A DNA stretch of 64,000 bases. Source: Cytophagaceae bacterium (GTDB lineage: Bacteria; Bacteroidota; Bacteroidia; Cytophagales; Flexibacteraceae). A program made the translations under genes and the position numbers. Under the pieces are notes generated by a model, which worked only from the letters and a program-made list of their open reading frames with translations, did no database searches and was not told the DNA's origin. Positions 1 through 64,000 of the stretch are shown one piece after another; position 1 is the stretch's first letter; each line of letters starts with the position of its first letter. The DNA is taken from positions 62,001 through 126,000 of the forward strand of contig CANGYH010000005.1 of the NCBI GenBank assembly GCA_947458545.1. The letters are read 5' to 3'.

Positions 1-1551
1 CTGGAGCCCTGGCACGCCGACGTTTTCGACTTCTTACAACTGAAGAAGAACCACGGCAAGGAAGAGCTGCGCGCCCGCGACCTCTTCTACGCCATGTGGA
101 TACCCGACCTGTTTATGGAGCGGGTAGAGCAAGACGGCGAGTGGAGCCTCTTCTGCCCACACGAGGCCCCAGGCCTGGCCGATTGCTGGGGCGAGACCTT
201 CGAGCGCCTCTACACCAAGTACGAGAAAGAGGGCCGTGCCCGCAAGGTGGTAAAGGCCCAAGAGCTCTGGTTTGAGATCTTGGAAAGCCAGACCGAGACC
301 GGCACGCCCTACATGCTCTACAAAGACGCCGCCAACGCCAAGAGCAACCAGCAAAACCTGGGCACCATCAAAAGCTCCAACCTCTGCACAGAGATTATGG
401 AGTACACCTCAGAGAACGAGGTGGCCGTCTGCAACCTGGCATCCATTGCGCTGCCCAAGTTTGTGATCAACGGGCAGTTCAACCACCAGAAGCTCTATGA
501 TGTAACCAAGGTTGCCACGCGCAACCTCAACAAGATCATAGACATCAACTACTATCCGGTAGAAGAGGCGCGTCGCTCTAACCTGCGCCACCGGCCCATA
601 GGCCTCGGGGTGCAGGGATTGGCCGATACCTTCATCAAGCTGCGCTATGCGTTTGACAGCGAAGAGGCCAAACGCCTCAACGCAGAGATATTCGAGACGA
701 TCTACTATGCCGCCATGGAGTCTTCAATGGAGCAGGCCAAGGAAAAGGGTGCCTATGAGACCTTCAAAGGCTCGCCCCTGAGCCAGGGCAAGTTCCAGTT
801 CGACCTCTGGAACGTTACCCCAGACAGCGGCCGCTGGGACTGGGATAGCCTGCGTGCCCAGGTGGTAGAGCACGGGGTACGTAACTCGCTGCTGGTGGCC
901 CCCATGCCAACGGCCAGCACCAGCCAGGTGCTAGGCAACAACGAGTGCTTCGAGCCTATCACCAGCAACCTCTACACCCGCCGGGTACTCTCTGGCGAGT
1001 TTGTGGTCGTCAACAAGTACCTGCTCAAAGACCTGGTAGAGCGCAACCTCTGGAACGACAGCATGAAAAACAAGCTGATGGCCGCCAACGGCTCCGTCCA
1101 GAACATTGCCGAGGTGCCCGATGACCTGAAGGCTCTCTACAAGACGGTGTGGGAGATAAGCCAGAAGACCATCATCGACATGGCGGCCGACCGGGGCGCC
1201 TACATCTGCCAGTCTCAGTCGCTCAACATCCACATCCAGGATCCCAACTTCGGCAAGCTGACCTCCATGCACTTCTATGCCTGGAAGAAAGGCCTGAAGA
1301 CGGGTATGTACTACCTGCGCACCAAGGCCGCTACCGATGCCATCAAGTTTACGGTAGAAAAGGAGGCGACAGCTCCGCAGCCCATGCCAGAGCCTGTGGC
1401 CGTGGCCCCAACGCCGCTAGAGCAAGCCGTGGCCGCAGCCAATGCCGCCAGCTTTAACGCCGACACCATGGTAGGAGACTACGCCCAAAAGATGACCGAC
1501 ATGGCCTGCAGCCTAGACAATCCTGAGGGTTGCGAGGCCTGCGGGAGCTAA
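1..1551 (+). CDS. nrdA: Ribonucleotide reductase class I, alpha subunit (3' part)
   Basis: The frame is open from base 1, so the start lies outside the window; 516 residues are visible. The enzyme reduces ribonucleoside diphosphates to deoxyribonucleotides together with a beta subunit (nrdB), which is not in view. Hallmarks seen: SSNLCTEIM, whose Asn (codon 379), Cys (385) and Glu (391) match N437, C439 and E441 of the E. coli enzyme; the radical-relay tyrosine pair in GMYYLRT (codons 1309 and 1312); and a C-terminal CEACGS whose two cysteines would pass electrons to the active site. The first visible residues, [17 protein letters not shown], are also typical of the family. The gene is followed by a strong terminator, so it closes its transcript. 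Identity is very secure; only the N-terminus (ATP cone region) cannot be assessed. Confidence 0.97.
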
Positions 1552-1598
1552 CAAGCATACAACTCAAACCTTTCAGAATTTTTAACGCTACGTGCCCG

Positions 1599-1629
1599 AG
1601 GCCGCCCCATTTAGGGGCGGCCTTTTTTT
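1599..1629 (+). terminator. Rho-independent terminator of nrdA
   Basis: A perfect 10-bp stem (AGGCCGCCCC at 1599-1608 with GGGGCGGCCT at 1614-1623), a 5-base loop and a run of T directly after it. It lies 48 bases after the nrdA stop. Confidence 0.93.
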
Positions 1630-1680
1630 GTAGTTAGATAAGTATGGGCTTACGTGCTGTACTGCTGCATTTTTGCACTT

Positions 1681-2361
1681 ATGCGCAGTGCAGCCCTGGT
1701 ATGGCTTTGTTTGGGCTTGGCGGGCCAGGCCGTGGCACAGCAGGCCCAACCGCCGGCGGCAGGGCCTACCCAAGACACAGCGGTGCAAGCAACGCCGCAT
1801 GGGCCGTGGCCGGTGCTAGACTTTGCACATGGAGACCTAGACCAAGACGGCCAAGACGACACCATTCTGGTGTATGAGACCCCTGGCAGGCTATGCCTGT
1901 CTGTGCTGTTAGAAAAAGAAACGGCTAGCCTGGTAGATAGCAGCAGCACCACCCTCTGGCCACAGGCCATCCACCCTTACCAGCCCTACCAACCAGACCA
2001 AGACGTCCACAACGCACAGACGCTATACCTAGACGATGACACCCTGGTGCTGCGCACCAACTACGCAGGCCTGCGCACGGCCCAAACGCTTGAGTACAGG
2101 CTCTGCCTGCGTCAGGGTAAGCTGCGTTTGGTAGTAGCATCGTCGCTTACACGCTCGCTAGAGGGCCCGGGCTTCAGCTACCGGCTAGACCTGACCACCG
2201 GCGTGGTGACTGCCCAGCGCCCTCCTGCACAGCCTTTGGTGCGGCAGCAGGCGCCCATCTTCCCGTTGCCCATGCTGGCAGACCTTAGGCCCGGCCAAGA
2301 GTATCTGACAGATGCCACCCTGCGCAGCCTGGGGCAGGCCGTGCCCACCAAGCAGCCCTAG
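1681..2361 (+). CDS. Secreted protein of unknown function
   Basis: 226 residues from ATG 1681; an in-frame ATG at 1654 exists, but only the later start gives a clean signal peptide (MRSAALVWLCLGLAGQAVAQ, cleavage after AQ). A -7-like CATTTTTG at 1668-1675 ends 5 bases before the ATG, also favouring 1681. The mature protein opens with a Q/P-rich stretch and then DLDQDGQDD at about residues 55-63, which resembles a calcium-binding EF-hand/FG-GAP loop. The rest looks beta-rich with paired Leu/Asp patterns (TLYLDDDTLVLRTNY). It stands alone between nrdA and a convergent gene. I do not recognise a family; the role in the periplasm or outside the cell is unknown. Confidence 0.75.
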   Translation: MRSAALVWLCLGLAGQAVAQQAQPPAAGPTQDTAVQATPHGPWPVLDFAHGDLDQDGQDDTILVYETPGRLCLSVLLEKETASLVDSSSTTLWPQAIHPYQPYQPDQDVHNAQTLYLDDDTLVLRTNYAGLRTAQTLEYRLCLRQGKLRLVVASSLTRSLEGPGFSYRLDLTTGVVTAQRPPAQPLVRQQAPIFPLPMLADLRPGQEYLTDATLRSLGQAVPTKQP

Positions 2362-2364
2362 CAA

Positions 2365-2399
2365 AAAAGAAGAAGCCCCGGCTTGCGGCCGGGGCTTCT
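2365..2399 (-). terminator. Terminator of the DUF2723 gene
   Basis: Perfect 12-bp stem (2371-2382 with 2388-2399) and 5-base loop. On the minus strand it is followed by TCTTTTTTGC, so it serves the minus-strand gene that ends at 2424. It lies in the 62-base gap between two convergent genes. Confidence 0.9.
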
Positions 2400-2423
2400 G
2401 CAATCGTCTGTGGTGTGCGGGGG

Positions 2424-5400
2424 CTACTCCTCGTACATCTCTTCCTCGCCACCGCCCATGTTCAGGAAGGGCGCGTAGGTCTGGAAGGTCTGCTCGTACT
2501 GCGTGGCACGCTCGGTAACACCGCGCTCTTTGTAGGCATAGGCCAACTGCTGCAAGATGAAGGCGTTGGTCTGCATCTCATAGTCGGGTTTCACAGTTTG
2601 TTTGGCGTAGAAGGCCAGCGACTCTTGTGCCCGGCGAGCCAACACGTCAGCCATCTCGTCGGCTTGCTTACGCTCGCCCAGGTCTAGCAGCAGGGGTACG
2701 AACTGGGGCATGTAGAAGTCGTACGGAATAGACTTATCGGGCATCACCTTGAGGCAGTAGTCTATCACACCCTTGGCTTTGGCGCGCAGCTCGCCCCGGC
2801 GGGCGCTGTCAACGTTGGCCTCTTGTACCAGTTGGGCTGCCAGCATGTAGAAGCTCTTGCGGGCATTGAGGGGGAAGCGGCGGTAGTTCTCGTCGAAGTA
2901 GCCGCGGGTATCGTCCAGCCCTTTGAAGCTGAACTTCTTCATCATGTTGTCGTACATCACGGGCGTGTTTACCACACCTTCGCTGGCGCCTTGGTTGCGC
3001 ACGGGCAGCAGGCGGTAGGCCAGGCCCTCCAGGTACATGTACTCGCGCAGACCCAGGTAGTTGCTGTTGCCAAGCGTGGTGCTGAAGTAGATCGGGCGCT
3101 TCCAATCGGCCGTGCCAATCATGTCGAGCATGAGCAGGTCTGGCTTGTAGAGCCCACCCCGGTTGAGGGCTATCGGCATTACAGGCACGATGCGGCCGGT
3201 ATCTTCTACGGGTACGAAGCCTGCCGCCTTAACAGCCTCTTTGTTTACGGGTACGGTAAACACCTTAGTCGGCATCACGGTTACCATCACCCCGCTTTGG
3301 GTCTGCTGTTGCAGGGCGGGGTTTTCTTCCTTAATCAGATTGAGGTAGGTCTTCAGGTCGATGCCATCCTTAAGCTGGGGCATCTCGAAGAAGGGCAGGT
3401 AGTCGTTCTTGTTGGGGCCGAAGTTTTTGTACTCCAGTGTCATGGGCAGGGGCTCAGAGTCGTAGGCGCGCAGCTTCATTTGCTTGGCGTACCAGTCTGT
3501 ACCCAACAGTGACAGGTTGCAGACGCGCACGTCTGTCCGGAAGCCCTCTACCTCTTGGGCGTACCAGAGGGGGAAGGTGTCGTTGTCTCCGCCCGTAAAG
3601 AGGATGGCGTTTTTGGCGCAACTGGCCAGCAGGTTCTTGGCAGAGTCTACGGAGTGGTAGTTGTGCGAGCGGTCATGGTCGTCCCAGTTCTGGGCCACGA
3701 GCACTACAGGCACCCCGAGGCAAAACACGCCGCAGGCGGCTGCCAGGCCTGGGCCAGCTTGCTTAAGCTTGCTGGCCAGCAGGTCGTAGAGGGCAATCAC
3801 ACCGAGGCCGATCCAGATGCAGAAGGTGTAGAAAGAGCCCGCGAAGGTGTAGTCGCGCTCGCGCGGCTCTACGGGCGGCTGGTTGAGGTAGAAGACGATG
3901 GCCAGGCCCGTGAACAAAAACAGCAATCCAACAATGAACGCATCGCGCCCACGCTTCAGGATGTGGAAGTACAGCCCGGCCAGGCCCAGGATGAGGGGCA
4001 GCATCCAGTATTGGTTGCGGGCCTTGTTTTTGGCCAACAGCTCGGGTAGGCCGGCGGCGCTGTCCCAAGGTTTGAGCCAGGTGGCGTTCTGCACGTCAGA
4101 CTCGCGCCCGGCAAAGTTCCACATAAAGTACCGCCAGTACATGTGGCCCATCTGGTACTTGAACATGAAGGCCAGGTTGGTGGCCAGGTTGGGCGGGCGG
4201 TCTCCGCTGGGCAGCTTTACCCACTGCTTGTAGGCGGCAATGTGGTTGGCCTGCGGCGAGTAAATGCGGGGCAGCAGGGTGATGTACTTGGGGTCGTACT
4301 CGTTCTTCTGCTTGTAGCCGACGATCTCGTACTTTTTGTCGGTCTTTTGGTAAATGGGGCTCGTCTGCTTTTGGTCTAGCAGGGGGGCGTTGTACACGGG
4401 GCCAAAGAACAGTGGGCGGTCTCCGTACTGCTCGCGCTTCAGGTAGCTCACCATGGTGATGGCGTTGCTGGGGTCATTCTCATTGATGGGCGGCCCGTGT
4501 GTGGCACGTACCAATATGATGGCATAGCTGCCGTACCCTATCAAAATGAACAAGAAAGCCCACAACGCATTGTGCAGCCAGGCCATTTGCTTGGCCTTGG
4601 CATAGCGGAACGCCCATACCACCGCGCCCACAAACAGCACCAGAAAGAAAATGATGCCCGCATTAAACGGCAGCCCGAAGCTGTTGACGAACATCACCTC
4701 GAAAACGTTGGCCAGCGAGGGCAACCCGGGTATGATGCCCGACATGATGAGCCCCAGCACCACAAGGCTAATCACAAAAGCGATGGTGGCGGTTAGGGGT
4801 TTATAGTCGTAGCGGCGGAAGTAGTACACAAACGCAATGGCCGGCATAGACACCAGGTTGAGCAAGTGTACCCCGATGGAGATACCCGTGAAGTAGGCGA
4901 TGAGCAGCAGCCAACGGTCTACCCCGGGCTCGTCGGCCACGCGCTCCCAGCGGAGGATGGCCCAGAATACCAGCGCCGTAAACAGGCTAGACATGGCATA
5001 CACCTCGGCCTCTACGGCAGAGAACCAGGCCGAATCTGTAAAGGTGTAGGCGAGGGCACCCACGGCACCGGCCATCAGACTCAACACGCCTGCCTTGTCT
5101 AAGGCACGTTCAGGCTCGCCCACGGCCTTGCGGGCCAGCATGGTGATGGTCCAGAACAAGAAGAGGCTGGTAAATGCTGAAGACAAGGCCGAAACCATAT
5201 TGACCATGAAGGCCACCTTGGTTACGTCTCCGCCCGCAAAGAGCGAGAATATACGCCCCACCAGCAAGAAGAACGGGGCCCCAGGCGGGTGCGGCACTTG
5301 CAGTTTGTAGCTGGCGGCAATAAACTCGCCACAGTCCCAAAAGCTGGCCACCGGCTCCAAGGTGGCGATGTAGGTAGCCGCAGCTACCGCAAAGACGAGC

Positions 5401-5438
5401 CAGCCAACAACATTGTTGGCCGTGCGGAAGGATTGCAT
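2424..5438 (-). CDS. DUF2723 family membrane protein (GT117-like glycosyltransferase)
   Basis: 1004 residues. The N-terminal half carries about a dozen hydrophobic helices and the family signature SFWDCGEFIAASYKLQVPH followed by PPGAPFFLLVGRIFSLF; the last 450 residues are soluble, presumably periplasmic, and end in helical repeats. In this family (related to TMEM260) the acidic residue of the first loop is thought to be catalytic for lipid-linked sugar transfer to protein; that role is inferred here. I use ATG 5438 rather than the TTG at 5471, because a good -7 element (TATCTTTG, 5469-5476) overlaps the TTG and family members begin near the MQSFRTANN residues. Bacteroidota genomes usually carry several copies. 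The single-gene transcript ends at the terminator at 2365-2399. Confidence 0.9.
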   Translation of the reverse strand: MQSFRTANNVVGWLVFAVAAATYIATLEPVASFWDCGEFIAASYKLQVPHPPGAPFFLLVGRIFSLFAGGDVTKVAFMVNMVSALSSAFTSLFLFWTITMLARKAVGEPERALDKAGVLSLMAGAVGALAYTFTDSAWFSAVEAEVYAMSSLFTALVFWAILRWERVADEPGVDRWLLLIAYFTGISIGVHLLNLVSMPAIAFVYYFRRYDYKPLTATIAFVISLVVLGLIMSGIIPGLPSLANVFEVMFVNSFGLPFNAGIIFFLVLFVGAVVWAFRYAKAKQMAWLHNALWAFLFILIGYGSYAIILVRATHGPPINENDPSNAITMVSYLKREQYGDRPLFFGPVYNAPLLDQKQTSPIYQKTDKKYEIVGYKQKNEYDPKYITLLPRIYSPQANHIAAYKQWVKLPSGDRPPNLATNLAFMFKYQMGHMYWRYFMWNFAGRESDVQNATWLKPWDSAAGLPELLAKNKARNQYWMLPLILGLAGLYFHILKRGRDAFIVGLLFLFTGLAIVFYLNQPPVEPRERDYTFAGSFYTFCIWIGLGVIALYDLLASKLKQAGPGLAAACGVFCLGVPVVLVAQNWDDHDRSHNYHSVDSAKNLLASCAKNAILFTGGDNDTFPLWYAQEVEGFRTDVRVCNLSLLGTDWYAKQMKLRAYDSEPLPMTLEYKNFGPNKNDYLPFFEMPQLKDGIDLKTYLNLIKEENPALQQQTQSGVMVTVMPTKVFTVPVNKEAVKAAGFVPVEDTGRIVPVMPIALNRGGLYKPDLLMLDMIGTADWKRPIYFSTTLGNSNYLGLREYMYLEGLAYRLLPVRNQGASEGVVNTPVMYDNMMKKFSFKGLDDTRGYFDENYRRFPLNARKSFYMLAAQLVQEANVDSARRGELRAKAKGVIDYCLKVMPDKSIPYDFYMPQFVPLLLDLGERKQADEMADVLARRAQESLAFYAKQTVKPDYEMQTNAFILQQLAYAYKERGVTERATQYEQTFQTYAPFLNMGGGEEEMYEE

Positions 5439-5468
5439 CCGGAGGGTTCGGTAAAAAAAGAAGGTGGA

Positions 5469-5476
5469 CAAAGATA
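5469..5476 (-). promoter_or_regulatory. -7 promoter element of the DUF2723 gene
   Basis: TATCTTTG on the minus strand matches the Bacteroidota -7 consensus TAnnTTTG. It lies 30 bases before ATG 5438 and overlaps the alternative TTG start at 5471, which argues against that start. No TTG was found at the usual 19-21 base spacing. Confidence 0.6.
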
Positions 5477-5510
5477 GAACAAAGCCCCTGCCCTACCTTA
5501 TCCAACGCCA

Positions 5511-5987
5511 TCAGCGGACTTGGCGGGCCGGTGGGCGATAAATATGGGCGTAGCGCTCGGGCAGGCGGGGCGCAGCCTGGCCTGCAGCCTTGCCGCCGGG
5601 CCAGGCCAGCAGCCCTGCCTTCCAAACGAAGGCCAGCCCCAGGGTTAGTATGCCCACAAACAAAAAACCTTCTGCCAGCAGCAGCCCGGCAGGTACCTGG
5701 GCATCGGGCCGCACCAGGGCGTAAGGGAACATAAAGGCCAGCTCTACCTCGAATACCAGAAACACCAGCGCCACCGTATAGTACCGGGCATGGAAGGGTA
5801 CCCAAGGCGAGCCGATGGGCTCCTCGCCGCCTTCGTAGGCTACACGGCTGCCACCACCGTAGCCCGCCCGGCGCCGCAGCCACCAGGCTGTGGCAAAACC
5901 GCCCAGCACAAAGGCCAGCCCAACCCCCAGGTAGGCCAGGTAAGCCAGAGGCACTGCGGCAGCCTCGAGTGTAGGCCCTGCAAACAT
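5511..5987 (-). CDS. nuoA: NADH-quinone oxidoreductase subunit A
   Basis: 158 residues with three membrane helices, as expected for the ND3-like subunit of respiratory complex I, which helps couple quinone reduction to ion pumping. The conserved loop and second helix are plain: YEGGEEPIGSPWVPFHARYY followed by TVALVFLVFEVELAFMFPYA. The start at ATG 5987 is preceded by the -7 element TAGCTTTG (5993-6000) with only 5 bases between, so the longer TTG-started reading to 6050 is rejected. The C-terminal 25 residues are a charged tail longer than in many homologues. No other nuo gene is adjacent; nuoH lies alone 32 kb away, so complex I genes are scattered in this genome. Confidence 0.92.
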   Translation of the reverse strand: MFAGPTLEAAAVPLAYLAYLGVGLAFVLGGFATAWWLRRRAGYGGGSRVAYEGGEEPIGSPWVPFHARYYTVALVFLVFEVELAFMFPYALVRPDAQVPAGLLLAEGFLFVGILTLGLAFVWKAGLLAWPGGKAAGQAAPRLPERYAHIYRPPARQVR

Positions 5988-5992
5988 GTGGG

Positions 5993-6000
5993 CAAAGCTA
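5993..6000 (-). promoter_or_regulatory. -7 promoter element of nuoA
   Basis: TAGCTTTG matches TAnnTTTG exactly and ends 5 bases before ATG 5987, so the transcript probably starts at or next to the start codon. Confidence 0.65.
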
Positions 6001-6074
6001 CGCCTGGGCCCAGAGATACTGCCTGCACGGCCATGCCCTACCAGTGGCAAGGCACGCCATTTGATAGGGTTGAT

Positions 6075-6082
6075 TATCTTTG
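6075..6082 (+). promoter_or_regulatory. -7 promoter element of the exonuclease gene
   Basis: TATCTTTG, an exact TAnnTTTG match, ends 7 bases before ATG 6090. It pairs divergently with the nuoA promoter 75 bases away. Confidence 0.65.
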
Positions 6083-6089
6083 GTATTGC

Positions 6090-6722
6090 ATGGATTTTAC
6101 GGCCCTAGACTTTGAAACCGCCAACAATGCCCGAGAGTCTGCCTGCGAGATTGGACTTAGCCGTGTAGAGGGCGGCCGTGTGGTAGAGACTAAATCTTGG
6201 CTGGTAAAACCGGTGGGGCCGTTTTTGCCCTGGAACGTCCGCATACACGGCATCAGGCCCGACCATGTGGCCCAAGCGCCCAGTTTTGCAGACCTGTGGC
6301 CCGAGCTGCAGCCCTGGCTGGATGGCCAGGTGCTGGTTGCCCACAACGCCAGCTTCGACCTCTCTGTACTGAAGCATACGCTGGCACATTATGGCCTGGC
6401 GCAACCCTCTGTGGCATTTTTCTGCAGCCTGCAAGTGGCCCGCAGCACCTGGCAGGGCTTGCCCAGTTACAGCCTTGGCGGCCTTGCCCTGAGCCACGAC
6501 GTGGAGCCCATGAACTACCACCGCGCCGGAGACGATGCCGAGACCTGTGCCCGCATCACCCTGAAGGCCGCCCGCTACCACCTGGCCCAAAACGCCGACG
6601 AACTTATGGAGGCAACCGGCCTGCGCCTGGGGCGCCTTTGGGAGGGTGGCTACACCGGCACTGGAAAAAAAGGCGCCGAGGCCCGCCCAAACCGCAGGCG
6701 CTATTACGCGCGCCGCGGCTAG
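6090..6722 (+). CDS. DEDDh 3'-5' exonuclease (DnaQ/epsilon-like)
   Basis: 210 residues. The exonuclease fold is shown by three motifs: ALDFETA near the N-terminus (Asp7 and Glu9 as metal ligands), HNASFDLSVL at about residue 90-100 (Asp), and HRAGDDAETCA at about 147-157 (His and Asp). The spacing HxxxDD fits the DEDDh class, as in DNA polymerase III epsilon and related proofreading or repair nucleases. A basic tail (RPNRRRYYARRG) follows the domain and may bind nucleic acid. It is a single gene, divergent from nuoA. Whether it is a polymerase subunit or a free repair exonuclease cannot be told from sequence; there is no clamp-binding motif that I can point to. Confidence 0.9.
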   Translation: MDFTALDFETANNARESACEIGLSRVEGGRVVETKSWLVKPVGPFLPWNVRIHGIRPDHVAQAPSFADLWPELQPWLDGQVLVAHNASFDLSVLKHTLAHYGLAQPSVAFFCSLQVARSTWQGLPSYSLGGLALSHDVEPMNYHRAGDDAETCARITLKAARYHLAQNADELMEATGLRLGRLWEGGYTGTGKKGAEARPNRRRYYARRG

Positions 6723-6883
6723 GCTACGGCAGCCATGTAGGTATTTTTGGCGGTTTATTTTGGTACATGTATGGCCCTGCGCCGTACTTTTACCCTCCCA
6801 TTGCGCATGGCCGCAAGCCACGCCACTGGGCCCACGCCCGTGTGGCAACCTGCTTGCAGCCCCGACCGTTTACACACCCGCAC

Positions 6884-7465
6884 ATGCTCAACCTCGTTCT
6901 CTTTGGCCCTCCTGGGGCTGGCAAAGGCACCCAAAGTCAGAATCTGATAGACCGGTACGGCCTGCGCCACATCTCGACCGGAGACCTGCTCCGCTCTGAG
7001 ATTGCCGAAGGGACGACCCTCGGCCAAGAGGCCAAAAAGCTCATGGATGCGGGCATTCTGGTGCCCGATGCCGTCGTAATCGGCATGGTAGAGAACCAGG
7101 TTAAGGCCAACCTCAGCGGCCGTGGCTTCATTTTCGACGGCTTTCCGCGTACCGTAGCCCAGGCCGAGGCGCTAGACGAGATGCTGGCCAAATACGGCAC
7201 TTCTATCACCGTGATGGTGGCCCTGCAGGTAGATCACGACACGCTGGTGCAGCGCCTGCTGCTGCGCGGCCAAACCAGTGGCCGCCCCGACGACCAGAAC
7301 CAAGATCTCATCGAACGCCGCGTGGTAGAGTACCGCGACAAGACCGCCCCCGTGGCTGCCTTTTACGCTGGCACAGGCCGCTTCCAAGAGGTGCCCGGTG
7401 TGGGCGAGATTTCGGCCATCTTCGAGGGCATTTGCCAGAAGATAGACGCCGTGCTGGCTCAGTAA
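6884..7465 (+). CDS. adk: Adenylate kinase
   Basis: 193 residues. The enzyme interconverts ATP + AMP and two ADP. The P-loop GPPGAGKGTQ is at residues 8-17, the AMP-binding ISTGDLLRSEI follows at about 30, GFIFDGFPRT at about 81-90, and the short lid GQTSGRPDDQ at about 128-137. The lid lacks the zinc-binding cysteines found in long adenylate kinases, so it is the short form usual in this phylum. The start at ATG 6884 puts the P-loop at the normal distance from the N-terminus; the long upstream open frame back to 6197 is the shadow of the exonuclease gene. A 161-base gap without clear features precedes it. Confidence 0.97.
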   Translation: MLNLVLFGPPGAGKGTQSQNLIDRYGLRHISTGDLLRSEIAEGTTLGQEAKKLMDAGILVPDAVVIGMVENQVKANLSGRGFIFDGFPRTVAQAEALDEMLAKYGTSITVMVALQVDHDTLVQRLLLRGQTSGRPDDQNQDLIERRVVEYRDKTAPVAAFYAGTGRFQEVPGVGEISAIFEGICQKIDAVLAQ

Positions 7466-7539
7466 GGCCTCCTCTGCGCGTAGCCGCAACCAATACGGTA
7501 CCTGTGGGGTTCTATCTGGTATAGCCTCCGTTTGATCTC

Positions 7540-7833
7540 ATGCAGCAGCCCCCGTTCGATATCTCGCCCCGCGCCCTGGCCGAGGTAAAGGCCATCATGG
7601 AGCGCAAAGCCGTGCCAGCGGGCTATGCCTTGCGCGTCGGCATTCGGGGGGCGGCCGGTTGTGCCGGTGTAAGCTACCTCATCGGGTTCGACAAAGCCCA
7701 GCCGACAGACCTGACCTTCAACCTCGAGGGCATCCCTGTCTTGCTAGATAAAAAGCATGCCTTGTACCTGGCCGGCGTTCGGGTTAATTGGGTAGACCGC
7801 GAGGCCGAGCGGGGCTTTGTGTTTGAAAAATAG
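7540..7833 (+). CDS. HesB/IscA-like protein lacking the C-terminal cysteines
   Basis: 97 residues with the HesB/IscA fold: ISPRALAEVKAIMERK at the N-terminus, LRVGIRGAAGCAGVSYLIGF in the middle and a beta-strand GIPVLLDKKHALYLAG. Canonical A-type Fe-S carriers bind the cluster through one central Cys and a C-terminal CxC; here the central Cys is present but the C-terminal segment reads EAERGFVFEK with no cysteine. This variant is common in Bacteroidota. It may still take part in Fe-S cluster trafficking with a partner or as a dimer using the single Cys, but the usual three-Cys chemistry is not possible. Thirteen bases separate it from the next gene, so the two may be co-transcribed. Confidence 0.88.
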   Translation: MQQPPFDISPRALAEVKAIMERKAVPAGYALRVGIRGAAGCAGVSYLIGFDKAQPTDLTFNLEGIPVLLDKKHALYLAGVRVNWVDREAERGFVFEK

Positions 7834-7845
7834 GCCCTTACCTTT

Positions 7846-8454
7846 ATGTCTATGGAGCGCATTACCTCTTTAGATCAGCTAGACCCCAACGGCACCTATA
7901 CCTATGCCGACTATCTGACGTGGCGGTTCAACGAATACGTAGAGCTCATCAAAGGCCGCATCTTCAAGATGTCGCCTGCGCCCCGTGATATTCACCAAGC
8001 CACGGCAGGCAACTTTCACCTGGTACTTGGCAACCTGCTTCGCAAGAAGCCCTGCGTAGTCCGCATCGCCCCCTCTGACGTGCGCCTGCCGGGCCGCAGC
8101 AAAGCAGACCGGGAAATTATCAACGTCGTGCAGCCAGACATCTACATCGTCTGCGACAGGTCTAAGATGGACGAACGCGGCTGCAACGGCGCGCCCGACC
8201 TGGTCATCGAGATCGTATCGCCTGGCTCCGGCGGCCGGGATATGGGCATCAAGCGCGACCTATATGCCGAGGCAGGGGTACCCCACTACTGGCTGGCCTT
8301 CCCCAAAGAGCGAATGGTCGTCTGCTACGACCTGGCCGGCGAGAAGTACATCGAGCAAGGCACCTATTCGGTAGACGAAGGCGACCCCATCCCCTTCCCT
8401 CTGCTACCCGACACGTTGCTAGACGTAAACGAGATTTTTGAAGGGGTACAGTAA
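7846..8454 (+). CDS. Uma2 family (DUF820) PD-(D/E)XK nuclease-fold protein
   Basis: 202 residues. The core of the Uma2 fold is visible: YELIKGRIFKMSPAP-like segment (VELIKGRIFKMSPAPRDIHQ) at about 28-47, VVQPDIYIVCD at about 95-105 and PDLVIEIVSPGS at about 120-131, followed by KRDLYAEAGVPHYWLAFP. The Asp of PDL and the ExV of VIEIV would supply the metal-binding residues of the nuclease fold. The biological role of this family is unsettled; members are very numerous in cyanobacteria and appear in Bacteroidota, often as single genes. An alternative ATG lies two codons downstream (MSME). A UUCG-capped terminator follows. Confidence 0.88.
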   Translation: MSMERITSLDQLDPNGTYTYADYLTWRFNEYVELIKGRIFKMSPAPRDIHQATAGNFHLVLGNLLRKKPCVVRIAPSDVRLPGRSKADREIINVVQPDIYIVCDRSKMDERGCNGAPDLVIEIVSPGSGGRDMGIKRDLYAEAGVPHYWLAFPKERMVVCYDLAGEKYIEQGTYSVDEGDPIPFPLLPDTLLDVNEIFEGVQ

Positions 8455-8489
8455 GCCGATACACCACGCGCATACCGCGGCATTCTGAC

Positions 8490-8524
8490 AGGCCCAAGCT
8501 TCGGCATGGGCCTTGTTGCTTTAC
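8490..8524 (+). terminator. Terminator with UUCG loop after the Uma2 gene
   Basis: Stem AGGCCCA (8490-8496) with TGGGCCT (8507-8513), and an inner GC-TTCG-GC tetraloop hairpin, followed by TGTTGCTTT. The T tract is weak, so efficiency may be moderate. Confidence 0.65.
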
Positions 8525-8583
8525 AGAGGCTAAGTATGCCCACCCGTGCAGCCCTGTTTGCCGTAGGCAAAGTTGTGAAAGCT

Positions 8584-9042
8584 ATGGAAATCACCCTCAA
8601 TACGCCGGCGCTGCTGTTCCCGGCCATATCGCTGATTCTGTTGGCGTTTACCAATAGGTTCAACACGCTGGCGCAGCTCATCCGCAGCCTGCATGCCAAG
8701 TGGCAAGAGAGCCACGACCCTGACATACACCGGCAGTTGCGCAACCTGCGCCTGCGCACCCGCCTCATCCGCGATATGCAGGGGTTGGGCGTGGTATCCA
8801 TGTTTTTGTGCGTACTCTGCATGCTATTGATTTACTTAGGCAGGCAAGAGGCTACGATGGTCGTTTTCGGGGCGAGCCTGTTATCGTTGTTGGTAAGCCT
8901 GGCCCTCAGTGTATGGGAGATCTGGATATCTACCCAAGCCCTGAGCCTGGAGCTGCAAGACATGGAGGCCATCGAGCACAGGGCCCGCCGGGTTTTTAAG
9001 CAAAACCGCAACAGTGGGGGCCGCAGCGCGGTTAAATCTTAA
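8584..9042 (+). CDS. DUF2721 family membrane protein
   Basis: 152 residues from ATG 8584. The family opening MEITLNTPALLFPAISLILL is followed by AFTNRFNTLAQLIRSLHAKW, which fixes this start; the longer frame to 8506 adds 26 residues with no counterpart in the family. Two further hydrophobic helices lie at about residues 75-95 and 98-120 (MFLCVLCMLLIYLG and VFGASLLSLLVSLALSVWEI). The C-terminus is basic. Function unknown; it is an inner-membrane protein by its helices. It is a single gene in a short gap before bshA. Confidence 0.85.
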   Translation: MEITLNTPALLFPAISLILLAFTNRFNTLAQLIRSLHAKWQESHDPDIHRQLRNLRLRTRLIRDMQGLGVVSMFLCVLCMLLIYLGRQEATMVVFGASLLSLLVSLALSVWEIWISTQALSLELQDMEAIEHRARRVFKQNRNSGGRSAVKS

Positions 9043-9086
9043 AGGAGACACCGGCCTTACCCACCCCTAGCCCCCAACTTTACCGC

Positions 9087-10214
9087 ATGAAGATCGGCAT
9101 CGTGTGCTACCCCACCTTTGGGGGCAGCGGCGTGGTAGCCACCGAGCTGGGCAAAGGCCTGGCCCGCCTGGGCCATCAGGTACACTTTATAACCTACAGC
9201 CTGCCCACCCGGCTAGAGAGTTTTACCGAAAACGTTTATTACCACGAGGTCTCGATCTCCAGCTATCCGCTCTTCCAGTACCCGCCTTACGAGCTGGCCC
9301 TGGCCTCTAAGCTGGTAGATGTGGTAACCTACGAGCGGCTGGATGTAATCCATGTGCATTATGCCATTCCGCACGCATCGGCGGCTTATATGGCCAAGCA
9401 GATACTGGCGACGCGGGGTATCCACATCCCGATCGTTACGACGCTGCACGGGACAGACATCACCCTTGTCGGCCAAGACCCCAGCTACGAGCCCGTCGTA
9501 ACGTTCTCCATCAACGTGTCTGACGTGGTGACGGCCGTCTCTGCCAGCTTGCGCGACGATACCTACGCCCAGTTTGCCGTCTCGCGCGAGATTGATGTGA
9601 TCCACAACTTTGTGGACCTGAGCCGTTTCCGCCGCCAGCAGAAAGACCATTTCCGCCTGGCCATCTGCCCCAACGGCGAGCGGCTGCTGATGCACATCTC
9701 CAACTTCCGCAAGGTGAAGCGGGTAGAGGACATTCTGCAGCTCTTTGCCCGGTTGCGGCCCCAGATGGCGGCCAAGCTGCTACTGGTGGGCGACGGGCCC
9801 GAGCGCCAGCGCATGGAGGCCCTCTGCCGCGAGCTGCACATCTGCGACGATGTCCGCTTTTTGGGCAAGCTGGAGGCGGTGGAAGAGATCCTCTCCGTGG
9901 CAGACCTGTTTCTGATGCCCTCCGAGAAAGAGTCTTTCGGGCTTGCTGCGCTGGAGGCCATGGCCTGCGAGGTGCCCGTGCTCAGCTCAGACGTGGGCGG
10001 CCTGCCCGAGCTTAATATCCACGGCCAAACAGGCTACATGGCCCCCGTAGGAGACATAGACGCGCTCACCCGCTACGCCCTGGATATTCTGGACGAGCGC
10101 AACCTGCCCCGGTTTAAGGCTGCCGCCCTGGCCCGCGCCCTGGAGTTCGACATCTCCGTCATCCTACCCCGCTACGAGGCTGCCTACGAGAAGGCCTTGG
10201 CGCTGGTAGTCTAA
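9087..10214 (+). CDS. bshA: N-acetyl-alpha-D-glucosaminyl L-malate synthase
   Basis: 375 residues, a GT4 (GT-B fold) glycosyltransferase that joins UDP-GlcNAc and L-malate in the first step of bacillithiol synthesis. Seen: MKIGIVCYPTFGGSGVVATE at the N-terminus (the glycine loop typical of BshA), the malate-site region ITYSLPTRL, DVIHVHYAIPHA at about 85-96, and the donor-site segment SEKESFGLAALEAMACEVPV with the E-x7-E motif at about 285-305. Its presence implies bacillithiol as the low-molecular-weight thiol. bshB and bshC are not in the window. Its stop overlaps that of the convergent gldH by three bases. Confidence 0.95.
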   Translation: MKIGIVCYPTFGGSGVVATELGKGLARLGHQVHFITYSLPTRLESFTENVYYHEVSISSYPLFQYPPYELALASKLVDVVTYERLDVIHVHYAIPHASAAYMAKQILATRGIHIPIVTTLHGTDITLVGQDPSYEPVVTFSINVSDVVTAVSASLRDDTYAQFAVSREIDVIHNFVDLSRFRRQQKDHFRLAICPNGERLLMHISNFRKVKRVEDILQLFARLRPQMAAKLLLVGDGPERQRMEALCRELHICDDVRFLGKLEAVEEILSVADLFLMPSEKESFGLAALEAMACEVPVLSSDVGGLPELNIHGQTGYMAPVGDIDALTRYALDILDERNLPRFKAAALARALEFDISVILPRYEAAYEKALALVV

Positions 10215-10729
10215 GGCTTAGGTTCTTCGGCGGCATCTTGGGCCACATGCTCGCTGAGGCGGATGCCGAAGTTGTGCAGGCCCGGTAAGGTAGCCATGCG
10301 CATATATTGCCCTACGCGCACCTGGTATCGCCCGGGCTTGGCAAAGCGGATGCGCTGCAGGGCCGTAAAGTCTTTGTCGTACACGCCGCCCCAGCCGCTG
10401 CCGAGGGGTTTACCCGTCTGGGGGTCTAGCAGCACCAACTCGTGGCGGTCTGCCAACTGCTCTTGGCCGGTGGAGTCTTGCACTTGGAGGCGTACATAGA
10501 GATTGTAGTAGGGATAATCCAGGTCGTACCGCACGTGGTAAAACAGGTCGTAGGCTTTCTCAACGTCTGCCACATCCACCTTAAATACCAGGATCGAATC
10601 TTGCTGCCAGGTATCGCCCGCCAGCGGATAGTCTTGCTCGTAGATGCGGCTGGGCCCGCAGGCTGTCAGGCAGGCGGCCATCAGGCTGGCTAGAAGAATG
10701 GGCAACAGGCGCAAGGCGTTCAGAGGCAT
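10211..10729 (-). CDS. gldH: Gliding motility lipoprotein GldH
   Basis: 172 residues. A lipoprotein signal peptide (ILLASLMAACLTAC, acylated Cys in LTAC-GPS) is followed by the GldH pattern: YDLFYHVRYDLDYPYYNLYV at about 65-84 and LLDPQTGKPLGSGWGG at about 108-123, then a beta-rich tail ending in LPGLHNFGIRL. GldH is needed for gliding motility and T9SS function in Bacteroidota and is anchored in the envelope. ATG 10729 is used because a -7-like GAACTTTG (10737-10744) lies 7 bases upstream; the longer TTG-started frame to 10759 would overlap it. Its 3' end overlaps bshA by three bases on the opposite strand. Confidence 0.9.
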   Translation of the reverse strand: MPLNALRLLPILLASLMAACLTACGPSRIYEQDYPLAGDTWQQDSILVFKVDVADVEKAYDLFYHVRYDLDYPYYNLYVRLQVQDSTGQEQLADRHELVLLDPQTGKPLGSGWGGVYDKDFTALQRIRFAKPGRYQVRVGQYMRMATLPGLHNFGIRLSEHVAQDAAEEPKP

Positions 10730-10758
10730 GATGGGGCAAAGTTCGCCCCGGCAACACA

Positions 10759-11889
10759 TTAGTTTATCCGCCCAAACGTCCGCACCCAGCGGTCGGGCAG
10801 GTGCCCGTTGATGGCCTGCATATACTCGTCGTAGAGGCAGGGCAGGTAGTAATCATTGCCTGCGCCCGCTTTGCCGGGTACTAGCATCCACCAGCGGTCT
10901 GTCTGGCGGCTGCGGAAGAAGATCAGGTCATCGTAGCCTTGCATCGGCACGATGTAGCGGTCGCAGTGGCGCTCATCTTGGGGCAGCTCTTTGTAGCGGT
11001 AGCTGAAGCCCTCTAAAAAGTGCCAGACCATGATGGCCAGGGTAGCCATGTCGGTGTCGTTGCGGTCGGCCTTTTGGGTCATGTTGTAAAACCCGATAGA
11101 GCTTAGGCGGGGGCTGTGGCCTGCATACCAGCAAAGCTGGCAGGCCTGCTCGCCGTTGAGGCCGAAGGGCCGCGGGCCGGGCGCATGCACAAAGGCCGAG
11201 TTGCGCATGGCCGACAGGTTGAAGAAGAGCATGTCCGCATCGCGGATGAGCGGCTCGGCCACGCGGAAGTTCTCGTGTATCTGCCCCAACCGCAGCGCAT
11301 CGAAGTGGAGCCTATCCAACACAGACAGGCCCATCGGATCTACCAGATAGCTTTGGTAGGCAATCTGGCAAAAATGGGTGGGCTGGTCTGGCGTAAGGGT
11401 AATGAGCTTGTGGAGTACGCCATCCTCCTGGTCCAGGTCCATACTGGCGTCTATGTTGGCCAGGTTCAGGTCGCCCTCGTGGTCTAGCGCGGTGCGGAAG
11501 TGGCCCACCATCCAATCTCGGCTGGGGCCGATAAAGAGGGGCAGTGCGCCATGCTGTTGCAGCTTGCTGCATACCACCCCGATGCGCTCCTGGGTTTGCT
11601 CGGGCGTCTCGCCGGGGCGCAGGTTGCCCAGGTCGTAGAGCAGCACGTTGCGGGCCGTACGCTTGAGGGCATAAAACTGTCGCCTAAAGGCGTCGGCCAG
11701 ATGCCAGGCATCTTCGGGGTCTGCCGCGTTGGGGTCTGGCAGGCCTACAAAAACCACAGAGTCTGCCTGCACCCGCGGAAAAGCGTGCGTGTAGATTTCT
11801 GCGGCATAGTACAAGTCAGAGTAAGACTCCGTTTCGGCGCCCATCTCTTCGGGCAGGGCGTTGAAGTAGAGCGCCAGGTCAGCTACCAT
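10759..11889 (-). CDS. Arginase/formimidoylglutamase-fold protein without metal ligands
   Basis: 376 residues with the overall pattern of the ureohydrolase (arginase, agmatinase, formimidoylglutamase) family. The places where the Mn-binding motifs should stand are recognisable but changed: GGDH appears as GPSR (about 121-124), DAHxD as DASMD (147-151) and SxDxDxxDP as NLSAMRNSAF (about 233-242). All or nearly all metal ligands are therefore missing, so arginase-type hydrolysis is unlikely. Related sequences are found across Bacteroidota, which suggests a conserved non-enzymatic or changed role. ATG 11889 is preceded by CATATTTG (11895-11902) at 5 bases and avoids overlap with rsgA; the longer frame to 12090 is rejected. 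Confidence 0.82.
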   Translation of the reverse strand: MVADLALYFNALPEEMGAETESYSDLYYAAEIYTHAFPRVQADSVVFVGLPDPNAADPEDAWHLADAFRRQFYALKRTARNVLLYDLGNLRPGETPEQTQERIGVVCSKLQQHGALPLFIGPSRDWMVGHFRTALDHEGDLNLANIDASMDLDQEDGVLHKLITLTPDQPTHFCQIAYQSYLVDPMGLSVLDRLHFDALRLGQIHENFRVAEPLIRDADMLFFNLSAMRNSAFVHAPGPRPFGLNGEQACQLCWYAGHSPRLSSIGFYNMTQKADRNDTDMATLAIMVWHFLEGFSYRYKELPQDERHCDRYIVPMQGYDDLIFFRSRQTDRWWMLVPGKAGAGNDYYLPCLYDEYMQAINGHLPDRWVRTFGRIN

Positions 11890-11954
11890 AGCGGCAAATA
11901 TGTAAAGTCGCACCCAATGCGCAAGCCCTGGCCGGGCAACGAATTTTGCCTGCC

Positions 11955-12884
11955 CTATCGGCGGTTGTCGTCGCCTGCCAGCATAGAGCGGTAGCTCTCG
12001 TAGCGGCTGGGCCATATCTGGCCACTGTCCACCGCCTGGCGCACGGCGCACCCGGGCTCGGCCACATGGCGGCAATTGTGGTAGCGGCATTGGTTGAGCA
12101 AGGCCCGCATCTCCGGAAAGAAGTGGCTCAGCTCTGCCTCCTCAATCTCTGCCAGGCCCAGCTCTTTGATGCCGGGCGTGTCTATGATATGGGTGCCTGC
12201 CCAGAGGGTATGGCGCTCGGCAAAGGTGGTGGTGTGGGTACCCTTGTTGGCAAAGGCCGAAATCTCACCCACGCGCAGGTCTAGCCCTGGCACCAGGGTA
12301 TTTACCAGGCTGCTCTTGCCCACGCCGCTGTGGCCTGACAGCAGCGTCGTTTTGCCGTCGAGCACCTGGCGCAGGGCCTCTAGCTGCTGGCCGTCGGCGG
12401 CGCTGGTGATCAGAAAGCCGTAGCCCAGGCGCTTGTAGAGCATTTGCAGGGCCTGGGCCAGCTCTAGGTCTTCGGGCTCGAAGAGGTCAGCCTTGTTCAG
12501 CGCTATCACCGCTGGGATGCGGTACGCCTCTGCCGATACCAGAAACCGGTCAATAAAGCCCAGCGACGTGCGCGGCATGGCCAAGGTAGCCACCAGCAGC
12601 ACCTGGCCAAGGTTGGCCGCCAGGATGTGGCTCTCGCCCTTGCGGTGGACGGATTTACGAATCAGGTAATTGTCCCGCTCGGCAATGTCGGTGATGGCCA
12701 CCGTCTCCTCGCCGCCCGTCTCGGCCACGAAGGTGACCCGGTCTCCGACGGCAATCGGATTAGACAGGCGCCTATCCTCCAGCGTGAGCTTAAAGCGCCC
12801 CCGCAGGCGGCCCCGGTGCACCTTGCCTTCGGCATCTTCTACCAGATACCAACTGCCTGTGCTCTTTACGACGATGCCTTCCAA
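11955..12884 (-). CDS. rsgA: Ribosome small-subunit GTPase RsgA
   Basis: 309 residues. RsgA is a circularly permuted GTPase that acts in late 30S subunit maturation. The order of motifs shows the permutation: G4 (ALNKADLF) comes before G1 (LSGHSGVGKSSLVN) and G3 (IIDTPGIKEL). An N-terminal OB domain (residues 1-70) and a C-terminal zinc knuckle (CRYHNCRHVAEPGC) complete the family architecture. The start codon is TTG at 12884; an in-frame stop lies five codons upstream, and there is no ATG in between, so TTG is forced. The following arginase-fold gene is 65 bases downstream on the same strand. Confidence 0.96.
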   Translation of the reverse strand: MEGIVVKSTGSWYLVEDAEGKVHRGRLRGRFKLTLEDRRLSNPIAVGDRVTFVAETGGEETVAITDIAERDNYLIRKSVHRKGESHILAANLGQVLLVATLAMPRTSLGFIDRFLVSAEAYRIPAVIALNKADLFEPEDLELAQALQMLYKRLGYGFLITSAADGQQLEALRQVLDGKTTLLSGHSGVGKSSLVNTLVPGLDLRVGEISAFANKGTHTTTFAERHTLWAGTHIIDTPGIKELGLAEIEEAELSHFFPEMRALLNQCRYHNCRHVAEPGCAVRQAVDSGQIWPSRYESYRSMLAGDDNRR

Positions 12885-12946
12885 TGCGGTGGTTGCTTAT
12901 GCAGATTTGCGGGCGCAAAGGTCGGGTATGGCAGCCCAATTGGCGC

Positions 12947-14131
12947 TTAGGCAGGTTGCCCCACCGCCATCCAGGCCATCAGCCCAGGGGCGTGGCGCAG
13001 GGCATCCTCGTCTATGTCGAAGGTGGGGGTATGCACGCCAGAGGTGATGCCCCGGGCCTCGTTGCCGGTGCCCAGCCGGTAAAAGCAGCCAGGCACCTGG
13101 TGGGTATAGTAGGCAAAGTCTTCGGCGGCCATCCACAGGTCCAGGTCCACCACATTTTCTGGCCCCAGGTATGCCTCGGCCAAGGCGCGGCTGCGGGCGG
13201 TAAGCTCTGGGTCGTTCTTAAGATGGGGATACCCCCGCACGATGTTGAGCTCCAGCCGGCCACCCATGCTCTCTACGATGCCGGTGGCCATCCGCTCAAT
13301 GTTGAGCATAGCTTGCTCTCGCCAGGCCTCATCGAGCGTGCGGAAGGTACCGGCCACCTCAACTGAATTTGGAATCACGTTGGTGGCTCCCTCCGCAATC
13401 ACGCGCCCAAAAGAGAGCACCGACGGGATCTTGGGGTTGGCCTGCCGGCTCACCAGTTGCTGCAGGGCCACCAGCAGGTAGCTTGTTATGGCCACGGGGT
13501 CTATAAACCGCTCGGGCATGGCTCCGTGGCCGCCCTTGCCGTGGATGGTCATGTAGATCTCGTCGGCAGAGGCCATGTACATGCCGCTGCGGAAGCCCAC
13601 CGTGCCCGCAGGCAGGTAGGGCATCACATGCTGCCCGAGGATGGCCTGGGGCTTGGCGGGCCCCGCTAGCACACCCTCCTTTATCATCAGGCTGGCACCA
13701 CCGGGTGCTTTCTCCTCCCCGGGCTGGAAGATGAGCTTGACGGTACCCTCCCAGGCATCGCGCAGCTCGTGGAGCAGGCGGCCTGCGGTAAGCAGGCTGG
13801 CCGTGTGGGCGTCGTGCCCGCAGGCGTGCATTACGCCGGGGTTCTGGCTGCGGTAGGGAACATCATTGGCCTCTACGATGGGCAAAGCGTCCATATCTGC
13901 CCGCAAGGCCAGCACACGGCTGGCAGGGTTGCGGCCCTCCACCACTGCCACCACGCCCGTCCCGCCGATGCCAGCCTCGGGCTGTAGGCCGTAGGCTTGC
14001 AGCGCCTCTGCCACATAGCGGCAGGTGGCATGCTCGGCAAAGCTCAGCTCGGGGTGTTGGTGCAGGTGGCGGCGGTGGGCTACGGTGTCGGCATGCAGCG
14101 CCGCCGAGCGGTCGCGGAGGAGGGAGAGCAT
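12947..14131 (-). CDS. M20 family amidohydrolase/peptidase
   Basis: 394 residues. The M20D (IAA-amino acid hydrolase/aminoacylase-like) pattern is clear: LHQHPELSFAE near the N-terminus, LRADMDALPIVE at about 76-87, MHACGHDAHTA at about 100-110 and FQPGEEKAPGGA at about 135-146, then the dimerisation insert with HGKGGHGAMPE and the last ligand region AAEDFAYY. His, Asp, Glu and His residues for two metals are all in place, so it should be active. Likely substrates are N-acyl amino acids or peptides; the exact one is not predictable. ATG 14131 gives the normal N-terminus; the longer frame to 14185 is not supported. Confidence 0.92.
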   Translation of the reverse strand: MLSLLRDRSAALHADTVAHRRHLHQHPELSFAEHATCRYVAEALQAYGLQPEAGIGGTGVVAVVEGRNPASRVLALRADMDALPIVEANDVPYRSQNPGVMHACGHDAHTASLLTAGRLLHELRDAWEGTVKLIFQPGEEKAPGGASLMIKEGVLAGPAKPQAILGQHVMPYLPAGTVGFRSGMYMASADEIYMTIHGKGGHGAMPERFIDPVAITSYLLVALQQLVSRQANPKIPSVLSFGRVIAEGATNVIPNSVEVAGTFRTLDEAWREQAMLNIERMATGIVESMGGRLELNIVRGYPHLKNDPELTARSRALAEAYLGPENVVDLDLWMAAEDFAYYTHQVPGCFYRLGTGNEARGITSGVHTPTFDIDEDALRHAPGLMAWMAVGQPA

Positions 14132-14212
14132 GAAAGGCAGGGGGACGGGTGCGTACTTATTGTGCAAGTTAGCGTACCAGTTCAAAGCCTCTACCTTGGC
14201 AGAGATTCAGTT

Positions 14213-14572
14213 ATGCGCCGCCCTTTGGCACATCGATTACTGCTGGGCATCCGGATTGCCTTGCCCCGCTTGCCGGGGGGTGCAGACGCTATGGCTCTGT
14301 GGCCCTTCATGCTCGTCAAGAAAGGCCCTCCCCTACCCGCCTGGATAGCCCATCACGAGCGCATCCACTTCTTGCAGCAGTTGGAATGCGCCTACGTGGG
14401 CTTCTTTATCGTCTACGGCATAGAATATCTGTACCTACGGCTCTGGCGTAGGCTTAGCCACTACCGGGCCTACCGCACCGTCCGCTTCGAGCAAGAGGCC
14501 TATCAAAACCAACGCACCCCCCACTACCTGGCCACCCGCAAACCCTTCGCCTGGGCCAGACGTAAAGTCTAG
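14213..14572 (+). CDS. Small protein with HExxH motif
   Basis: 119 residues. HHERIHFLQQLEC at about residues 49-61 contains HERIH, an HExxH zinc-site pattern, followed by a hydrophobic helix (VGFFIVYGIEYLYLRLW) and FEQEAYQNQ, whose Glu could be a third ligand. The N-terminal segment is mildly hydrophobic (MALWPFMLVKKG). Small proteins with HERIHxxQQ are found in Bacteroidota but their function is unknown; a membrane-linked metallopeptidase is possible, not proven. It sits between the divergent M20 gene and ppa. ATG 14213 is the first reasonable start; the frame upstream to 13997 is the shadow of the M20 gene. Confidence 0.7.
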   Translation: MRRPLAHRLLLGIRIALPRLPGGADAMALWPFMLVKKGPPLPAWIAHHERIHFLQQLECAYVGFFIVYGIEYLYLRLWRRLSHYRAYRTVRFEQEAYQNQRTPHYLATRKPFAWARRKV

Positions 14573-14607
14573 AAACCAAACAGGCTTACAAAATTCTTAA
14601 TTCTTCA

Positions 14608-14637
14608 TTGTTAATTTTTAATTCTTCCCGACCTTTG
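14608..14637 (+). promoter_or_regulatory. Promoter of ppa
   Basis: TTG at 14608-14610, a spacer of exactly 19 bases, then GACCTTTG at 14630-14637, close to the Bacteroidota pattern TTG-N19-TAnnTTTG. The surrounding 14585-14625 is AT-rich with short repeats of TTAATTCTT type. The -7 element ends only 4 bases before ATG 14642. Confidence 0.75.
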
Positions 14638-14641
14638 CCCT

Positions 14642-15178
14642 ATGTTTAACCCCTGGCACGAAGTAAGCACCGGCGCAGACGCCCCCGGCACAGTAAACGG
14701 CATCATAGAGATACCCAAAGGATCGCGGGCCAAGTATGAAATGGACAAGGAGACCGGCATGCTGAAGCTAGACCGGGTGCTGTTTTCGGCCATGTTTTAC
14801 CCGGCCAACTATGGCTTCATCCCGCAGACGTACTGCGAAGACAACGACCCACTCGACATCCTGGTACTAACGCACGAGACCCTGCCGAGTATGTGCCTTG
14901 TAGAGTGCAAGCCCATAGGTGTGATGCGGATGCTGGACCAAGGCGAGGCCGACGATAAAATCATCGCCGTGGCTGCACACGATGCCTCTGTAGCCCCGTA
15001 CATACACGATATTACAGACCTGCGCGAGCACTTCCGGAGAGAGCTGCATAACTTCTTTGAAGACTACAAAAAACTGGAAAACAAGGAGGTACGTGTAGAG
15101 GAGTTCCTGGGCCGAGACGTAGCCCTGGAGATCATCAGCCAGGCCCAGGTAGATTACCGCCTCAAGTTTGGAGCCTAA
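14642..15178 (+). CDS. ppa: Inorganic pyrophosphatase (family I)
   Basis: 178 residues. The soluble enzyme hydrolyses pyrophosphate to phosphate and drives biosynthetic reactions. Signature: [17 protein letters not shown] near the N-terminus, [21 protein letters not shown] at about 58-78 split across the conserved Tyr, and the metal-binding [10 protein letters not shown] with DQGEADDKI at about 100. All the Asp ligands are present. Spacing of a near-perfect promoter 4 bases before the ATG suggests a leaderless message. The downstream histidine phosphatase gene starts within about 50 bases but has its own -7-like element. Confidence 0.97.
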
Positions 15179-15228
15179 GGCTTGCATCTTTGCAGCGGTG
15201 GCCCTTTTGGCGCCGCTGTCGTGCCAAG

Positions 15229-15849
15229 GTGTTTGCGTTCCCGCCTGTTCCTAAAGAGCTTTACATCATCCGCCATGGGCAGACCGAGCTTAACCGCCTG
15301 GGGCTGGTGCAAGGCAGTGGCGTAGATGCCGACCTCAACGACACCGGCCGCGAGCAGGCGCGCAAGTTCTTTTTGCGCCATGCCAGCGCCGGGTTCGACA
15401 AGGTCTATACCTCGGCCCTGAAGCGCTCCCAACAGTCGGTAGAGAAGTTTACCCAGCTTGGCATTGCCACAGAGGCTCTGGCTGAGTTTAACGAGATAAG
15501 CTGGGGCAACAAAGAGGGCAGGCCCATTACCCCGGCCGAGAACGAGGAGTACTACGAAAGGCTGCAAGCCTGGGCCGCCGGCCAGACCCACCTGCCCTTT
15601 GCCGGAGGCGAAAGCCCAGACGAGGTGGCCGTCCGCCTAGGCCGAGGCCTGCAAATGCTGTTTGCCCGGCCAGAAGAGGAAAAAGTGCTGCTCTGCATGC
15701 ACGGCCGCGCTATGCGTATTCTGCTGTGCCTGCTGCTGGGCTATCCACTTAGCAGCATGGAGGCTTTTCCGCACAACAACCTATGCCTGTACAAAGCCAT
15801 CTGGACGGGTACCAGGTTTCAGTTGCCCATTTGCAACCAGCAGGTGTAG
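15229..15849 (+). CDS. Histidine phosphatase family protein (phosphoglycerate mutase-like)
   Basis: 206 residues from GTG 15229; the frame continues up to a TTG at 15190 and the start is not certain. A -7-like CATCTTTG at 15185-15192 overlaps the TTG, so a start downstream of it is preferred. The catalytic RHGQTE (LYIIRHGQTELN) lies near the N-terminus, with YTSALKRSQQSVE, the acidic EISWGNKEG and the second catalytic His in CMHGRAMR following in the usual order. The length fits single-domain phosphatases of the GpmB/CobC type rather than glycolytic phosphoglycerate mutase. Substrate unknown. The gene converges on cdaA with a 12-base gap. Confidence 0.88.
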   Translation: MFAFPPVPKELYIIRHGQTELNRLGLVQGSGVDADLNDTGREQARKFFLRHASAGFDKVYTSALKRSQQSVEKFTQLGIATEALAEFNEISWGNKEGRPITPAENEEYYERLQAWAAGQTHLPFAGGESPDEVAVRLGRGLQMLFARPEEEKVLLCMHGRAMRILLCLLLGYPLSSMEAFPHNNLCLYKAIWTGTRFQLPICNQQV

Positions 15850-15861
15850 CAGCCTGCCAGA

Positions 15862-16659
15862 TTACTTAACTCCAAGCTCCTCTTTTAGGCGGGCCCGCAT
15901 TTCTGTCAGCGACAGGTTAGCTTCTAGTCGGCCGCCGATGGCCAGGCTGATTTGCCCGTCTTGCTCAGAGACGATGAGCACCACGGCATCGGTCTGCTCG
16001 GTAACACCAAGGGCAGCGCGGTGGCGCATACCCCGGCGGGCGGGCAGCTCTTGGCTTTCTGACAAGGGCAGGATGCACCGTGCGGCCCGTACGCGGCTGC
16101 CCTGTACGATGACGGCACCGTCGTGCAGGGGGCTGGTTTTGTTGAAGATGGAGGTAAGCAGGCGCTTGCTCAACTTGGCATCGATTTCGTCTCCGGTAGA
16201 GGCATAGGCGCGCAGGTCTGACCCGCGGCTAAAGACGATGAGCGCCCCGGTGTGGCTCTGGCTGAGCGAGCGGGCTGCATCCAGGGCGGGTTGGAGGGCA
16301 AAGCTGTCGTCGGCCTGCTCAGGGATGGAGAAGAAGCGGCTCCATTGGAAGTCGGTCCGCAGGCTGGTGCCTTGGCCTAGGCTCAGCAAAAACTTGCGCA
16401 GCTCTGGCTGGAAGAGGATGATGGCCGCCACCACGCCCACGCCCATAAACTGATCCAGAATCCCACCGAGTAGCTCCATGCCGGCTGCCTTCACCAACAA
16501 GTAGACCACGTAGAGAATAAAGCCGCCAAACAAGATGCCGCCCGCCACAGAGCCCCGCACCAGGCGCGAGAGCTCGTACATGAGAATGCCCACCAGGACG
16601 ATGTCGGCGGCATCGGCCCAGCCCAGCGTCATAAATCCAATGCGGAAGGCAAGCAGCAT
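15862..16659 (-). CDS. cdaA: Membrane diadenylate cyclase CdaA
   Basis: 265 residues. Three N-terminal membrane helices (residues about 5-85) precede a DAC domain with the catalytic LHDGAVIV and GMRHRAALG motifs (DGA and RHR), so the protein should make the second messenger c-di-AMP from two ATP. This is the CdaA/YbbP architecture. ATG 16659 is chosen over the TTG at 16683; a further in-frame ATG at 16632 would remove the first part of helix one. It is divergent from fabG with a shared 76-base region. No c-di-AMP phosphodiesterase or CdaR regulator is adjacent. Confidence 0.93.
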   Translation of the reverse strand: MLLAFRIGFMTLGWADAADIVLVGILMYELSRLVRGSVAGGILFGGFILYVVYLLVKAAGMELLGGILDQFMGVGVVAAIILFQPELRKFLLSLGQGTSLRTDFQWSRFFSIPEQADDSFALQPALDAARSLSQSHTGALIVFSRGSDLRAYASTGDEIDAKLSKRLLTSIFNKTSPLHDGAVIVQGSRVRAARCILPLSESQELPARRGMRHRAALGVTEQTDAVVLIVSEQDGQISLAIGGRLEANLSLTEMRARLKEELGVK

Positions 16660-16720
16660 ACGGCAGGTGTAGGGGATGCGCAAGATGCAACCGCCGGGGG
16701 CTATCTGGTGTGCCGTGCGC

Positions 16721-16728
16721 TAGTTTTG
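16721..16728 (+). promoter_or_regulatory. -7 promoter element of fabG
   Basis: TAGTTTTG, an exact TAnnTTTG match, ends 7 bases before ATG 16736. No TTG is seen at 19-21 bases upstream. Confidence 0.6.
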
Positions 16729-16735
16729 CTGGTCT

Positions 16736-17479
16736 ATGAACGTACAAAACAAGGTTGTGCTGGTAACGGGAGCCAGCAAAGGCATTGGCCGAGCCATCGC
16801 CATGGGCCTGGCCGCAGGCGGGGCACAAGTAGCGTTTACCTACCTGAGCAGCGTAGAGAAGGGCCAAGCCCTGGAGGCCGAGCTGGCCGCCCTGGGCACC
16901 AAGGCCAAAGGTTACCGCTCTGACGCCAGCGATTTTGCCCAAGCCGAAGACCTGGTGAACCAAGTGCTGGCCGACTTCGGCCGCCTGGATGCCGTGGTCA
17001 ACAACGCAGGCATTACCCGAGATGGCCTACTGATGCGCATGAGCGAGCAGCAGTGGGACGAGGTAATCCAAACCAACCTCAAGTCCGTCTTCAACCTCAC
17101 CAAGGCCGCCATTAAGCCGATGATGAAGGCCAAAGCGGGCTCCATCGTCAACATCACCTCGGTGGTAGGCCTGCGAGGCAATGCGGGCCAGGCCAACTAC
17201 GCGGCCTCTAAGGCAGGCATTGTGGGCTTCACCAAGTCCGTTGCCCTGGAGCTGGGCTCGCGCAACATCCGCAGCAACGCCGTAGCCCCCGGCTTTATCG
17301 AGACGGAGATGACCGGCGCCCTCGACGCCAAGGTGGTAGAAGAGTGGGCCAACCAGATCCCCCTAAAGCGCGCCGGCAAAGCCGAGGACGTGGCCAACGC
17401 CGTGCTCTTCCTCGTCTCAGACCAGTCTGCCTACATCACCGGCCAGGTGCTGCAGGTAGATGGGGGGATGTTGACGTAA
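16736..17479 (+). CDS. fabG: 3-oxoacyl-[acyl-carrier-protein] reductase
   Basis: 247 residues, a classical short-chain dehydrogenase. The NADPH-binding TGASKGIG is at about residues 11-18, NNAG at about 88-91, and the catalytic Ser, Tyr and Lys are in NITSVVG and YAASKAG (about 140-160). FIETEMTGAL and the C-terminal ITGQVLQVDGGM are typical of FabG, which reduces 3-ketoacyl-ACP in fatty acid elongation. The gene stands alone rather than in a fab cluster, so a relative with another substrate cannot be excluded, but FabG fits best by length and motifs. Confidence 0.92.
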   Translation: MNVQNKVVLVTGASKGIGRAIAMGLAAGGAQVAFTYLSSVEKGQALEAELAALGTKAKGYRSDASDFAQAEDLVNQVLADFGRLDAVVNNAGITRDGLLMRMSEQQWDEVIQTNLKSVFNLTKAAIKPMMKAKAGSIVNITSVVGLRGNAGQANYAASKAGIVGFTKSVALELGSRNIRSNAVAPGFIETEMTGALDAKVVEEWANQIPLKRAGKAEDVANAVLFLVSDQSAYITGQVLQVDGGMLT

Positions 17480-17495
17480 ATTAATTGAAATTCTA

Positions 17496-17535
17496 GGGGT
17501 AGAGTTTACTTTCTACCCCATACTCATGTTTTCAA
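17496..17535 (+). terminator. Probable terminator of fabG
   Basis: Perfect 8-bp stem GGGGTAGA (17496-17503) with TCTACCCC (17512-17519), then a T-rich stretch (TACTCATGTTTTC). It lies 17 bases after the fabG stop. Confidence 0.6.
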
Positions 17536-17568
17536 TTTATAAATTCTACCAATCATACGTCATCCTAG

Positions 17569-18069
17569 TTAGCCAACAGCAGCAATTTGTTGCAAATCGA
17601 TTGTAGTTAAGTTCTCCCACAGCTGCTTGGCTTGTTTGATCTCTTTATATTTATCAAGCATTTTCATATAGCTTTCAATCTTACGCTCTCCATGATTGTC
17701 TAGTTTTAGCGATTTATGTTCTGGATAGGAACCTATACGTTCAATGAGAAATTTAGCGAAGTACAAATACGGTCCTTGGTGACCATCAAAACCTTGAAAT
17801 GTAAGCTTTTTCTTTTCAGTATCATTCAGACCCGATATTTCTTTTGGAAAATCTCTGAACATGTTAAGAATTTCAAACACGACATTACATTGTTCTCTTG
17901 AAACTACGTTTTCTACGGTTGAAAATAGATGCACATCATACAATCCTTCGTAACCCATTAGAAGTATTTCGGCTAGGTTTTCGTAGTGACTTGCATGATC
18001 GGGATTTAAAGAGGCCAATATGGCATACTGGTTCGCTAGTAATAAGCGCTCGGTGGGAGTTAGGTTCAT
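17569..18069 (-). CDS. yfbU: YfbU family protein
   Basis: 166 residues from ATG 18069. The N-terminus MNLTPTERLLLANQYAILA is that of E. coli YfbU (MEMTNAQRLILSNQ...), and the pattern continues with NVVFEILNMFRDF, KLTFQGFDGH and YLYFAKFLIE. YfbU is a helical protein of unknown function; its overproduction is reported to be toxic in E. coli, which is background knowledge only. Base composition is sharply AT-rich against GC-rich neighbours and codon use differs (AAA, TTT, ATT, TTA dominate), which points to horizontal transfer. A TAATTTTG -7 element lies at 18142-18149. No mobile-element gene is beside it. Confidence 0.87.
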   Translation of the reverse strand: MNLTPTERLLLANQYAILASLNPDHASHYENLAEILLMGYEGLYDVHLFSTVENVVSREQCNVVFEILNMFRDFPKEISGLNDTEKKKLTFQGFDGHQGPYLYFAKFLIERIGSYPEHKSLKLDNHGERKIESYMKMLDKYKEIKQAKQLWENLTTIDLQQIAAVG

Positions 18070-18141
18070 AAACTTTAAGGTTTCTAACGTCTTTATACGA
18101 AATCTTTGTTTAACAGGTTGCAGCAACCGTCGTTAAAATGA

Positions 18142-18149
18142 CAAAATTA
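18142..18149 (-). promoter_or_regulatory. Candidate -7 element of yfbU
   Basis: TAATTTTG on the minus strand, an exact TAnnTTTG match, 72 bases before ATG 18069. The surroundings are AT-rich so a chance match is possible. Confidence 0.35.
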
Positions 18150-18315
18150 ACAATTTGGTAATACTAGCTACCCGCTCGCAAGCTTACCCTAACCTTTCGG
18201 AAATCTAGTAATGGTCCAGGTATCTCAACAAAATAAAGAATCTATGCATACTAAACCTCTCTACCTCACACCTTTCGCCCATTACCCTTTAAATGCACTG
18301 ACAAGAGGCTCCTTT

Positions 18316-18350
18316 AATAAAAAAGCGGAGCTCTTTCGAGCGTCCGCTTT
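18316..18350 (-). terminator. Strong terminator between yfbU and bioB
   Basis: On the minus strand: AAAGCGGA pairs with TCCGCTTT (8 bp) and an inner GCTC/GAGC with a 4-base loop, one bulged G, then TTTTTTATT. It ends either bioB transcription or the candidate small RNA that precedes it. Confidence 0.85.
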
Positions 18351-18437
18351 AGGCTTAGAACAGCATCCTAAACCAAGGAGGTCCCGGGTGTTACCCCGAG
18401 TCCTGGCGCAAGTGGTTGCCCCAGGGCCCTGACCTCT
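18316..18437 (-). ncRNA. Candidate small structured RNA downstream of bioB
   Basis: A likely separate transcript of about 120 nt. On the minus strand a TTG (18471-18473), a 21-base spacer and GTTCTTTG (18442-18449) form a promoter-like pair; the predicted start near 18437 falls exactly at the 5' strand of a closing stem P1 (GAGGTC at 18431-18436 with GACCTC at 18378-18383). Inside P1 are two hairpins: one from 18418-18426 with 18402-18409, and one from CGGG 18385-18388 with CCCG 18395-18398. A TTTAGG/CCTAAA stem (18348-18353, 18367-18372) and a strong terminator (18316-18350) follow. No family is recognised; SRP RNA and 6S RNA hallmarks are absent. It could instead be the structured 3' end of the bioB mRNA. 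Confidence 0.35.
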
Positions 18438-18481
18438 ACCACAAAGAACGCAAACGGCGAGCCATAGTTCCAAGAGGAGGC

Positions 18482-19462
18482 TTAGGCCTCTACAGGGACT
18501 TTGGCGTCTTTATAGGCGGGGCGGGGGTGCAGGCCGAGCAGGTCGAAGAGGGCCTGGTCTGACTCTTGCTCGGGGTTGGCCGTGGTCAGCAGCTTTTCGC
18601 CGGTGAAGATCGAGTTGGCCCCGGCCATAAAGCACATGGCCTGCTCCTCTTGTGTCATCCGCACACGCCCGGCCGAGAGGCGCACCATGGCCTGCGGCAT
18701 GATGATGCGCGCCGTGGCAATCATGCGGACCATGTCCCACACGGGCACCTTGGGCTGATCCTCCAGCGGGGTGCCTTCTACGGGCACCAAGGCGTTCACG
18801 GGGACGGACTCGGGGTGCTCGGGCAGGGTGGCCAGGGTCAGCAACATGCCGATGCGGTCTTCCACCCGCTCGCCCATGCCGATGATGCCGCCCGAGCATA
18901 CATGCAGCTTGGCCTTGCGCACGGCCTTCAGGGTGGCCAGGCGGTCGTCGTAGGTGCGGGTGGTGATGATCTCGGAGTAGTGCTCTTCGCTGGTGTCCAG
19001 GTTATGATTATATGCGGCCAGGCCGGCCTCGGCCAGGCGCTGGGCCTGGTCTTCGGTCAGCATACCGAGGGTACAGCAAACCTCCATGTCCATGGCGGCC
19101 ACACCGCGGACCATGTCCAGCACGCGGTCGAAGTCGCGGTTGTCGCGCACCTCGCGCCAGGCGGCACCCATGCAGAAACGGGTAGAGCCTGCCGCTTTGG
19201 CGTTGGCGGCGGCGGCCAGTACCTCGCCAGTCTCCATCAGCTTATGGACTTTTACGTCGGTGTGGTAGCGGGCGGCCTGTGGGCAGTAGGCGCAATCCTC
19301 TGGGCAGCCACCTGTTTTAACGCTCAGCAGGGTGCAGACCTGCACCTCGCCAGGCGTGTGGTACTGGCGGTGGACGGTGGCCGCCTGATAGACAAGCTCC
19401 AGGAAGGGCTGGTGGTAAATGGCAGAGACTTCGTCGAAGGTCCAGTCGCGGCGGGGCGTCAT
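18482..19462 (-). CDS. bioB: Biotin synthase
   Basis: 326 residues, a radical SAM enzyme that inserts sulfur into dethiobiotin in the last step of biotin synthesis. The SAM [4Fe-4S] cysteines are in CPEDCAYC (Cys53, 57, 60). The ligands of the auxiliary [2Fe-2S] cluster are also present: Cys in [11 protein letters not shown], Cys in [10 protein letters not shown], Cys in [12 protein letters not shown], and the Arg in [10 protein letters not shown]. The family motif [12 protein letters not shown] is intact. ATG 19462 is the first start. No other bio gene is adjacent. Confidence 0.97.
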
Positions 19463-19527
19463 ACGGTGCGTGCGGGGTGTGTACCAGAGAATGGAAGGGC
19501 CAAGTTAGCGCCTAGGCAGGCCTTGCG

Positions 19528-20031
19528 CTACGCCAGCCGGGCCAGAACTTCGCCCAGGCGCTGCTCCAACGTTAGCGCTTGCACCACATGGTAGGGTCGG
19601 TTTGCGGCCTGTAAGTGGCTTTGCAGAAGGGCGAAATGCTCGGCGCGCCTGTGCCCGAAGAGGCGGATGGCGTCGGGCTGGTGTGGCAGCGTGGCCGGCA
19701 ACAAAAAGGTATGGTCGTAGGTGCGCAGGCGGGCCATCTCTACCAGCACCGGGGGGCAGTGGCCTAGGTAGAGCTCGGCGAAGGTGCAGGTGGTCAGTAC
19801 ATCGGTGTCGGCCACCAGGGGCAGGTGCGGTTGGCGCGCGGCGGCCTCGTCTTCGGCCAGCAACTGCCCGGCGGCTATGTGGGCCAGGTCTTGCGCGGTG
19901 CATTGGTTGCCAAAGCGCTCGCAGTAGGCCCGGCCATACTCGGGCACGTAGGCCCCGGGCAGCACCTGGGCCAAGGCTTGGGCCAGGGTGGTCTTGCCAG
20001 ACGATTCAGGGCCGAGGATGGCGATACGCAT
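19528..20031 (-). CDS. NadR-like nicotinamide ribose kinase (AAA_28 ATPase)
   Basis: 167 residues. The P-loop GPESSGKTTLAQAL opens the protein, followed by YVPEYGRAYCER, QDLAHIAAGQLLAE and the acidic LPLVADTDVLTTCTFAE, all in the order of the ribosylnicotinamide kinase domain of NadR. That domain phosphorylates nicotinamide riboside to NMN for NAD salvage. The adenylyltransferase domain of full NadR is not fused here. The ATG at 20031 is directly preceded by a run of 12 C (12 G on the plus strand), with no spacer, which is highly unusual. The kinase role is inferred from motifs. Confidence 0.82.
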   Translation of the reverse strand: MRIAILGPESSGKTTLAQALAQVLPGAYVPEYGRAYCERFGNQCTAQDLAHIAAGQLLAEDEAAARQPHLPLVADTDVLTTCTFAELYLGHCPPVLVEMARLRTYDHTFLLPATLPHQPDAIRLFGHRRAEHFALLQSHLQAANRPYHVVQALTLEQRLGEVLARLA

Positions 20032-20043
20032 GGGGGGGGGGGG
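20032..20043. repeat. Homopolymer of 12 G/C abutting a start codon
   Basis: Twelve consecutive G on the plus strand, so twelve C just before the ATG of the NadR-like gene. Tracts of this kind are prone to slippage and to sequencing error. Confidence 0.9.
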
Positions 20044-20516
20044 AAGTTGAAAGTTGAGAGTTGAAAGTTACCCCTGGTACCGGTCTCCAGACCGCTCAAA
20101 CGGAGGGCATCGGGTGCGGAAATAGGGCTACGCAAAGCCCCCCGCGCACCTATTACCCGGTTTGCAACTAGCCCAAACGGCAACAGCATTGTAGCGCGGG
20201 GTGCAGCCCGCGAACCCACGGAAGGCTTATGGATAAGGTAAAAGGCATCACCCCAGCCCGACGATCACCGGTTCACCCCAGACTGTAAGCCGGGGGCTAC
20301 TACGAAGTATCTGCTTTTTTGGCGACGGCTAAAGCCGAACCCTTTTTTAAGTTGGTTAGGCTGGAATATAGCCAATCTCTCTTCTGCCTGATGGCTGTTG
20401 TTGGTAATCTGGCTTGCCTAGCTCCTTTGGCTATAGGAGGCGTGCTATGGTGATTTCTGCTGGCACCGTGCTTGAGGGCCGGGTGGCGAAGCGGTAACAG
20501 AATAGCGGGGCTTGCG
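20044..20516. repeat. Gene-free gap with composite repeat (copy 1)
   Basis: No gene is seen. The gap opens with a heptamer repeat (GTTGAAA/GTTGAGA, 20044-20070), continues with GGTCTCCAGACCGCT...GGCTACGCAA (about 20081-20140), and ends with GGGGGCTACT...GGCGACGGCTAAAGCCGAA at about 20291-20341. The same three blocks in the same order occur at 44171-44480, and part of the last block in inverse at about 44790-44900, so this is a dispersed non-coding repeat family. The 18-base GGCGACGGCTAAAGCCGA-type core contains a short inverted repeat (CGGCTAAAGCCG). Confidence 0.7.
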
Positions 20517-20524
20517 CACCTTTG
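20517..20524 (+). promoter_or_regulatory. -7 element of the methyltransferase gene
   Basis: CACCTTTG ends 7 bases before ATG 20532. It matches the TTTG half of the consensus and the CACCTTTG/GACCTTTG variants seen before other genes here. Confidence 0.5.
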
Positions 20525-20531
20525 CAGCCGC

Positions 20532-21371
20532 ATGTCTGTCTGGCACCAGGGGGTATCTTTTTTGCGGCATCTGGCCGTGGCCGGCGATGCGCATGCCGTC
20601 CATTCGCCGTTTGTGTTTGACCTCTACCGCCGGGCCGAGGCCGCGGCCAAGCCCTGGCTTAGGCAGGCCTGGCACCCCGATGCGGCCCTGGCCTTTGAGG
20701 TGGCTGCGGAGTGGAAGGCCATCGAAGCTGAGCGCAAACGCCTCCGCGCCAGCCGGGAGGTGATTGAGATTCAGGATTTGGGCGCGGGCTCGCAGGTGGA
20801 CGGGGCGCGGCGGCGGGCGGTGGGCGGCATAGCCCGCAGTGGCTTGTTGCCGGCCTCTTGGTGCCGCAGGCTGGCGGCGCTGCGGGCCGCACTGCCCCCG
20901 GGGCCCGTGTTGGAGCTGGGCACCAGTCTGGGTATAACCACGGCTTACCTGGCCTCGGTGCAGCCAGCAAGCAAGGTCTATACGCTGGAGGGCTGCGCTG
21001 CCACGCTGGCCCAAGCAGAGGCCGTGTGGGGCAGGCTGGGGCTGCAAGGCCACATCTACCCCACCCTGGGCAACATAGACGATACGCTGGCCTCGGTGCT
21101 GCCACAAGGGCCGTTTGCGATGGTGGTGCTGGATGCCAACCACCGGGCCGAGGCCGTGCTCCGCTACTTTGAGGCCATTTTGCCGCATCTGCACCCCCAA
21201 GGCTGCGTGGTGGTTGATGATATCTACTGGACGCCCGACATGACCGCCGGCTGGCGCGCCCTGCAACGCCATGCCCAGGTGCGGCAATGGGTAGATCTGT
21301 ATCGCCAGGGCTGGCTGTTTGCCCGGGCCAACCAGGCGGCCGAGGGGTTTGTGCTGAGGGCATTGGGGTAG
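20532..21371 (+). CDS. Class I SAM-dependent methyltransferase
   Basis: 279 residues. The SAM-binding glycine motif is VLELGTSLGITTAYLA at about residues 127-142, followed by the acidic strand end in VYTLEGCAAT and the motif MVVLDANHRAEAVLRYF, with VVVDDIYWTPDM further on. The N-terminus has HAVHSPFVFDLYRR, a block shared with a Bacteroidota methyltransferase group of unknown substrate. A charged insert at about 55-90 (SREVIEIQDLGAGSQVDGARR) is characteristic of that group. ATG 20532 follows a -7 element by 7 bases. The substrate cannot be inferred; there is no operon partner. Confidence 0.85.
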   Translation: MSVWHQGVSFLRHLAVAGDAHAVHSPFVFDLYRRAEAAAKPWLRQAWHPDAALAFEVAAEWKAIEAERKRLRASREVIEIQDLGAGSQVDGARRRAVGGIARSGLLPASWCRRLAALRAALPPGPVLELGTSLGITTAYLASVQPASKVYTLEGCAATLAQAEAVWGRLGLQGHIYPTLGNIDDTLASVLPQGPFAMVVLDANHRAEAVLRYFEAILPHLHPQGCVVVDDIYWTPDMTAGWRALQRHAQVRQWVDLYRQGWLFARANQAAEGFVLRALG

Positions 21372-21800
21372 CCTGGTCTGCTTTTTTTGGCATAAAAGCC
21401 AAATCTGATTCCGAATTCCAGACCGTTTGTCTTTTTTCTGCAATTCTTTACGGGCCAAGCGTCCAAAACATACATAAAAGCTGAGGGCTTTCCTGACGGG
21501 CCCTTGGCACAATGGCGCTACACAATTTAGAGATATCAACAATATCTGAACAAGGTGTAAATTCTAAGCACGATAAGCATATTCAGATTTTGCATAATTC
21601 AGCATACGCATACCTGTGTGGCACAGGGCCCTTTTGGGCCGTCTGCGTGTAAGGGCGAGGCAGGCAGTTTTGCAATCGTCTGCTTAGCGGCTGGGGCTTG
21701 GGTGGTACAACCTGGGCCGTACGATACGGCCCAGGTTGTACCGCACCAGACGACAGCCTGCCCTAGGCGCACGCTCATGCTCTCTTTTTTCTAAACAGCT
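21372..21800. other. Gene-free leader of the giant surface protein
   Basis: 429 bases without a convincing open frame. It holds a short TTTGGC/GCCAAA hairpin at about 21390-21407, an AT-rich stretch with GATAT-ATATC at about 21532-21546, and a large nested inverted repeat at 21659-21763 described separately. No TAnnTTTG element at good spacing was found next to the downstream ATG, so the promoter is probably farther upstream and the repeat lies in the 5' untranslated region. Confidence 0.6.
21659..21763. repeat. Nested inverted repeat before the T9SS surface protein gene
   Basis: The core is an 18-bp perfect inverted repeat (GGTACAACCTGGGCCGTA at 21704-21721 and its complement at 21725-21742) with a 3-base loop. 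Outside it CGTCTG (21677-21682) pairs with CAGACG (21747-21752), and GGCAGGC (about 21659-21665) pairs with GCCTGCC (about 21757-21763). No T run follows, so it is not a standard terminator. Confidence 0.88.
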
Positions 21801-24800
21801 ATGCCAAAACGGGTATCAATTTTGCGGCAGGCGGCCGCGCGGTTTTCTATTGTCATTCTTTTGCTGATGGCCAGCATGCCTGGCTGGGCTCAAACGCCGG
21901 GGGTTGTCGTGAAGGCCGCCGTTGGCGGGCGCACGGTCTTAGACCCTAACGGAGACGGATACGTGTCTGCGGGGGGCAGTGGCTTTGTGGCCAACGACGT
22001 GGCAGAGAGCGAGATACCTTACCGGCCGCTGGCGCAGGTAGAGTTTGAGCCTATTACAGACCTTGCCACGGGCCCAGGCGGCGGCTTTACAGACTTTGTT
22101 GACCAAGGCACGGCGGCGGCGGCCTCTACCTATACCTCGGCGGCGGGCAACCTGATGTTCCGCTTTCGGCTGGGCAACATTGCGCCCAACTCTAAGGGCT
22201 ACAGCATCTTGATAGATACCGATGGGCGCATCGGCAGTGCAGACCCCGATGCCGTGGCAGGCAACCCTGGCTTCGAGGTTGAGATATTGCTTGCCACCAA
22301 CTTTGGCGTACGGCTGTTTAATGTAAACGGCATGGGCAGCGGTGTTACACCGCTCGTAACCCTACCGTACGACGATTATTGCCAGAAAGCGGTCGCCTTT
22401 ACGCGCGGCTCGGGCAATGCAGACTACTTCTACGACTTCTACATACCCTTCTCGGTAATTACGGCCAACATACCGGGCTTTACGGCCTCTACCCCTGTGC
22501 GGATGGTGGCCAACACGGTGATAGCGCCTCAGAGCGTCATCAACCAAAAGCCCTCTGACATCAGCGGCATCAACGACCCTGGCTATGCCAACTATACCGA
22601 TGCCTGGACGCACGTAATTACCGGCACGGTGGGCCAGGCCAGCAACGTAACCACCACCACGCCCTTGCCTCCCATAAAATCGCAGGCCCCTACCGTTTAC
22701 AACAACCTGATGGCAGGCGCCACCAGCATAAGCGGCACAAGCGTAGAGCCTAACGGCACCCGGATCCTCGTATATGTAAACGGCACCTTACGAGACAGCG
22801 CCACGGTGAACAACAACCTGTGGACGCTCGGCACCACAAGCCCCGCCCTGGTGGCAGGCCAGACGATAACGGCGAGGGCGCGCGCCACGGGCAAGTCGCT
22901 GTCAGACGTATCAAATACGGCTACGGTGCTGGCCAGCTATCCGATTTGTACGCCAGCGCCAGCCATCACGGCCAACGACGGCAACAACCGGGGTGTACTG
23001 GGCACCGCACCTGCGGGTGCTGTAGTGCGGCTTTACAGCCTCGGTACGCTAAGCCCCGGCCGCAATGCCAGCAACCTGGTCATCACCAGCGTGACGGCAG
23101 ATGCCAGCGGCAACTGGAGCTACCAGTGGTGTACTACCGGCAACTGGTGTATACCCTGTGGCACCCTAACGGCGACGGCCCAACTTGGCAGCCAGTGCGA
23201 GTCTGGCCCTTCTAACGCCTTTTGCATCAACGCCACGCAGACCTGCGGCAGCGGCACCAGCATAACCCAAACAGCGACGCCCGTCATTACGCAGAATCCA
23301 CTGCTGGTGGGGGCTACGGTATCGGGCACGGCAACGGCTACCGCTGCCCTAGAGCTACGGGTAAACGGAACGCTGGCAGCCTCTTCGACCTTGGCGGGTG
23401 CCGCAACGGCTTACATTTTTGCGGGCATCGGCTTTAAAGCCGGAGACGTGGTGACGCTTACGGCGCGCGTGGGCACCAACTGCACCAGCACCCCCGCCAC
23501 CCGTACTGCCACAGACCCAAGCACCGCACCTGTGGTAACCGGGCCGGTTTATGCCAACCCCAGCGGCACCGCCAGCATCTCTGGCACAAGCACCGAGCCT
23601 GTGGGCACCACCATTACCGTCTTTGTCAACGGCACAAGCATCGGGACGGCCACCGTAACGGCCACCGGCAGTTGGACGCTCACCGGCGTGGCGGCAGGTA
23701 CCCTTGCGGCCGGCAACACCATTACCGCCACCGCCCAGGCCGTGGGCAAGACGGTAAGCGCCACCAGCAACACGGTAACGGTTATTGCGATACCTACCCG
23801 CACGGCAGCGCCAACCATCACAGGCAGTTATGCCGAAGGCGACACAGTGGTGCGCGGCACGGCTACGGCCAGCAGCACCGTAAAGGTTTACATTGACGGC
23901 TACTTGCTGGGCACGGTGGTGGCCACGGCCGGGGGGGCTTTTACCCTGGCAGGGCTCTCTCGCACACTGCTCGATCTGTACGCCGGGGGCGTATTGGTTG
24001 CCACCGCCCAGGCCTCCAGCCAGCTAGAGAGTTTATCGTCCAACCTGGTAACAGTGGCTTGCGCCACCCCCTCTAGCCGCAGCTTTACGCCGCTTGCTGG
24101 GCAGCTATGCCCCGGCCAAAGCACGGCCATCCGATTGCAAGCCAGCGCAGCACGTACGCTATACAGCCTGCGCAATGCAGGCAACACGGCCGATGCGGGC
24201 TTTTCTAAATTAGGCAACGGTAGCGATTTAGACCTGGGCACCGTTACCCTCAACACCGTAGGCACCACTGGCTTTACGGTGCTGGCCCAATGGGCAGAAA
24301 GCGGCAACTGCCCGGCTGCATTGTTGCCTGGCAGCACATCTGTACAAGTAAATGCCATACCCTCGGCCAGTGTGGGCACCTCGTCTCTAGGGCAGGTATG
24401 CAGCGGTGGGCAGCCCAGCATTACGGTAGCCAGCACAGAGGCAGGCTTTACCTACCAGCTATACCAGGGCGCCACGGCCTTGGGCAGCCCTGCGACGGGC
24501 ACCGGCCCGGCCCGGCCGCTTACGGCCCCGGCCATTACCACGGCCACCACGTATAGCGTCAGGGTGGTTGATGCCACCAAGCCAACGGCATGCGCGGCCA
24601 TGCTTGCTCAGACACAGGCCATTGCCATCAACTGCCCGGCGGTTTATGCGGTTGCAACTGCCCTCAACCAGGATGCCTATGCCAGCAACCAATCTATGGG
24701 CACCGTGACAGATCCCGAAGGTGCTATCAATCAGGCTACGGTGGCAGGTGGCAGTTTGCCCACAGGCGTAAGCCTTAATGCCAGCACGGGGGCGTTCTTT

Positions 24801-25727
24801 GTGTCTAACCCCTCGGCGCTGGTGCCTGGCACCTATACCCTATCAGTTTCTACCAGAGACGCGGGCGGGTTTATTACGACACAGCCCGTAACCCTGCGCA
24901 TTTTGCCCGATGCAGAAGCATCGCAGACGGTGAGGCCAGCCAAAAGCCCTGTTGAGCTGCAAAACGGCGACGAGCTGGCCAACGTGCACGATGCCGACGG
25001 CACCCTGACGGCCGTGAGCCTGGCCAGCGGCACCTTGCCCGCCGGCGTTGCCCTCGGCACCGACGGCAAGTTGACTGTAACCGACCGCAGCGCCTTGCAA
25101 CCTGGCACCTACACGGTGTCTGTATCAACTGTAGATGCCACGGGCGGTCGCACCACGCAAGCCCTCACCTTTACCATCAATGCGCTGGCACCCCTGCCCC
25201 TATACCTGGCCCGGTTTGAGGTAAGAGTCATCGGGCTAGAGGCAGCCTTGTACTTTGCCACCACGGGTGCCCAACCGGCAGGCAAGGTGGCCATCATACG
25301 GCAGGCAGAGGGCGCCACTGCAGAGACTATCGGCTGGCTTGCCGTAGCTGCGGGATCAGGAAGCTACCGGTTTACAGACAAGCCCGGTGCCCCCGGCTTA
25401 TACCACTACCACCTGGCCATGCCAGAGGCCGACGGCTCTACAAGCCTTAGCCCTATACGCCAGGCACGCTTGGTTGCGCCTGCCCGGCATGCCCAACTGC
25501 GCTGCTGGCCCAACCCTGCCCGGCAGACCCTGTTTTTAGACATGGGTGCGCTGGCGGGCAGCGTTAGCCTCTACAATGCCCAAGGTGCCCGGCTAGTGCT
25601 GCCGCTGCCCGAGGCCGTAGCAGGTGATGTATATGCCCTGCCCGTGGCAGAGCTGGCCCCGGGGCTTTATGTGGTACGCGTAGCCTCGGCCGAGGGCACG
25701 GCGCAGGTGGCCTTCGTCAAACCCTAG
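21801..25727 (+). CDS. Giant T9SS-exported surface protein with Ig-like repeats
   Basis: 1308 residues. A signal peptide ends at about residue 31 (MASMPGWAQ). Residues 32-290 form a family-typical N-terminal domain (TVLDPNGDGYVS, TDFVDQG, GYSILIDTDGRIGS, VEILLATNFGVRLF). Then come at least five Ig-like modules with SGTS-EP-GT and SNT-TV marks at about 296, 386, 492, 576 and 670, a Cys-containing stretch near 753, and two cadherin-like modules from about 946 to 1130. The last 80 residues are a type A T9SS sorting domain (CWPNPARQTLFLD ... GLYVVRVASAEGTAQVAFVK). It should be secreted through T9SS and fixed to the cell surface, probably as an adhesin; that role is inferred. Confidence 0.9.
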   Translation: MPKRVSILRQAAARFSIVILLLMASMPGWAQTPGVVVKAAVGGRTVLDPNGDGYVSAGGSGFVANDVAESEIPYRPLAQVEFEPITDLATGPGGGFTDFVDQGTAAAASTYTSAAGNLMFRFRLGNIAPNSKGYSILIDTDGRIGSADPDAVAGNPGFEVEILLATNFGVRLFNVNGMGSGVTPLVTLPYDDYCQKAVAFTRGSGNADYFYDFYIPFSVITANIPGFTASTPVRMVANTVIAPQSVINQKPSDISGINDPGYANYTDAWTHVITGTVGQASNVTTTTPLPPIKSQAPTVYNNLMAGATSISGTSVEPNGTRILVYVNGTLRDSATVNNNLWTLGTTSPALVAGQTITARARATGKSLSDVSNTATVLASYPICTPAPAITANDGNNRGVLGTAPAGAVVRLYSLGTLSPGRNASNLVITSVTADASGNWSYQWCTTGNWCIPCGTLTATAQLGSQCESGPSNAFCINATQTCGSGTSITQTATPVITQNPLLVGATVSGTATATAALELRVNGTLAASSTLAGAATAYIFAGIGFKAGDVVTLTARVGTNCTSTPATRTATDPSTAPVVTGPVYANPSGTASISGTSTEPVGTTITVFVNGTSIGTATVTATGSWTLTGVAAGTLAAGNTITATAQAVGKTVSATSNTVTVIAIPTRTAAPTITGSYAEGDTVVRGTATASSTVKVYIDGYLLGTVVATAGGAFTLAGLSRTLLDLYAGGVLVATAQASSQLESLSSNLVTVACATPSSRSFTPLAGQLCPGQSTAIRLQASAARTLYSLRNAGNTADAGFSKLGNGSDLDLGTVTLNTVGTTGFTVLAQWAESGNCPAALLPGSTSVQVNAIPSASVGTSSLGQVCSGGQPSITVASTEAGFTYQLYQGATALGSPATGTGPARPLTAPAITTATTYSVRVVDATKPTACAAMLAQTQAIAINCPAVYAVATALNQDAYASNQSMGTVTDPEGAINQATVAGGSLPTGVSLNASTGAFFVSNPSALVPGTYTLSVSTRDAGGFITTQPVTLRILPDAEASQTVRPAKSPVELQNGDELANVHDADGTLTAVSLASGTLPAGVALGTDGKLTVTDRSALQPGTYTVSVSTVDATGGRTTQALTFTINALAPLPLYLARFEVRVIGLEAALYFATTGAQPAGKVAIIRQAEGATAETIGWLAVAAGSGSYRFTDKPGAPGLYHYHLAMPEADGSTSLSPIRQARLVAPARHAQLRCWPNPARQTLFLDMGALAGSVSLYNAQGARLVLPLPEAVAGDVYALPVAELAPGLYVVRVASAEGTAQVAFVKP

Positions 25728-25742
25728 GCACCAGCCTAAGCA

Positions 25743-26138
25743 TCAGCGGCCGGGTTGGGGCGCAGCCGTAGGGGCTGGGCCCTGCAGCCCGGCCGCTTTG
25801 CTTTCGTCTAGCCCGAGGCTATCTACCACTTGGGCATACACGGCATCCAGCTCAGATACATGGCGGGCATACCAGGCAAAGCTCTTGCCGAAGGTGGCCG
25901 TGTCTGTGCCTTGTGCCCGGCAGGTAGAATCCCAGCTTTTATCGAAGAGGGCTTTGGCAGATGGGGCATCCAAACGCCGCGATTGCAACAACGCCTCTTG
26001 CGTATGGGCCTGGCGCAGCAGGGCGGCCATTTGTGCAGGCGGCAACACCTCGGGCGGGCGCACGATTTCAGTGGCACCCTCTGCACAGGCAAACAGCACC
26101 ACAGGCAGGGCCAGGCAAAGCAAGGTTACACGCGTCAT
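25743..26138 (-). CDS. DUF4296 lipoprotein
   Basis: 131 residues. A lipoprotein signal (LCLALPVVLFACAEGA, acylated Cys in LFAC) precedes the DUF4296 pattern: EVLPPAQMAALLRQAHTQEAL, then DSTCRAQGTDTATFGKSFAWY and LDAVYAQVVDSL. The last residues are a Pro/Ala-rich tail. DUF4296 proteins are small helical envelope lipoproteins of unknown function in Bacteroidota. It converges on the surface-protein gene with a 15-base gap and is divergent from pbpC. Confidence 0.82.
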   Translation of the reverse strand: MTRVTLLCLALPVVLFACAEGATEIVRPPEVLPPAQMAALLRQAHTQEALLQSRRLDAPSAKALFDKSWDSTCRAQGTDTATFGKSFAWYARHVSELDAVYAQVVDSLGLDESKAAGLQGPAPTAAPQPGR

Positions 26139-26237
26139 CGTAACTACAAAGATGGCCCCTCAAGCGCAGGCAAGTCGCAATGCCGCAGGCTCCGCTAGCT
26201 TTACGCTCAAAGGGCCCTCGGCGTTAGGGGGCATGTT

Positions 26238-28532
26238 TTGCGTTTGGGGCGGTTTGCGCGCTTTCTAAAGCCGATATGCATTATCGCATTGGCCATGGCG
26301 GGCCTGGTATGGGCCTTGCCCAAGCCGCACTTTGCCGTGCCCTATGCCACCGTTTTGACCGTGGCCGGCACGCCTGCCGCCATTGCCCCCTCTGCCGATG
26401 AGCAGATTCGCTTTGTGCCCAAAGCAGAAGTGCCAACCCGGCTGGCAACCTGCCTGGTAGCTTACGAAGATCAACGCTTTTACAAGCACATCGGCATAGA
26501 CCCAGCCGCCTTGGTGCGGGCGGCCAGGGCCAACCTTAGCGCAGGCCGGGTACGGCAAGGCGGCAGCACCATCACCATGCAGGTGGCCCGGTTGGCAGGC
26601 ACCCCGGGCGGCCGCCACCTGGGCCGCAAGCTGCTAGAGATGGCGCAAGCTCTCTACCTAGAGGCTACCCTCAGCAAGGCCGACATTCTGGCCCTTTGGG
26701 CCGGGCACGCGCCCTTCGGCGGCAACACCGTAGGGCTAGAGGCTGCCGCCTGGCGCTACTTTGGCCAGCCGCCTGCCCAGCTTACCTGGGCCGAGTGCGC
26801 AACCCTGGCCGTGCTGCCCAATGCACCCGGCATGCTACACCCAGGCCGCAGCCGCAGCCGCCTGCTGGCCCGCCGCAACGGCCTGCTGCAAAAACTGGCC
26901 AGGCAAGGCGTGCTGCCAGCTACGGCACTGGCCTCTGCCTTGGCCGAACCACTGCCCGAGGGTATGGGGCAGTTGCCCAATCGGCATCCGCACCTGTTGG
27001 CGGCGGCAGTGGCGGCGCATCCACAAGGGGCAGAGCGTACCCTGACGATCCGGCCCGAGGTGCAGCAGCAGGTAGAGCAGATGCTGATGCAACAAAGGCC
27101 CGGGCTGGAGGCACAAGGGATAACCAACATGGCCTGCCTGGTGGCCGAGGCAGGCACAGGCCGGGTGGTAGCTTACGTCGGCAACCTGGCCCAGGCACCG
27201 GCCGCCTTTGTAGATGCTGCCCAGGCCCCACGCAGCTATGGGTCGCTGCTCAAACCCTGGCTTTTTGCCTATGCGCTGGATGCAGGTCTGTTGGCACCAC
27301 AGGCGTGGGTAGAAGATGTACCCAGGCTCTACGGCAGGTTTGCTCCGCAGAACTATTACAACGAGTACGCTGGCTTTGTAGGGGCCGACAAGGCCCTGGC
27401 CCGCTCGCTCAATCTGCCCTTTGTGGGCTTGTTGCAGGCCTTTGGGCAACGGCGGTTTTTTGCGCAGATGCAGGCAGCAGGGCTGCGCCACCTGGCCCAG
27501 CCGGCAGACCATTACGGGCTGGCTTTTATACTAGGCAGCGCCGAGGCTACGCTGTGGGAGATGACCCGCCTCTATACTTTGAGCAGCCAGCGCATACAGG
27601 GGCTGCCGCTACGTTTTGGGGTATTTGCAGACAGCCTACAGCCACAAGCCGGGGAGGCGCTGCCATCAGCCGGGGCGCTCTTTGCCGCCTGGCAAGCCCT
27701 CCGCGAGGCTACACGCCCCGAGCTGGCACCATATAGCCAACAACTGGCAGCACAACTACCCGTGGCATGGAAAACCGGCACCAGCCAAGGCCTGCGCGAT
27801 GCCTGGGCCGTTGGCTGCACGCCAACCTACACCGTAGCCGTATGGTGCGGCAATGCCAACGGCGCGGGCCGCCCGGGGCTTACGGGCATCAAGGTGGCGG
27901 CACCTGTCATGTTCGACGTATTGGCGCAGCTGCCGCAACCCAAGGGCTTTTTTACCCGGCCCGCGGGCGGCAAAATGGTAGCCCTGTGCCGTACCAGCGG
28001 GTGGCCCGCCGGCCGTAACTGTCCAGAGGCAGATACGGCCTGGGTGCCGGCAGGCTCGCTGGGCGCGGCCCAATGCAGCTTTCATATGCAACGCTGGGTA
28101 GATGGCCAAGGCCAGCGGGTAGAAGCCAATTGCTTTGCCATGGCCGATGCACGGCCTGCCATAGAGTTGGCCCTTCCGCCTTTGCCTGCCTATTACGCCT
28201 ATCGGGCGCAAGCCCTGCCTATGCCCCTGCCGTGGCGGCCAGGCTGCCGGCCTCAGGCAGCGGCCCAGCTCACGCTGCTTACGCCCACCCCTGGCAGCCG
28301 ATACCTGCTGCCTGCGCCCGTTGCCCCGGCGCGGCTACCGCAGTTGGTGCTGGCGGCCACAACGTCGCAACCGCAGCAAACCCTCTTCTGGCACCTCGAC
28401 GGCCGCTGTGTAGGCACCACCACCGGCCAGGGCAGACAGCAACTGGTTGTACGCCTGGCTGCCGGGCCGCACAAACTCGTGCTGGTATCGGCCGACGGGC
28501 AGGCGGCCGAGGCCGCGTTTACGGTGCAGTAA
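26238..28532 (+). CDS. pbpC: Penicillin-binding protein 1C
   Basis: 764 residues. After an N-terminal membrane helix (IIALAMAGLVWAL) comes a glycosyltransferase 51 domain (EDQRFYKHIGIDP with catalytic Glu, QGGSTITMQVARL) and then a transpeptidase domain with SLLK at about 335 (catalytic Ser), SLN and KTGTS at about 511. The last 90 residues form the PBP1C-specific C-terminal domain (FWHLDGRCVGTT). It polymerises and may cross-link peptidoglycan. The start is TTG 26238, forced by an in-frame TAG four codons upstream. The usual neighbour of pbpC, an alpha-2-macroglobulin gene, is not present here. Confidence 0.95.
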   Translation: MRLGRFARFLKPICIIALAMAGLVWALPKPHFAVPYATVLTVAGTPAAIAPSADEQIRFVPKAEVPTRLATCLVAYEDQRFYKHIGIDPAALVRAARANLSAGRVRQGGSTITMQVARLAGTPGGRHLGRKLLEMAQALYLEATLSKADILALWAGHAPFGGNTVGLEAAAWRYFGQPPAQLTWAECATLAVLPNAPGMLHPGRSRSRLLARRNGLLQKLARQGVLPATALASALAEPLPEGMGQLPNRHPHLLAAAVAAHPQGAERTLTIRPEVQQQVEQMLMQQRPGLEAQGITNMACLVAEAGTGRVVAYVGNLAQAPAAFVDAAQAPRSYGSLLKPWLFAYALDAGLLAPQAWVEDVPRLYGRFAPQNYYNEYAGFVGADKALARSLNLPFVGLLQAFGQRRFFAQMQAAGLRHLAQPADHYGLAFILGSAEATLWEMTRLYTLSSQRIQGLPLRFGVFADSLQPQAGEALPSAGALFAAWQALREATRPELAPYSQQLAAQLPVAWKTGTSQGLRDAWAVGCTPTYTVAVWCGNANGAGRPGLTGIKVAAPVMFDVLAQLPQPKGFFTRPAGGKMVALCRTSGWPAGRNCPEADTAWVPAGSLGAAQCSFHMQRWVDGQGQRVEANCFAMADARPAIELALPPLPAYYAYRAQALPMPLPWRPGCRPQAAAQLTLLTPTPGSRYLLPAPVAPARLPQLVLAATTSQPQQTLFWHLDGRCVGTTTGQGRQQLVVRLAAGPHKLVLVSADGQAAEAAFTVQ

Positions 28533-28547
28533 TGGGCCCGCCTATGC

Positions 28548-28841
28548 CTATTTGGTACGCAGGCTTTGCCAACTGCCACCGTTGGTGGCGTCGTAGCCCT
28601 GGCTGCGCAAGATCTGCGCCGCAGAGGCACTGCGCATGCCCGAGGCGCAGCAAGTTATTATCTGCTTGCCTTTAGGCACGCTTGCCAGGTTTTGCCGCAG
28701 CTGCTGCAGCGGAATGTTTATGCTACCGGGCAAATGCCCAGAGGCAAACTCGGCTGGAGACCGGACATCTAACACAAGGGCATTTTCCATATCGATGATG
28801 GTAGGGCTACCTAGGCCAAACAGTTTCTGAAGAAAATTCAT
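28548..28841 (-). CDS. Rhodanese-domain protein
   Basis: 97 residues, one rhodanese domain: LVLDVRSPAEFASGHLPGSI at about 26-45 and the active-site loop CCASGMRSASAA with its catalytic Cys at about 65-70. It would move sulfane sulfur between thiols. It is the last gene of the DUF2892-OsmC-rhodanese operon. ATG 28841 is used; the TTG at 28850 adds three residues. It converges on pbpC with a 15-base gap. Confidence 0.92.
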   Translation of the reverse strand: MNFLQKLFGLGSPTIIDMENALVLDVRSPAEFASGHLPGSINIPLQQLRQNLASVPKGKQIITCCASGMRSASAAQILRSQGYDATNGGSWQSLRTK

Positions 28842-28868
28842 GGTAATCAAACAGGTCTTAAAAAATCA

Positions 28869-29330
28869 TCAGGCCACAGCCTCACGTGGGGTAAAGCCGC
28901 CCTCGTGCACGCGTGTGCCGTTAAAGGTGATGGTGTAAGCCAAGGGCACTACCTGCTTGAGCAAATGGGCTACGCCACAGATTTTGTCTAAGCTGCGCCT
29001 TACGGCTTGGATGAGGCGGGCCTCTGCGGCTGCCGGGCCCTCTGCCGTGTAGCTGAGCGTTATGCCTGCGTAGGTAATCGGGGCAGAGGTGGTAAGCTCC
29101 CCATGCACCTCTATCTGCAGCTGGGTAAGCGGGGTGGGGCTTTGGTTCATGATGCTTGCCACATCCATACCCGTGCAGCCGCTTAGCGCAGCCAACAGCA
29201 GGGGCTTGGGGATGGGGCCTGCATCTTGCCCGCCAACCCGGGCAGGCACGTCCAACAACAGGGTATGGCCCTGCACGTCGGCCTCAAACCGAAGGCCCTC
29301 TTGCCAAGACGTTGTGACGGTATGGCTCAT
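28869..29330 (-). CDS. OsmC family peroxidase/redox protein
   Basis: 153 residues. The OsmC fold is shown by LLLAALSGCTGMDVASIM and DKICGVAHLLKQV, which carry the two conserved cysteines (in SGCTGM and KICGVA) used for peroxide or persulfide chemistry. The start codon overlaps the stop of the upstream DUF2892 gene (ATGA), which shows translational coupling. The linkage with a rhodanese and a Crp/Fnr regulator suggests a role with reactive sulfur species or organic peroxides; that is inference from context. Confidence 0.92.
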   Translation of the reverse strand: MSHTVTTSWQEGLRFEADVQGHTLLLDVPARVGGQDAGPIPKPLLLAALSGCTGMDVASIMNQSPTPLTQLQIEVHGELTTSAPITYAGITLSYTAEGPAAAEARLIQAVRRSLDKICGVAHLLKQVVPLAYTITFNGTRVHEGGFTPREAVA

Positions 29331-29545
29331 GCCCTTCGCTTGGGTTTTACGGGGCAGGTATTGATGCCCAGCACGCTATAAAGCGGACAAATACCCATCA
29401 ACCCCGTAAGGGTTAGCAGGCCTGTGGCTACATACAGAGCAACATCTGCCCAAGCTGGTAGCGTTGTGCCCAGGGCAAGGCCCAGCAAAAGAACCGCAAG
29501 CAACAATCGAATGGTACGGTCTGTCGTTCCCTCGTTTACACGCAT
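29327..29545 (-). CDS. DUF2892 small membrane protein
   Basis: 72 residues with two hydrophobic helices (IRLLLAVLLLGLALGTTL and VALYVATGLLTLTGLMGICP) and the family start MRVNEGTTDRTIRL, ending in YSVLGINTCPVKP. In YgaP of E. coli a related membrane segment is fused to a rhodanese domain; here the two are separate genes in one operon. First gene of the operon; overlaps osmC by four bases. An operator-like palindrome and promoter lie upstream at 29596-29639. Confidence 0.9.
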   Translation of the reverse strand: MRVNEGTTDRTIRLLLAVLLLGLALGTTLPAWADVALYVATGLLTLTGLMGICPLYSVLGINTCPVKPKRRA

Positions 29546-29595
29546 AAAATTGAATGGCGGCAGCTTTAATGCGTCGTGCCAACTGCCAGCCTCGA

Positions 29596-29624
29596 CAAAC
29601 CTACGGGCCCGCTTTGGGGCACAA
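29596..29624 (-). promoter_or_regulatory. Promoter of the DUF2892-OsmC-rhodanese operon
   Basis: On the minus strand TTG (29622-29624), an 18-base spacer, then TAGGTTTG (29596-29603), an exact TAnnTTTG match. The leader to ATG 29545 is about 45-50 bases. Confidence 0.6.
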
Positions 29625-29625
29625 C

Positions 29626-29639
29626 GTAACCTAGGTTAC
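29626..29639. promoter_or_regulatory. Palindromic operator GTAACCTAGGTTAC
   Basis: A 14-bp perfect palindrome with the 5-N4-5 layout of Crp/Fnr family sites. It overlaps the stop codon of the upstream regulator gene and sits one base before the -33 TTG of the downstream operon promoter, which puts its centre at about -40 to -41, the position of class II activation. Confidence 0.65.
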
Positions 29640-30256
29640 AATTCACCCATCCACTTGATCTGGTGCCTGAATAGCAGCACCCGTCCTTGCCGCTCAAGCT
29701 GTTTGAGAATCCGCGACACCACCACGCGCGAGGTACCCAGAGCCCCGGCCACCTGCTCGTGGGTGAGGCTTACGAGGCGGCTGCCTTGCTCGCGGGCCTT
29801 TTGGTGCAAAAAATCCTCCAATCGCTGGGGCAAGCTGCTGAAGGCCAACGCCTCTACGATGCGGATAAGATCCATAAACCGGCCGCTCAGATTCTGATAC
29901 ACAAACTGCCTGAAGCTGGGGTAAGCTTCTAGCCATTGGGCAACATACGCCAGGGGTACCAGCAATACTTCGGTATCGGTTTCGGCAACGGCGCGTATCT
30001 GGCTCGGCTGCTGATAGAGGCAGCACCCCAGCGTCAGGGCGCAGGTTTCCTCTGGCAAGAGAGCATAGAGGTATAGTTCGGTATCATCTCGCCCATCTAC
30101 GCTATACACCCCTACCCTGCCTGCCGTAATAATGGGTAGCATGGTTATAGGTTGTCCATAATCCATCAGGATCTCTCCCTCTGCTACAGAGCAAGGTTTG
30201 GCAACGCGCTGGATATCCTGTAAAAGTGCTGGCTCTAGTTTTTGTGCGAGCATCAT
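29636..30256 (-). CDS. Crp/Fnr family transcription regulator
   Basis: 206 residues. An N-terminal cyclic-nucleotide-binding-type beta roll (about 10-120: EGEILMDYGQPITMLPIITA, YLYALLPEETCALTLGCCLY) and a C-terminal helix-turn-helix (SLTHEQVAGALGTSRVVVSR at about 162-181). The signature for cAMP binding (RxS in the phosphate cassette) is not seen; the ETCALTLGCCLY segment resembles small-molecule or redox-sensing members and its cysteines could sense oxidants. It probably controls the operon just downstream. ATG 30256 and 30253 are both possible. No autoregulatory palindrome was found at its own start. Confidence 0.9.
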   Translation of the reverse strand: MMLAQKLEPALLQDIQRVAKPCSVAEGEILMDYGQPITMLPIITAGRVGVYSVDGRDDTELYLYALLPEETCALTLGCCLYQQPSQIRAVAETDTEVLLVPLAYVAQWLEAYPSFRQFVYQNLSGRFMDLIRIVEALAFSSLPQRLEDFLHQKAREQGSRLVSLTHEQVAGALGTSRVVVSRILKQLERQGRVLLFRHQIKWMGEL

Positions 30257-30277
30257 TTAGATATAAAAGCTAAGTGG

Positions 30278-30952
30278 TTATCTGTCTTGGCCCATGGCAT
30301 ACAACCAGGCATGTATGGCCTCTGCCTGGGGCAGCACGGGCTGGGCGTCATCGTTGTAGAGCCAGAGGTGGCTGCGGGCCTGCAACTCAGCCTCGGGCAT
30401 TTGCAGGCCGATGATGCGCTCTACCTGGGCTTGGCTGCGGTGCGGGTCTCGCGCCAGGGTTCGGGCTATGCGCACGGGCTCTGGCGCCAGCACCGCCAGC
30501 ACAAAGTGGACGCGCCGGTAAGTACCCGCCTCAAACAGCAAGGCCGCCTCTTTAACGGTGTAAGGCACCCCAGGCCGGGGCTGGCTGGCCCATCGCTCGT
30601 AGTCGGCCTCTACGGCGGGGTGCACCAAGGCATTGAGGCGCTGCGTGCGGGCTGGGTCGGCAAAGGCGGCCTGGGCCAGAAAGGCTCTGTCTAGCTGGCC
30701 CGTGGGCAGGTAGGCCTCGGGCCCAAACAGGGCCAGGATACCGGCCACCAGCTCGGGCTCTTGCTCCATGAGATACCGGGCCCGCTGGTCTGCAGAGTAA
30801 AACGGAGCCCCCATCGTCGCCAGCATCCGCCCCACCAGCGATTTGCCACTGCCAATGCCGCCCGTAATGCCAAGCCGGAGCGGGCCGGGCGTGGCTGTGC
30901 CCAGGGGCAGGCCGGTAGCAGGGGCGGCCGGGTTCAGAAAGGGTGTAGCCAT
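30278..30952 (-). CDS. coaE: Dephospho-CoA kinase
   Basis: 224 residues. CoaE phosphorylates dephospho-CoA in the last step of CoA synthesis. The P-loop GITGGIGSGKSLVGRML is at about residues 30-46, followed by YSADQRARYLME (CoA-binding Asp) and the lid region ARDPHRSQAQVERIIGLQM. ATG 30952 is preferred over the longer frame to 31030, which would overlap the divergent gldF start. Residues 1-25 before the P-loop are a Pro/Ala/Gly-rich extension that is longer than in most CoaE. Confidence 0.94.
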   Translation of the reverse strand: MATPFLNPAAPATGLPLGTATPGPLRLGITGGIGSGKSLVGRMLATMGAPFYSADQRARYLMEQEPELVAGILALFGPEAYLPTGQLDRAFLAQAAFADPARTQRLNALVHPAVEADYERWASQPRPGVPYTVKEAALLFEAGTYRRVHFVLAVLAPEPVRIARTLARDPHRSQAQVERIIGLQMPEAELQARSHLWLYNDDAQPVLPQAEAIHAWLYAMGQDR

Positions 30953-30980
30953 TGCGGCCCGTAATTTCGCACTTGTACCT

Positions 30981-31703
30981 ATGCTTGCCTTGTTCCGCAA
31001 AGAAATCCGCTCTTTCCTCGACTCAGCCATTGCCTACATGGCCATCGGGGTGTTTTTAACGGCTATGGGGCTGTTTACCTGGGTTTTCCCAGAGAGCTCA
31101 GTGGTAGAATACGGCTATGCCGACATGGGGGCCGTCTTTAATTCGGCTCCGTTTGCGCTGCTGATCTTGGTACCGGCCATCACCATGCGCAGCATTGCCG
31201 AGGAGCGCAAAACCGGCACGCTGGAGCTACTCCTGACCCGGCCGCTCTCGTTGCAGGCGGTAGTAGGTGGCAAATTTCTGGCGGCTTGGGCGCTGGTGGC
31301 GCTGGCGCTGCTGCCCACGCTGGTGTACTATGCCAGCCTCTATGCGCTGGGCCTACCTAAGGGAAACATAGACTCGGCCGGGGTAGCCGGTAGCTATGTG
31401 GGCCTGCTGCTGTTGGGCGGGGTGTATTGCAGCATCGGCCTGCTGGCCTCTGCCTGGGCCGAGAGCCAGGTGACGGCTTTTATCGCCGCGGCCTTCCTGT
31501 GCTTTGTGCTCTACTCGGGCCTGGGCTCGCTGGCCCAGCTAAACGTCTGGGCAGAGGGTGCACAGTACCTGCAAAAGCTCTCGCTCAACTACCACTACCA
31601 AGCCCTGAGCCGCGGCCTGATAGACAGCCGCAACGTGCTCTATCTGGCGAGCGTAATCGTGGCCTGCCTCTACGGCACCAGCCTGGCGCTTGAGCGGCGG
31701 TAG
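30981..31703 (+). CDS. gldF: Gliding motility ABC transporter permease GldF
   Basis: 240 residues with six membrane helices. MLALFRKEIRSFLDSAIAYM and SSVVEYGYADMGAVFNSAPF are characteristic of GldF, and MRSIAEERKTGTLELLLTRP is the coupling-helix region of ABC-2 type permeases. With GldG and the ATPase GldA it forms an ABC transporter linked to gliding in some Bacteroidota. Here gldG does not follow; the next gene is the convergent serA fusion. ATG 30981 is chosen; upstream sequence is shadow of coaE. A TAATTTCG element at 30962-30969 could be its -7. Confidence 0.92.
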   Translation: MLALFRKEIRSFLDSAIAYMAIGVFLTAMGLFTWVFPESSVVEYGYADMGAVFNSAPFALLILVPAITMRSIAEERKTGTLELLLTRPLSLQAVVGGKFLAAWALVALALLPTLVYYASLYALGLPKGNIDSAGVAGSYVGLLLLGGVYCSIGLLASAWAESQVTAFIAAAFLCFVLYSGLGSLAQLNVWAEGAQYLQKLSLNYHYQALSRGLIDSRNVLYLASVIVACLYGTSLALERR

Positions 31704-31712
31704 GCCCCAACC

Positions 31713-33620
31713 CTAGTACAACACCCGAAACTTGATCGTGCCCGGCAGCGACTTAAGGGCCTGGAAGACCGTGCTGTCGTAGGCCGTCTCCACGTCTGTA
31801 ATGACGTAGCCGATGGTCTCGTTCGTTTTCAGGTACTGGCCGAGGATGTTGATGCCGTGGGCCGCCAACTCTGAGTTGATTTTCGCCAGCACGCCCGGCA
31901 CGTTCTCGTGGATGTGCATGAGGCGGTGGGCGTTGGTCAGGTGCGGCAGTTGCAGGTTGGGGAAGTTGACCGAGGCAAACGTGCCCCCGGTGTTTACATA
32001 GTCTATCAACTTGCCGGGCACGTAGCGCCCGATGCTCTCTTGCGCCTCCTGGGTAGAGCCGCCGATGTGCGGCGTAAGGATGACGTTGTCCATACCCCGC
32101 AGTTCACTCTCGAAGGGCTCGGCGTTGTGGGCAGGTTCGTAGGGGTACACATCGAGCCCGGCACCGGCCAGGTGGCCGCTGCGCAGGGCATGGGCCAAGG
32201 CCGCCATGTCGACTACGTGGCCCCGGGCCAGGTTCAAGAAGACGGCGCCGGGTTTCATCATCGCCAACTCTTCTGCCCCGATCAGGTTGTGGTTCTCGCG
32301 GCGGCCATCTACATGCAGGCTCACCACGTCGGCCTCGCGCAGCAGTTGCTCCAGGCTGTCAGCGCGGCGGGCGTTGCCCAGGGCCAGCTTGTCTACGATG
32401 TCGTAGAAGAGCACCCGCATCCCCAGCGCCTCTGCCAGCACAGAGAGTTGGGTGCCGATGTTGCCGTAGCCCACCAGGCCAAGCGTCTTGCCGCGCACCT
32501 CTACGGCCCCGCCGGCCGACTTGTCCCAGATGCCGCGGTGCATCTTGGCGCTCTTCTCGGGCACGCGGCGCAGCAGGCTGATCATCTCGCCAATGGCCAG
32601 CTCTACCACCGAGCGCGTGTTGGAGAACGGCGCATTGAAGACGGCAATGCCCCGGCGCTGGCAGGTCTTCAGGTCTATCTGGTTGGTGCCGATGCAAAAC
32701 GCCCCGATGGCCAGTAGCTTCTGGGCGCGCTCCAGCACGCGGGCCGTCACCTGCGTCTTGCTCCGGATGCAGAGCAGCGATACCCCGGCGATTTTCTCCA
32801 GCAGCTCCTCCTCTTCCAGGCCGCCGGGCACCACCTCCAGCGTGTAGCCCTCTGCCTCAAACAAAGCCTGCGCCGCCGGGTGGATGCCCTCCAGCATCAG
32901 CACATGGATGCGGCTCTTGGGGTAGCTGGTGGTGCGGGGCATCCGGTTCAGGTATAGAAACTCGTCCAGCGTGGCCACCACGGCATCGGCGCGGCGGGTT
33001 ACCTTCTCTCGGCGCACGTTCTCCACAAAGGCATAGAACTTCTCTGCCAGGCCCGCTTGCCTGATCTCATAGTCGGTGTAGCCATCGCCCACCACCAGCA
33101 CCGGGCCGGACAAGGCCAGGTTGCGCATCAAGGTTACCTTGCCACCATCCTGCGCCAACGGATTGGCCCCGTCTGCCCCCACAATACGGCCCGCCTCGTC
33201 GTAGGCAAACGTATTGGCATAGACGTGGGTGGGCTCGATGCCATAGGCGGCCACCACGGGCTCAATAAACTCCCGAAAGCCGGAGCTTACGATGAGCACG
33301 CGGCCCTTCCACTCGGCAAAGAACCGGGCATTGCGCTGTACTGAGCGGCTGACTTTGGTTTGCAGGGTGGCCACCAGCTCGGGCAGGTGGTTTCGATGGG
33401 CATCCAGCAGGGCGATGCGCTCTTGCAGGGCCTGGGCAAAGGGCAGCGAGCCGCTCATGGCCCCTTCCGTCAGCTCTACGATGCGGCGACGGCGCTGGGC
33501 GGCATCAGGGTGCTGGCGGAGGCTGATTTCGGCCAGTTCTTCCAGCCCTTCTACCTGGGTAAAGGTCGAGTCAAAGTCCATGACGACGTACGGACGGTCG
33601 TCGGGCAAGCTATTCTGCAT
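31713..33620 (-). CDS. serA: Phosphoserine phosphatase / phosphoglycerate dehydrogenase fusion
   Basis: 635 residues with two serine-synthesis enzymes in one chain. Residues 1-225 are a HAD-IB phosphatase (VVMDFDSTFTQVEG with the nucleophile Asp15, then LIVSSGFREF and VVGDGYTDYEI). Residues about 235-550 are D-3-phosphoglycerate dehydrogenase (LGLVGYGNIGTQL NAD site, NLARGHVVDMAAL, and the catalytic LTPHIGGSTQEAQ). An ACT domain (IHENVPGVLAKINSELAAHG) closes the protein. Thus the first and last steps of serine synthesis are fused, skipping the aminotransferase between them. Related fusions are known in Bacteroidota. ATG 33620 gives the normal start. Confidence 0.94.
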   Translation of the reverse strand: MQNSLPDDRPYVVMDFDSTFTQVEGLEELAEISLRQHPDAAQRRRRIVELTEGAMSGSLPFAQALQERIALLDAHRNHLPELVATLQTKVSRSVQRNARFFAEWKGRVLIVSSGFREFIEPVVAAYGIEPTHVYANTFAYDEAGRIVGADGANPLAQDGGKVTLMRNLALSGPVLVVGDGYTDYEIRQAGLAEKFYAFVENVRREKVTRRADAVVATLDEFLYLNRMPRTTSYPKSRIHVLMLEGIHPAAQALFEAEGYTLEVVPGGLEEEELLEKIAGVSLLCIRSKTQVTARVLERAQKLLAIGAFCIGTNQIDLKTCQRRGIAVFNAPFSNTRSVVELAIGEMISLLRRVPEKSAKMHRGIWDKSAGGAVEVRGKTLGLVGYGNIGTQLSVLAEALGMRVLFYDIVDKLALGNARRADSLEQLLREADVVSLHVDGRRENHNLIGAEELAMMKPGAVFLNLARGHVVDMAALAHALRSGHLAGAGLDVYPYEPAHNAEPFESELRGMDNVILTPHIGGSTQEAQESIGRYVPGKLIDYVNTGGTFASVNFPNLQLPHLTNAHRLMHIHENVPGVLAKINSELAAHGINILGQYLKTNETIGYVITDVETAYDSTVFQALKSLPGTIKFRVLY

Positions 33621-33681
33621 AAGAGGAGAGGGTATGCAGCCGTAAAGATGGGGAATGCAGCCGGAGGCCTTGCTTTCCACC

Positions 33682-34326
33682 CTAACTCCACGCCAACCAG
33701 GCCCCGGGCAACTGGGCAAAGGCCACCGGCAGCAGGGGCTCGCCGCCGGGGTAGGTGTTTTCTACCAGGGCGGTGCCTTGGTCGGTGTCCAAGGCCAGCA
33801 CGGCCAGGTGGCCGCGCAGGGTGGGGCCCTTGAGGCCCAGGCGCTTGTAGGCCGCCTCTTTGATGCTCCAGAACAGGGTGGCGGCTTCGGGGCCGGGGCG
33901 GTAGGCGCTTAGCTCTTGGCTGCTTAAGAACTTGGGGGCCAGCGTTGCCGCCTTGGGCTTTATCTGCTCCAGATCTACCCCGCAAGGCGCACCCGGGTTG
34001 ATGAGCGCCGCCGCATACAACCCCGAATGCGACAGCGATACCGAAGCCGTACTGCCCTCGAGCCAGGGCCGCCCGCCCGGCGTGCGGCCGATACCCCGGT
34101 AGGCCAGGCCCGCCGCTGCGGCTACCTGCCGGGCGGCCCAGCGGGCTACGGCACTGCGCAAGGCATTGGCCGGGTGGGCAATAGAGGCAATGTAGGCCCG
34201 GTCCGTCTCGGGCAGGGCGGCTACCCATTGGCTGGGGTCTCCGGGCGTTTGCAGGTCGCAGAGGCCAAGTATGCCGCCATTACCGGCCTCAAACAATTGG
34301 AGCCCGCCTGGGCCTTGGGTTGCCAT
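33682..34326 (-). CDS. 4'-phosphopantetheinyl transferase superfamily protein
   Basis: 214 residues. Sfp-type motifs are present: the magnesium site GVDLEQIKPK at about 120-129 and WSIKEAAYKRLGLKG at about 157-171, with SVSLSHSGLYAAALI before them. It would transfer phosphopantetheine from CoA to acyl or peptidyl carrier proteins. It may serve fatty acid synthesis in place of AcpS or a secondary-metabolite system; nothing nearby tells which. ATG 34326 fits the family; the longer frame to 34380 is not supported. Confidence 0.9.
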   Translation of the reverse strand: MATQGPGGLQLFEAGNGGILGLCDLQTPGDPSQWVAALPETDRAYIASIAHPANALRSAVARWAARQVAAAAGLAYRGIGRTPGGRPWLEGSTASVSLSHSGLYAAALINPGAPCGVDLEQIKPKAATLAPKFLSSQELSAYRPGPEAATLFWSIKEAAYKRLGLKGPTLRGHLAVLALDTDQGTALVENTYPGGEPLLPVAFAQLPGAWLAWS

Positions 34327-34369
34327 GTATGCAAGAAACGTTGGTGTATATGCGATTGTTAGGCCACCT

Positions 34370-34440
34370 GCCAAAAGCAAGAATGCCCTGCCTATTGCTC
34401 CGCATACCAGGCGGTGGCAAAGGGCAGGGCTGTGTTAGGC
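34370..34440 (-). terminator. Possible weak terminator of the lipoprotein gene
   Basis: GCCCTGCC (34385-34392) can pair with GGCAGGGC (34433-34440) across a 40-base loop; on the minus strand TTCTTGCTTTT follows. The long loop makes this uncertain. Confidence 0.3.
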
Positions 34441-34459
34441 TTTGGCAGCCGCTGGGGGC

Positions 34460-34816
34460 TTACTTGCCCGCAGGCAGGGGCGTGCCAGCCTTCTCTTGGC
34501 TGGTTTGGGCACCGGCCGAGGGGTTGACGCCAGCCTCGGCAGCCGTGTTTTTGCCCGCCACAGACGTATCGGCCGGGGCACTGGCAGAGTCTGTGGTGGT
34601 TTGCTCTTGGGCGCGGCGGCTGTAGAACATAGAGTCGGCCTGGGCCTTCTCCATCAGCTCGCGGTTGGTTTTGTCTTGCTGGCGGTTGTCGGCAGAAAAG
34701 AGGGGGGCTCCCAGCACGTTTTCTGGGCCATGGATGGCATCGTACCCTTTATCAGGGTCTTGGCAAGCAGACAGGCCCAGTACGAGGGCACAAAAAGCAA
34801 GAGCGGCAGGCTTCAT
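34460..34816 (-). CDS. Lipoprotein of unknown function
   Basis: 118 residues. MKPAALAFCALVLGLSAC is a lipoprotein signal peptide with the acylated Cys in LSAC. The mature part is short, polar and probably disordered: an NRQQDKTNRELMEKAQADS helix followed by a Thr/Ser/Ala-rich tail. An in-frame ATG two codons upstream (34822) is also possible. A good -7 element (TATCTTTG, 34850-34857) lies 33 bases upstream. No family recognised; an envelope location is the only thing the sequence supports. Confidence 0.72.
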   Translation of the reverse strand: MKPAALAFCALVLGLSACQDPDKGYDAIHGPENVLGAPLFSADNRQQDKTNRELMEKAQADSMFYSRRAQEQTTTDSASAPADTSVAGKNTAAEAGVNPSAGAQTSQEKAGTPLPAGK

Positions 34817-34849
34817 GGACATCTGGTAGGAGTGGGCGGCAGCCCGGCG

Positions 34850-34857
34850 CAAAGATA
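34850..34857 (-). promoter_or_regulatory. -7 element of the lipoprotein gene
   Basis: TATCTTTG on the minus strand, an exact TAnnTTTG match, just downstream of the terminator at 34871-34903. It gives a leader of about 30 bases. Confidence 0.6.
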
Positions 34858-34861
34858 GGGC

Positions 34862-34903
34862 ACCAAACAAAAGGTCTGCCCACTCGAGGTGTGGACAGAC
34901 CTT
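34862..34903 (-). terminator. Terminator of the T9SS protein gene
   Basis: A 13-bp stem (34871-34883 with 34891-34903, one G-U pair) and a 7-base loop. On the minus strand TTTGTTTGG follows. A second small GCCCGC/GCGGGC hairpin sits right after the stop codon at about 34913-34927. Confidence 0.82.
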
Positions 34904-34928
34904 ACATTTTTGCCCGCAACGCGGGCAG

Positions 34929-36902
34929 TTAGTCTTTCACTACCCGGAGGGGACGCAAGGTGCCCTCGGCAGAGCGGATGCGGATTTGATAGACCCCGGC
35001 AGGCCATGCCTCGCCCAGTTGTTGCCAGGGGCGGGCGGGCTGCTCGGGCTCTACCTGGCGGCCAGACAGGTCGTACACGCTGAAGGACAGCGCCGCCTGC
35101 GGCATCTCTACCGAGAGCCGACCCGTGAAGGGGTTAGGATAGGCAATCGCCTGGCCTTCGGGCTGCTGGCCTAGCAAGGCAGCGCTGCGGGCGGCCGCAT
35201 AACCCTCTACCAGTGGCAGGGCCGGAGGTGCGACGCTGAACGGCACCCAGTCGCTCCAGGGCCCTGTGATGCTCTGTGCGCCTGCAAAGCCGCGCACCCG
35301 TATGCGGTACTGCCCACCCCGCACCAAGAAGGTAGAGAAATTCCGTCCGTAAAACGTGCTTGTGCCTGCAAAGGTGCTGGTGGGGGCATTGGTTTTCTCT
35401 ACCTCCCAGTCGTAGCGTGTAATACCGCTCTCAAAGCTGGCGTAGCACCAGATGCCGGTCGTGTTCCAGACGATGCTCGGCGTTGGGTAGGTTACCACCG
35501 GCGTTGGCTCGGCTTTGGTGGTAAACTGGATAGAGGCCCAGGCAGAGGTAAAGGGCGGGGCCGAAGTGCGCACCCGGGCGTAGTAGGTGGTATTGTACAG
35601 CAGGTTGGCCACAAATACCGGTGCGTTTTGCGGTGCGACGCCCAATTGGCTAAAGACCACATTGGTAAAGGCCGCATCGGTGGCTACCTCAAAATCGCGG
35701 CTGGTTTCGGTAAAGTTGGGGTCGTCTCTGAACCGGAACCGCACCGTTGGCAACAAACCCGTCTGGCTGTTGGTGGGCTCTCCGAAGCCGGCCGTCAGCG
35801 TAGGGTTGGGCGTAACGGCCATGGTATCGGCCCAATAGCCCACTTGGGTAGAGTTCCACGCACGCACCCGGATGTAGTACGTGGTTAAAATAAGCTGCTG
35901 CAAAAAGTCGAAAGCGCGCCCACCGGGGTTTGTGCCTACGGTGTAGTTGTTCTCAAAGACGTTGCCCGTTATGCCAGAGATCGTCCGGTTTAGCCCGGAT
36001 GCTGCTCCCGTGAGGGTATGCGGCGAGGCGAAGGTAGGGTCATCGTCCACTTGCCAGTAGTATTGGTCTGCCCGGGGTACGCCCCTCGTCCATAGCTTAA
36101 AGGCAAAGCGGTTGATGGTAGCGCCCGGCGATACAAGGCTGCAAGGCTGCAGGGGCCAGCAAAACCGCCGCGCCGCACCAAAGGGCCCAAAACTGGTGGC
36201 ATTGCGCCCATGAGACCGTACGTACACGTTGCCGTTGCCAGAGAGCCGTATGCCTCGAATACCACCTTGGTCTATCCGAATGCTGCCCGTGGTGCCGCTG
36301 ACGATGATGGAGTCGCACACGTTGGCAAAGGCAGAGCTGACGGTGTCCCACTGGATTACATACTCCGTGGCGTTGGCTATGGCCTGGTTAAGCTCGAAGG
36401 TCAGCCGGCGAGCGTTGGGCCGTACGGTTGAAGGCGAGGTTGGTGGAGTAATTGGCACCGTCTGCGCATTTACGCCGTTGACAGACGCCAGCCTGTTGGT
36501 ACCCGTAACCGCGGCCGTGGCTGTGGTAAACGTGTTGGCCGTACCATTGCCCCACACGTCGGACACACCTCTTATGTAGTAAGTAGTACCCGCCGCCAGC
36601 GTTACACCCGTCAGCGTAAGGGGATAATTGGTAGGTATGTCGTCCTCACGGATGATGTCGTTAGAGCTCCAGACAATGGTGCTGAAACTGGGTGCCGCGC
36701 TCACCTCAACAATGATTGTCTCAGGGGCAGAAGGATCGTTGCCCGTAGACTCGCTACGGACGACGATGTTGGCGTTGTTTATGGCAACCCCTGTGGCACC
36801 GTTGGCAGGCGTGAGCACCACAGGCACTTGCGCCCAGGCCTGAAAGCCCACCAAGTAAGCCAAAAGGCTTATGTAAAAAAATCTGGCCATGCGTAGTACC
36901 AT
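34929..36902 (-). CDS. Secreted protein with fibronectin-type repeats and T9SS sorting domain
   Basis: 657 residues. Signal peptide MARFFYISLLAYLVGFQAWA (counting from the second ATG at 36890; 36902 is also possible). The body has several beta-sandwich repeats with the FN3-like marks GTTYYIRGVSD, LTTYYIRVRAWN, YNTTYYARVRTS and GGQYRIRVRGFAG, separated by about 100 residues. The C-terminal 75 residues are a type A sorting domain (AIAYPNPFTGRLSVEM ... GVYQIRIRSAEG). It should be exported by T9SS and attached at the surface or released. Binding partner unknown. Lone gene with its own terminator. Confidence 0.9.
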   Translation of the reverse strand: MVLRMARFFYISLLAYLVGFQAWAQVPVVLTPANGATGVAINNANIVVRSESTGNDPSAPETIIVEVSAAPSFSTIVWSSNDIIREDDIPTNYPLTLTGVTLAAGTTYYIRGVSDVWGNGTANTFTTATAAVTGTNRLASVNGVNAQTVPITPPTSPSTVRPNARRLTFELNQAIANATEYVIQWDTVSSAFANVCDSIIVSGTTGSIRIDQGGIRGIRLSGNGNVYVRSHGRNATSFGPFGAARRFCWPLQPCSLVSPGATINRFAFKLWTRGVPRADQYYWQVDDDPTFASPHTLTGAASGLNRTISGITGNVFENNYTVGTNPGGRAFDFLQQLILTTYYIRVRAWNSTQVGYWADTMAVTPNPTLTAGFGEPTNSQTGLLPTVRFRFRDDPNFTETSRDFEVATDAAFTNVVFSQLGVAPQNAPVFVANLLYNTTYYARVRTSAPPFTSAWASIQFTTKAEPTPVVTYPTPSIVWNTTGIWCYASFESGITRYDWEVEKTNAPTSTFAGTSTFYGRNFSTFLVRGGQYRIRVRGFAGAQSITGPWSDWVPFSVAPPALPLVEGYAAARSAALLGQQPEGQAIAYPNPFTGRLSVEMPQAALSFSVYDLSGRQVEPEQPARPWQQLGEAWPAGVYQIRIRSAEGTLRPLRVVKD

Positions 36903-37137
36903 GTTCGTATTAACTATAAAACAAACGGGGCAGAAATAGTTTTGGGGCTTGCCCTGACCAACGGAGTTTGGTTTGGGAGGCGTGCTAAGCGGTGGTAAAA
37001 GCCGCTGCTATGGCATGTACACCCTTTATGACACTAAGGTACGAAAGGTAAAGCCCCCTTTGGTAACACTACTTACGTTTTGGTGTAAGATTTAACCCGC
37101 ATCGCACACTGTTTTGCCCAAACATGTTGGGGAAAAA

Positions 37138-37638
37138 TTAAGAACGCCCTGCCAATTCGGCCAACACCTGGGCCGGTGTGCGGAATAGGATGGTGTCCAG
37201 CACGGCTTCGGCACGGGGCAGAGGGCTCAGCACGAAGTCGGCCTCGTAGTGGCGGGCCAGGTGGGCCAGCAAGTAATCTTCGGCCGGGCGGGTGCTTTGG
37301 GGGTGCAGGGCCAGGCCGGTCTCCAGGGCACGCTCAGCCTCGCCCGGAGATAGGGCCAGCAGGCGGAAGTTGCTGTTCCAGTACCGCAGCTCTTCTAGCA
37401 CATCCGCAGAAGGCAACCTCAGGTCTGACAATACGGAGGCCAGGCGCAGGGCGCTGTACTCGGCCATGCACACATGAATGATTGGCTGCTGCGACAAAAC
37501 GAGCAAGGCCTCGTGGCTTTGGGCCCAGGCCTGCTCCAGCTCGGGCGTGGGGTTGGGGCCTCCCCGCAAGGCGGCCACCTGCGGCTGCCGGTAAAAGAAG
37601 TCGTTGAGCAGCAGGGCGGTATCTACGAGGATGCGCAA
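37138..37638 (-). CDS. PIN-domain protein (possible toxin-type nuclease)
   Basis: 166 residues from TTG 37638, giving the PIN start RILVDTALLLNDFF with the first acidic residue at position 5. Later acidic positions are in CMAEYSALRLASVL (Glu, about 61) and PAEDYLLAHLARHYEADFVLS (Asp near 119 and 131), matching the four-acid metal site of VapC-type RNases. The frame extends upstream to 38019, but that part overlaps nuoH and is its shadow; a later ATG-started reading from 37743 would add a basic region with no domain. No VapB-like antitoxin gene is adjacent, so a toxin-antitoxin role is not supported by context. Confidence 0.68.
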   Translation of the reverse strand: MRILVDTALLLNDFFYRQPQVAALRGGPNPTPELEQAWAQSHEALLVLSQQPIIHVCMAEYSALRLASVLSDLRLPSADVLEELRYWNSNFRLLALSPGEAERALETGLALHPQSTRPAEDYLLAHLARHYEADFVLSPLPRAEAVLDTILFRTPAQVLAELAGRS

Positions 37639-37808
37639 GGGTCGAGGCAGAGAAGCGTGAGGCGGAGGTATCAACGGCGGCAAGCCTGGCCTATGCCCGC
37701 GCCGCCGGGTGCGAAAATGCACCCGACCCTGCGCAACTGCCATGCCAGGACGATGTAGCCCTATACGGAAACGCAATGCTTTGTGGCTATGGGCGGGTGG
37801 GGCAGCCT

Positions 37809-37816
37809 TACTTTTG
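37809..37816 (+). promoter_or_regulatory. -7 element of nuoH
   Basis: TACTTTTG, an exact TAnnTTTG match, ends 8 bases before ATG 37825 and supports that start over the ATGs farther upstream at 37783 and 37789. Confidence 0.6.
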
Positions 37817-37824
37817 CCCCACCC

Positions 37825-38907
37825 ATGCCAGACTCTGCCACCCTGCTGCCCTATCTGTTGCCTCCCGTGGCGGCGCTGGCTTTTATGCTGGGCAGCGTGC
37901 TGGTCACCTTTTATGCGGAGCGCAAGGTGTCGGCTTTTATGCAGGATAGGCTCGGACCCATGCAACAGGGGCCCTATGGCGTGCTGCAAGCCCTGGCAGA
38001 CATAGGCAAGCTGGCCCAAAAGGGCTGGGCCATGCCTGCCGGGGCAGACGGATTGCTGTTTGCCGCCGCGCCGCTGGTGGTGTTCGGGGCCGTGTTTGCG
38101 GGCTTTGCTGTGGTGCCGTTGGTGCCGGGCGCGCCGCCCGCGGCGGTGGGGGCGGGCCTGTTTTACCTGCTGGCGGTCGTATCGCTGGATGCGGCCGGGG
38201 TATGGATGGCGGGTTGGGCCAGCTTCAGCAAGTACCCCATCCTAGGTGCCATGCGGGCCGTGGGGCAGTTGCTCAGCTACGAGGTGCCGCTGGGCCTGTG
38301 TGTGCTCTGCGTGGTGTGCTGGGCCGGCACGGCAGACCTGGCCGCCATTGCCCAGGCCCAGGCGCCGGGGGCTGCCGGGCCGGTCTGGCTGCTGGGCAGC
38401 GAGGCGCTCGGCATAGACGTGCGCGCCGTAGGCGGCTTCCTGGCCTGGAACGTGGTGCAGGTGCCCTGGTTTGCACCCCTGTTTGCCATCTACTACCTCT
38501 GCACCCTGGCCGAGTGCAACCGCGCCCCCTTCGACCTGCCCGAGGGTGAGTCTGAGCTGGTGGGCGGCTTCCACACCGAGTACAGCGGGTTCGGGTTTGC
38601 CGTCTTCTTCCTGGCCGAGTATGCGCTCATGGTGCTGGTGTGCGTGGTGGGGGTGTACCTGTTTTTGGGCGGCGGAGCCTCTCCCCTACCGAACCTGGGG
38701 CCGGTGGCGCTGGCCGACTATACCAACGGCCCTTTCTGGGGCCTGGCCTGGCTCACGGGCAAGACCTGGCTGCTGCTGGCCAGCCACGTCTGGGTGCGCT
38801 GGACGCTGCCCCGCTTGCGCATAGACCAGCTCATGCACCTGAGCTGGAAGGTGCTGACCCCCGCCACCCTCGTAGCCCTGCTGGCCACGCTGCTCTCGCG
38901 GGGGTAG
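37825..38907 (+). CDS. nuoH: NADH-quinone oxidoreductase subunit H
   Basis: 360 residues with eight membrane helices. NuoH/ND1 lines the quinone chamber of complex I. Signature segments: FYAERKVSAFMQDRLGPMQQ and GPYGVLQALADIGKL near the N-terminus, ASFSKYPILGAMRAVGQLLS, NRAPFDLPEGESELVGGFHT, and EYSGFGFAVFFLAEYALMV, with the acidic residues of the quinone site in place. ATG 37825 follows a -7 element by 8 bases. Like nuoA it stands alone, not in a nuo operon. Confidence 0.96.
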   Translation: MPDSATLLPYLLPPVAALAFMLGSVLVTFYAERKVSAFMQDRLGPMQQGPYGVLQALADIGKLAQKGWAMPAGADGLLFAAAPLVVFGAVFAGFAVVPLVPGAPPAAVGAGLFYLLAVVSLDAAGVWMAGWASFSKYPILGAMRAVGQLLSYEVPLGLCVLCVVCWAGTADLAAIAQAQAPGAAGPVWLLGSEALGIDVRAVGGFLAWNVVQVPWFAPLFAIYYLCTLAECNRAPFDLPEGESELVGGFHTEYSGFGFAVFFLAEYALMVLVCVVGVYLFLGGGASPLPNLGPVALADYTNGPFWGLAWLTGKTWLLLASHVWVRWTLPRLRIDQLMHLSWKVLTPATLVALLATLLSRG

Positions 38908-38912
38908 GACGG

Positions 38913-40466
38913 CTACACTCGATCCTCCGGCCGCACCAGCAGCACCCGCTCCCGCTCAACGCGGACGGCCCCGGCGGGGCTGCCCTTCACCTTGCGGACG
39001 TACTTGCGCTCGGTGACCATCACGTCGGCCAAGGTCTCGGTGCGCTTCTTGCTGTGCCAGGCGGCCAGGGCGGCGGCGGCCTCCACCACGTCTTTGGGGT
39101 AGGCCTGCCCCGGCTTGCGGCAGACGAGCACATGGCTGCCGGGCACGTCTTTGGCATGCAGCCAGAGGTCGTCCTTGTGGCTGTGGGCGCGCAGTAGGGC
39201 ATCGTTGGCCACGGCGTTCTTGCCGATGCGCACCTCCCAACCGCGGATATCCACGGCGCGGTAAGGCAGCGTCTCCTCATCGGCCTTGGCTGTCAGGGCA
39301 GGGCCCAGTTCGGCCAGGCGGCGGCGTATGTCACGGATATCGTCCCAGGCGGGCAGGTGGGCCTCGGCTTCCTCCAACCGCAGCAGCCAGAGGAGGCGGG
39401 CTTCTTCCTGCTCTTGCAGGCGGGCCAGCTCTTGGCCCATGTTCTTGGCTTTGCGGTAGAGCTGCTGGGCCAGGGCCTGGGGCGTCTGCGCTTCTTTGAG
39501 TGTTACCACGGCCAGGCCGCCGGTGTAGAAGTCCTCCAGCTCCACAGGCTGGCCGGGACGCACCCCCGCAAAGCGGTGCATATGGGCCATGATCAGATCG
39601 GCCAGTTGGTTGGGCAGTCGGCCCTCCTGCAGGGCCTGGCGGCGCAGGCGAAGCTTTTCCAGGTAGAGCACCGTCTGCTCGCGGCGGCGGGCCAGGGTCT
39701 GGGCGGCCTGGCGCTTCTCTTGCTCTAGGTAGAAGCGGTAACTGATGGCCCGCGCAAACCCCTGGGCAGCCTCTAGGGCCGAGGTATAGGTCTGCTCCAC
39801 TTGCCCGGCCGCAAAGAGCAGCAGCTGGGTCTTGCCTTGCCAGTGCGTCAGGTAATAGGCTGCAGGCTGGGCCAGACGTTGCAGCACGGCCTGGGCATCG
39901 GCCCAGGTGCGGCACTGGCCAGTTTCTTGCAGCCAGGCGCGGGTCTCGGTGCCGATCTGCGGCAGCAGCTTGTAAAGGTTTTGCCCGGCAGCGTCGAAGG
40001 CGGCCTCTGTTAGTGTAGGGTTGCCCTGTAGGCCAGCGAGGGCCAGTTTCTGGTCTGCCGTCTGCCCTATTTTGAAAAGCGCCTCTACCGTCTCGCCCTG
40101 CAACAGGGCTACGTTGCTGCGGTTGCCATGCAGCTTAAAGAGAAGCACATAGCCGTTTTGGAGGGTGATGTAAAGGCTGCGGTCATACGGTACGGCGGCC
40201 ACGCCGCGCACGGCCAGCCCATAGGCCTGCGTAAACAGACTGGCCGTATTGGCCCGCGCCCGGTTAAACTGCGCGGGGAACGAGAGGTACGCCAGCTCTG
40301 CCCGCAAAAAGGCCCGCAGGTGCCACTCGGCTCCACCATCCCGCAGGCGGAAGAGCAGCACCAGCTCGTCCCGCTCTTGGCTGAAGGCTTCCTCCAGCCG
40401 GGCGCCCATCAACAGTGGCTCCAGCTCAGCGGCCAGCGCCTTCAGGAAGAAGTGGTTGAGGTGCAT
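38913..40466 (-). CDS. NFACT family protein (RqcH-like)
   Basis: 517 residues. An NFACT-N domain (about 1-180), two coiled-coil stretches (about 250-300 and 335-400) and the C-terminal NFACT-R (DUF814) domain with HSHKDDLWLHAKDVPGSHVL at about 425-444 and the basic HSKKRTETLADVMVTERKYV after it. RqcH and eukaryotic Rqc2 rescue stalled 50S subunits by adding C-terminal alanine tails. In RqcH a D-R pair in the N-terminal domain is needed for tailing; I cannot identify it with certainty here, so tailing activity is not shown. The start and a short gap to rny suggest separate transcription. Confidence 0.85.
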   Translation of the reverse strand: MHLNHFFLKALAAELEPLLMGARLEEAFSQERDELVLLFRLRDGGAEWHLRAFLRAELAYLSFPAQFNRARANTASLFTQAYGLAVRGVAAVPYDRSLYITLQNGYVLLFKLHGNRSNVALLQGETVEALFKIGQTADQKLALAGLQGNPTLTEAAFDAAGQNLYKLLPQIGTETRAWLQETGQCRTWADAQAVLQRLAQPAAYYLTHWQGKTQLLLFAAGQVEQTYTSALEAAQGFARAISYRFYLEQEKRQAAQTLARRREQTVLYLEKLRLRRQALQEGRLPNQLADLIMAHMHRFAGVRPGQPVELEDFYTGGLAVVTLKEAQTPQALAQQLYRKAKNMGQELARLQEQEEARLLWLLRLEEAEAHLPAWDDIRDIRRRLAELGPALTAKADEETLPYRAVDIRGWEVRIGKNAVANDALLRAHSHKDDLWLHAKDVPGSHVLVCRKPGQAYPKDVVEAAAALAAWHSKKRTETLADVMVTERKYVRKVKGSPAGAVRVERERVLLVRPEDRV

Positions 40467-40497
40467 GGCGGACTAACGGCCTTCAGCAACCTGGCGC

Positions 40498-42060
40498 TTA
40501 CTTCGCAAACGCCACGCTGCGCATCTCGCGGATGACGGTGACTTTGATTTGGCCGGGGTACTGCATGTCGTTCTCGATCTTCTGGCTGATCTCGAAGCTG
40601 AGCTTGCCGGCGCGGTCGTCTGAGACGCGGTCGGCATCGACCATCACTCGGATCTCGCGCCCGGCCTGGATGGCGTAGCATTGCTGCACCCCCTCGAAGC
40701 TGGTGGCCAGGCGCTCCAGGTCGTTGAGGCGTTTGACGTAGTTGTCCATCACCTCGCGGCGGGCACCGGGGCGGCTGCCCGAGATGGCATCGCAGGCCTG
40801 CACGATGGGCGAGATGAGCGAGGTCATCTCGATCTCGTCGTGGTGGGCGCCGATGGCGTTGCAGACTTCGGGGTGCTCTTTATACTTCTTGGCCAGCTCC
40901 ATACCGAGCAAGGCGTGGGGCAGTTCGGGCTCGTCTGGCCAGACTTTGCCGATGTCGTGCAGCAGGCCCGCGCGTTTGGCCAGCTTGGCGTTCAGGCCCA
41001 GCTCGGCGGCCATGCTGGCGCAGAGCTTGGCTACCTCGCGGCTGTGCTGCAGCAGGTTTTGGCCATAGCTGCTGCGGTAGCGCATGCGGCCCACCATTCG
41101 CACCAGCTCTGGGTGCAGGCCGTGGACGCCCAGGTCTATGGCCGTGCGCTCGCCCAGCTCTACGATCTCGTCCTCGATGTTCTTGCGCGTCTTGGCCACC
41201 ACCTCTTCGATGCGGGCCGGGTGGATGCGGCCGTCCGTCACCAGGCGGTGCAGCGACAGGCGGGCAATCTCGCGGCGCACAGGGTCAAACCCAGAGAGGA
41301 TGATGGCATCGGGCGTATCGTCCACGATGATCTCGATGCCGGTGGCTGCCTCCAGGGCGCGGATGTTACGGCCCTCGCGGCCGATGATCTTGCCTTTGAT
41401 GTCGTCGTTCTCGATGTTGAAGATGGAGACGCAGTTCTCGATGGCGTGCTCGGCGGCGGTGCGCTGTATCGTCTCGATGACGACCTTTTTGGCGTCTTTG
41501 GTGGCCGTCAGGCGGGCTTGGTCCAGCGTGTCTTTGATCAGCGCAGAGGCCTTGGCCTCGGCCTCCCCTTTGAGGGCGTCTATGATCTGGTTGCGGGCCT
41601 CGTCGGCCGTCAGGCCTGCGATGCGCTCTAGCTTGGAGACTTGCTCTTTGCGGGCCTTTTCGGCCTCCTCCTTTTTGCGGGTGCTTATCTCTAGCTGGGC
41701 GTTCACCTGGTCGCGCAGCGAGTCTAGCTCGGCCTCGCGGCGGTTGTTTTGCTCGGTTTTCTTGGCAATCTCTTGTTGGAGCTGCTTGAGTTTGGCCTCT
41801 TGCTGGGCCATTTGCTGGCGGCGGCGGTTGGCCTCCTCCTCTTGCTCTGTCTTGAGCTTCAGGCTGGCCTCTTTGGCCTCGAGGATTCGCGTTTTTTTGA
41901 TGTTCTCGGCCTCCATTTCGGCCTCCTTCAGGGTGAGGCCTGCCTTTTCTTGGGCTTCTTTCAGCTTGCCGGAAAACAGGGTTGCCGCCGAGGCTCTGGC
42001 TCCCAGAAACCCGGCCGCCAGCCCCGCCACCAGGGCAAGGGCAATGTATAGCAGTGTCAT
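40498..42060 (-). CDS. rny: Ribonuclease Y
   Basis: 520 residues. An N-terminal membrane helix ([19 protein letters not shown]) is followed by a long coiled coil (about 30-190), a KH domain ([20 protein letters not shown]) and an HD domain ([14 protein letters not shown], with [17 protein letters not shown]). It is the membrane-anchored endoribonuclease that starts mRNA decay in many bacteria. ATG 42060 is set by the membrane helix; the longer frame to 42162 is discarded. It is downstream of zapA on the same strand, an arrangement common in Bacteroidota. Confidence 0.96.
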
Positions 42061-42224
42061 ATAGTCGGTTGTGTGGGCCGGGCGTTGCTGTGGCCTGGCT
42101 TCTTGGTTAGGATGATGGTGTGCCCAATGGCACATCTGCCCATGGCCGTTGGCAAATGCCAAGGCGGCGGTCTGCCTTCAGGCAGGTCTCCCTTACGCAC
42201 ACCCAAACAGGCCCCTTGGCCTTG

Positions 42225-42515
42225 CTACTCTTGCAAGGCTTGGGCCAGCATAGTATCCCAGGCGGATATCTTTTCGCTTACCAGCTTCTCGTTTTCTCGG
42301 CGGGCGGCATCGTGTTTGAGCCGCTCAATCCAGGCATCAAAAGCAACCAAGGCCAGCAGGTCTTGTTTGTCGTCGAGGCGAAAACGCTCTTGGTACTGCT
42401 TTATCCGCTCGTTGATCTCGCGCCCGGCTCGGCGGATGCGCTCTTCGTCGGCCGCGGCTACCTTCATCGGGTATTCGCGGTCGGCAATTTTGAGCTTGAT
42501 CGAAATCTCAGACAT
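42225..42515 (-). CDS. zapA: Cell division protein ZapA
   Basis: 96 residues. ISIKLKIADREYPMKVAAAD at the N-terminus is the ZapA globular head, followed by EERIRRAGREINERIKQYQ and a coiled-coil tail (LLALVAFDAWIERLKHDAAR). ZapA bundles FtsZ filaments at the division ring. The 164-base gap to rny has no terminator that I can identify, so zapA and rny may be co-transcribed. Confidence 0.9.
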   Translation of the reverse strand: MSEISIKLKIADREYPMKVAAADEERIRRAGREINERIKQYQERFRLDDKQDLLALVAFDAWIERLKHDAARRENEKLVSEKISAWDTMLAQALQE

Positions 42516-42865
42516 ACCGGTGTATCAGTACCTACACCTGCCCGGCGGCCCTGCGGCCCCCTTGCAGGCATCATTAAAAACAGAAGCAAGGTGCCTAAGC
42601 ATCTGCCCGTTTGCCTGTAGCCAATAGTAGCTACCATGGGCAGATACCGGCAGCCAAAAAGTGCATACCAGCGTGTACCCAGACGGTAACCCATCGGCCA
42701 TCCGACGGGCTGCCCGGCAAGGCAGTTATACTAAGAAGCCCGGCAGCCGACCTTAGAGGGAGGCCTTGGCCGAGCATTGGGGTTGTGCGTCCGAAGGTGA
42801 ACCTACGAAGGCCTGCCACACGGCCAGCACCTCGGCAGAGGTACGGCCCAGCGATAGGCTTACAA
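42516..42865. other. Gene-free, inverted-repeat-rich gap upstream of zapA
   Basis: About 350 bases without a supported gene. Several inverted repeats are visible: ATCTGCCC (42601-42608) with GGGCAGAT (42638-42645), enclosing GTAGC/GCTAC (42617-42621, 42630-42634); GGCTGCCCGGC with GCCCGGCAGCC at about 42709-42750 (one mismatch); and CCCATCGG/CCGACGGG near 42690-42710. A structured RNA is possible, but no RNase P, tmRNA or 6S hallmarks were found. Confidence 0.45.
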
Positions 42866-42905
42866 GTATAATACAGAAAGAGGCTGCCACCGGCATGGGG
42901 CAGCC
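42866..42905 (-). terminator. Terminator of fahA
   Basis: GGCTGCC (42882-42888) pairs with GGCAGCC (42899-42905); on the minus strand TCTTTCTGTATTATAC follows. It lies 35 bases after the fahA stop. Confidence 0.65.
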
Positions 42906-42940
42906 CATTCGGGCTCAAAATCTGCAAGGCAATGCCTTGG

Positions 42941-44137
42941 CTAGGCTATTACCCGGCTGCGGCATTCTCCGAAATCTACCCGGGCATCGCCGGAGCCACA
43001 GTAGCCGCGGAGGATGATCTCGTCTCCGTCTTGCAAAAACGTGCGGGTAGTACCGTCGGGCAGTTGCACGGGCTCTTGCCCGCGGCGGGTGGTCTCTAGC
43101 AGACACCCCAGGCTGCCCGGCTCCGGGCCCGATATGGTGCCCGAGGCGCAGAGATCACCAACCTCCAGGTTGCAGCCCGTCACGGTGTGGTGGGCCAGTT
43201 GCTGGGCCTGGCTCCAGTACAGGTGCCGTTGGTTGGTGCGGCAAAGCAGGACCTCTTCTGTGAGAGAAGGAGCTGATAGCCAGACCTCTAGCGTTATGTC
43301 GTAATGGTGGCGGCCTGGTAGCTTGAGGTAGTCTAGCGGCTCAGGGTCTTGGGTGGGGCTTTCTACCCGGTAGGGCTCCAGGGCCTCGGTCGTAACAATC
43401 CATGGCGATACGACGGAGCAGAAGTTCTTGGCCCCAAACGGCCCCAGCGGCTGGTACTCCCAGGCCTGGATGTCGCGGGCAGACCAGTCGTTGAAGAGCA
43501 GCATACCGTAGATATGTGCCTCGGCCTCGGCCACGGGCACTGGCTGGCCGATGGGGTTGCTGCGCCCTACCACAAAGGCGGTCTCAAGCTCAAAGTCCAT
43601 CTGCCGCGTGGGGCCGTAGATGGGGCGGTCTTGGTCTGCCAGTTTGATTTGCCCGCTGGGTCGCTTCACATCTGTGCCAGACACAACGATGGAGCTCGCC
43701 CGGCCATGGTAGCCGATGGGCACGTACTTCCAGTTGGGCAGCAGCGGGTTGTCTGGCCTAAATAGCCGCCCCACGTTGGTGGCGTGGTACTCGCTGCTGT
43801 AAAAGTCGGTATAGTTGGGCACCCAGCAAGGCATCTGCATCTGGCAGTCGGCCAGAGGGTAGGCATGGTGCTGCACATAGCTGGGGATGCCCTTAGCCAG
43901 CAGGCTTTGCAGGTCGGCCCGCAGCACCTTGCGCTCGGCACTGCCCAAGGCCATAAAAAAGTTGAGCACAGGCTGGCCAAGCATCTGGCGGCTTTGGGGG
44001 CTCAGGTTTGGCAGATGGTTCTCTTCTGCCAGGGCGGCCAGGTCTACGGCATGGTCTTGAAAGGCAGTTACGATGCGGCCACTGTTGTGGCCGGGCAGTT
44101 GGGCAACGCCCAAGGGCAGATTGGCGAGGGTAAACAA
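42941..44137 (-). CDS. fahA: Fumarylacetoacetase
   Basis: 398 residues. The enzyme cleaves fumarylacetoacetate to fumarate and acetoacetate, the last step of tyrosine and homogentisate breakdown. Seen: NYTDFYSSEYHATNVGRLFR at about 108-127 (metal and substrate site), PIGYHGRASSIVVSG, QMDFELETAFVVG with its metal-binding Glu residues, LFNDWSARDIQAWEYQPLGP and CASGTISGPEPGSLGCLLE. The start is TTG 44137; no ATG exists that would keep the N-terminus. A -7-like CATCTTTG (44163-44170) lies 25 bases upstream. Other genes of the pathway are not adjacent. Confidence 0.95.
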   Translation of the reverse strand: MFTLANLPLGVAQLPGHNSGRIVTAFQDHAVDLAALAEENHLPNLSPQSRQMLGQPVLNFFMALGSAERKVLRADLQSLLAKGIPSYVQHHAYPLADCQMQMPCWVPNYTDFYSSEYHATNVGRLFRPDNPLLPNWKYVPIGYHGRASSIVVSGTDVKRPSGQIKLADQDRPIYGPTRQMDFELETAFVVGRSNPIGQPVPVAEAEAHIYGMLLFNDWSARDIQAWEYQPLGPFGAKNFCSVVSPWIVTTEALEPYRVESPTQDPEPLDYLKLPGRHHYDITLEVWLSAPSLTEEVLLCRTNQRHLYWSQAQQLAHHTVTGCNLEVGDLCASGTISGPEPGSLGCLLETTRRGQEPVQLPDGTTRTFLQDGDEIILRGYCGSGDARVDFGECRSRVIA

Positions 44138-44162
44138 AGCAGTGTGCAGGATTAGCCGACAG

Positions 44163-44170
44163 CAAAGATG
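44163..44170 (-). promoter_or_regulatory. -7 element of fahA
   Basis: CATCTTTG on the minus strand, one mismatch from TAnnTTTG and followed by GC, just inside the heptamer repeat tract that begins at 44174. Confidence 0.45.
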
Positions 44171-45056
44171 GAGGAAAGTTGAGAGTTGAAAGTTGAGAGT
44201 TGAGAGTTAAGAGTTCCCAGACCGGGACCCACCCGCGGAAGGCCTAGCGGTCGTCAGACCGCTGAAACGGGAGGCATGGGGTGAGGTATATAGGCTACGC
44301 AAACGCTCCACCATGTAGGGGCGGACCCGCGTGTCCGCCCGCCTGCAGAGGGCCATTGGCTCGGATGTTAGGCGTAACGCTAGCCGGGTGTTTGTCGTGT
44401 TTACCCTGGGCTAATGGTCAGGGGCTACTGAAAAGTTTCTGCTCCTTTGGCGACGGCTAAAGCCGAGCGCTTTTAATTACCAGATGCCTAGGGAGTTACA
44501 AGCGGTTTTTGTCGGGAAATGTCGGCGGGTTTGTCGGGGCTAATTGCGGAGGTGGTTCAGTCTGAAGACTGTGCTGCAATGGGCGTCACAAGTCATCGCT
44601 CCCCTAATCGGGTCGCTAAAGACTTGCGACAGTAGCGCGTTGCGGGCGTTGGGTAAGGTATGCCATGGGCTATGCCTAGGCCCTGTTTGTGCCGTTGCGC
44701 TGGCTTTGCGGTAGGGGGGTATGCAGGGCTGGAGCCCTGCGCGTGAGGGTTGCGAGGGCTGGAGCCCTCGAACAGCGTCTTCCTTGATGCCGAAGGCTCA
44801 AAGCGTTCGGCTTTAGCCGTCGCCTTAGCAGTAGCCCCAGGTTTTTAACCTGGGGTAAACACGGCGAACACCGGGCTAGCGTAACGCCTCTCACCCCGCC
44901 CCCTACACCCTCCGCATACTGCCAGGTCTGCCGCCCTGGCCTACAGGCGAGGCGCAGCCCTGCAAGAGCACGTGACAATGGCAAAGCCATTGCACAGTAT
45001 GCTGGGATGAAAGCGTTCGGCTTTGGCCTGGGGCGGGGGCCCTCACCGAAGCGCCT
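44171..45056. repeat. Repeat-filled gene-free gap
   Basis: 886 bases with no supported gene. Contents in order: heptamer repeats GTTGAGA/GTTGAAA (44178-44215); GGTCGTCAGACCGCT...GGCTACGCAA (44251-44305), copy 2 of the block at 20081-20140; GGGCGGAC/GTCCGCCC hairpin (44319-44340); block GGCGTAACGCTAGC...GGCGACGGCTAAAGCCGA (about 44373-44467); two 18-bp palindromes (44723-44740 and 44753-44770); an inverse copy of the last block (about 44798-44900) with a CCCCAGGTT/AACCTGGGG hairpin (44835-44855). It looks like a landing place for dispersed non-coding repeats. Short frames here are not convincing. Confidence 0.7.
44723..44770. repeat. Pair of 18-bp palindromes
   Basis: GCAGGGCT-GG-AGCCCTGC (44723-44740) and CGAGGGCT-GG-AGCCCTCG (44753-44770): perfect 8-bp arms around GG, 12 bases apart. 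The first two and last two bases differ but stay complementary, a sign that the hairpin itself is kept. Confidence 0.85.
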
Positions 45057-45515
45057 CTACCCCAGCGCTTCTACCGTTGCCGGGCCGGTGGGTAGGGCCA
45101 GGGTTTGGCCTTGCTGGCAGCCTACCAGCAGCCGGGCCACCGGGGCCGCTGCCGACAGCGCAAATACGGCAGGAGGCCCGGCAGCCACCCGCCCAAGGCC
45201 AACCCCCAAGAGATACACCCCCACAGAGGTGTAAACCACCGTGCCCGGCCTGGCATCGGCCTGGGGCTGGGCCGGGGCGGGCAGCCGGCCAAGGGTGGCA
45301 GCCAGCTCATGGGCTTCGGCCAGTTGGCGGGCGGCTTGGTCTCGGGCGTTCTGGGCCATGGCGCGGCCGGTCTCGTACTTATCTCCGGCGCTGGATTTTT
45401 CTTCTTGATTGGCGGCTTGCTGGGCGGCATCCATGGCTGCCTGGGCGGCTTGGCGGCGTTGCTCTATGGCCTGGGCACAGAGTGCCAGCACCTGGGCGCG
45501 GGTAGGTTTTTGCAT
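45057..45515 (-). CDS. GreA/GreB-like protein
   Basis: 152 residues. The N-terminal half is helical and holds SSAGDKYETGRAMAQNARDQ, the motif of a Bacteroidota protein group distantly like transcript cleavage factors GreA/GreB; the C-terminal half (VVYTSVGVYLLGVGLG ... FALSAAAPVARLLVGCQQGQ) resembles the FKBP-like domain with its SPIGxxLxGKxxGD pattern. The acidic coiled-coil tip that GreA uses for cleavage is not clear (AGDKYE could supply it). A Gre role is an inference. AATGTTTG (45523-45530) ends 7 bases before ATG 45515. Confidence 0.72.
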   Translation of the reverse strand: MQKPTRAQVLALCAQAIEQRRQAAQAAMDAAQQAANQEEKSSAGDKYETGRAMAQNARDQAARQLAEAHELAATLGRLPAPAQPQADARPGTVVYTSVGVYLLGVGLGRVAAGPPAVFALSAAAPVARLLVGCQQGQTLALPTGPATVEALG

Positions 45516-45644
45516 GGGTTTGCAAACATTGAGCCGCGGCTTCGCTTATTTGGTTGCGACCTTTGTGCGGCAATCCTCGTACCCATAGGTGCAAGGCATG
45601 CTACCACTGCTACTAACCCGCACCAAAGGGGTGCCGGGCCGGCT

Positions 45645-48218
45645 ATGAACAACACACTATTGCGCGCCCCACGCCTGTGCAGGCAGTTGGGCACCTATTT
45701 CTTCTTACTAGGGGCTCTTGTGGGCCTGCCCGCCTGGGCCCAGCAAGGGCGCCCTGCAGGGGTGCCAGAGGCCGGCCCACTGCCCGGCGCCACGATTAGC
45801 GGCCGGGTCATAGACTCTGCCAGCGGACAGCCGGTGCCCTTCAGCACGGTGTCTGTGTTGCGGGCGGCAGACAGCACACTTGTAGGCGGTGGCCTGGTTG
45901 ATGAAAACGGCCGCTACACGCTAGAGCGCCTGGCCCCAGGCAACTACTTGCTAAAAGTCAATTTTCTGGGCTACCGGACGGCCTGGCAGCGCCTTGCCCT
46001 ACCCATGGGTACCAATGCCCCCGCCGTACCCCCAATACGTCTATCGCAGGCCACGGCGCGCCTCGGCGAGGTGGTGGTAGAGGCCGAGCGGCCCGTCTTT
46101 ACGCTGGGCATAGACCGCAAGACGTTTGATGTGGCCCGCTCTAACCTGAACCCCGGCGGCACCGCTACAGACGTGCTCGCCAACGTACCCACGGTAACGG
46201 TAGATGTGGACGGCAACGTGTCTATGCGCAACAACGAGAACGTTACCATCTACATAGACGGGCGACCATCGGGCATCACGGCCAGCAACCGGGCGGCCGT
46301 GCTGCGGCAGATACCGGCCGCAGCCATTGACCGCATCGAGCTCATTACCTCGCCCTCGGCCCGGTACGATGCGGAGGGCACGGCGGGTATCATCAACATC
46401 ATCCTCAAAAAGAACAAGCTGGAGGGCCTCAATGGCTCGGTGCAGGCCTCTGTGGGTACCCGGCAGAAGTACAATGCGCTGGGCAACGTGGCCTACCGCA
46501 ACGCCAAAGTAAATGCCTACCTCAACTACAACTTCCGCTATTACTCCCGCTTTTTAGAGGGCAATACCGAGCGCTTCACCTTTGCCAGAGACAGCGCCTC
46601 GGGGCAGTTGGTACCCGCGCTGAACACCTTTAGCAGCAGCAGGGGGATCAGCGAAGACCGAAGCCATTTTGTGAAGGGCGGCATTGACTTCTTCTTGCCC
46701 AAAGACCACACCCTGGGTGTGTCTGCCGGCATCAACCATGGCTACAGTTGGTATGGCGAGCCCAACGATTACCTGTATGTGCGCCCTGGCCTCGGAGGCG
46801 AGGACACCAGCCGCGCGGCCCGGCCCAGCCGCAACAATGGCTTTAACCGCAACCTGGAGGCTGCCCTTACCCACGTCAAGAAGTACAACACCAAGGGTTG
46901 GGAGTGGAGCAGTCAGGTGGCTTTCTCTGACTTTTCTACGGCCAACACCATAAACGTGCGCCAACTGGGCAGGCTAGAAGCCGTGCCTGGTACTGAGTTT
47001 TTGAACACCCCCTACCAAAGCAACCCCGTAGGCAACATTACCCAGGTGCTGACGGCCCAGACAGACTACGTGCGCCCCCTGAACGAGCGGCAAAAGCTGG
47101 AGTGGGGTGCCAAAACAAACCTGCGCCGCATAGAGAGCCGCCAAAGCTTTTTTGCCGGTGCAGACCCGGCCGCCCTAGCCGAGATACCCAACCAGCGCAA
47201 CGACTTTGACTACGACGAGCGCATCGTGGCGGGTTATGGCATCTGGCAGCAGCAGTTGGGGGCGTTTGGGTTTCAGGCTGGTATGCGGTACGAGCATACC
47301 TTTATCCGTACACGCTTTAGCCAGGTAGATACCGTGCTGGGTACATTTAACAACCTGGGCGGCAACCGCAACTACGGCAACTGGGTGCCCTCTGTAAACC
47401 TGAACTACAAGCTTAGTGCCACCCAAGAGGTACAGCTCAACGGGACGGTGCGCCTTAACCGGCCGGGGCCGGGGTCGCTCAACCCGTTTACAGACTATGC
47501 AGACCCCAACAGCATCCGCCGGGGCAACCCCGCCCTAAACCCAGAGACAATCTATGCCGCCGAGGCCAACTGGTTGTTAAACCTCCCTGCCCTCACGCTG
47601 ACAAGCACCGGCTTTTACCGCTATACGCAAGACTTTTTTACCCGGCTCATCGAGGTGGGGGCAGACGGCCGGGCTACCGTTACGGAGGTAAACGCCGGCC
47701 GCAGGCAAGATGCCGGGGCCGAGTTTGTGGGCCGCTGGCAGATTGCCAAGGGCTACAGCCTTACAGGCAACACCTCCGTTTTTTACAGCAACATCCAGGC
47801 GCCCAACCTCTCTATCGGGCTGGCACGGCAGAACTATAACTACAGCTTCAGGCTGATGGGCAACGCGCAGGTGCGCAAGCAGACCAACCTGCAACTGACG
47901 GGCTGGTACAGATCTCCGTTCATCATGCCACAGGGGCAGTCTGTGCCTATGTACTCGGTAGATCTGGCGGCAAGCCAGGAGTTTTGGCGGCGCAAGGCTA
48001 CCTTCTCGCTGGCGGTGAACGATGTCTTCAATACGCTGCGCTTTGGTATGCAGACGTCAGACGTCACCTTCCGCCAGCGCATCATCCGCAAGCGCGAGAC
48101 GCAGATTCTGACCGCTACGCTGGCATACCGCTTCGGATCTATGGACAACCTGAGCCGCCGCCGCGACACGCGCAACCCAGGCGGGATGGGCGGCGGCGGC
48201 GACTTCGGCGGTTTTTAG
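45645..48218 (+). CDS. Outer-membrane beta-barrel receptor (TonB-type, OMP_b-brl_3)
   Basis: 857 residues from ATG 45645. Signal peptide to about residue 33 (LLGALVGLPAWAQ), then a carboxypeptidase-D regulatory-like domain (ISGRVIDSASGQPVPFSTVS ... GNYLLKVNFLGYRT, about 50-135), a plug domain (DVLANVPTVTVDVDGNVSMR and IYIDGRPSGITASN ... IELITSPSARYDAEGTAGII, about 175-250) and a beta-barrel to the C-terminus, which ends in a Gly-rich GGMGGGGDFGGF tail. No SusD partner is adjacent. Substrate unknown. A GACCTTTG -7 element at 45558-45565 gives a leader of about 75 bases. The C-terminus after AYRFGS is longer than the usual terminal aromatic. Confidence 0.9.
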   Translation: MNNTLLRAPRLCRQLGTYFFLLGALVGLPAWAQQGRPAGVPEAGPLPGATISGRVIDSASGQPVPFSTVSVLRAADSTLVGGGLVDENGRYTLERLAPGNYLLKVNFLGYRTAWQRLALPMGTNAPAVPPIRLSQATARLGEVVVEAERPVFTLGIDRKTFDVARSNLNPGGTATDVLANVPTVTVDVDGNVSMRNNENVTIYIDGRPSGITASNRAAVLRQIPAAAIDRIELITSPSARYDAEGTAGIINIILKKNKLEGLNGSVQASVGTRQKYNALGNVAYRNAKVNAYLNYNFRYYSRFLEGNTERFTFARDSASGQLVPALNTFSSSRGISEDRSHFVKGGIDFFLPKDHTLGVSAGINHGYSWYGEPNDYLYVRPGLGGEDTSRAARPSRNNGFNRNLEAALTHVKKYNTKGWEWSSQVAFSDFSTANTINVRQLGRLEAVPGTEFLNTPYQSNPVGNITQVLTAQTDYVRPLNERQKLEWGAKTNLRRIESRQSFFAGADPAALAEIPNQRNDFDYDERIVAGYGIWQQQLGAFGFQAGMRYEHTFIRTRFSQVDTVLGTFNNLGGNRNYGNWVPSVNLNYKLSATQEVQLNGTVRLNRPGPGSLNPFTDYADPNSIRRGNPALNPETIYAAEANWLLNLPALTLTSTGFYRYTQDFFTRLIEVGADGRATVTEVNAGRRQDAGAEFVGRWQIAKGYSLTGNTSVFYSNIQAPNLSIGLARQNYNYSFRLMGNAQVRKQTNLQLTGWYRSPFIMPQGQSVPMYSVDLAASQEFWRRKATFSLAVNDVFNTLRFGMQTSDVTFRQRIIRKRETQILTATLAYRFGSMDNLSRRRDTRNPGGMGGGGDFGGF

Positions 48219-48622
48219 CCGACAGAGGCCGTCATGCGCTCGTCGGCAGATACGCCGGTGCCGTCTGGCACCTGGCGCAACAGAAAATAGAGCAGGGTAT
48301 TGCCTGCAAGCAGGGCCAAAGCCGGGTACAGCAGCACGTCTGGATAGGCTCCGCGCACCACAAGCGTGCCGATGGCACCCACGGCCCAGCCGAAGATGAG
48401 CAGGTTGGTGCTCCGCCGAGAGCCCGGCACCATCAAGCCAACACCCAGGCCCATCTCGGCAAAGCCGATTAGGTACCAGAGAAACTGGTTTTGGTTGATT
48501 TCGGCAAACTGGGGCGGCATGGTCTCGCCGGCGGCGAGCTTTTGCATACCCACAAACACAAAACTGAGGCCCAGGATCACCACCAGGGCATACATAAAGA
48601 AGTTACGGGTAGTGTTAGACAT
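48215..48622 (-). CDS. DoxX-like small membrane protein
   Basis: 135 residues with four membrane helices (MYALVVILGLSFVFVGMQKL, FLWYLIGFAEMGLGVGLMVP, LLIFGWAVGAIGTLVV, LLYPALALLAGNTLLYFLL). The layout and the FVGMQKL and GFAEMGLGVGLM motifs fit the DoxX/DUF4345-like group. Function unknown; related proteins take part in redox or respiratory processes. Its stop overlaps that of the convergent receptor gene by four bases. Confidence 0.75.
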   Translation of the reverse strand: MSNTTRNFFMYALVVILGLSFVFVGMQKLAAGETMPPQFAEINQNQFLWYLIGFAEMGLGVGLMVPGSRRSTNLLIFGWAVGAIGTLVVRGAYPDVLLYPALALLAGNTLLYFLLRQVPDGTGVSADERMTASVG

Positions 48623-48814
48623 AAGCAGATGGGGTTAAACGGAGATTCACCTCTTTCTACGGTCCATAGCCAAAAGAGTGCCAAAAAATTTGGCCTTCGC
48701 TTGCCAATATAACCATTCCTTCTGCAAAGACAGCAAAGGGCCGTATAACGTTGCCAGTGGTGAAAAAATATCCCTGGCTATTAGGGGGCAACTGCCCACC
48801 TGTGGCGGGGTAGG

Positions 48815-49219
48815 CTACCGTTTAGGCTCCCAGAAGAGGCGGTCTGAATGCTGGGCTATATGTTGCTCGCCCCAGCGGTAGAGGGCATCCAGCAGGGGTA
48901 GCATTTGGCGGCCGTAGTCTGTGAGGGCGTACTCCACATGGGGCGGCACGGTGTCTAGCACGGTGCGGCTGACAAGGTGGTGATACTCCAGCTCTTGCAG
49001 GCTGCTGATGAGCATCTTCTCTGACACCTCGGGGATGGCCCGCTTCAATACGCCGTATCGCTTGGGGCCCTCAATCAGCAGCGGGACTATGAGCAGCTTC
49101 CACTTACCGCCGAGCACCTCTAGCGAGCATCGGATTCCGCAGTAGTTGATGGGCCGCTCGCCCGCCTCCACAGGCCTTGGGTACAAAGAGCGGAACATCT
49201 TCTTTTTGGCCATCATCAT
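48815..49219 (-). CDS. HxlR family transcription regulator
   Basis: 134 residues. The winged-helix HxlR pattern is complete: NYCGIRCSLEVLGGKWKLLI (Cys near the N-terminus, GGKWK), RYGVLKRAIPEVSEKMLISS, LQELEYHHLVSRTVLDTVPP and HVEYALTDYGRQMLPLLDAL. Members often sense quinones or aldehydes through the N-terminal Cys. It is divergent from the NmrA-like oxidoreductase gene and probably represses it. Three ATGs in a row (49219, 49216, 49213) are possible starts; an upstream frame to 49264 covers the operator region and is rejected. Confidence 0.92.
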   Translation of the reverse strand: MMMAKKKMFRSLYPRPVEAGERPINYCGIRCSLEVLGGKWKLLIVPLLIEGPKRYGVLKRAIPEVSEKMLISSLQELEYHHLVSRTVLDTVPPHVEYALTDYGRQMLPLLDALYRWGEQHIAQHSDRLFWEPKR

Positions 49220-49230
49220 CAGATAAGAAG

Positions 49231-49275
49231 GGGTACTTACCAAAATACCAGTACTAAATCTCAAATATAGTACCC
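49231..49275. promoter_or_regulatory. Operator candidate between hxlR and nmrA genes
   Basis: Three GTAC cores at 49233-49236, 49251-49254 and 49270-49273, spaced 18 and 19 bases, arranged as TACT-N12-AGTA and TACT-N13-AGTA. This fits HxlR-type inverted sites on two helical turns and covers the shared promoter. Confidence 0.6.
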
Positions 49276-49335
49276 TTTATGAGCGCTAGTTTTGAGTGGC
49301 CCCAAAAAGGGCTCTAATCCCAAGAAAGACAAACT

Positions 49336-50214
49336 ATGAAAGTACTCGTAACAGGCGCTACCGGCTCGGTGGGCAGCGCCATCGTCAGCAAACTGGTGGC
49401 CGAGGGCCACAAGGTATGCGGGGGCAGCCGCCACGCGGCGCAGCCCGGCCGCCTGCCCGCGGGGGCCGAAGGCATGGTGCTAGACTTTGACCAGCCAGCC
49501 ACCTTTGGCCCTGCGCTTGCGGGTGCCGAGGCGGTGGTGCTGGTAGCGCCCCCCGGCGATACGCAAGCCGATGTGAAGATGATTCCCTTTATTGACCTGG
49601 CCTTGGGTGCCGGTGCCACTACGTTTGTGCTAATCTCGGCCATGGGCATAGAGTTTGCCCCAGACAGCACCCTGGGCAAGCTAGAGGCCTACCTAGCCGC
49701 GCGCGCTCCACGCTATACCTTTTTGCGGCCTACCTTTTTTATGCAGAATCTCTCTACCGGGTTTTTTGCGCAGGCCTTTGCTTATGGGGGCCTGCGCTAC
49801 AATGCGGCAGAGGGCAAGGTGGGCTTTATCTCTACCGACGACATTGCCGCCGTGGCGGCGGCGGCCCTGGCAAGCCCTGCTCACCACGGGCAGGCCTACC
49901 CCCTCACCGGGCCCGAGGCGCTGGATCACCATCAGGTGGTGGCTGCCATCAACCGGGCTGCGGGCACCCGTTTTACCTACACGCCCTTATCAGACGCGCA
50001 GATGCGGCAAGAGATGCTGGCCACGGGCATGCCGGCCGAGTCTGCCGAGTTTTTTGTGAACCTCTTTGCAGGGGTGGCGCAGGGCCATTCGGCCGCTGTG
50101 CTGCCTACGGTGCAGGCCATTACCGGGCGGGCACCCATCTCTTTTGAGCAGTTTGCCCAAGCCAACGCACACCACTGGCAGCGGATGGCATTGGCCAAAC
50201 AAGCCGCAGCCTAA
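49336..50214 (+). CDS. NmrA-like NAD(P)-binding oxidoreductase
   Basis: 292 residues. The Rossmann loop MKVLVTGATGSVGSAI opens the protein; VLVAPPGDTQAD, FVLISAMGIEF and TFLRPTFFMQNLSTGF follow in the order of the atypical SDR/NmrA group (quinone oxidoreductase QorB-like). The catalytic Tyr-Lys pair of classical SDRs is absent, as usual in this group. It lies 116 bases from a divergent HxlR gene, which is the standard arrangement for a regulated quinone or aldehyde detoxification enzyme. Confidence 0.9.
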   Translation: MKVLVTGATGSVGSAIVSKLVAEGHKVCGGSRHAAQPGRLPAGAEGMVLDFDQPATFGPALAGAEAVVLVAPPGDTQADVKMIPFIDLALGAGATTFVLISAMGIEFAPDSTLGKLEAYLAARAPRYTFLRPTFFMQNLSTGFFAQAFAYGGLRYNAAEGKVGFISTDDIAAVAAAALASPAHHGQAYPLTGPEALDHHQVVAAINRAAGTRFTYTPLSDAQMRQEMLATGMPAESAEFFVNLFAGVAQGHSAAVLPTVQAITGRAPISFEQFAQANAHHWQRMALAKQAAA

Positions 50215-50299
50215 AACCGCACCAAGGCCCTTGCCGTAAGGAGGAGTTTGCCGGAGCCAGCGAGCAGCTGGCCTGGCAACCCTCTTGCATTTGGCAGAC

Positions 50300-50995
50300 A
50301 TGGATTCACCTACGGCAGGGCCCTACAGGGCTGTATTGCTAGACATTGACGGCACCCTGATTGACAGCAACGAGGCCCACGCCACTGCCTGGGCACAAGT
50401 GCTAACGGAGTTTGGATACCCGGCTACGCCAGAGCGTATGGGCCCGCTCATCGGCATGGGTGGAGACCAGATTTTGCCCATCGTCTGTGGCCTGCACCAC
50501 AAAAGCCCAGAGGGCGAGCGCATCCGCGAGCGGCGGTCAGAGATTTGGAAGGCCCAGTTTGAGGGCAACCTGCAGCCGATTGAAGGTGCTGCGCAGGCCG
50601 TTTGGCAAGCCATGAGCAGAGGTGTGGTGGTACGGATCGTAACGTCTGCCAATGCCGACGAGCTGAAGGGCCTGCTAAAAACGGCCGGGCACCGGCTAGA
50701 CGAGCTGGCTGCCGATGCAGTATCTGCCACGCCAGATATGGCCAGCAAGCCAGACCCTGCCCTACTGCTTGCCGCCCTGCAAAAGCTGCGCCTGCCCCCT
50801 GCCGAAGTGGCCATGCTAGGCGATACAGAATACGACTTGCAGGCCGCCCAAGCCGCAGGCGTAGCCTTTGTGGGCGTGCGCACCGGCGGGCGTACGGATG
50901 ACCAACTGGATGGGGCGGTTGCCTTATTTGACAATGTGGCCCAGGCGCTGGCCAGCCCCATATTTGCGGGCCCTGCCCCCAGGCCCGCCTTATGA
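50300..50995 (+). CDS. HAD family phosphatase (phosphoglycolate phosphatase-like)
   Basis: 231 residues. All HAD motifs are present: LLDIDGTLIDSNEAH (nucleophile Asp and acid Asp), IVTSANADEL, the Lys in ASKPDPALLLAAL and MLGDTEYDLQAAQAAG. A helical cap after motif one marks subfamily IA. Substrate uncertain; phosphoglycolate or a small sugar phosphate are typical. ATG 50300 is used; a TTG at 50285 adds five residues. The stop overlaps the next gene by four bases. Confidence 0.9.
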   Translation: MDSPTAGPYRAVLLDIDGTLIDSNEAHATAWAQVLTEFGYPATPERMGPLIGMGGDQILPIVCGLHHKSPEGERIRERRSEIWKAQFEGNLQPIEGAAQAVWQAMSRGVVVRIVTSANADELKGLLKTAGHRLDELAADAVSATPDMASKPDPALLLAALQKLRLPPAEVAMLGDTEYDLQAAQAAGVAFVGVRTGGRTDDQLDGAVALFDNVAQALASPIFAGPAPRPAL

Positions 50996-51291
50996 TAACA
51001 CGCATCGTCCGCCTGACCTTCAGGCCTGAAGCCATCCCTGCCTTTCTGGAGATTTGGCGCGAGAGCCGCGCCCACATCCGAGCCAGGCCCGGCTGCCTGG
51101 AGGCGCGCCTATTTGCCGACGAGCAAGACCCCAATGTGTACTTCACCCTGAGCCGCTGGGCCGCCGCCGCAGACTTGGAGGCCTACCGCCGCTCAGAACT
51201 GTTTGGGCAGGTATGGCCCCGCACCAAGGCGTTGTTTGCCGATAAACCCCACGCCTACAGCCTGGTAGCCGTGCCAGACGGGGCAGCGTAA
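50992..51291 (+). CDS. Antibiotic biosynthesis monooxygenase (ABM) domain protein
   Basis: 99 residues, one ferredoxin-like ABM domain: MITRIVRLTFRPEAIPAFLE, ARPGCLEARLFADEQDPNVY, FTLSRWAAAADLEAYRRSEL and FGQVWPRTKALFADKP. Such proteins act as small heme or quinol monooxygenases, or simply bind hydrophobic ligands. The start overlaps the HAD phosphatase stop (ATGA), so the two are translated together. It precedes the tRNA pair. Confidence 0.87.
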   Translation: MITRIVRLTFRPEAIPAFLEIWRESRAHIRARPGCLEARLFADEQDPNVYFTLSRWAAAADLEAYRRSELFGQVWPRTKALFADKPHAYSLVAVPDGAA

Positions 51292-51321
51292 AAAAAATTA
51301 CACAAAAGCCGCCCCACAGGC

Positions 51322-51351
51322 TTGACACGCGGTTTGCGCCGGCTATATTTG
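51322..51351 (+). promoter_or_regulatory. Promoter of the tRNA-Gly/tRNA-Leu pair
   Basis: TTG at 51322-51324 (in TTGACA), a spacer of exactly 19 bases and TATATTTG at 51344-51351. This is a perfect Bacteroidota sigma-70-type promoter and the best reference for promoter reading in this window. Confidence 0.88.
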
Positions 51352-51388
51352 CAATCCCAAACGACGCCGCTGGGCATCTGAGGGCCAT

Positions 51389-51464
51389 GCGAAAGTAGCT
51401 CAGTTGGTAGAGCGCGACCTTGCCAAGGTCGAGGTCGCGGGTTCGAACCCCGTCTTTCGCTCCA
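51389..51464 (+). tRNA. tRNA-Gly (GCC)
   Basis: 76 bases. Acceptor stem GCGAAAG with CTTTCGC, D arm AGCTCAGTTGGTAGAGC, anticodon stem CGACC/GGTCG with loop TTGCCAA (anticodon GCC), T arm with GGTTCGAACCC, and an encoded CCA end. Reads glycine codons GGC and GGT. Confidence 0.97.
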
Positions 51465-51492
51465 GAAAAAGCCGCCCCAAAGGCGGCTTTTT
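51465..51492 (+). terminator. Hairpin with T run after tRNA-Gly
   Basis: AAAAAGCCGCC and its near-complement AGGCGGCTTTTTT form a strong hairpin within the 65 bases between the two tRNA genes. It may end part of the transcript or serve processing. Confidence 0.8.
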
Positions 51493-51529
51493 TGTTATGG
51501 GGCCAGCGCCGCAAGGCAGCGGCCCGGTT

Positions 51530-51618
51530 GCCGGGATGGCGGAACAGGTAGACGCGCCGGACTTAAAATCCTGTGAGCCGTAAGGCTCGTGCGGGTTCGA
51601 TTCCCGCTCTCGGTACCA
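51530..51618 (+). tRNA. tRNA-Leu (TAA)
   Basis: 89 bases with the long variable arm of class II tRNAs (GAGCCGTAAGGCTC). Acceptor stem GCCGGGA with TCTCGGT (two G-U pairs), anticodon loop CTTAAAA (anticodon TAA), T arm GGGTTCGATTCCC, and an encoded CCA. Reads leucine codons TTA and TTG. Confidence 0.96.
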
Positions 51619-51627
51619 GATAGAACA

Positions 51628-51656
51628 AAGCCGCCTTTCAAAAGGCGGCTTTTTCG
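51628..51656 (+). terminator. Terminator of the tRNA operon
   Basis: AAAGCCGCCTTT and AAAGGCGGCTTT form a 12-bp stem with a 2-4 base loop, followed by TTCGTTTT. It lies 10 bases after tRNA-Leu. Confidence 0.9.
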
Positions 51657-52189
51657 TTTTACCGCAAATAACTGCCCGATAGGAGCTAACTGACAGGTGC
51701 TTTTCTAGCATCTCATTATCAGTATCTTAAAAAATAATTTCAGATTTTTTTACAGGCCTTTTAACATCTACCCCCTGCCTGGGCGTCTTACGGGTAGATC
51801 CTTCAAAACTGCATTTATCCTCCGTACCCCTGCCTGGCAGGCTTGCCCCTCAAGCACATTCTTTTGCTCGTAGAGAATTCAACCGGAAATTATATCCTTG
51901 CTCCCCCCCTCTTCATAAATAATTCAGACCGCACTGCTTTACCAGCCTTTCTTTATCCTGCCTATTCTTAAGCTACCTGCCCCCTCCGGTATTTAGGTTT
52001 AGCACTTTTTACCCTTTGCGTCGCCGGCGTTTGGTTGGGCTGTACACCCAGGTGGCCTTGGTGGCCCAACCAACCGGCGTTTTTATCTTTACCAGGCCCG
52101 TTGCCAGATTCTGGTTGGGGCACGGTGGCCTTACTTCACAATAAAGCCCGTTGCCTCTGGGCAAGTGGGTTATCCTAACTTTTGTAGAA
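51657..52189. other. AT-rich gene-poor gap after the tRNA genes
   Basis: About 530 bases, AT-rich and C/T-biased on the plus strand in its first half, with no convincing gene. A GGGTAGATCC-like word occurs once near 51800. A large hairpin with a T run lies at 52022-52085. A 65-codon minus-strand frame (52009-52206, ending KTPVGWATKATWVYSPTKRR) overlaps the hairpin; I do not call it a gene. Gaps behind tRNA genes are frequent integration sites, but no integrase or att repeat of the tRNA 3' end was found here. Confidence 0.5.
52022..52085 (+). terminator. Large hairpin with T run
   Basis: CGCCGG (52022-52027) and TTGGTTGGGC (52031-52040) pair with GCCCAACCAA (52064-52073) and CCGGCG (52074-52079), leaving a 3-base bulge and a 23-base loop, then TTTTTAT. 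It has the form of a terminator, though no gene ends just before it on the plus strand. Confidence 0.6.
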
Positions 52190-53218
52190 TTGCTATCCAT
52201 CTTCAAGACCGATACCAGCTATTGCAGGCTGGCCTGCCAAATCGTTCTGGCAGGCCTTTTTGCGTTTGCGGCCCTGGGCTGCAACCGTGTGAGCCAAGGG
52301 CCAGATCCGGCACCGATCCGCCCTCTGCCCACAAGCCTGGCACGCCTTACGCTAACAACAAACGCCCAGGGCTATGCCGAGGTAAGGCTTGATACGCTGG
52401 CCCAGGCCTCTGGATTGCGCTTCACCTTTGGCACGTTTGCCCACGGCGAGCTGATCGTCACCAATCAAGGCCGCACCCTGCGCTACCAGGCAACCGACAC
52501 CAGCCGCACCTGGCAAGCAGACTCATCCGACTTTACCGCCTGTCTTACCGACGGCAGCCGATGCCGCAACGGCAAGCTGGTGGTGCGCAACGCCCGCTAC
52601 CAGGCCCCCGCCGTGGCAGACTCTACCTGCACCCCGCTGCAACTGCCCTTGCGGTATGTACCCTTGCTGGGCACGGTAACCATGCGCTGGCTGCCCGCAG
52701 GGCTGCAAGGGCGCATTTACACCCGCAACCTGTTTTATACCCTCAACCGCTCTACGCAAGACACCATGGCCTTCGTGTATGTGGCGGCGGGGGGCGCACA
52801 GGATGTGTTTGCCGGTTTTGACGACATCGAGGTGGACGTCCGCGCCGCTGATGGACGGCGCTATTGCGGCGTGCAGTCGCTCGTCATCGGCGACACGTGC
52901 CAGCCCCGGGCACGGGCAGACGCCTTCAGCATTTTACCAACCGGTGCCACTTACCTGACGGCGGCCTCGCTCTGGATTAACGACACCGGCTGCCGAGGTA
53001 ATACAGACCGCTTTGTGGTGCGTCTGGCACCCCGGCCATATGTGGGGGCGCTTAGGCTGCCAACGCTTTATGGCACCGTCACAGATACCCTGCTGGGCGG
53101 TACACAGGTACTTGCCTACCGCCGCACCCGCCCCGGCCCCGAGCCAGACCGTTTTTACTACTACCTAGAATCAACCACGTCTCGGTTTGTGAGCCGCGCG
53201 TGGATAACCCTCCGATAG
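52190..53218 (+). CDS. Lipoprotein of unknown function
   Basis: 342 residues from TTG 52190; the frame also holds a TTG at 52151. The shorter start gives a lipoprotein signal (IVLAGLFAFAALGC-NRV, lipobox ALGC). The mature protein is beta-rich with conserved-looking pairs of cysteines (SSDFTACLTDGSRCRNGKL, RRYCGVQSLVIGDTCQPRA, NDTGCRGNTD) that could form disulfides in the periplasm. Patterns such as MRWLPAGLQGRIYTRNLFYT suggest a two-domain beta-sandwich. I do not recognise a family. It is the first of five co-directional envelope genes and ends 108 bases before the ECF sigma gene. Confidence 0.68.
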   Translation: MLSIFKTDTSYCRLACQIVLAGLFAFAALGCNRVSQGPDPAPIRPLPTSLARLTLTTNAQGYAEVRLDTLAQASGLRFTFGTFAHGELIVTNQGRTLRYQATDTSRTWQADSSDFTACLTDGSRCRNGKLVVRNARYQAPAVADSTCTPLQLPLRYVPLLGTVTMRWLPAGLQGRIYTRNLFYTLNRSTQDTMAFVYVAAGGAQDVFAGFDDIEVDVRAADGRRYCGVQSLVIGDTCQPRARADAFSILPTGATYLTAASLWINDTGCRGNTDRFVVRLAPRPYVGALRLPTLYGTVTDTLLGGTQVLAYRRTRPGPEPDRFYYYLESTTSRFVSRAWITLR

Positions 53219-53326
53219 CTACCGGGCCTCGTGCCCCTTTGCCTTTAATGGCCTAAAAGCCGCCCCTACCCCCCAGATTTAGTAGAAGCTTAAGTGCGTT
53301 GTAGTCTTTAATCTGCCCGCCTGCCA

Positions 53327-53896
53327 TTGTCAGACCAAGACCTCGTCTCTGCCTGCTTGCGCCGACACCGGCCTGCCGAGCGCGCTTTCTTTGAGCGCTT
53401 TGCGGGCATGGCTATGGCTATCTGCAGGCGCTATGCCCAAGACGCACACGAGGCCGCCGACATGCAGCAAGAGGGCTTTATCAAGTGTTTCAGGCTCTTG
53501 GCCCAATACGGGGGCACGGGGTCGCTAGAGGGTTGGGTACGGCGCGTTTTCGTAACCACTTGTCTGGATCTGCTGCGCCAGCGCCGACGCCAGACAGCCT
53601 GGGCAGCCCCGCTAGACGACGCCCTGGGCCTTGAGGCACCGGCAGACAATGCCTTTTTGCTAAGCGCAGACGCAGCCGACCTTACAGATGCCATTGCCGC
53701 CTTGCCCGACGGAGCGCGTGTGGTTTTCAACCTCTTTGCCGTAGAAGGATACAGCCATGCAGAAATCAGTAAGATTATGGCCATCAGCGAGGGCAGTAGC
53801 CGCTCGCAGCTAAACCGGGCGCGTACGCTGCTAAAAGTGTACCTGCTAAGGGCAAACGCGCCCAAAACATCACCTGCCTATCCTAACCCGTCATGA
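53327..53896 (+). CDS. ECF RNA polymerase sigma factor
   Basis: 189 residues. Sigma region 2 is at about 20-90 (YAQDAHEAADMQQEGFIKCF with the DxxQ.GF core, GSLEGWVRRVFVTTCLDLLR) and region 4 at about 115-175 (LPDGARVVFNLFAVEGYSHA, EISKIMAISEGSSRSQLNRA). This is a typical Bacteroidota ECF factor. The start is TTG 53327; no in-frame ATG precedes region 2. Its stop overlaps the next gene's ATG (ATGA), so the sigma factor and the membrane fusion protein downstream are translationally coupled, which is the normal arrangement for a sigma and its anti-sigma factor. Confidence 0.93.
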   Translation: MSDQDLVSACLRRHRPAERAFFERFAGMAMAICRRYAQDAHEAADMQQEGFIKCFRLLAQYGGTGSLEGWVRRVFVTTCLDLLRQRRRQTAWAAPLDDALGLEAPADNAFLLSADAADLTDAIAALPDGARVVFNLFAVEGYSHAEISKIMAISEGSSRSQLNRARTLLKVYLLRANAPKTSPAYPNPS

Positions 53897-55617
53897 CAGA
53901 AGATCTCTTACCCCAGCCCGACCCTCAATCTGCAGGCAGCGGAGCCGGCTTTTTGGCCGACAAGCTGGCCCGGCATGCAGAGCCTAGCCCCGCCGATGCC
54001 TGGCAGCAACTGGAGCACAACCTGGATGCACGCCCCCACCGGTGGCGGCCCTTGGGCTTTTGGATGCTGGCTGCCTTGCTGGTGGCCCTGCCGCTATCTC
54101 TCTGGCAATGGCAACGCAAGGCCCTGGATGGCAAGCCCGCAGAGGCTTACGCCACAGGCCCAGAGGCTGGCCAAGTAGCGCACACGGCCAGGGGCAGCCA
54201 AGGGGCAAATGCCGCAAGCGGGCAATTACCGGCCGATGATGCGTCTGCCAGAGGAGCAGAAGGCGGGCAAGCGGGCGGGGGACAAACAAATGCCACGGCT
54301 GTGGCAGGGCCAAATGAGGCTATGCCAAAGACCACCCAAGCCTTAGACCATGGGTATCTGGCTCGTGGGTCAGAACCGACCCGGCAAGTCGCCGAAGGAG
54401 GTATTGCTTCAGACGCAGCAAGTCTTGGCTCTCAAACCCAGGCGCCAGGCCAAGGTGCAGTGCCGCAGGCTGGCAGCCTAGGGCATACAGGAGCCGCCAG
54501 CGGCACTGGCATGGGCCTTTCTGGCGTAGGCGGCGTGCAGGGTATGGTGGCCCTGCGTAGCGTTCGCACAGAGCGCCGTGCCACACAGCGTCACCCGGGC
54601 AACGAGGCCCATCCATCGCCCCAGGGCAAAACCGGCCAGGCCTCTGCGGCGCGCTACGCGGCAGACCCTGCCGATGCCGAGGCACACAGCACCACCGCAA
54701 AGGCCCAAACGCAAAGCGGCAGCGCGGGCACAGGCAATACCGCAGGCAACGGTGCAGGCTCCAGCGGCTCGGCTACAACCAATGCAGAGGCGGGCGGCAG
54801 GCCAACGGATACAAACCAGGGCTCGGCAACCACTGCCGAGGTGGCCGGGGTAGGTACCGATATGCCTAAAACTGGCCAAGGCACAGGTATGCCAGGCCAG
54901 GCGGCAGACAGCGCCACCCAAGTAGCGCAACGGCAAGCGCCCAAGGCCGACAGCCTGCCTAAGACTGTTACGCCGACAACCCCCAAAGCCAAATCGCGCA
55001 TCTGGCAGATTGGCGTAGTAGCAGGTGGCGGCGGCTGGCAGCAGCAGGCCCAACTGCCTGCCACAGCCCTGCAGCCCGATGCCGTCAGCTATACGCATGT
55101 GGCTAATCTGCAAACGGGGCCTGTGTTTAACATCGGGGCTTTTGTGCGGCGGCCTATCGGTGCGCGCCTAGGCTTAGAGCTACGCCTGGCCGTGCGCTAT
55201 GCAAGCCAAACGCTAACCATGCACCACATGCCGGGGCCAGGTGCACCCATTACCTATACCCAGGTGGGGCGTACGGTGCTGGCTATGCCACCTGCTACGG
55301 TAGAGCATACCTTGCATAGAAGGCTCGTTTTGCCAGCCGCCTTTGTGCAGGTCTCTTATGGCCTAACGCCTAAACTGTCCGCTACGGCAGGCGCCGGTTT
55401 GCAGGCAAACCTAGCCACGGGGCAAATTGCCGAAGCTGCAGGCTTGCCGTGGCTATCGCCGATGCTATCGGCAGGCCTGCGTCGGCAGCTTACGCCAAAG
55501 TTGGCCGTTGGCCTGCAGGGTAGCTTCTTTGGCTGGAGGCAGAGCGCACTGCCAACGCTATCTAACAGCAGCAGCACCAACCAGTTGGGGCTCATCAATC
55601 TGGAGTATGGGTTTTAG
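53893..55617 (+). CDS. Anti-sigma-like membrane protein fused to an outer-membrane barrel
   Basis: 574 residues in three parts. Residues 1-50 are cytoplasmic and carry FLADKLARHAEPSPADAWQQ-LEHNLD, a helix pattern seen in Bacteroidota anti-sigma N-termini. A single membrane helix follows (about 55-72, FWMLAALLVALPLSLWQWQR). Residues 76-365 are a Gly/Ala/Gln/Thr-rich linker without hydrophobic segments. Residues about 370-574 look like a small outer-membrane beta-barrel (IWQIGVVAGGGGWQQQA, FNIGAFVRRPIGARLGLELR, LGLINLEYGF ending in aromatic Phe). The chain could span both membranes. Translational coupling to the ECF sigma factor supports a control role. Function is inferred, not shown. Confidence 0.75.
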   Translation: MTEDLLPQPDPQSAGSGAGFLADKLARHAEPSPADAWQQLEHNLDARPHRWRPLGFWMLAALLVALPLSLWQWQRKALDGKPAEAYATGPEAGQVAHTARGSQGANAASGQLPADDASARGAEGGQAGGGQTNATAVAGPNEAMPKTTQALDHGYLARGSEPTRQVAEGGIASDAASLGSQTQAPGQGAVPQAGSLGHTGAASGTGMGLSGVGGVQGMVALRSVRTERRATQRHPGNEAHPSPQGKTGQASAARYAADPADAEAHSTTAKAQTQSGSAGTGNTAGNGAGSSGSATTNAEAGGRPTDTNQGSATTAEVAGVGTDMPKTGQGTGMPGQAADSATQVAQRQAPKADSLPKTVTPTTPKAKSRIWQIGVVAGGGGWQQQAQLPATALQPDAVSYTHVANLQTGPVFNIGAFVRRPIGARLGLELRLAVRYASQTLTMHHMPGPGAPITYTQVGRTVLAMPPATVEHTLHRRLVLPAAFVQVSYGLTPKLSATAGAGLQANLATGQIAEAAGLPWLSPMLSAGLRRQLTPKLAVGLQGSFFGWRQSALPTLSNSSSTNQLGLINLEYGF

Positions 55618-55675
55618 CCGACGAGCCGAGGTTAACGTTCGGTGACCAGGTTTTTTTACGCCGGGGGCAGGGTTT

Positions 55676-55683
55676 TACCTTTG
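55676..55683 (+). promoter_or_regulatory. -7 element of the T9SS type B gene
   Basis: TACCTTTG, an exact TAnnTTTG match, 14 bases before ATG 55698. Confidence 0.55.
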
Positions 55684-55697
55684 CCCCAGCGCATTTT

Positions 55698-57629
55698 ATG
55701 CATAGATTGAATTTTTGGCTGGCGGTGATTGCCAGCCTGGTGGCCAGCACGGCCGCTGCCCAACAGGTGGCACCTGTGGCTTTCATCAACGAAATCCACA
55801 ACGAAAACTCGCAGGCCAGAGAGTTTACAGAGATCGTCGTAGCGCAAGATGGGCTAGACCTGCGCGACCATTACCTGGGCGACAACAACGGGAACACCGA
55901 TAGTTGGCAGCCCAAGGTGCGCTTTACAAACGATGCGCTCTGGGCCAACCTGCGGGCGGGCACCTACATCATCGTTTACCACGCCATCAACGGGGCAGAC
56001 TGCCAGGCTATCCGCCCAGACGAGGATGCCGCTGACGGCTTTTTGCGCGTATGCGCCCAAAACACGCGCCTTTTTGAGCGAGGCAATACCAGCCAGTCGC
56101 TCAACCTCAACAGCTCGGGCGACTTTTTGCATCTGGTTGCGCCGGGCGGGGCCATGATCCAGGGTCTTGGGTACGACCCCAGCCCCGGCAGCAGCGTCGT
56201 GGGTGGGCCGTGCTTTAATACCAGCACGCGTTGGACGAGCGTCAACAGGACAGAAGATGACGTAAGGCCTTGCGGGCGCTTTTTGTTTGTAGAAGAGAGC
56301 CTGGACAACGGCCGCAGCCTGGGCTACATCGGGGGCACTTTGCAGGGGCTTATACCCTCAACAGGCACTTTGTATGCCGACTCTAATGCAGGCACATTGC
56401 TCAACTACGTGCGCCCCAGCGAGGGCCACGGCAACCAGGCCGTATCTGGCCCAAGTGCTGCCAACGTAGAGCTTATCAAACAACTGCGCCAACCTGCCTG
56501 GCCGCTGGCCACCAGCGCCTGCATAACGCTGGCAAACGGCAGGCCCAGCTTCCGCTTTAGCCTGGCCACAGACCCTACCCCGGCAGATGGCATTACGCGC
56601 TACCTGGTTATCCGTTACCCGGCGGCACCTTTGGCCACCGACCCACCCCCGGCAGATGGTATTACCTACCGCGCCGGAGAGCCGCTTGGCACCGGCACAG
56701 TAGTAGAGCCCGGCCTGGCCCGACTAAGCGGCGGAGCCACAACCTACCGCGATGCAGCAGGCTCGCCTAACAGCCATTACCGTGTTTACGCCTACCGCTA
56801 CACCGATGCCAACAGCGCCGACGACCGCGGCAGTGCCTACAACGAGGCCGAGTTTGTGCAGGCCTCGCCAGGTGCGCGGCCCTTGCTGACGGGCGGCCCC
56901 ACCCGCCTCTGCCCGGGCGACACGGCCCGGTTTGCCCTGATTTACAACGGCCCCGGGCCCTTGCAGCTATCAGCATCGCGGCCGGGGGTTACGGTGCGGC
57001 AAGAGGGCGTGCTGGTAACGGTAACTACCGACACCAGCTTTGCAAGCGGAGACAGCGTTACCATACGTGCGGTGCCGCCTGCCGTCAGCATCTGTACGCG
57101 GGCAGATTCTGTAAAGCTTTTGCTGTTTAAGCCGGTGCTTCGCATCGTGGGCGATACCGTTGTGCCCGCGGGTGGCAGCGGAGAGATCCGCATCGTGGCC
57201 GGGCGCGGGCCCTTCGACATTACCCCACCCAACCAGTTGCTGGTGAGAGACTCGGCCACCTACGTTTTCATCAACGCCGTGCCGGGTACCACCTACACCT
57301 TCAGAACCAGAGAGCAGGCCAACAGCACGCGCTGCCTGGCCCAGGCCAGCCTAACCCTGCGCGAGCAGCCTGTGGTGCCACCTGTGCCGCTGGTTATCCC
57401 CAACGTGGTAGTACCGGCGGGCCTGCCCAACAACCGCACCTTCCGCATACTGGGGGCCGTGGTAGATAGACTGGAGATCTTCGGCCGCTGGGGCAACCGC
57501 GTGCTAGAGGCCGCCCCCTACGCCAACGACTGGGCCGGCAAGCCGGGGGTGTACTTCTACACGGCGAGCCTAACGCTGCCCAATGGCCAGCGCCAGACCG
57601 CCAAAGGCTGGGTAGAGGTAGTACAGTAG
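55698..57629 (+). CDS. Secreted protein with lamin-tail-like domain and T9SS type B sorting domain
   Basis: 643 residues. Signal peptide MHRLNFWLAVIASLVASTAA. Residues about 25-170 resemble a lamin-tail domain (VAFINEIHNENSQAREFTEI, LWANLRAGTYIIVYHA, GDFLHLVAPGGAMIQGLGYD). The C-terminal 90 residues match the gliding-motility-associated (CHU_C, type B) sorting domain: VVVPAGLPNNRTFRILGAVV, LEIFGRWGNRVLEAAPYAND, WAGKPGVYFYTASL. Such proteins leave the cell through T9SS and often stay cell-attached. An imperfect internal duplication (LATDPTPADGIT and LATDPPPADGIT) lies at about residues 290-322. Function unknown. Confidence 0.87.
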   Translation: MHRLNFWLAVIASLVASTAAAQQVAPVAFINEIHNENSQAREFTEIVVAQDGLDLRDHYLGDNNGNTDSWQPKVRFTNDALWANLRAGTYIIVYHAINGADCQAIRPDEDAADGFLRVCAQNTRLFERGNTSQSLNLNSSGDFLHLVAPGGAMIQGLGYDPSPGSSVVGGPCFNTSTRWTSVNRTEDDVRPCGRFLFVEESLDNGRSLGYIGGTLQGLIPSTGTLYADSNAGTLLNYVRPSEGHGNQAVSGPSAANVELIKQLRQPAWPLATSACITLANGRPSFRFSLATDPTPADGITRYLVIRYPAAPLATDPPPADGITYRAGEPLGTGTVVEPGLARLSGGATTYRDAAGSPNSHYRVYAYRYTDANSADDRGSAYNEAEFVQASPGARPLLTGGPTRLCPGDTARFALIYNGPGPLQLSASRPGVTVRQEGVLVTVTTDTSFASGDSVTIRAVPPAVSICTRADSVKLLLFKPVLRIVGDTVVPAGGSGEIRIVAGRGPFDITPPNQLLVRDSATYVFINAVPGTTYTFRTREQANSTRCLAQASLTLREQPVVPPVPLVIPNVVVPAGLPNNRTFRILGAVVDRLEIFGRWGNRVLEAAPYANDWAGKPGVYFYTASLTLPNGQRQTAKGWVEVVQ

Positions 57630-57659
57630 CTTAGAATCTTACACCATCGCCTGCCACCC

Positions 57660-57694
57660 GCGGGCCCATGCGCCGAGCAGGGGCCCGCTTTTGT
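57660..57694 (+). terminator. Terminator of the T9SS type B gene
   Basis: GCGGGCCC (57660-57667) pairs with GGGCCCGC (57681-57688), then TTTTGTT. It also lies just before the next start, ATG 57709. Confidence 0.8.
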
Positions 57695-57708
57695 TCTATA
57701 TTGCAAGC

Positions 57709-59145
57709 ATGTCCTTACGCTCTCTGGCAGGCCTTTTGGCTTGTATCGTATTGTCTGCCCCCGCCAGCGGGCAAGACTGGGCCGGCCTTTCCGTCAGCAG
57801 CTTTGGGGGTATGCATGCCGCCCTTGCCAACCCGGCCATGCTGGGCACCATGCGTCACCGTTTGCAGGTTGGCACACTGGCCACCAATGCCCAACTGAGC
57901 ACAAACATGTTGACCTACACAGGCCCCTCGGGCCTGCGGAATCTGTTTACGCCCTACATGCTCACGGGCAATGCTTACGACTATCTGCGCGGCTCTAACC
58001 TTTCAGAAGGTTTGCAGAGCATCTTCGACGGAGGGCGTTGGCAGCGCATCCGCAGTGGCGACCCGAAAGATTTTTCGGCCACGGCCGAGCTGCGGGGGCC
58101 CTTTCTGGCGGGGACTATCGGCGGGCTCGGCGTTGGGATGGGCTACCGCCTTAGGGGTGGGCTACAACTTGCCAACGTGAGCGCCTCTGTGGCAGACCTG
58201 TTTTTTAGTGGCACCACCGGCGTAGATCCGCTGGTGCTGGGTGCGGCCTTGCGAGACAGTAAATTTTCTGCCAGCGCCAACGCCTACCACGAGTTTTATG
58301 GTACGGTGGCTTTCCCTGCCCTAAAGCTGGGGCGCCATTACCTGGGCGGAGGCATAACGCTCAAATACCTGGCTGGCATTTACTCGGCAGGGGTTATCAA
58401 CCGGGGCTTGAGTTACAAGATATTAGGGCCAGACTCGCTGCTCACCACCGAGGCCGACATCTCGTATCAATACGTAAACAACAACCTGCTGGCCGACGAC
58501 CCCACCGCTGCCCGGGGCAACGGTGCCGGTGTAGATATCGGTGCTATTTACGAGTACCGCGGCCTGAACGACGACGACCAACCCTACGGGCCTGGCAAGG
58601 GCAGGCATGTGCTGCGGGCAGGTCTGTCTGTGGTAGATGCAGGGCGCATCAGCTACGACGGCCAGGGCATCCGCGCGTTCGACTTTAAGCGGAGAGACAG
58701 CCTCAACATCTGGGGCTCTATTGATACGCTGCGCGTACGCGGTACTGCGAGCCTAGACAGTGTTTTTAACCAGGTCTTCGGGGCTGCCAATTCTCGGCAG
58801 AGCTTTAACACCGGCCTGCCTGCCATGGTGAATGTATTTGTGGACGTGCGCCTGTTCAAGTTCATTTACCTGACGGCCAAAACGAGCCAGAGCCTGATTG
58901 CCATTGACCGAGGCGGCCTAAGGGCTTTCTCTGGCCTGACGTTGATGCCAAGGCTAGAGACGCGGCTTTTTGAGGTAGCCATTCCGATGGGTATCGGGCT
59001 GGGGTATAGCTACTTCCAGCCCGGATTTTTTGCCCGGATTTCTGGCTTCTTTGTAGGGTCAGACAATCTGAGTACGCTTTTTGGCGTAGGCAACCGGGCC
59101 GGCATGAGCTTCTATGCAGGCGGCTTCGTACCCATCAGGCGGTAG
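57709..59145 (+). CDS. DUF5723-type outer-membrane protein
   Basis: 478 residues. Signal peptide LLACIVLSAPASGQ, followed by the pattern GMHAALANPAMLGTMRHRLQ and alternating beta-strand segments with turns (HYLGGGITLKYLAGIYSAGV, HVLRAGLSVVDAGRISYDGQ, VFVDVRLFKFIYLTAKTSQS) ending in SFYAGGFVPIRR. The opening and size fit DUF5723, a Bacteroidota group of probable outer-membrane barrels of unknown function. ATG 57709 is preferred to the ATG at 57691. It converges on the histidine kinase gene with a 32-base gap. Confidence 0.8.
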   Translation: MSLRSLAGLLACIVLSAPASGQDWAGLSVSSFGGMHAALANPAMLGTMRHRLQVGTLATNAQLSTNMLTYTGPSGLRNLFTPYMLTGNAYDYLRGSNLSEGLQSIFDGGRWQRIRSGDPKDFSATAELRGPFLAGTIGGLGVGMGYRLRGGLQLANVSASVADLFFSGTTGVDPLVLGAALRDSKFSASANAYHEFYGTVAFPALKLGRHYLGGGITLKYLAGIYSAGVINRGLSYKILGPDSLLTTEADISYQYVNNNLLADDPTAARGNGAGVDIGAIYEYRGLNDDDQPYGPGKGRHVLRAGLSVVDAGRISYDGQGIRAFDFKRRDSLNIWGSIDTLRVRGTASLDSVFNQVFGAANSRQSFNTGLPAMVNVFVDVRLFKFIYLTAKTSQSLIAIDRGGLRAFSGLTLMPRLETRLFEVAIPMGIGLGYSYFQPGFFARISGFFVGSDNLSTLFGVGNRAGMSFYAGGFVPIRR

Positions 59146-59177
59146 CCCAGCCGGCGACAAGGAGCTGTGCGATAGGC

Positions 59178-62100
59178 TTATGCAGCGGTTTCGGCCTCTT
59201 CTCCGGGTAGTGGAGGCCTGTTGGGGATGGAAACCTCAAAGCGGGTACCCTCGCCATAGTGGCTCACTACGTTTACCTTGCCGCCCAGCTTCTCTATAAC
59301 CTGAGCCGTGATGTAGAGGCCAAGGCCCGAGCCGTAGCTGTCTTCAGAGGCGCGGAAGAACATCTCGAAGATTCGGCTCAGATACTCGGCTTCTATGCCC
59401 TTGCCGTTGTCTGCCACCACCAGCGTACAGGCATGCTCGTCTGTCCGCACCTGGATAGACACGTAGCTCTCTACGTTGGTGCGCTGATACTTGATGGCGT
59501 TGCTGATCAGGTTCTGCAGTACGATGGAGATGCGCTGCGGGTCTGAGAAAAAGGGTGCTTGCTGCTCCAGGCTGACGCGGGCCTCGACGCGGTCTGCCTT
59601 CTCCATGTAGCGGAGGTTCTCCAGGCACTCTTCGATCTGAGCCTTGAAGTCTATCTCTGCACGCTGCAGGGCCATGCGCGTATTGCGCGAGAAGTGCGTC
59701 AGGTCTGAGATAAACGTATCGAGCTTGTTGATGCTCTTCTCTACCAGGGCCAGGAACCGGACCTTCTGGGCATCGTCTTTCTCGATCTTGATGAGGTTGA
59801 TGAGGCCCAGCACAGAGCGCAGCGGGGCGCGCAGGTCGTGCGAGGCGCGGTACACGAAGCTGTCCAGCTCGAAGTTGGTACGTTTCAGCTCGTCTTCGGC
59901 CCGTTTGCGCTCGGTAACGTCGCGCGCCAGGATAGACACGCCGGTGACGGCCTGCTCTTTGGTGAGGATGGGGTTAAAGCTGGCTTCTATGGAGCGGGCC
60001 TCGCCGTGCAGGCTAAGCGGCAGCTCTTGGCGGAACTGCTGGCCCAGCAGGGCGCGGCGGTAGTAATCTTCCCAGGCATGGCCGAAGGCCAGGTCGCCTA
60101 TCTGGGCCACGTTGGTGGCGGCAGGGTCGGTGCCCAGGTCTTGCAAGGCTTGCCTAAAGCTGGAGTTTGCCGTCACCAACCGCAGGCCCTGATCGAGCGA
60201 GTAGATCAGGTCGTCGGTGTTTTCGATGAGGGCTGTGAGGTTGGCCTCAGACTGGCGCAGGGCCAGTTCGGCTTTTTTGCGCTCGGTAATGTCTCGTGCA
60301 AAGACGGATACGCCTGCCACGACGTTGGCCCCGGCCCAGATGGGGTTGAAGCTTACCTCATACTCCAGGTTGGTGCGGCCTGCAAATACGGCAATCTCTT
60401 GGGTATGCCGCTCGCCCGTCAGCGCCCGGTTGTAGTAGTTGCGCCAGGGCAGGGCGGCTTCGGGGCCCATAAGCTCTAGCACAGAGTCTCCGGCCTCGAT
60501 GCCATCGGTAAACATGTGGCTAAACCGGCTCCGGAAGCTGTTGTTGAGGGCCGTGATGCGAAACTGCGGATCGAGCGACCAGATGGCGTCGTCGGTGTTC
60601 TCTACCAGGGCCAGCAGGTTGGCCTTGCTGGCCTCTAGCGCACGGGTGCTGTAGATACGCTCTAGCTCTACGGCGGCCCGTACAGAGAAGATTTTGAGCA
60701 TATTCTCTGCCAGGCTCAGGCTGTCGGGCACCTCGGCGCCGGCAGCCAACAGCACGCCAAGGCTGCGGCCCTCTGCCCCGCGGAGGGCCACGCCGATGAC
60801 GAAGCGGGCCTTAAAGCGGGCCAGCAGCGGGTCTGCCGCGTAGGCCGAGGCTGCTACATTGGGCTCGTACACATAGCCTGCCTGCAGCAGCTCTGCACAA
60901 AAGATGCCTACCTGGCCCAGGTCTTGCATGCGGCTGGGGCTGCCGTTGATGACCATGGCCAGCGAGCGCAGGGTGGTGCTGCCCTCTACCTCTGCCAGCA
61001 CTACGTTGGGTATGCCAAGGTGCAGGGCCAGGTTCTCGGCCAGATTGTCGAAGTAATCCTCGCCTGCGTAGGCCGACACGCCCCGTACGATGTTGCGCAG
61101 GCTCTCTTCGGCCATCTTGCGCTCGGTAATGTCTCGGGTATTGACGACCAGCGCCCGGATGGAGGGGTTATCGAGCTCGTTGGTGATGACGGACTCGAAG
61201 GTGAGCACCGGGGCATCGTTGCGCAAGAAGCGGTACTCTAGCTGCACGGTGCGCTCCTCTCTGTCTATGGCGCTGCGCAGGGCATCTATAAGCTTGAGGC
61301 GGTCTCGCTCGTGGACGAAGTGGTTGAGTTTTTGGCCCACCAACTGGTCTGCCCCGTAGCCCGTCAGGCGTAGGGATGTTTCGCTGGCATACTCGATGGC
61401 GCCCTCTTGGTTGAGCAGCAATACGAGGTCAGAGCTGTTTTGTACCAGCGATCGGTATCGGGCCTCAGAGCGGGCCAGGGTCTCTTCGTTGATCTTGCGC
61501 TCGCCAATGTCTAGTGCTGTGAGGCAAATGCCGCCTACGTTGCCGTTGGCATCTCGCACGGGCATGCAGCTCACCTCTAGCCAGACGTTGAGGTCTTCGT
61601 CGTTGAGCAAAAAGTCTTCAAACACCTCTACCTCTCCGCCTGCCGCCGCCCGCAGGGCACGCTTCAGCTCCAGGGTTTTGGTGGTGGGCCAAAACTGTGT
61701 GATGGATGCATCCTTGCGCAGGTTGCGGCGCTTAAACTGTGCCACCCAGCGCTCTGCCTGGCCGTTGAAGGCCACCACTTTGTAGGCCAGATCTAGCAGT
61801 ACGAAGCTTTGGATGGAGTTGTCGAAGATGGCCTTGAGGTGCTGCTCAGAGAGGTTGAGCTTTTGCTCTACCATCTTCTTTTGGGTGATGTCTCTGGCCA
61901 CGCGGAGCCTGCCGAGCAGGGTGCCGTTGGCGTCGGTCATCTCTACCTGGCTCAGCTCTACCCAGCCTGTAGAGGCATCTGGCCGTGTAAAATGGGCGGT
62001 ATAGCGGTCTGGCTGGGCGTTGGCGCCTTTAAGCGGTGTGCCAAGCTCGGGGGCCAGCAGGGTAAGCTCCTCTAGTTTGCGGCCTACAACCTCTTGTTTG

Positions 62101-63788
62101 CGGAGCTGAAAAATCCGCTCGGCTGAGGGGCTCCAATCGGTTATGAGCCCGAGCGGATCCGTCAGGATGATGGCGTCGTTGATGTTCTCGAAAGCAAGCG
62201 ACTGCTGCGATAGCCGCTTGAAGGTAGCATCGCGCTCAAAAGCCGTAGAAGACAGGCGCACGGCCAGCTTGCAGACGGAATTTTCGCGGTTGGTAAGGGG
62301 GCGCTCGGCCGGCCAGAAAACCACCAGGCCTGCCGGGGCGGCCAGGCCCTCTTGGCCGGGCAGTGTCAGCACGGTGCCTTGCAGGTGGGTTTGCAGCTTC
62401 TCTTGCAGGGTTTGTTGCAGTTGCTGCAAGGGGCTGCCCGCGGCCAGGCTCCAGATTTGGTTGGCAGGTTGGTCTGCCAGGGCAACGCCCAGGGCAAGCA
62501 CCTCACCCTCAGACACGTGGCTGCCGGGGATGCATCTGGGTAGCTCCTCGCCGGCGGCGGTGTAGAGCAGCATGGCCTGCACCTCGGGCAGCAGGTTCTC
62601 TACCCCATCCACGAGGCGGAACAGCGTTTTGGTCAGGTTTTGGCCCTTGGCCACCTGCTCCAGCACGTCGCGTTGGAAGCTCACCAGCGCCTCAGAAAAG
62701 TGCTGATCCGTTACGTCTGTAAAGTAGATGTTGATGTAGCCCTCGCGGGGCACAAACGTGGCAAGCAACTGGTAGTAGCGGCTGCCTGCCTGCACCACCG
62801 TGCTGCCGTGCGGCTCTGTGGCCGATAGCTCTGCCAGCAGCGAGCGTACCTCGGCAGGCAGGGCCAGGCCACTATCTGGGCCGCCCCATGCCTGGCGCAG
62901 CAGGTCGGCCTGGCGGTTGGCATACATAAGGGCACCTTGCGAGGACACGCGTAAGATGGGGCTGGGTGCCTCTGCCGGTATGCGGGCCAGGGCATCCTTG
63001 TCGCGCTGGTCTTGCACGGCCTTGGTTACGTCTCGCAGTACGGCCAGGTGCCGCTGGGGCATAAAGCCTATGCGCAGGGTGTACTCCACGTAGCGGGTCT
63101 GACCGTCTTGGCGCGTAAGGCGGTAGCGGCCCTCGCCGTGGCCTTGGGCCAGCAGGCTGCGCCAGCCGTCCATAAACCTGGCTGGGGCATCCAGGCCAGA
63201 CAGGTCTGGCAAGGTGCAGGTCAGCAAGTCTGCCCGGGTGCGGCCAAACAGGGCCTCGGTGGCCTTGTTGGCTTCCATCAGGTTGGCCTCGTCGTCTAAC
63301 ACCAAGATGGCCTCTTGGGTGCTTTCGAACAGCAGGCGGTAGCGGGCCTCGTTGTCGCGCACCTGGCGTTCAAGCTGGTGGCGCTCCAGCACGGTCTGGA
63401 TCCAGCGGTCCAGGTCGTTTACCTGGAAAGGCTTGATTATATAGGCAAACGGCCCCGATAGCTTTGCGCGCTGAAAGGTGCTCTCGTCGGCGTAGGCCGT
63501 CAAGAAGATGATGGGGATGTCGTAGCGGGCCCGCACCTGGTGTGCCGTCTCGATACCGTCTAGCGGCCCGTCAATCATGATGTCCATCAAGATCAAGTCG
63601 GGCTGCACCTGCTCTAGCAGGGCCAGGCAGTCTTCTGAGTTCGTCACCGAGCCCACCACGCCGTATTTGAGCGACTTGAGCCTAAGCTCTAAATCTTTGG
63701 CAATGATCTTCTCGTCCTCTACGATGAGGATCTGGGCGTGGCTTTGCGTGTTCGGGTCCAACAGCTTCCGGTAAAGGCTTGCGCGCAC
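59178..63788 (-). CDS. Multi-PAS histidine kinase with N-terminal receiver domain
   Basis: 1536 residues. The receiver domain (about 18-135) has the phosphoacceptor Asp69 in LILMDIMIDG and Lys119 in AYIIKPF. Then follow about seven PAS domains (near 148, 270, 530, 650, 775, 1055, 1180; several end in DITERK-type segments) and two GAF-like regions (about 380-520 and 895-1050). HisKA carries His1317 in RASHDLRAPLRS, and the ATPase domain has NLISNAIKYQ (about 1426), DNGKGI (about 1460) and GSGLGLYI. No membrane helix is seen, so it is cytosolic. The start is GTG 63788, with an in-frame stop upstream. No separate response regulator is adjacent. Confidence 0.93.
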   Translation of the reverse strand: MRASLYRKLLDPNTQSHAQILIVEDEKIIAKDLELRLKSLKYGVVGSVTNSEDCLALLEQVQPDLILMDIMIDGPLDGIETAHQVRARYDIPIIFLTAYADESTFQRAKLSGPFAYIIKPFQVNDLDRWIQTVLERHQLERQVRDNEARYRLLFESTQEAILVLDDEANLMEANKATEALFGRTRADLLTCTLPDLSGLDAPARFMDGWRSLLAQGHGEGRYRLTRQDGQTRYVEYTLRIGFMPQRHLAVLRDVTKAVQDQRDKDALARIPAEAPSPILRVSSQGALMYANRQADLLRQAWGGPDSGLALPAEVRSLLAELSATEPHGSTVVQAGSRYYQLLATFVPREGYINIYFTDVTDQHFSEALVSFQRDVLEQVAKGQNLTKTLFRLVDGVENLLPEVQAMLLYTAAGEELPRCIPGSHVSEGEVLALGVALADQPANQIWSLAAGSPLQQLQQTLQEKLQTHLQGTVLTLPGQEGLAAPAGLVVFWPAERPLTNRENSVCKLAVRLSSTAFERDATFKRLSQQSLAFENINDAIILTDPLGLITDWSPSAERIFQLRKQEVVGRKLEELTLLAPELGTPLKGANAQPDRYTAHFTRPDASTGWVELSQVEMTDANGTLLGRLRVARDITQKKMVEQKLNLSEQHLKAIFDNSIQSFVLLDLAYKVVAFNGQAERWVAQFKRRNLRKDASITQFWPTTKTLELKRALRAAAGGEVEVFEDFLLNDEDLNVWLEVSCMPVRDANGNVGGICLTALDIGERKINEETLARSEARYRSLVQNSSDLVLLLNQEGAIEYASETSLRLTGYGADQLVGQKLNHFVHERDRLKLIDALRSAIDREERTVQLEYRFLRNDAPVLTFESVITNELDNPSIRALVVNTRDITERKMAEESLRNIVRGVSAYAGEDYFDNLAENLALHLGIPNVVLAEVEGSTTLRSLAMVINGSPSRMQDLGQVGIFCAELLQAGYVYEPNVAASAYAADPLLARFKARFVIGVALRGAEGRSLGVLLAAGAEVPDSLSLAENMLKIFSVRAAVELERIYSTRALEASKANLLALVENTDDAIWSLDPQFRITALNNSFRSRFSHMFTDGIEAGDSVLELMGPEAALPWRNYYNRALTGERHTQEIAVFAGRTNLEYEVSFNPIWAGANVVAGVSVFARDITERKKAELALRQSEANLTALIENTDDLIYSLDQGLRLVTANSSFRQALQDLGTDPAATNVAQIGDLAFGHAWEDYYRRALLGQQFRQELPLSLHGEARSIEASFNPILTKEQAVTGVSILARDVTERKRAEDELKRTNFELDSFVYRASHDLRAPLRSVLGLINLIKIEKDDAQKVRFLALVEKSINKLDTFISDLTHFSRNTRMALQRAEIDFKAQIEECLENLRYMEKADRVEARVSLEQQAPFFSDPQRISIVLQNLISNAIKYQRTNVESYVSIQVRTDEHACTLVVADNGKGIEAEYLSRIFEMFFRASEDSYGSGLGLYITAQVIEKLGGKVNVVSHYGEGTRFEVSIPNRPPLPGEEAETAA

Positions 63789-63860
63789 GCCGGGCCACTG
63801 TTATGGAGCCGTAACCCGATGGGCGCACTTCCTCCAACAGAACCCGGTTGCTGAAAGTTA

Positions 63861-63884
63861 CAAAGGTGCTACCGGCACGCCTTA
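63861..63884 (-). promoter_or_regulatory. Candidate promoter of the histidine kinase gene
   Basis: On the minus strand a CACCTTTG (63861-63868) lies about 72 bases before the GTG start. A TTG 17 bases upstream of it is one or two bases closer than the usual spacing. Confidence 0.4.
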
Positions 63885-63888
63885 GCAA

Positions 63889-64000
63889 TAAACCTCAGAC
63901 ATTACGCGTGTAAGGTTGGGCGCAGCCGCGCACCTTTTTGGCCGTAAATCCATGCCTCGGCAAAGGCATAAGCGAGCTACAGACTTAACTTTCTGACCCC
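63889..64000. other. Window end without recognised gene
   Basis: The last 112 bases hold no supported gene. AACTTTCTGACC near 63983 could be part of a promoter pointing out of the window. Confidence 0.4.

Follow-up and report, generated by a model that had tools for sequence, protein, structure and literature searches.

Does the short region between bioB and a yfbU-family gene in this Cytophagaceae genome contain a free-standing small RNA (sRNA) gene and, if so, what kind of RNA would it encode? From the letters of the window, i.e., the whole 64,000-nt stretch of DNA that was analysed, the initial annotation had proposed an sRNA gene of about 120 nt that fits no known family. The present analysis supports such a gene, of about 119 nt, and genome-wide searches add sister copies and a common promoter type that the earlier reading did not contain. 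The features of the locus are given below.

18437-18319, minus strand: candidate sRNA gene, copy 1 of the core family, recognized by its promoter, fold, terminator and paralogs
18482-19462, minus strand: bioB (BATS and Radical_SAM domains), upstream of the sRNA gene on the same strand
17569-18126, minus strand: yfbU-family gene (PF03887, E 4.9e-29) in an AT-rich islet adjoining the sRNA 3' end
18467-18473, minus strand: upstream promoter element TTGGAAC, identical in copies 1-4 (TTGCAAC in c5)
18442-18451, minus strand: downstream promoter element GCGTTCTTTG, 15 nt after TTGGAAC; RCGTTMTTTG at equal spacing in all five sRNA promoters of the genome
18437, minus strand: predicted start of transcription at an A; in all five promoters a purine occupies +1 and T occupies -1
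18402-18425, minus strand: hairpin 1, CCUGG..CCAGG plus an inner stem; 8 pairs, all cells paired in three copies, 4 double-sided changes
18383-18400, minus strand: hairpin 2, CUCGGG-GUAACA-CCCGGG; 6 pairs, all cells paired in three copies, 1 double-sided change
18377-18382, minus strand: ACCUCC, conserved as ACC-N-CC in the alignment of three copies
18352-18374, minus strand: hairpin 3, 10 bp; copies 2 and 3 have a hairpin of different sequence and length in the same place
18319-18350, minus strand: intrinsic terminator, 12 bp with a one-base bulge, GAAA loop and U6; pairing kept between copies 1 and 2

Promoter, fold and terminator of copy 1

The arrangement TTG-N21-GTTCTTTG described in the initial annotation is present on the minus strand (TTG at 18473-18471, GTTCTTTG at 18449-18442). 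As a whole, the promoter word mixes the sigma-A-like elements TTG and TTTG with the ECF-style elements GGAAC and CGTT, and the -35 consensus of ECF sigma factors is of the GGAAC type. The ECF-type pattern GGAAC-N16-CGTT is matched exactly by the three core copies and by a further sRNA gene, c4. In Flavobacterium psychrophilum, according to the available text of PMC9723704, ECF-type promoters carry a CGT box, and one of them precedes a putative regulatory RNA. The published -7 box is TAnnTTTG, and the promoter word has GT at the place of TA. Use of an alternative, ECF-like sigma factor may be what these elements reflect, but the accompanying sigma-A elements tell against it, as does the failure to find an ECF gene behind a promoter of this type.

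The transcription start was placed at A18437, 5 nt after TTTG, because the sigma-A box of Bacteroidota is spaced at -12 to -5 (PMC9723704, available text). The start had earlier been said to coincide with the first base of a closing stem; the predicted start agrees, but the stem, GAGGUC/GACCUC, begins one base later, at 18436. Likewise, the three-way junction described previously survives in part: copies 1 and 3, but not copy 2, have its closing stem in their minimum-energy fold.

The whole RNA is predicted to fold at -60.4 kcal/mol (z -4.44), and none of 200 shuffles is as stable; without the terminator z is -3.02, so the terminator accounts for part of the stability. The strong U-run terminator proposed at the outset is borne out by a stem at 18350-18322 (8 bp, a one-base bulge, 4 bp and a GAAA loop) with a U6 run at 18324-18319, and its pairing is maintained in 24/24 cells across copies 1 and 2, with double-sided changes in 6 of the 12 pairs. 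A simple terminator scan did not include this terminator among its matches, probably because of the one-base bulge in the stem. Copy 1 has both an intrinsic terminator and a compact structure, as is expected of an intergenic sRNA gene. A protein- or polymerase-binding structural RNA, similar to 6S rather than to base-pairing sRNAs, is also conceivable from the strong double hairpin with its few unpaired conserved bases, and the genome has no match to 6S-Flavo (RF01685) at E<=1, which leaves the 6S slot open and was counted for this reading. We consider it very unlikely, however, given the lack of any Rfam match, the existence of three copies and the absence of a long single hairpin with a central bubble.

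Paralogous copies and a promoter word at five probable small RNA genes

When 39 genomes were searched by blastn, the own genome alone was matched, with a second, partial match on another contig. This copy 2 shares with copy 1 the promoter, both hairpins and the bulged, GAAA-looped terminator stem. From copies 1 and 2 a covariance model (R1) of the 50-nt core was built, which, run over 291 genomes of the order, recovered copy 3, again in the own genome (34.8 bits, E 9e-4; the three own-genome copies score 72.9, 72.3 and 34.8 bits), and nothing better than E 0.09 elsewhere. With copy 3 added to the model, a search of 395 genomes of the class recovered nothing at E <= 0.05 beyond the three copies of the own genome. 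No fourth core copy was found in the own genome, where the next match stands at 17.6 bits and E 5.3.

All 42 cells formed by the 14 core pairs in three copies are standard pairs, and 5 of the 14 pairs are changed on both sides, in a structure taken from folds of these same three copies, which are few for covariation statistics and weigh to that extent against the reading preferred here. None of 500 shuffles reaches this degree of pairing, and only 12-57% of cells pair when the partner is slid by one to three columns. The hairpin 2 loop varies across copies (GUAACA/GUACGC). Homologous copies with a conserved fold of this kind point to paralogous, or sibling, sRNAs. A covariance search had been named in the initial annotation as a check of the RNA; it yields compensatory changes among the own-genome paralogs, but no homologs outside this genome. 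A coding reading of the RNA, suggested by open frames of 63 and 73 aa, was rejected, as the 5' parts of the paralogs differ by 5-12 nt and the hairpins covary.

The promoter was then searched as TTGGAAC-N15-RCGTTNTTTG over the own genome at up to 2 mismatches, yielding 10 sites: 4 exact, 1 with one mismatch and 5 with two. The five at <=1 mismatch are all intergenic, lying outside frames of 100 codons, and each precedes a short structured RNA, with T at -1 and a purine at +1 throughout. The five two-mismatch sites all fall within frames of >=100 codons, and no protein gene of the genome was found under the word at <=2 mismatches. The shorter pattern GGAAC-N16-CGTT occurs at 12 sites of the genome; the 4 outside frames are copies 1-4, 7 are inside frames, and the remaining one (L137), located where a reading frame has its 3' end, is followed by a protein frame instead of an RNA. 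The five promoter-associated RNAs comprise the three core copies and two further genes, c4 (z -7.05) and c5 (z -2.82).

L097 1500-1413 (G000:C2:131232-131263), minus strand: putative c4 sRNA gene, same promoter but a body unlike the core, flanked by a STAS-domain gene and a PhoD-like phosphatase gene
L100 1496-1398 (G000:C1:651530-651561), minus strand: putative c5 sRNA gene, one-mismatch promoter, between a tyrosine recombinase (integrase) gene and a convergent gene whose 472-aa product contains a PBECR3 nuclease domain

A partial tRNA match is also seen near c5. In an automatic test for terminators, four of the five RNA genes qualify; c4, whose hairpin is strong but whose U tract is short, does not, a point against the preferred reading. 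The view that the parts of copy 1 agree beyond chance is strengthened by two paralogs with compensatory changes and by five near-perfect promoter sites that all precede short structured RNAs. Judged from sequence, these loci are three paralogous and two unrelated sRNAs under one promoter type, and a word common to five loci argues that copy 1 has a promoter of its own.

A further reading, in which the RNA is a terminated leader or attenuator of yfbU, draws on their common strand and on the ~190 nt between the terminator and the yfbU reading frame. It is hardly credible, since the gene that follows copies 2, 3 and 5 is in each case convergent with the RNA, and nothing codirectional lies downstream of paralogs 2 and 3.

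On balance, 18437-18319 is probably an independent sRNA gene, one of three paralogs under a special promoter that would act as sibling regulators in trans. The promoter TTGGAAC-N15-RCGTTMTTTG would drive the three core sRNAs and the two unrelated ones, one signal would switch the sibling RNAs on together, and each core RNA would end at its own intrinsic terminator. The RNAs, if so expressed, may then base-pair with mRNAs in trans through their unpaired parts, for which the ACC-N-CC stretch and the hairpin 2 loop are candidates. The genome encodes one RRM_1 protein, which possibly assists pairing. The ACCUCC of copies 1 and 3 matches the anti-Shine-Dalgarno core of 16S rRNA. The phylum Bacteroidota is largely without Shine-Dalgarno sequences (PMC9723704, available text). 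Against a role in pairing, part of the ACC-N-CC stretch is already base-paired in the folds predicted for copies 1 and 3.

Taken together, these results most likely describe a real, hitherto undescribed sRNA family of a known kind, confined as far as seen to one genome. To our knowledge, Bacteroidota other than the gut genera have yielded few sRNA families, and the locus would provide a new three-copy family from this phylum with a testable structure. Moreover, the intergenic occurrences of the promoter word in this genome lie solely before putative small RNAs, an unusual exclusiveness that would make an sRNA-only sigma regulon directly testable. A parallel for such an arrangement is found in enterobacteria, where the sigma-E dependent MicA and RybB are unrelated sRNAs under one GGAAC-type promoter, as here several unrelated sRNAs are; in this genome, however, no protein gene was found with the promoter at <=2 mismatches, and any dedicated sigma factor is putative.

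Two systems of Bacteroidota offer additional comparisons. For example, the available text on FopS describes 14 paralogous sRNAs in B. thetaiotaomicron, which have an RRM protein partner in Bacteroides (PMC11697453). The likeness appears to lie in multicopy paralogous sRNAs with a common promoter type and intrinsic terminators, together with an RRM protein encoded in both genomes. FopS RNAs, as described there, combine 14 copies with a single-stranded 5' seed, a terminator and canonical sigma-ABfr promoters, whereas the core family has three copies, two conserved hairpins and a TTGGAAC/RCGTT promoter. FopS has been deposited in Rfam according to the same text (PMC11697453), and the core RNA has no Rfam match, so that no sequence relation is seen; the core sRNAs seem to resemble FopS in logic while being unrelated to it. 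The SM6 (ECF-type) promoters of F. psychrophilum likewise have a CGT box in the -10 region and count the putative regulatory Rfp11 RNA among their targets, but SM6 drives mainly protein genes (T9SS), and the available text states no GGAAC element for it (PMC9723704).

AT-rich islets beside the core copies

The 600 nt downstream of the core copies have a GC content of 0.38, 0.41 and 0.42, versus 0.61 for the window, and these three runs are the only AT-rich ones in the window and in two 16-kb stretches. The RNAs themselves have a GC content of 0.58-0.60, near that of the genome, and the change falls at the terminator. In a 400-kb sample from other parts of the genome, the GC content is <=0.45 in 2.0% of the 600-nt windows and <=0.425 in 1.4%. 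The promoter word (<=2 mismatches) has no site in that sample, so most AT-rich islets lack such an RNA. Each islet beside a core copy holds one gene, yfbU at copy 1 and homologous, nuclease-like genes, here termed X, at copies 2 and 3.

L002 1553-2149 and L091 901-1458: stand-alone X genes, both of which stop at an sRNA terminator

The two X proteins are 32% identical and are the only X copies in the genome. X beside copy 2 has a weak match to Tox-REase-7 (E 9e-4, below the cutoff of that family), and X beside copy 3 has no Pfam family match. X is convergent with the RNA at copies 2 and 3, yfbU is codirectional with copy 1, and c4 is without an AT-rich neighbour. The association of islets with the RNA was noticed after the fact and is suggestive only.

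One explanation of this association is that RNA and AT-rich neighbour form a functional unit, in which the RNA, as an antitoxin or repressor, would restrain a horizontally acquired toxin-like gene and which would have been duplicated with different cargo. As regards an RNA antitoxin of type I/III, what is observed is the adjacency of RNA and gene. All three core copies adjoin an AT-rich single-gene islet, as against 1-2% of sampled windows, both genomic X copies are convergent with an RNA copy and end at its terminator, and the sub-cutoff Tox-REase-7 match, together with the PBECR3 nuclease gene convergent with c5, would suit such cargo. In addition, E. coli yfbU has been called a ‘death gene’ under DNA damage in the available text of PMC2646832. 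Nevertheless, the core RNA is alike whether its neighbour is X or yfbU, which gives no sign of pairing specific to the cargo, and the differing orientations of X and yfbU, the lack of an AT-rich neighbour at c4 and the lack of any PADLOC match also speak against a unit. X homologs occur elsewhere at 6 sites in five other genomes, and at the four of the six that were checkable no sRNA promoter was found downstream. On this evidence the explanation is unlikely.

Alternatively, the RNA genes may be host genes whose 3' ends, at the terminators, are hot spots where foreign single genes insert; the function of the RNA would then be unrelated to the cargo. The GC content of the RNA, near that of the genome while that of the cargo is not, and its shift at the terminator would be expected from insertion, and a tyrosine recombinase gene lies near c5. 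No repeats common to the islet far ends and no terminal repeats of mobile cassettes were found, however, and the presence of X beside two RNA copies is not favoured by random insertion, making this a rather improbable account as well. A lineage-specific cassette, in which an sRNA module under an sRNA-only alternative-sigma promoter restrains different acquired genes of nuclease or death type, is a bolder and quite doubtful extension; were it true, the RNA would be a common safety device for foreign cargo. Whichever account applies, the tie between a core copy and an AT-rich foreign gene poses a concrete question of how such genes are tamed.

Distribution beyond this genome

Over the window, Rfam gave no gathering-level match except for two tRNAs, and over 18140-18560, searched up to E 10, it gave no minus-strand match, including none to a described family such as FopS, and only an unrelated weak match on the plus strand. 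The earlier statement that no known family fits thus holds, with no Rfam match to SRP RNA, RNase P or tmRNA at the locus. The literature searched, in its available text, contains no description of such an sRNA family. In 80 bioB loci, the window and L002 aside, no R1 match has an E value under 4.9, and the promoter word at <=2 mismatches, searched in these loci and the window, occurs at the window site only. No between-species conservation is seen, since the core was not found in the 39, 291 and 395 genomes (the own genome excepted) or beside bioB in the 80 loci, and this counts against the preferred reading of an independent sRNA gene.

The core had no match in plasmid and phage collections, and its exact pattern occurs 0 times in viral contigs, where a shorter promoter word has 1 match, within an HNH-like reading frame. 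The exact promoter word is also carried by 22 viral contigs, which served as a control: 21/22 sites are in frames of >=149 codons, and 0/22 are followed by a terminator below -6 kcal/mol (none stronger than -5.5), so these are apparently chance occurrences.

Finally, 58 other genomes contain 21 one-mismatch sites in 18 genomes and 0 exact ones (hand-summed), a number not above that of a reversed-pattern control (27), which again weakens the preferred reading. Twenty of the 21 sites were examined (L111 was too short), and 19 of these are in frames of >=100 codons, the exception being L114. The site at L122 is in a 120-codon frame that looks spurious, since no ORF that begins with a start codon reaches 80 aa at this place. 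From their sequence features, L114 (same family) and L122 (another family of the order) look like sRNA genes, with RNA bodies unrelated to the core. At L122 (1501-1640), the promoter type is followed by a terminator-ended RNA of ~104 nt with a weak predicted fold (z -1.42), which lies in prophage-like surroundings, where integrase and muramidase genes occur, and is convergent with an LPD3-domain gene.

Follow-up and report, generated by a model that had tools for sequence, protein, structure and literature searches.

The locus described here lies in a window of 64,000 nucleotides, by which we mean the whole stretch of DNA that was analysed, from a Cytophagaceae bacterium of the Bacteroidota. 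An ECF sigma factor gene is followed there by a partner gene on the same strand, and the features of the region, numbered as in the window, are as follows.

52151-53218, + strand: predicted lipoprotein, candidate third component, at most 355 aa, true start uncertain
53327-53896, + strand: ECF sigma factor gene by Pfam and NCBIfam, Das/EcfO-like, 189 aa, TTG start
53893-53896, + strand: ATGA stop/start overlap of the sigma gene and the partner gene, read directly
53893-55617, + strand: predicted Dma/Reo-type anti-sigma/outer-membrane-barrel fusion, 574 aa, from the AlphaFold domain order and profile matches at both ends
53893-54051, + strand: residues 1-53 of the partner, predicted cytoplasmic anti-sigma-like segment, helices at 17-27 and 34-45
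54052-54132, + strand: residues 54-80, putative inner-membrane helix, from the hydropathy peak and the AlphaFold helix
54133-54987, + strand: residues 81-365, low-complexity linker (tether), predicted disordered from pLDDT and composition
54988-55614, + strand: residues 366-574, predicted eight-stranded outer-membrane barrel, ending in LINLEYGF
55698-57629, + strand: CHU_C type IX secretion-signal protein gene, downstream of the pair
57691-59145, + strand: DUF5723 protein gene, downstream of the pair

Membership of the CHU_C and DUF5723 genes in one operon with the pair is unsupported, and nothing similar was seen beside the paralogues by ORF inspection alone. On the other side of the pair, tRNA-Gly and tRNA-Leu genes are located at 51389-51618, and the minus-strand ORFs that run over them are probably spurious.

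Judged from its sequence, the product of 53327-53896 is clearly a member of the ECF sigma family, as its matches to Sigma70_r2 (2e-12), Sigma70_r4_2 (8e-14) and TIGR02937 (1.2e-25) are all above the curated cut-offs of Pfam and NCBIfam. The TTG start of the gene aligns with the ATG of its closest paralogue. The original prediction had stated that this gene and the next one overlap by ATGA, and the two ORFs, their coordinates and the overlap at 53893-53896 were found just as first noted; among the surveyed relatives, moreover, a 4-base overlap is the most frequent spacing between sigma gene and partner. The same genome holds three paralogues of the sigma factor, which are 57, 43 and 40% identical to it, and downstream of each lies a gene for a protein of 482-517 residues with a single helix. 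As for regulatory signals, no 6-mer or gapped pair in the upstream regions of 17 sigma genes rose above simulated controls as a common promoter motif, no sigma-70-type promoter was found near the pair, and no terminator-like site was found near it on the + strand, the count being below that of shuffles.

The partner protein shows a single hydropathy peak, that is, a single hydrophobic helix, and its full-length AlphaFold model is ordered into two helices (residues 17-27 and 34-45), a membrane helix at 54-80, a disordered stretch, and strands between 372 and 573. The alignments behind the models consisted of the window protein and relatives of its locus, with a depth of only 37 sequences. Peak and model agree with the single inner-membrane helix that had been proposed from the sequence, and the linker of about 290 low-complexity residues proposed along with it turns out to comprise residues 81-365, 285 residues in all, which are predicted to be disordered: nearly all of residues 81-351 have a pLDDT below 50, mostly 32-46, and the linker contains 20% Ala, 17% Gly and only 10% hydrophobic residues, compared with 32.5% in the barrel part.

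For the N-terminal segment the outcome is divided. It had been proposed to compare residues 1-50 with anti-sigma domain profiles; residues 1-53 match no anti-sigma domain in Pfam, while residues 1-52 do match the N-terminal profile of the relatives with 20.4 bits, where the best of 300 shuffles gives 7.3. When the membrane helix was kept and residues 1-52 alone were shuffled, one of 300 shuffles reached 23.8 bits, the observed score being 37.0. The lack of a Pfam match would suit a situation in which the two genes are translationally coupled and the second product is nevertheless not the inhibitor of the sigma factor. Against such a reading, the N-terminal segment and the helix are kept beside this sigma clade even in partners that have no barrel, a P-x(2,6)-W motif occurs in 111 of 129 partners, and in characterised relatives deletion or disruption of the anti-sigma gene leaves the sigma factor active (PMC13088901, PMC9308784, PMC13114119), so we regard it as most unlikely. 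Trp37 of the window partner is invariant among the fused relatives.

The C-terminal part has been less easy to place by family, since neither the whole partner nor its C-terminal end alone has a significant match in Pfam or NCBIfam. Modelled alone, the last ~210 residues form eight strands (pLDDT 77.6, pTM 0.69). A Foldseek search of the PDB gives OmpA as the best match, with OprG, Ail, OmpW and OmpX also among the 50 matches listed, and all of those 50 are outer-membrane or designed membrane barrels; with TM-scores (normalised by query length) of just 0.18-0.48, the fold class is supported and the structural detail is not. A profile built from the C-terminal ends of 65 relatives, from which the window protein and its three paralogues were excluded, matches the barrel segment with 27.8 bits (best of 300 shuffles, 4.4), and hhalign of the segment against the relatives gives a probability of 92.8% and a score of 44.7, where 60 shuffles stay at or below 17.5. 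Both ends of the partner are thus homologous to those of the relatives. The C-terminal ends of two paralogues from the same genome have diverged too far for a clear profile score, and when the barrel was compared pairwise with 147 further genomes from the phylum, no match appeared, the relatives being reached through the sigma gene only. Searched against PDB sequences, the barrel profile gave weak matches, mostly to known barrels, the best being TbuX at 8e-4, and two Natterin-like proteins were also among them. The terminal strand has an aromatic last residue, as in many of the relatives, and the LINLEYGF end presumably fits a predicted BAM substrate.

An ordinary single-membrane anti-sigma factor ending in a soluble beta domain in the periplasm would account for the missing Pfam match of this segment, and short partners without a barrel do adjoin related sigma genes. 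A soluble fold of residues 370-574 had also been named as an outcome that would speak against the original prediction. The model is instead an eight-stranded barrel of outer-membrane type, and its listed structural matches, the profile score well above the shuffles and the aromatic-ended terminal strand all point away from a soluble domain, which we consider very unlikely. An outer-membrane barrel of about 200 residues, as first proposed, is therefore the reading which the models and profiles favour.

The arrangement is by no means confined to this genome. It had been suggested to look for the same fusion beside ECF genes in other Bacteroidota, and sigma relatives were accordingly drawn from 39 related genomes and from 80 loci with record titles; the counts below refer to the 125 loci that have a complete partner ORF directly downstream of the sigma gene. 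Nearly all of these partners have one hydrophobic N-terminal helix. They comprise 68 long partners (382-769 aa, median 481) and 57 short ones (192-379 aa, median 270), and in an alignment of the titled long partners with the window protein, Pfam finds OMP_b-brl_2 in 22 of 37 rows and OMP_b-brl in 14, at the place where the window protein has its predicted barrel. The titled loci with long partners include Bacteroidales, Cyclobacteriaceae, Chitinophagaceae, Saprospiraceae and Flavobacteriales, and the sigma gene with a long partner is a common arrangement in Bacteroidota. In the sigma tree the long partners do not form one clade: a tree with such a clade is rejected (AU p = 0.0037), and 8 changes were counted, a rough figure because bootstrap leaves the tree unsettled. 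A different kind of fusion was met at L169:518-1966, where a single ORF of 482 aa encodes a related ECF sigma domain together with a likely membrane helix and a C-terminal part of no barrel-like appearance; as a sigma-anti-sigma fusion it resembles Dma3, though it lacks the barrel.

The genes that come next after the partner differ between the two forms. According to local barrel profiles, which were partly trained on the same genes, a separate barrel gene follows at 36 of the 57 short-partner loci and at none of the 68 fused loci. The naive Fisher test gives p = 1e-13 for loci that are related to one another, and a tree-corrected test had only 3 independent supported pairs and no power. Many of the next genes at short-partner loci encode proteins of ~270-440 residues, most of them with an N-terminal signal-like stretch and a barrel-like end, and 28 of 48 match OMP_b-brl_2 in Pfam. 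Examples of such putative barrel genes downstream of short anti-sigma genes are L079:2794-3831, L067:2115-3218 and L148:5569-6723, among others. When the next genes of 36 fused loci were scanned, no such barrel family appeared among the 25 of 33 families listed, and the genes found were LVIVD-repeat proteins (10), NigD_N-like lipoproteins (3) and others. The LVIVD-repeat proteins after fused pairs, for example at L122:6064-7350, in several cases have a lipoprotein-like start. In Chitinophagaceae and Crocinitomicaceae, short partners have no barrel next door. Since short partners thus occur both with and without a neighbouring barrel gene, the loci fall into three states: fused, split, or a short partner by itself. 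It seems that one relay occurs in a fused and in a split form, which is possibly new; we found no paper describing the split form, within a literature coverage that is incomplete.

A further gene may belong to the system. The predicted lipoprotein upstream of the sigma gene has no family match in Pfam; it starts with a signal-peptide-like segment, and its lipobox Cys44 is invariant across five aligned homologues. The same genome has only one homologue of it (39%), and this gene immediately precedes the closest sigma paralogue. With a five-sequence profile, 292 genomes of the order yielded six places, spread over three genomes from a single family (L153:11947-12999 on the minus strand, L175, L176 and L177 among them), and in all six a related ECF sigma gene directly follows, the match being weak and partial at one place and the sigma gene being truncated by a contig end at another. 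This exclusive link to such sigma genes may be new, and the lipoprotein could perhaps be the input or the target of the sigma system.

To understand the pair we compared it with known systems. In FecI-FecR-FecA, an outer-membrane barrel, an inner-membrane anti-sigma factor and an ECF sigma factor work in one relay made of three chains, with a FecR-type regulator and a large TonB-dependent receptor that has plug and signalling domains. The original prediction saw the window protein as one chain that could replace that relay. The one-chain part of the idea agrees with what has been published on Dma and Reo (PMC13088901, PMC9308784, PMC13114119), while the comparison with FecA is loose because the modelled barrel is small, with eight strands, and the partner has no match to a FecR-type, plug or TonB-dependent receptor domain. 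Pardue 2026 (PMC13088901) sets out the four parts of which Dma proteins consist and cites a 2024 PNAS paper as their first description; anti-sigma segment, membrane helix, disordered tether and barrel follow one another there in the same order as in the window partner. Dma1-Das1 and Dma2-Das2 of Bacteroides thetaiotaomicron (Pardue 2024, as cited in later work) share the four parts and the position of the gene beside the sigma gene. The window protein differs in being very divergent and from another bacterial family, with a lipoprotein gene upstream and no adjoining NigD gene. EcfO-Reo of Phocaeicola vulgatus and B. fragilis likewise consists of a sigma gene and then an anti-sigma factor reaching from cytoplasm to surface with a barrel end, Reo of P. 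vulgatus spanning all five compartments; what sets it apart is a known regulon, including nigD genes (PMC13114119) and O-antigen effects. Three Tannerellaceae loci of our survey have a fused partner and then a NigD_N-like gene, which ties the surveyed sigma relatives to EcfO-Reo.

Altogether, the window pair shows the structural features examined for Dma and Reo, the barrel by prediction, and it is very probably an ECF sigma/anti-sigma pair of the Das-Dma (EcfO-Reo) type. The idea of a one-chain anti-sigma factor and barrel is already published, and the window protein is a divergent new member of the Dma/Reo group. The split relatives go with the same sigma relatives, resemble the fused form in their N-terminal segment and helix, and have an OMP_b-brl_2 barrel as it does, but there the barrel is encoded separately, in the gene that follows, with a signal peptide of its own, and there is no tether; they are a closer three-gene counterpart of FecI-FecR-FecA than the fused protein is. 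Our judgement is evenly divided on a wider proposal, namely that a single relay, widespread in Bacteroidota, is built from barrel and anti-sigma factor as two modules, which have switched repeatedly between a fused and a split state, and that the fused form in this family has a dedicated upstream lipoprotein.

How the pair would work may be pictured as follows. Sigma and partner genes would be co-translated; residues 1-53 would bind and silence the sigma factor, the one helix would anchor the partner, presumably in the inner membrane, the unstructured linker of 285 residues would cross the periplasm, and BAM would insert the C-terminal eight-stranded barrel into what is expected to be the outer membrane. 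A ligand at the barrel, or a failed or damaged assembly of the barrel, would then be the signal passed along the chain, and we infer that the sigma factor is most likely released by proteolysis of the linker or of the inner-membrane part. A narrower version holds that the barrel reports the assembly state of the outer membrane and not a ligand: on failure of BAM or LPS assembly, periplasmic proteases might cleave an unassembled barrel or bare linker and so free the sigma factor, by analogy with the RseA pathway, the difference being that here the sensor is part of the chain itself. The P. vulgatus pair of orthologous type is induced by BcpT, a toxin which seems to stress the envelope, and many of the BcpT-induced genes are also induced by bacteroidetocin A, an inhibitor of BamA (Evans 2022, PMC9308784). 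The authors of the EcfO-Reo study propose outer-membrane stress as the signal (PMC13114119), and the small barrel of the window protein, in which no ligand-binding domain was detected, suits such a sensor as well. On the other hand, a glycan ligand is proposed by the authors for Dma2 (PMC13088901), and the fast divergence of the barrel, with 10-23% identity among relatives, may reflect changing ligands just as well as weak constraint. We give this narrower version an even chance within the general reading of a Dma/Reo-type relay.

By virtue of the fusion, a transcription factor would be in direct physical connection with the outer membrane, and one 3.2-Mb genome carries four such sigma/partner pairs. 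As such a connection is already known from gut Bacteroides, the present case mainly widens its range, and what deserves to be followed is how fused and split forms alternate, together with the upstream lipoprotein. Confirmation of the split form would make it possible to delete, exchange or mutate a separately encoded barrel while leaving the anti-sigma factor intact, and so to tell cutting or pulling of the tether apart from a mechanism in which the barrel binds the anti-sigma factor. The lipoprotein beside the window pair offers a concrete candidate for the input or output of the system.
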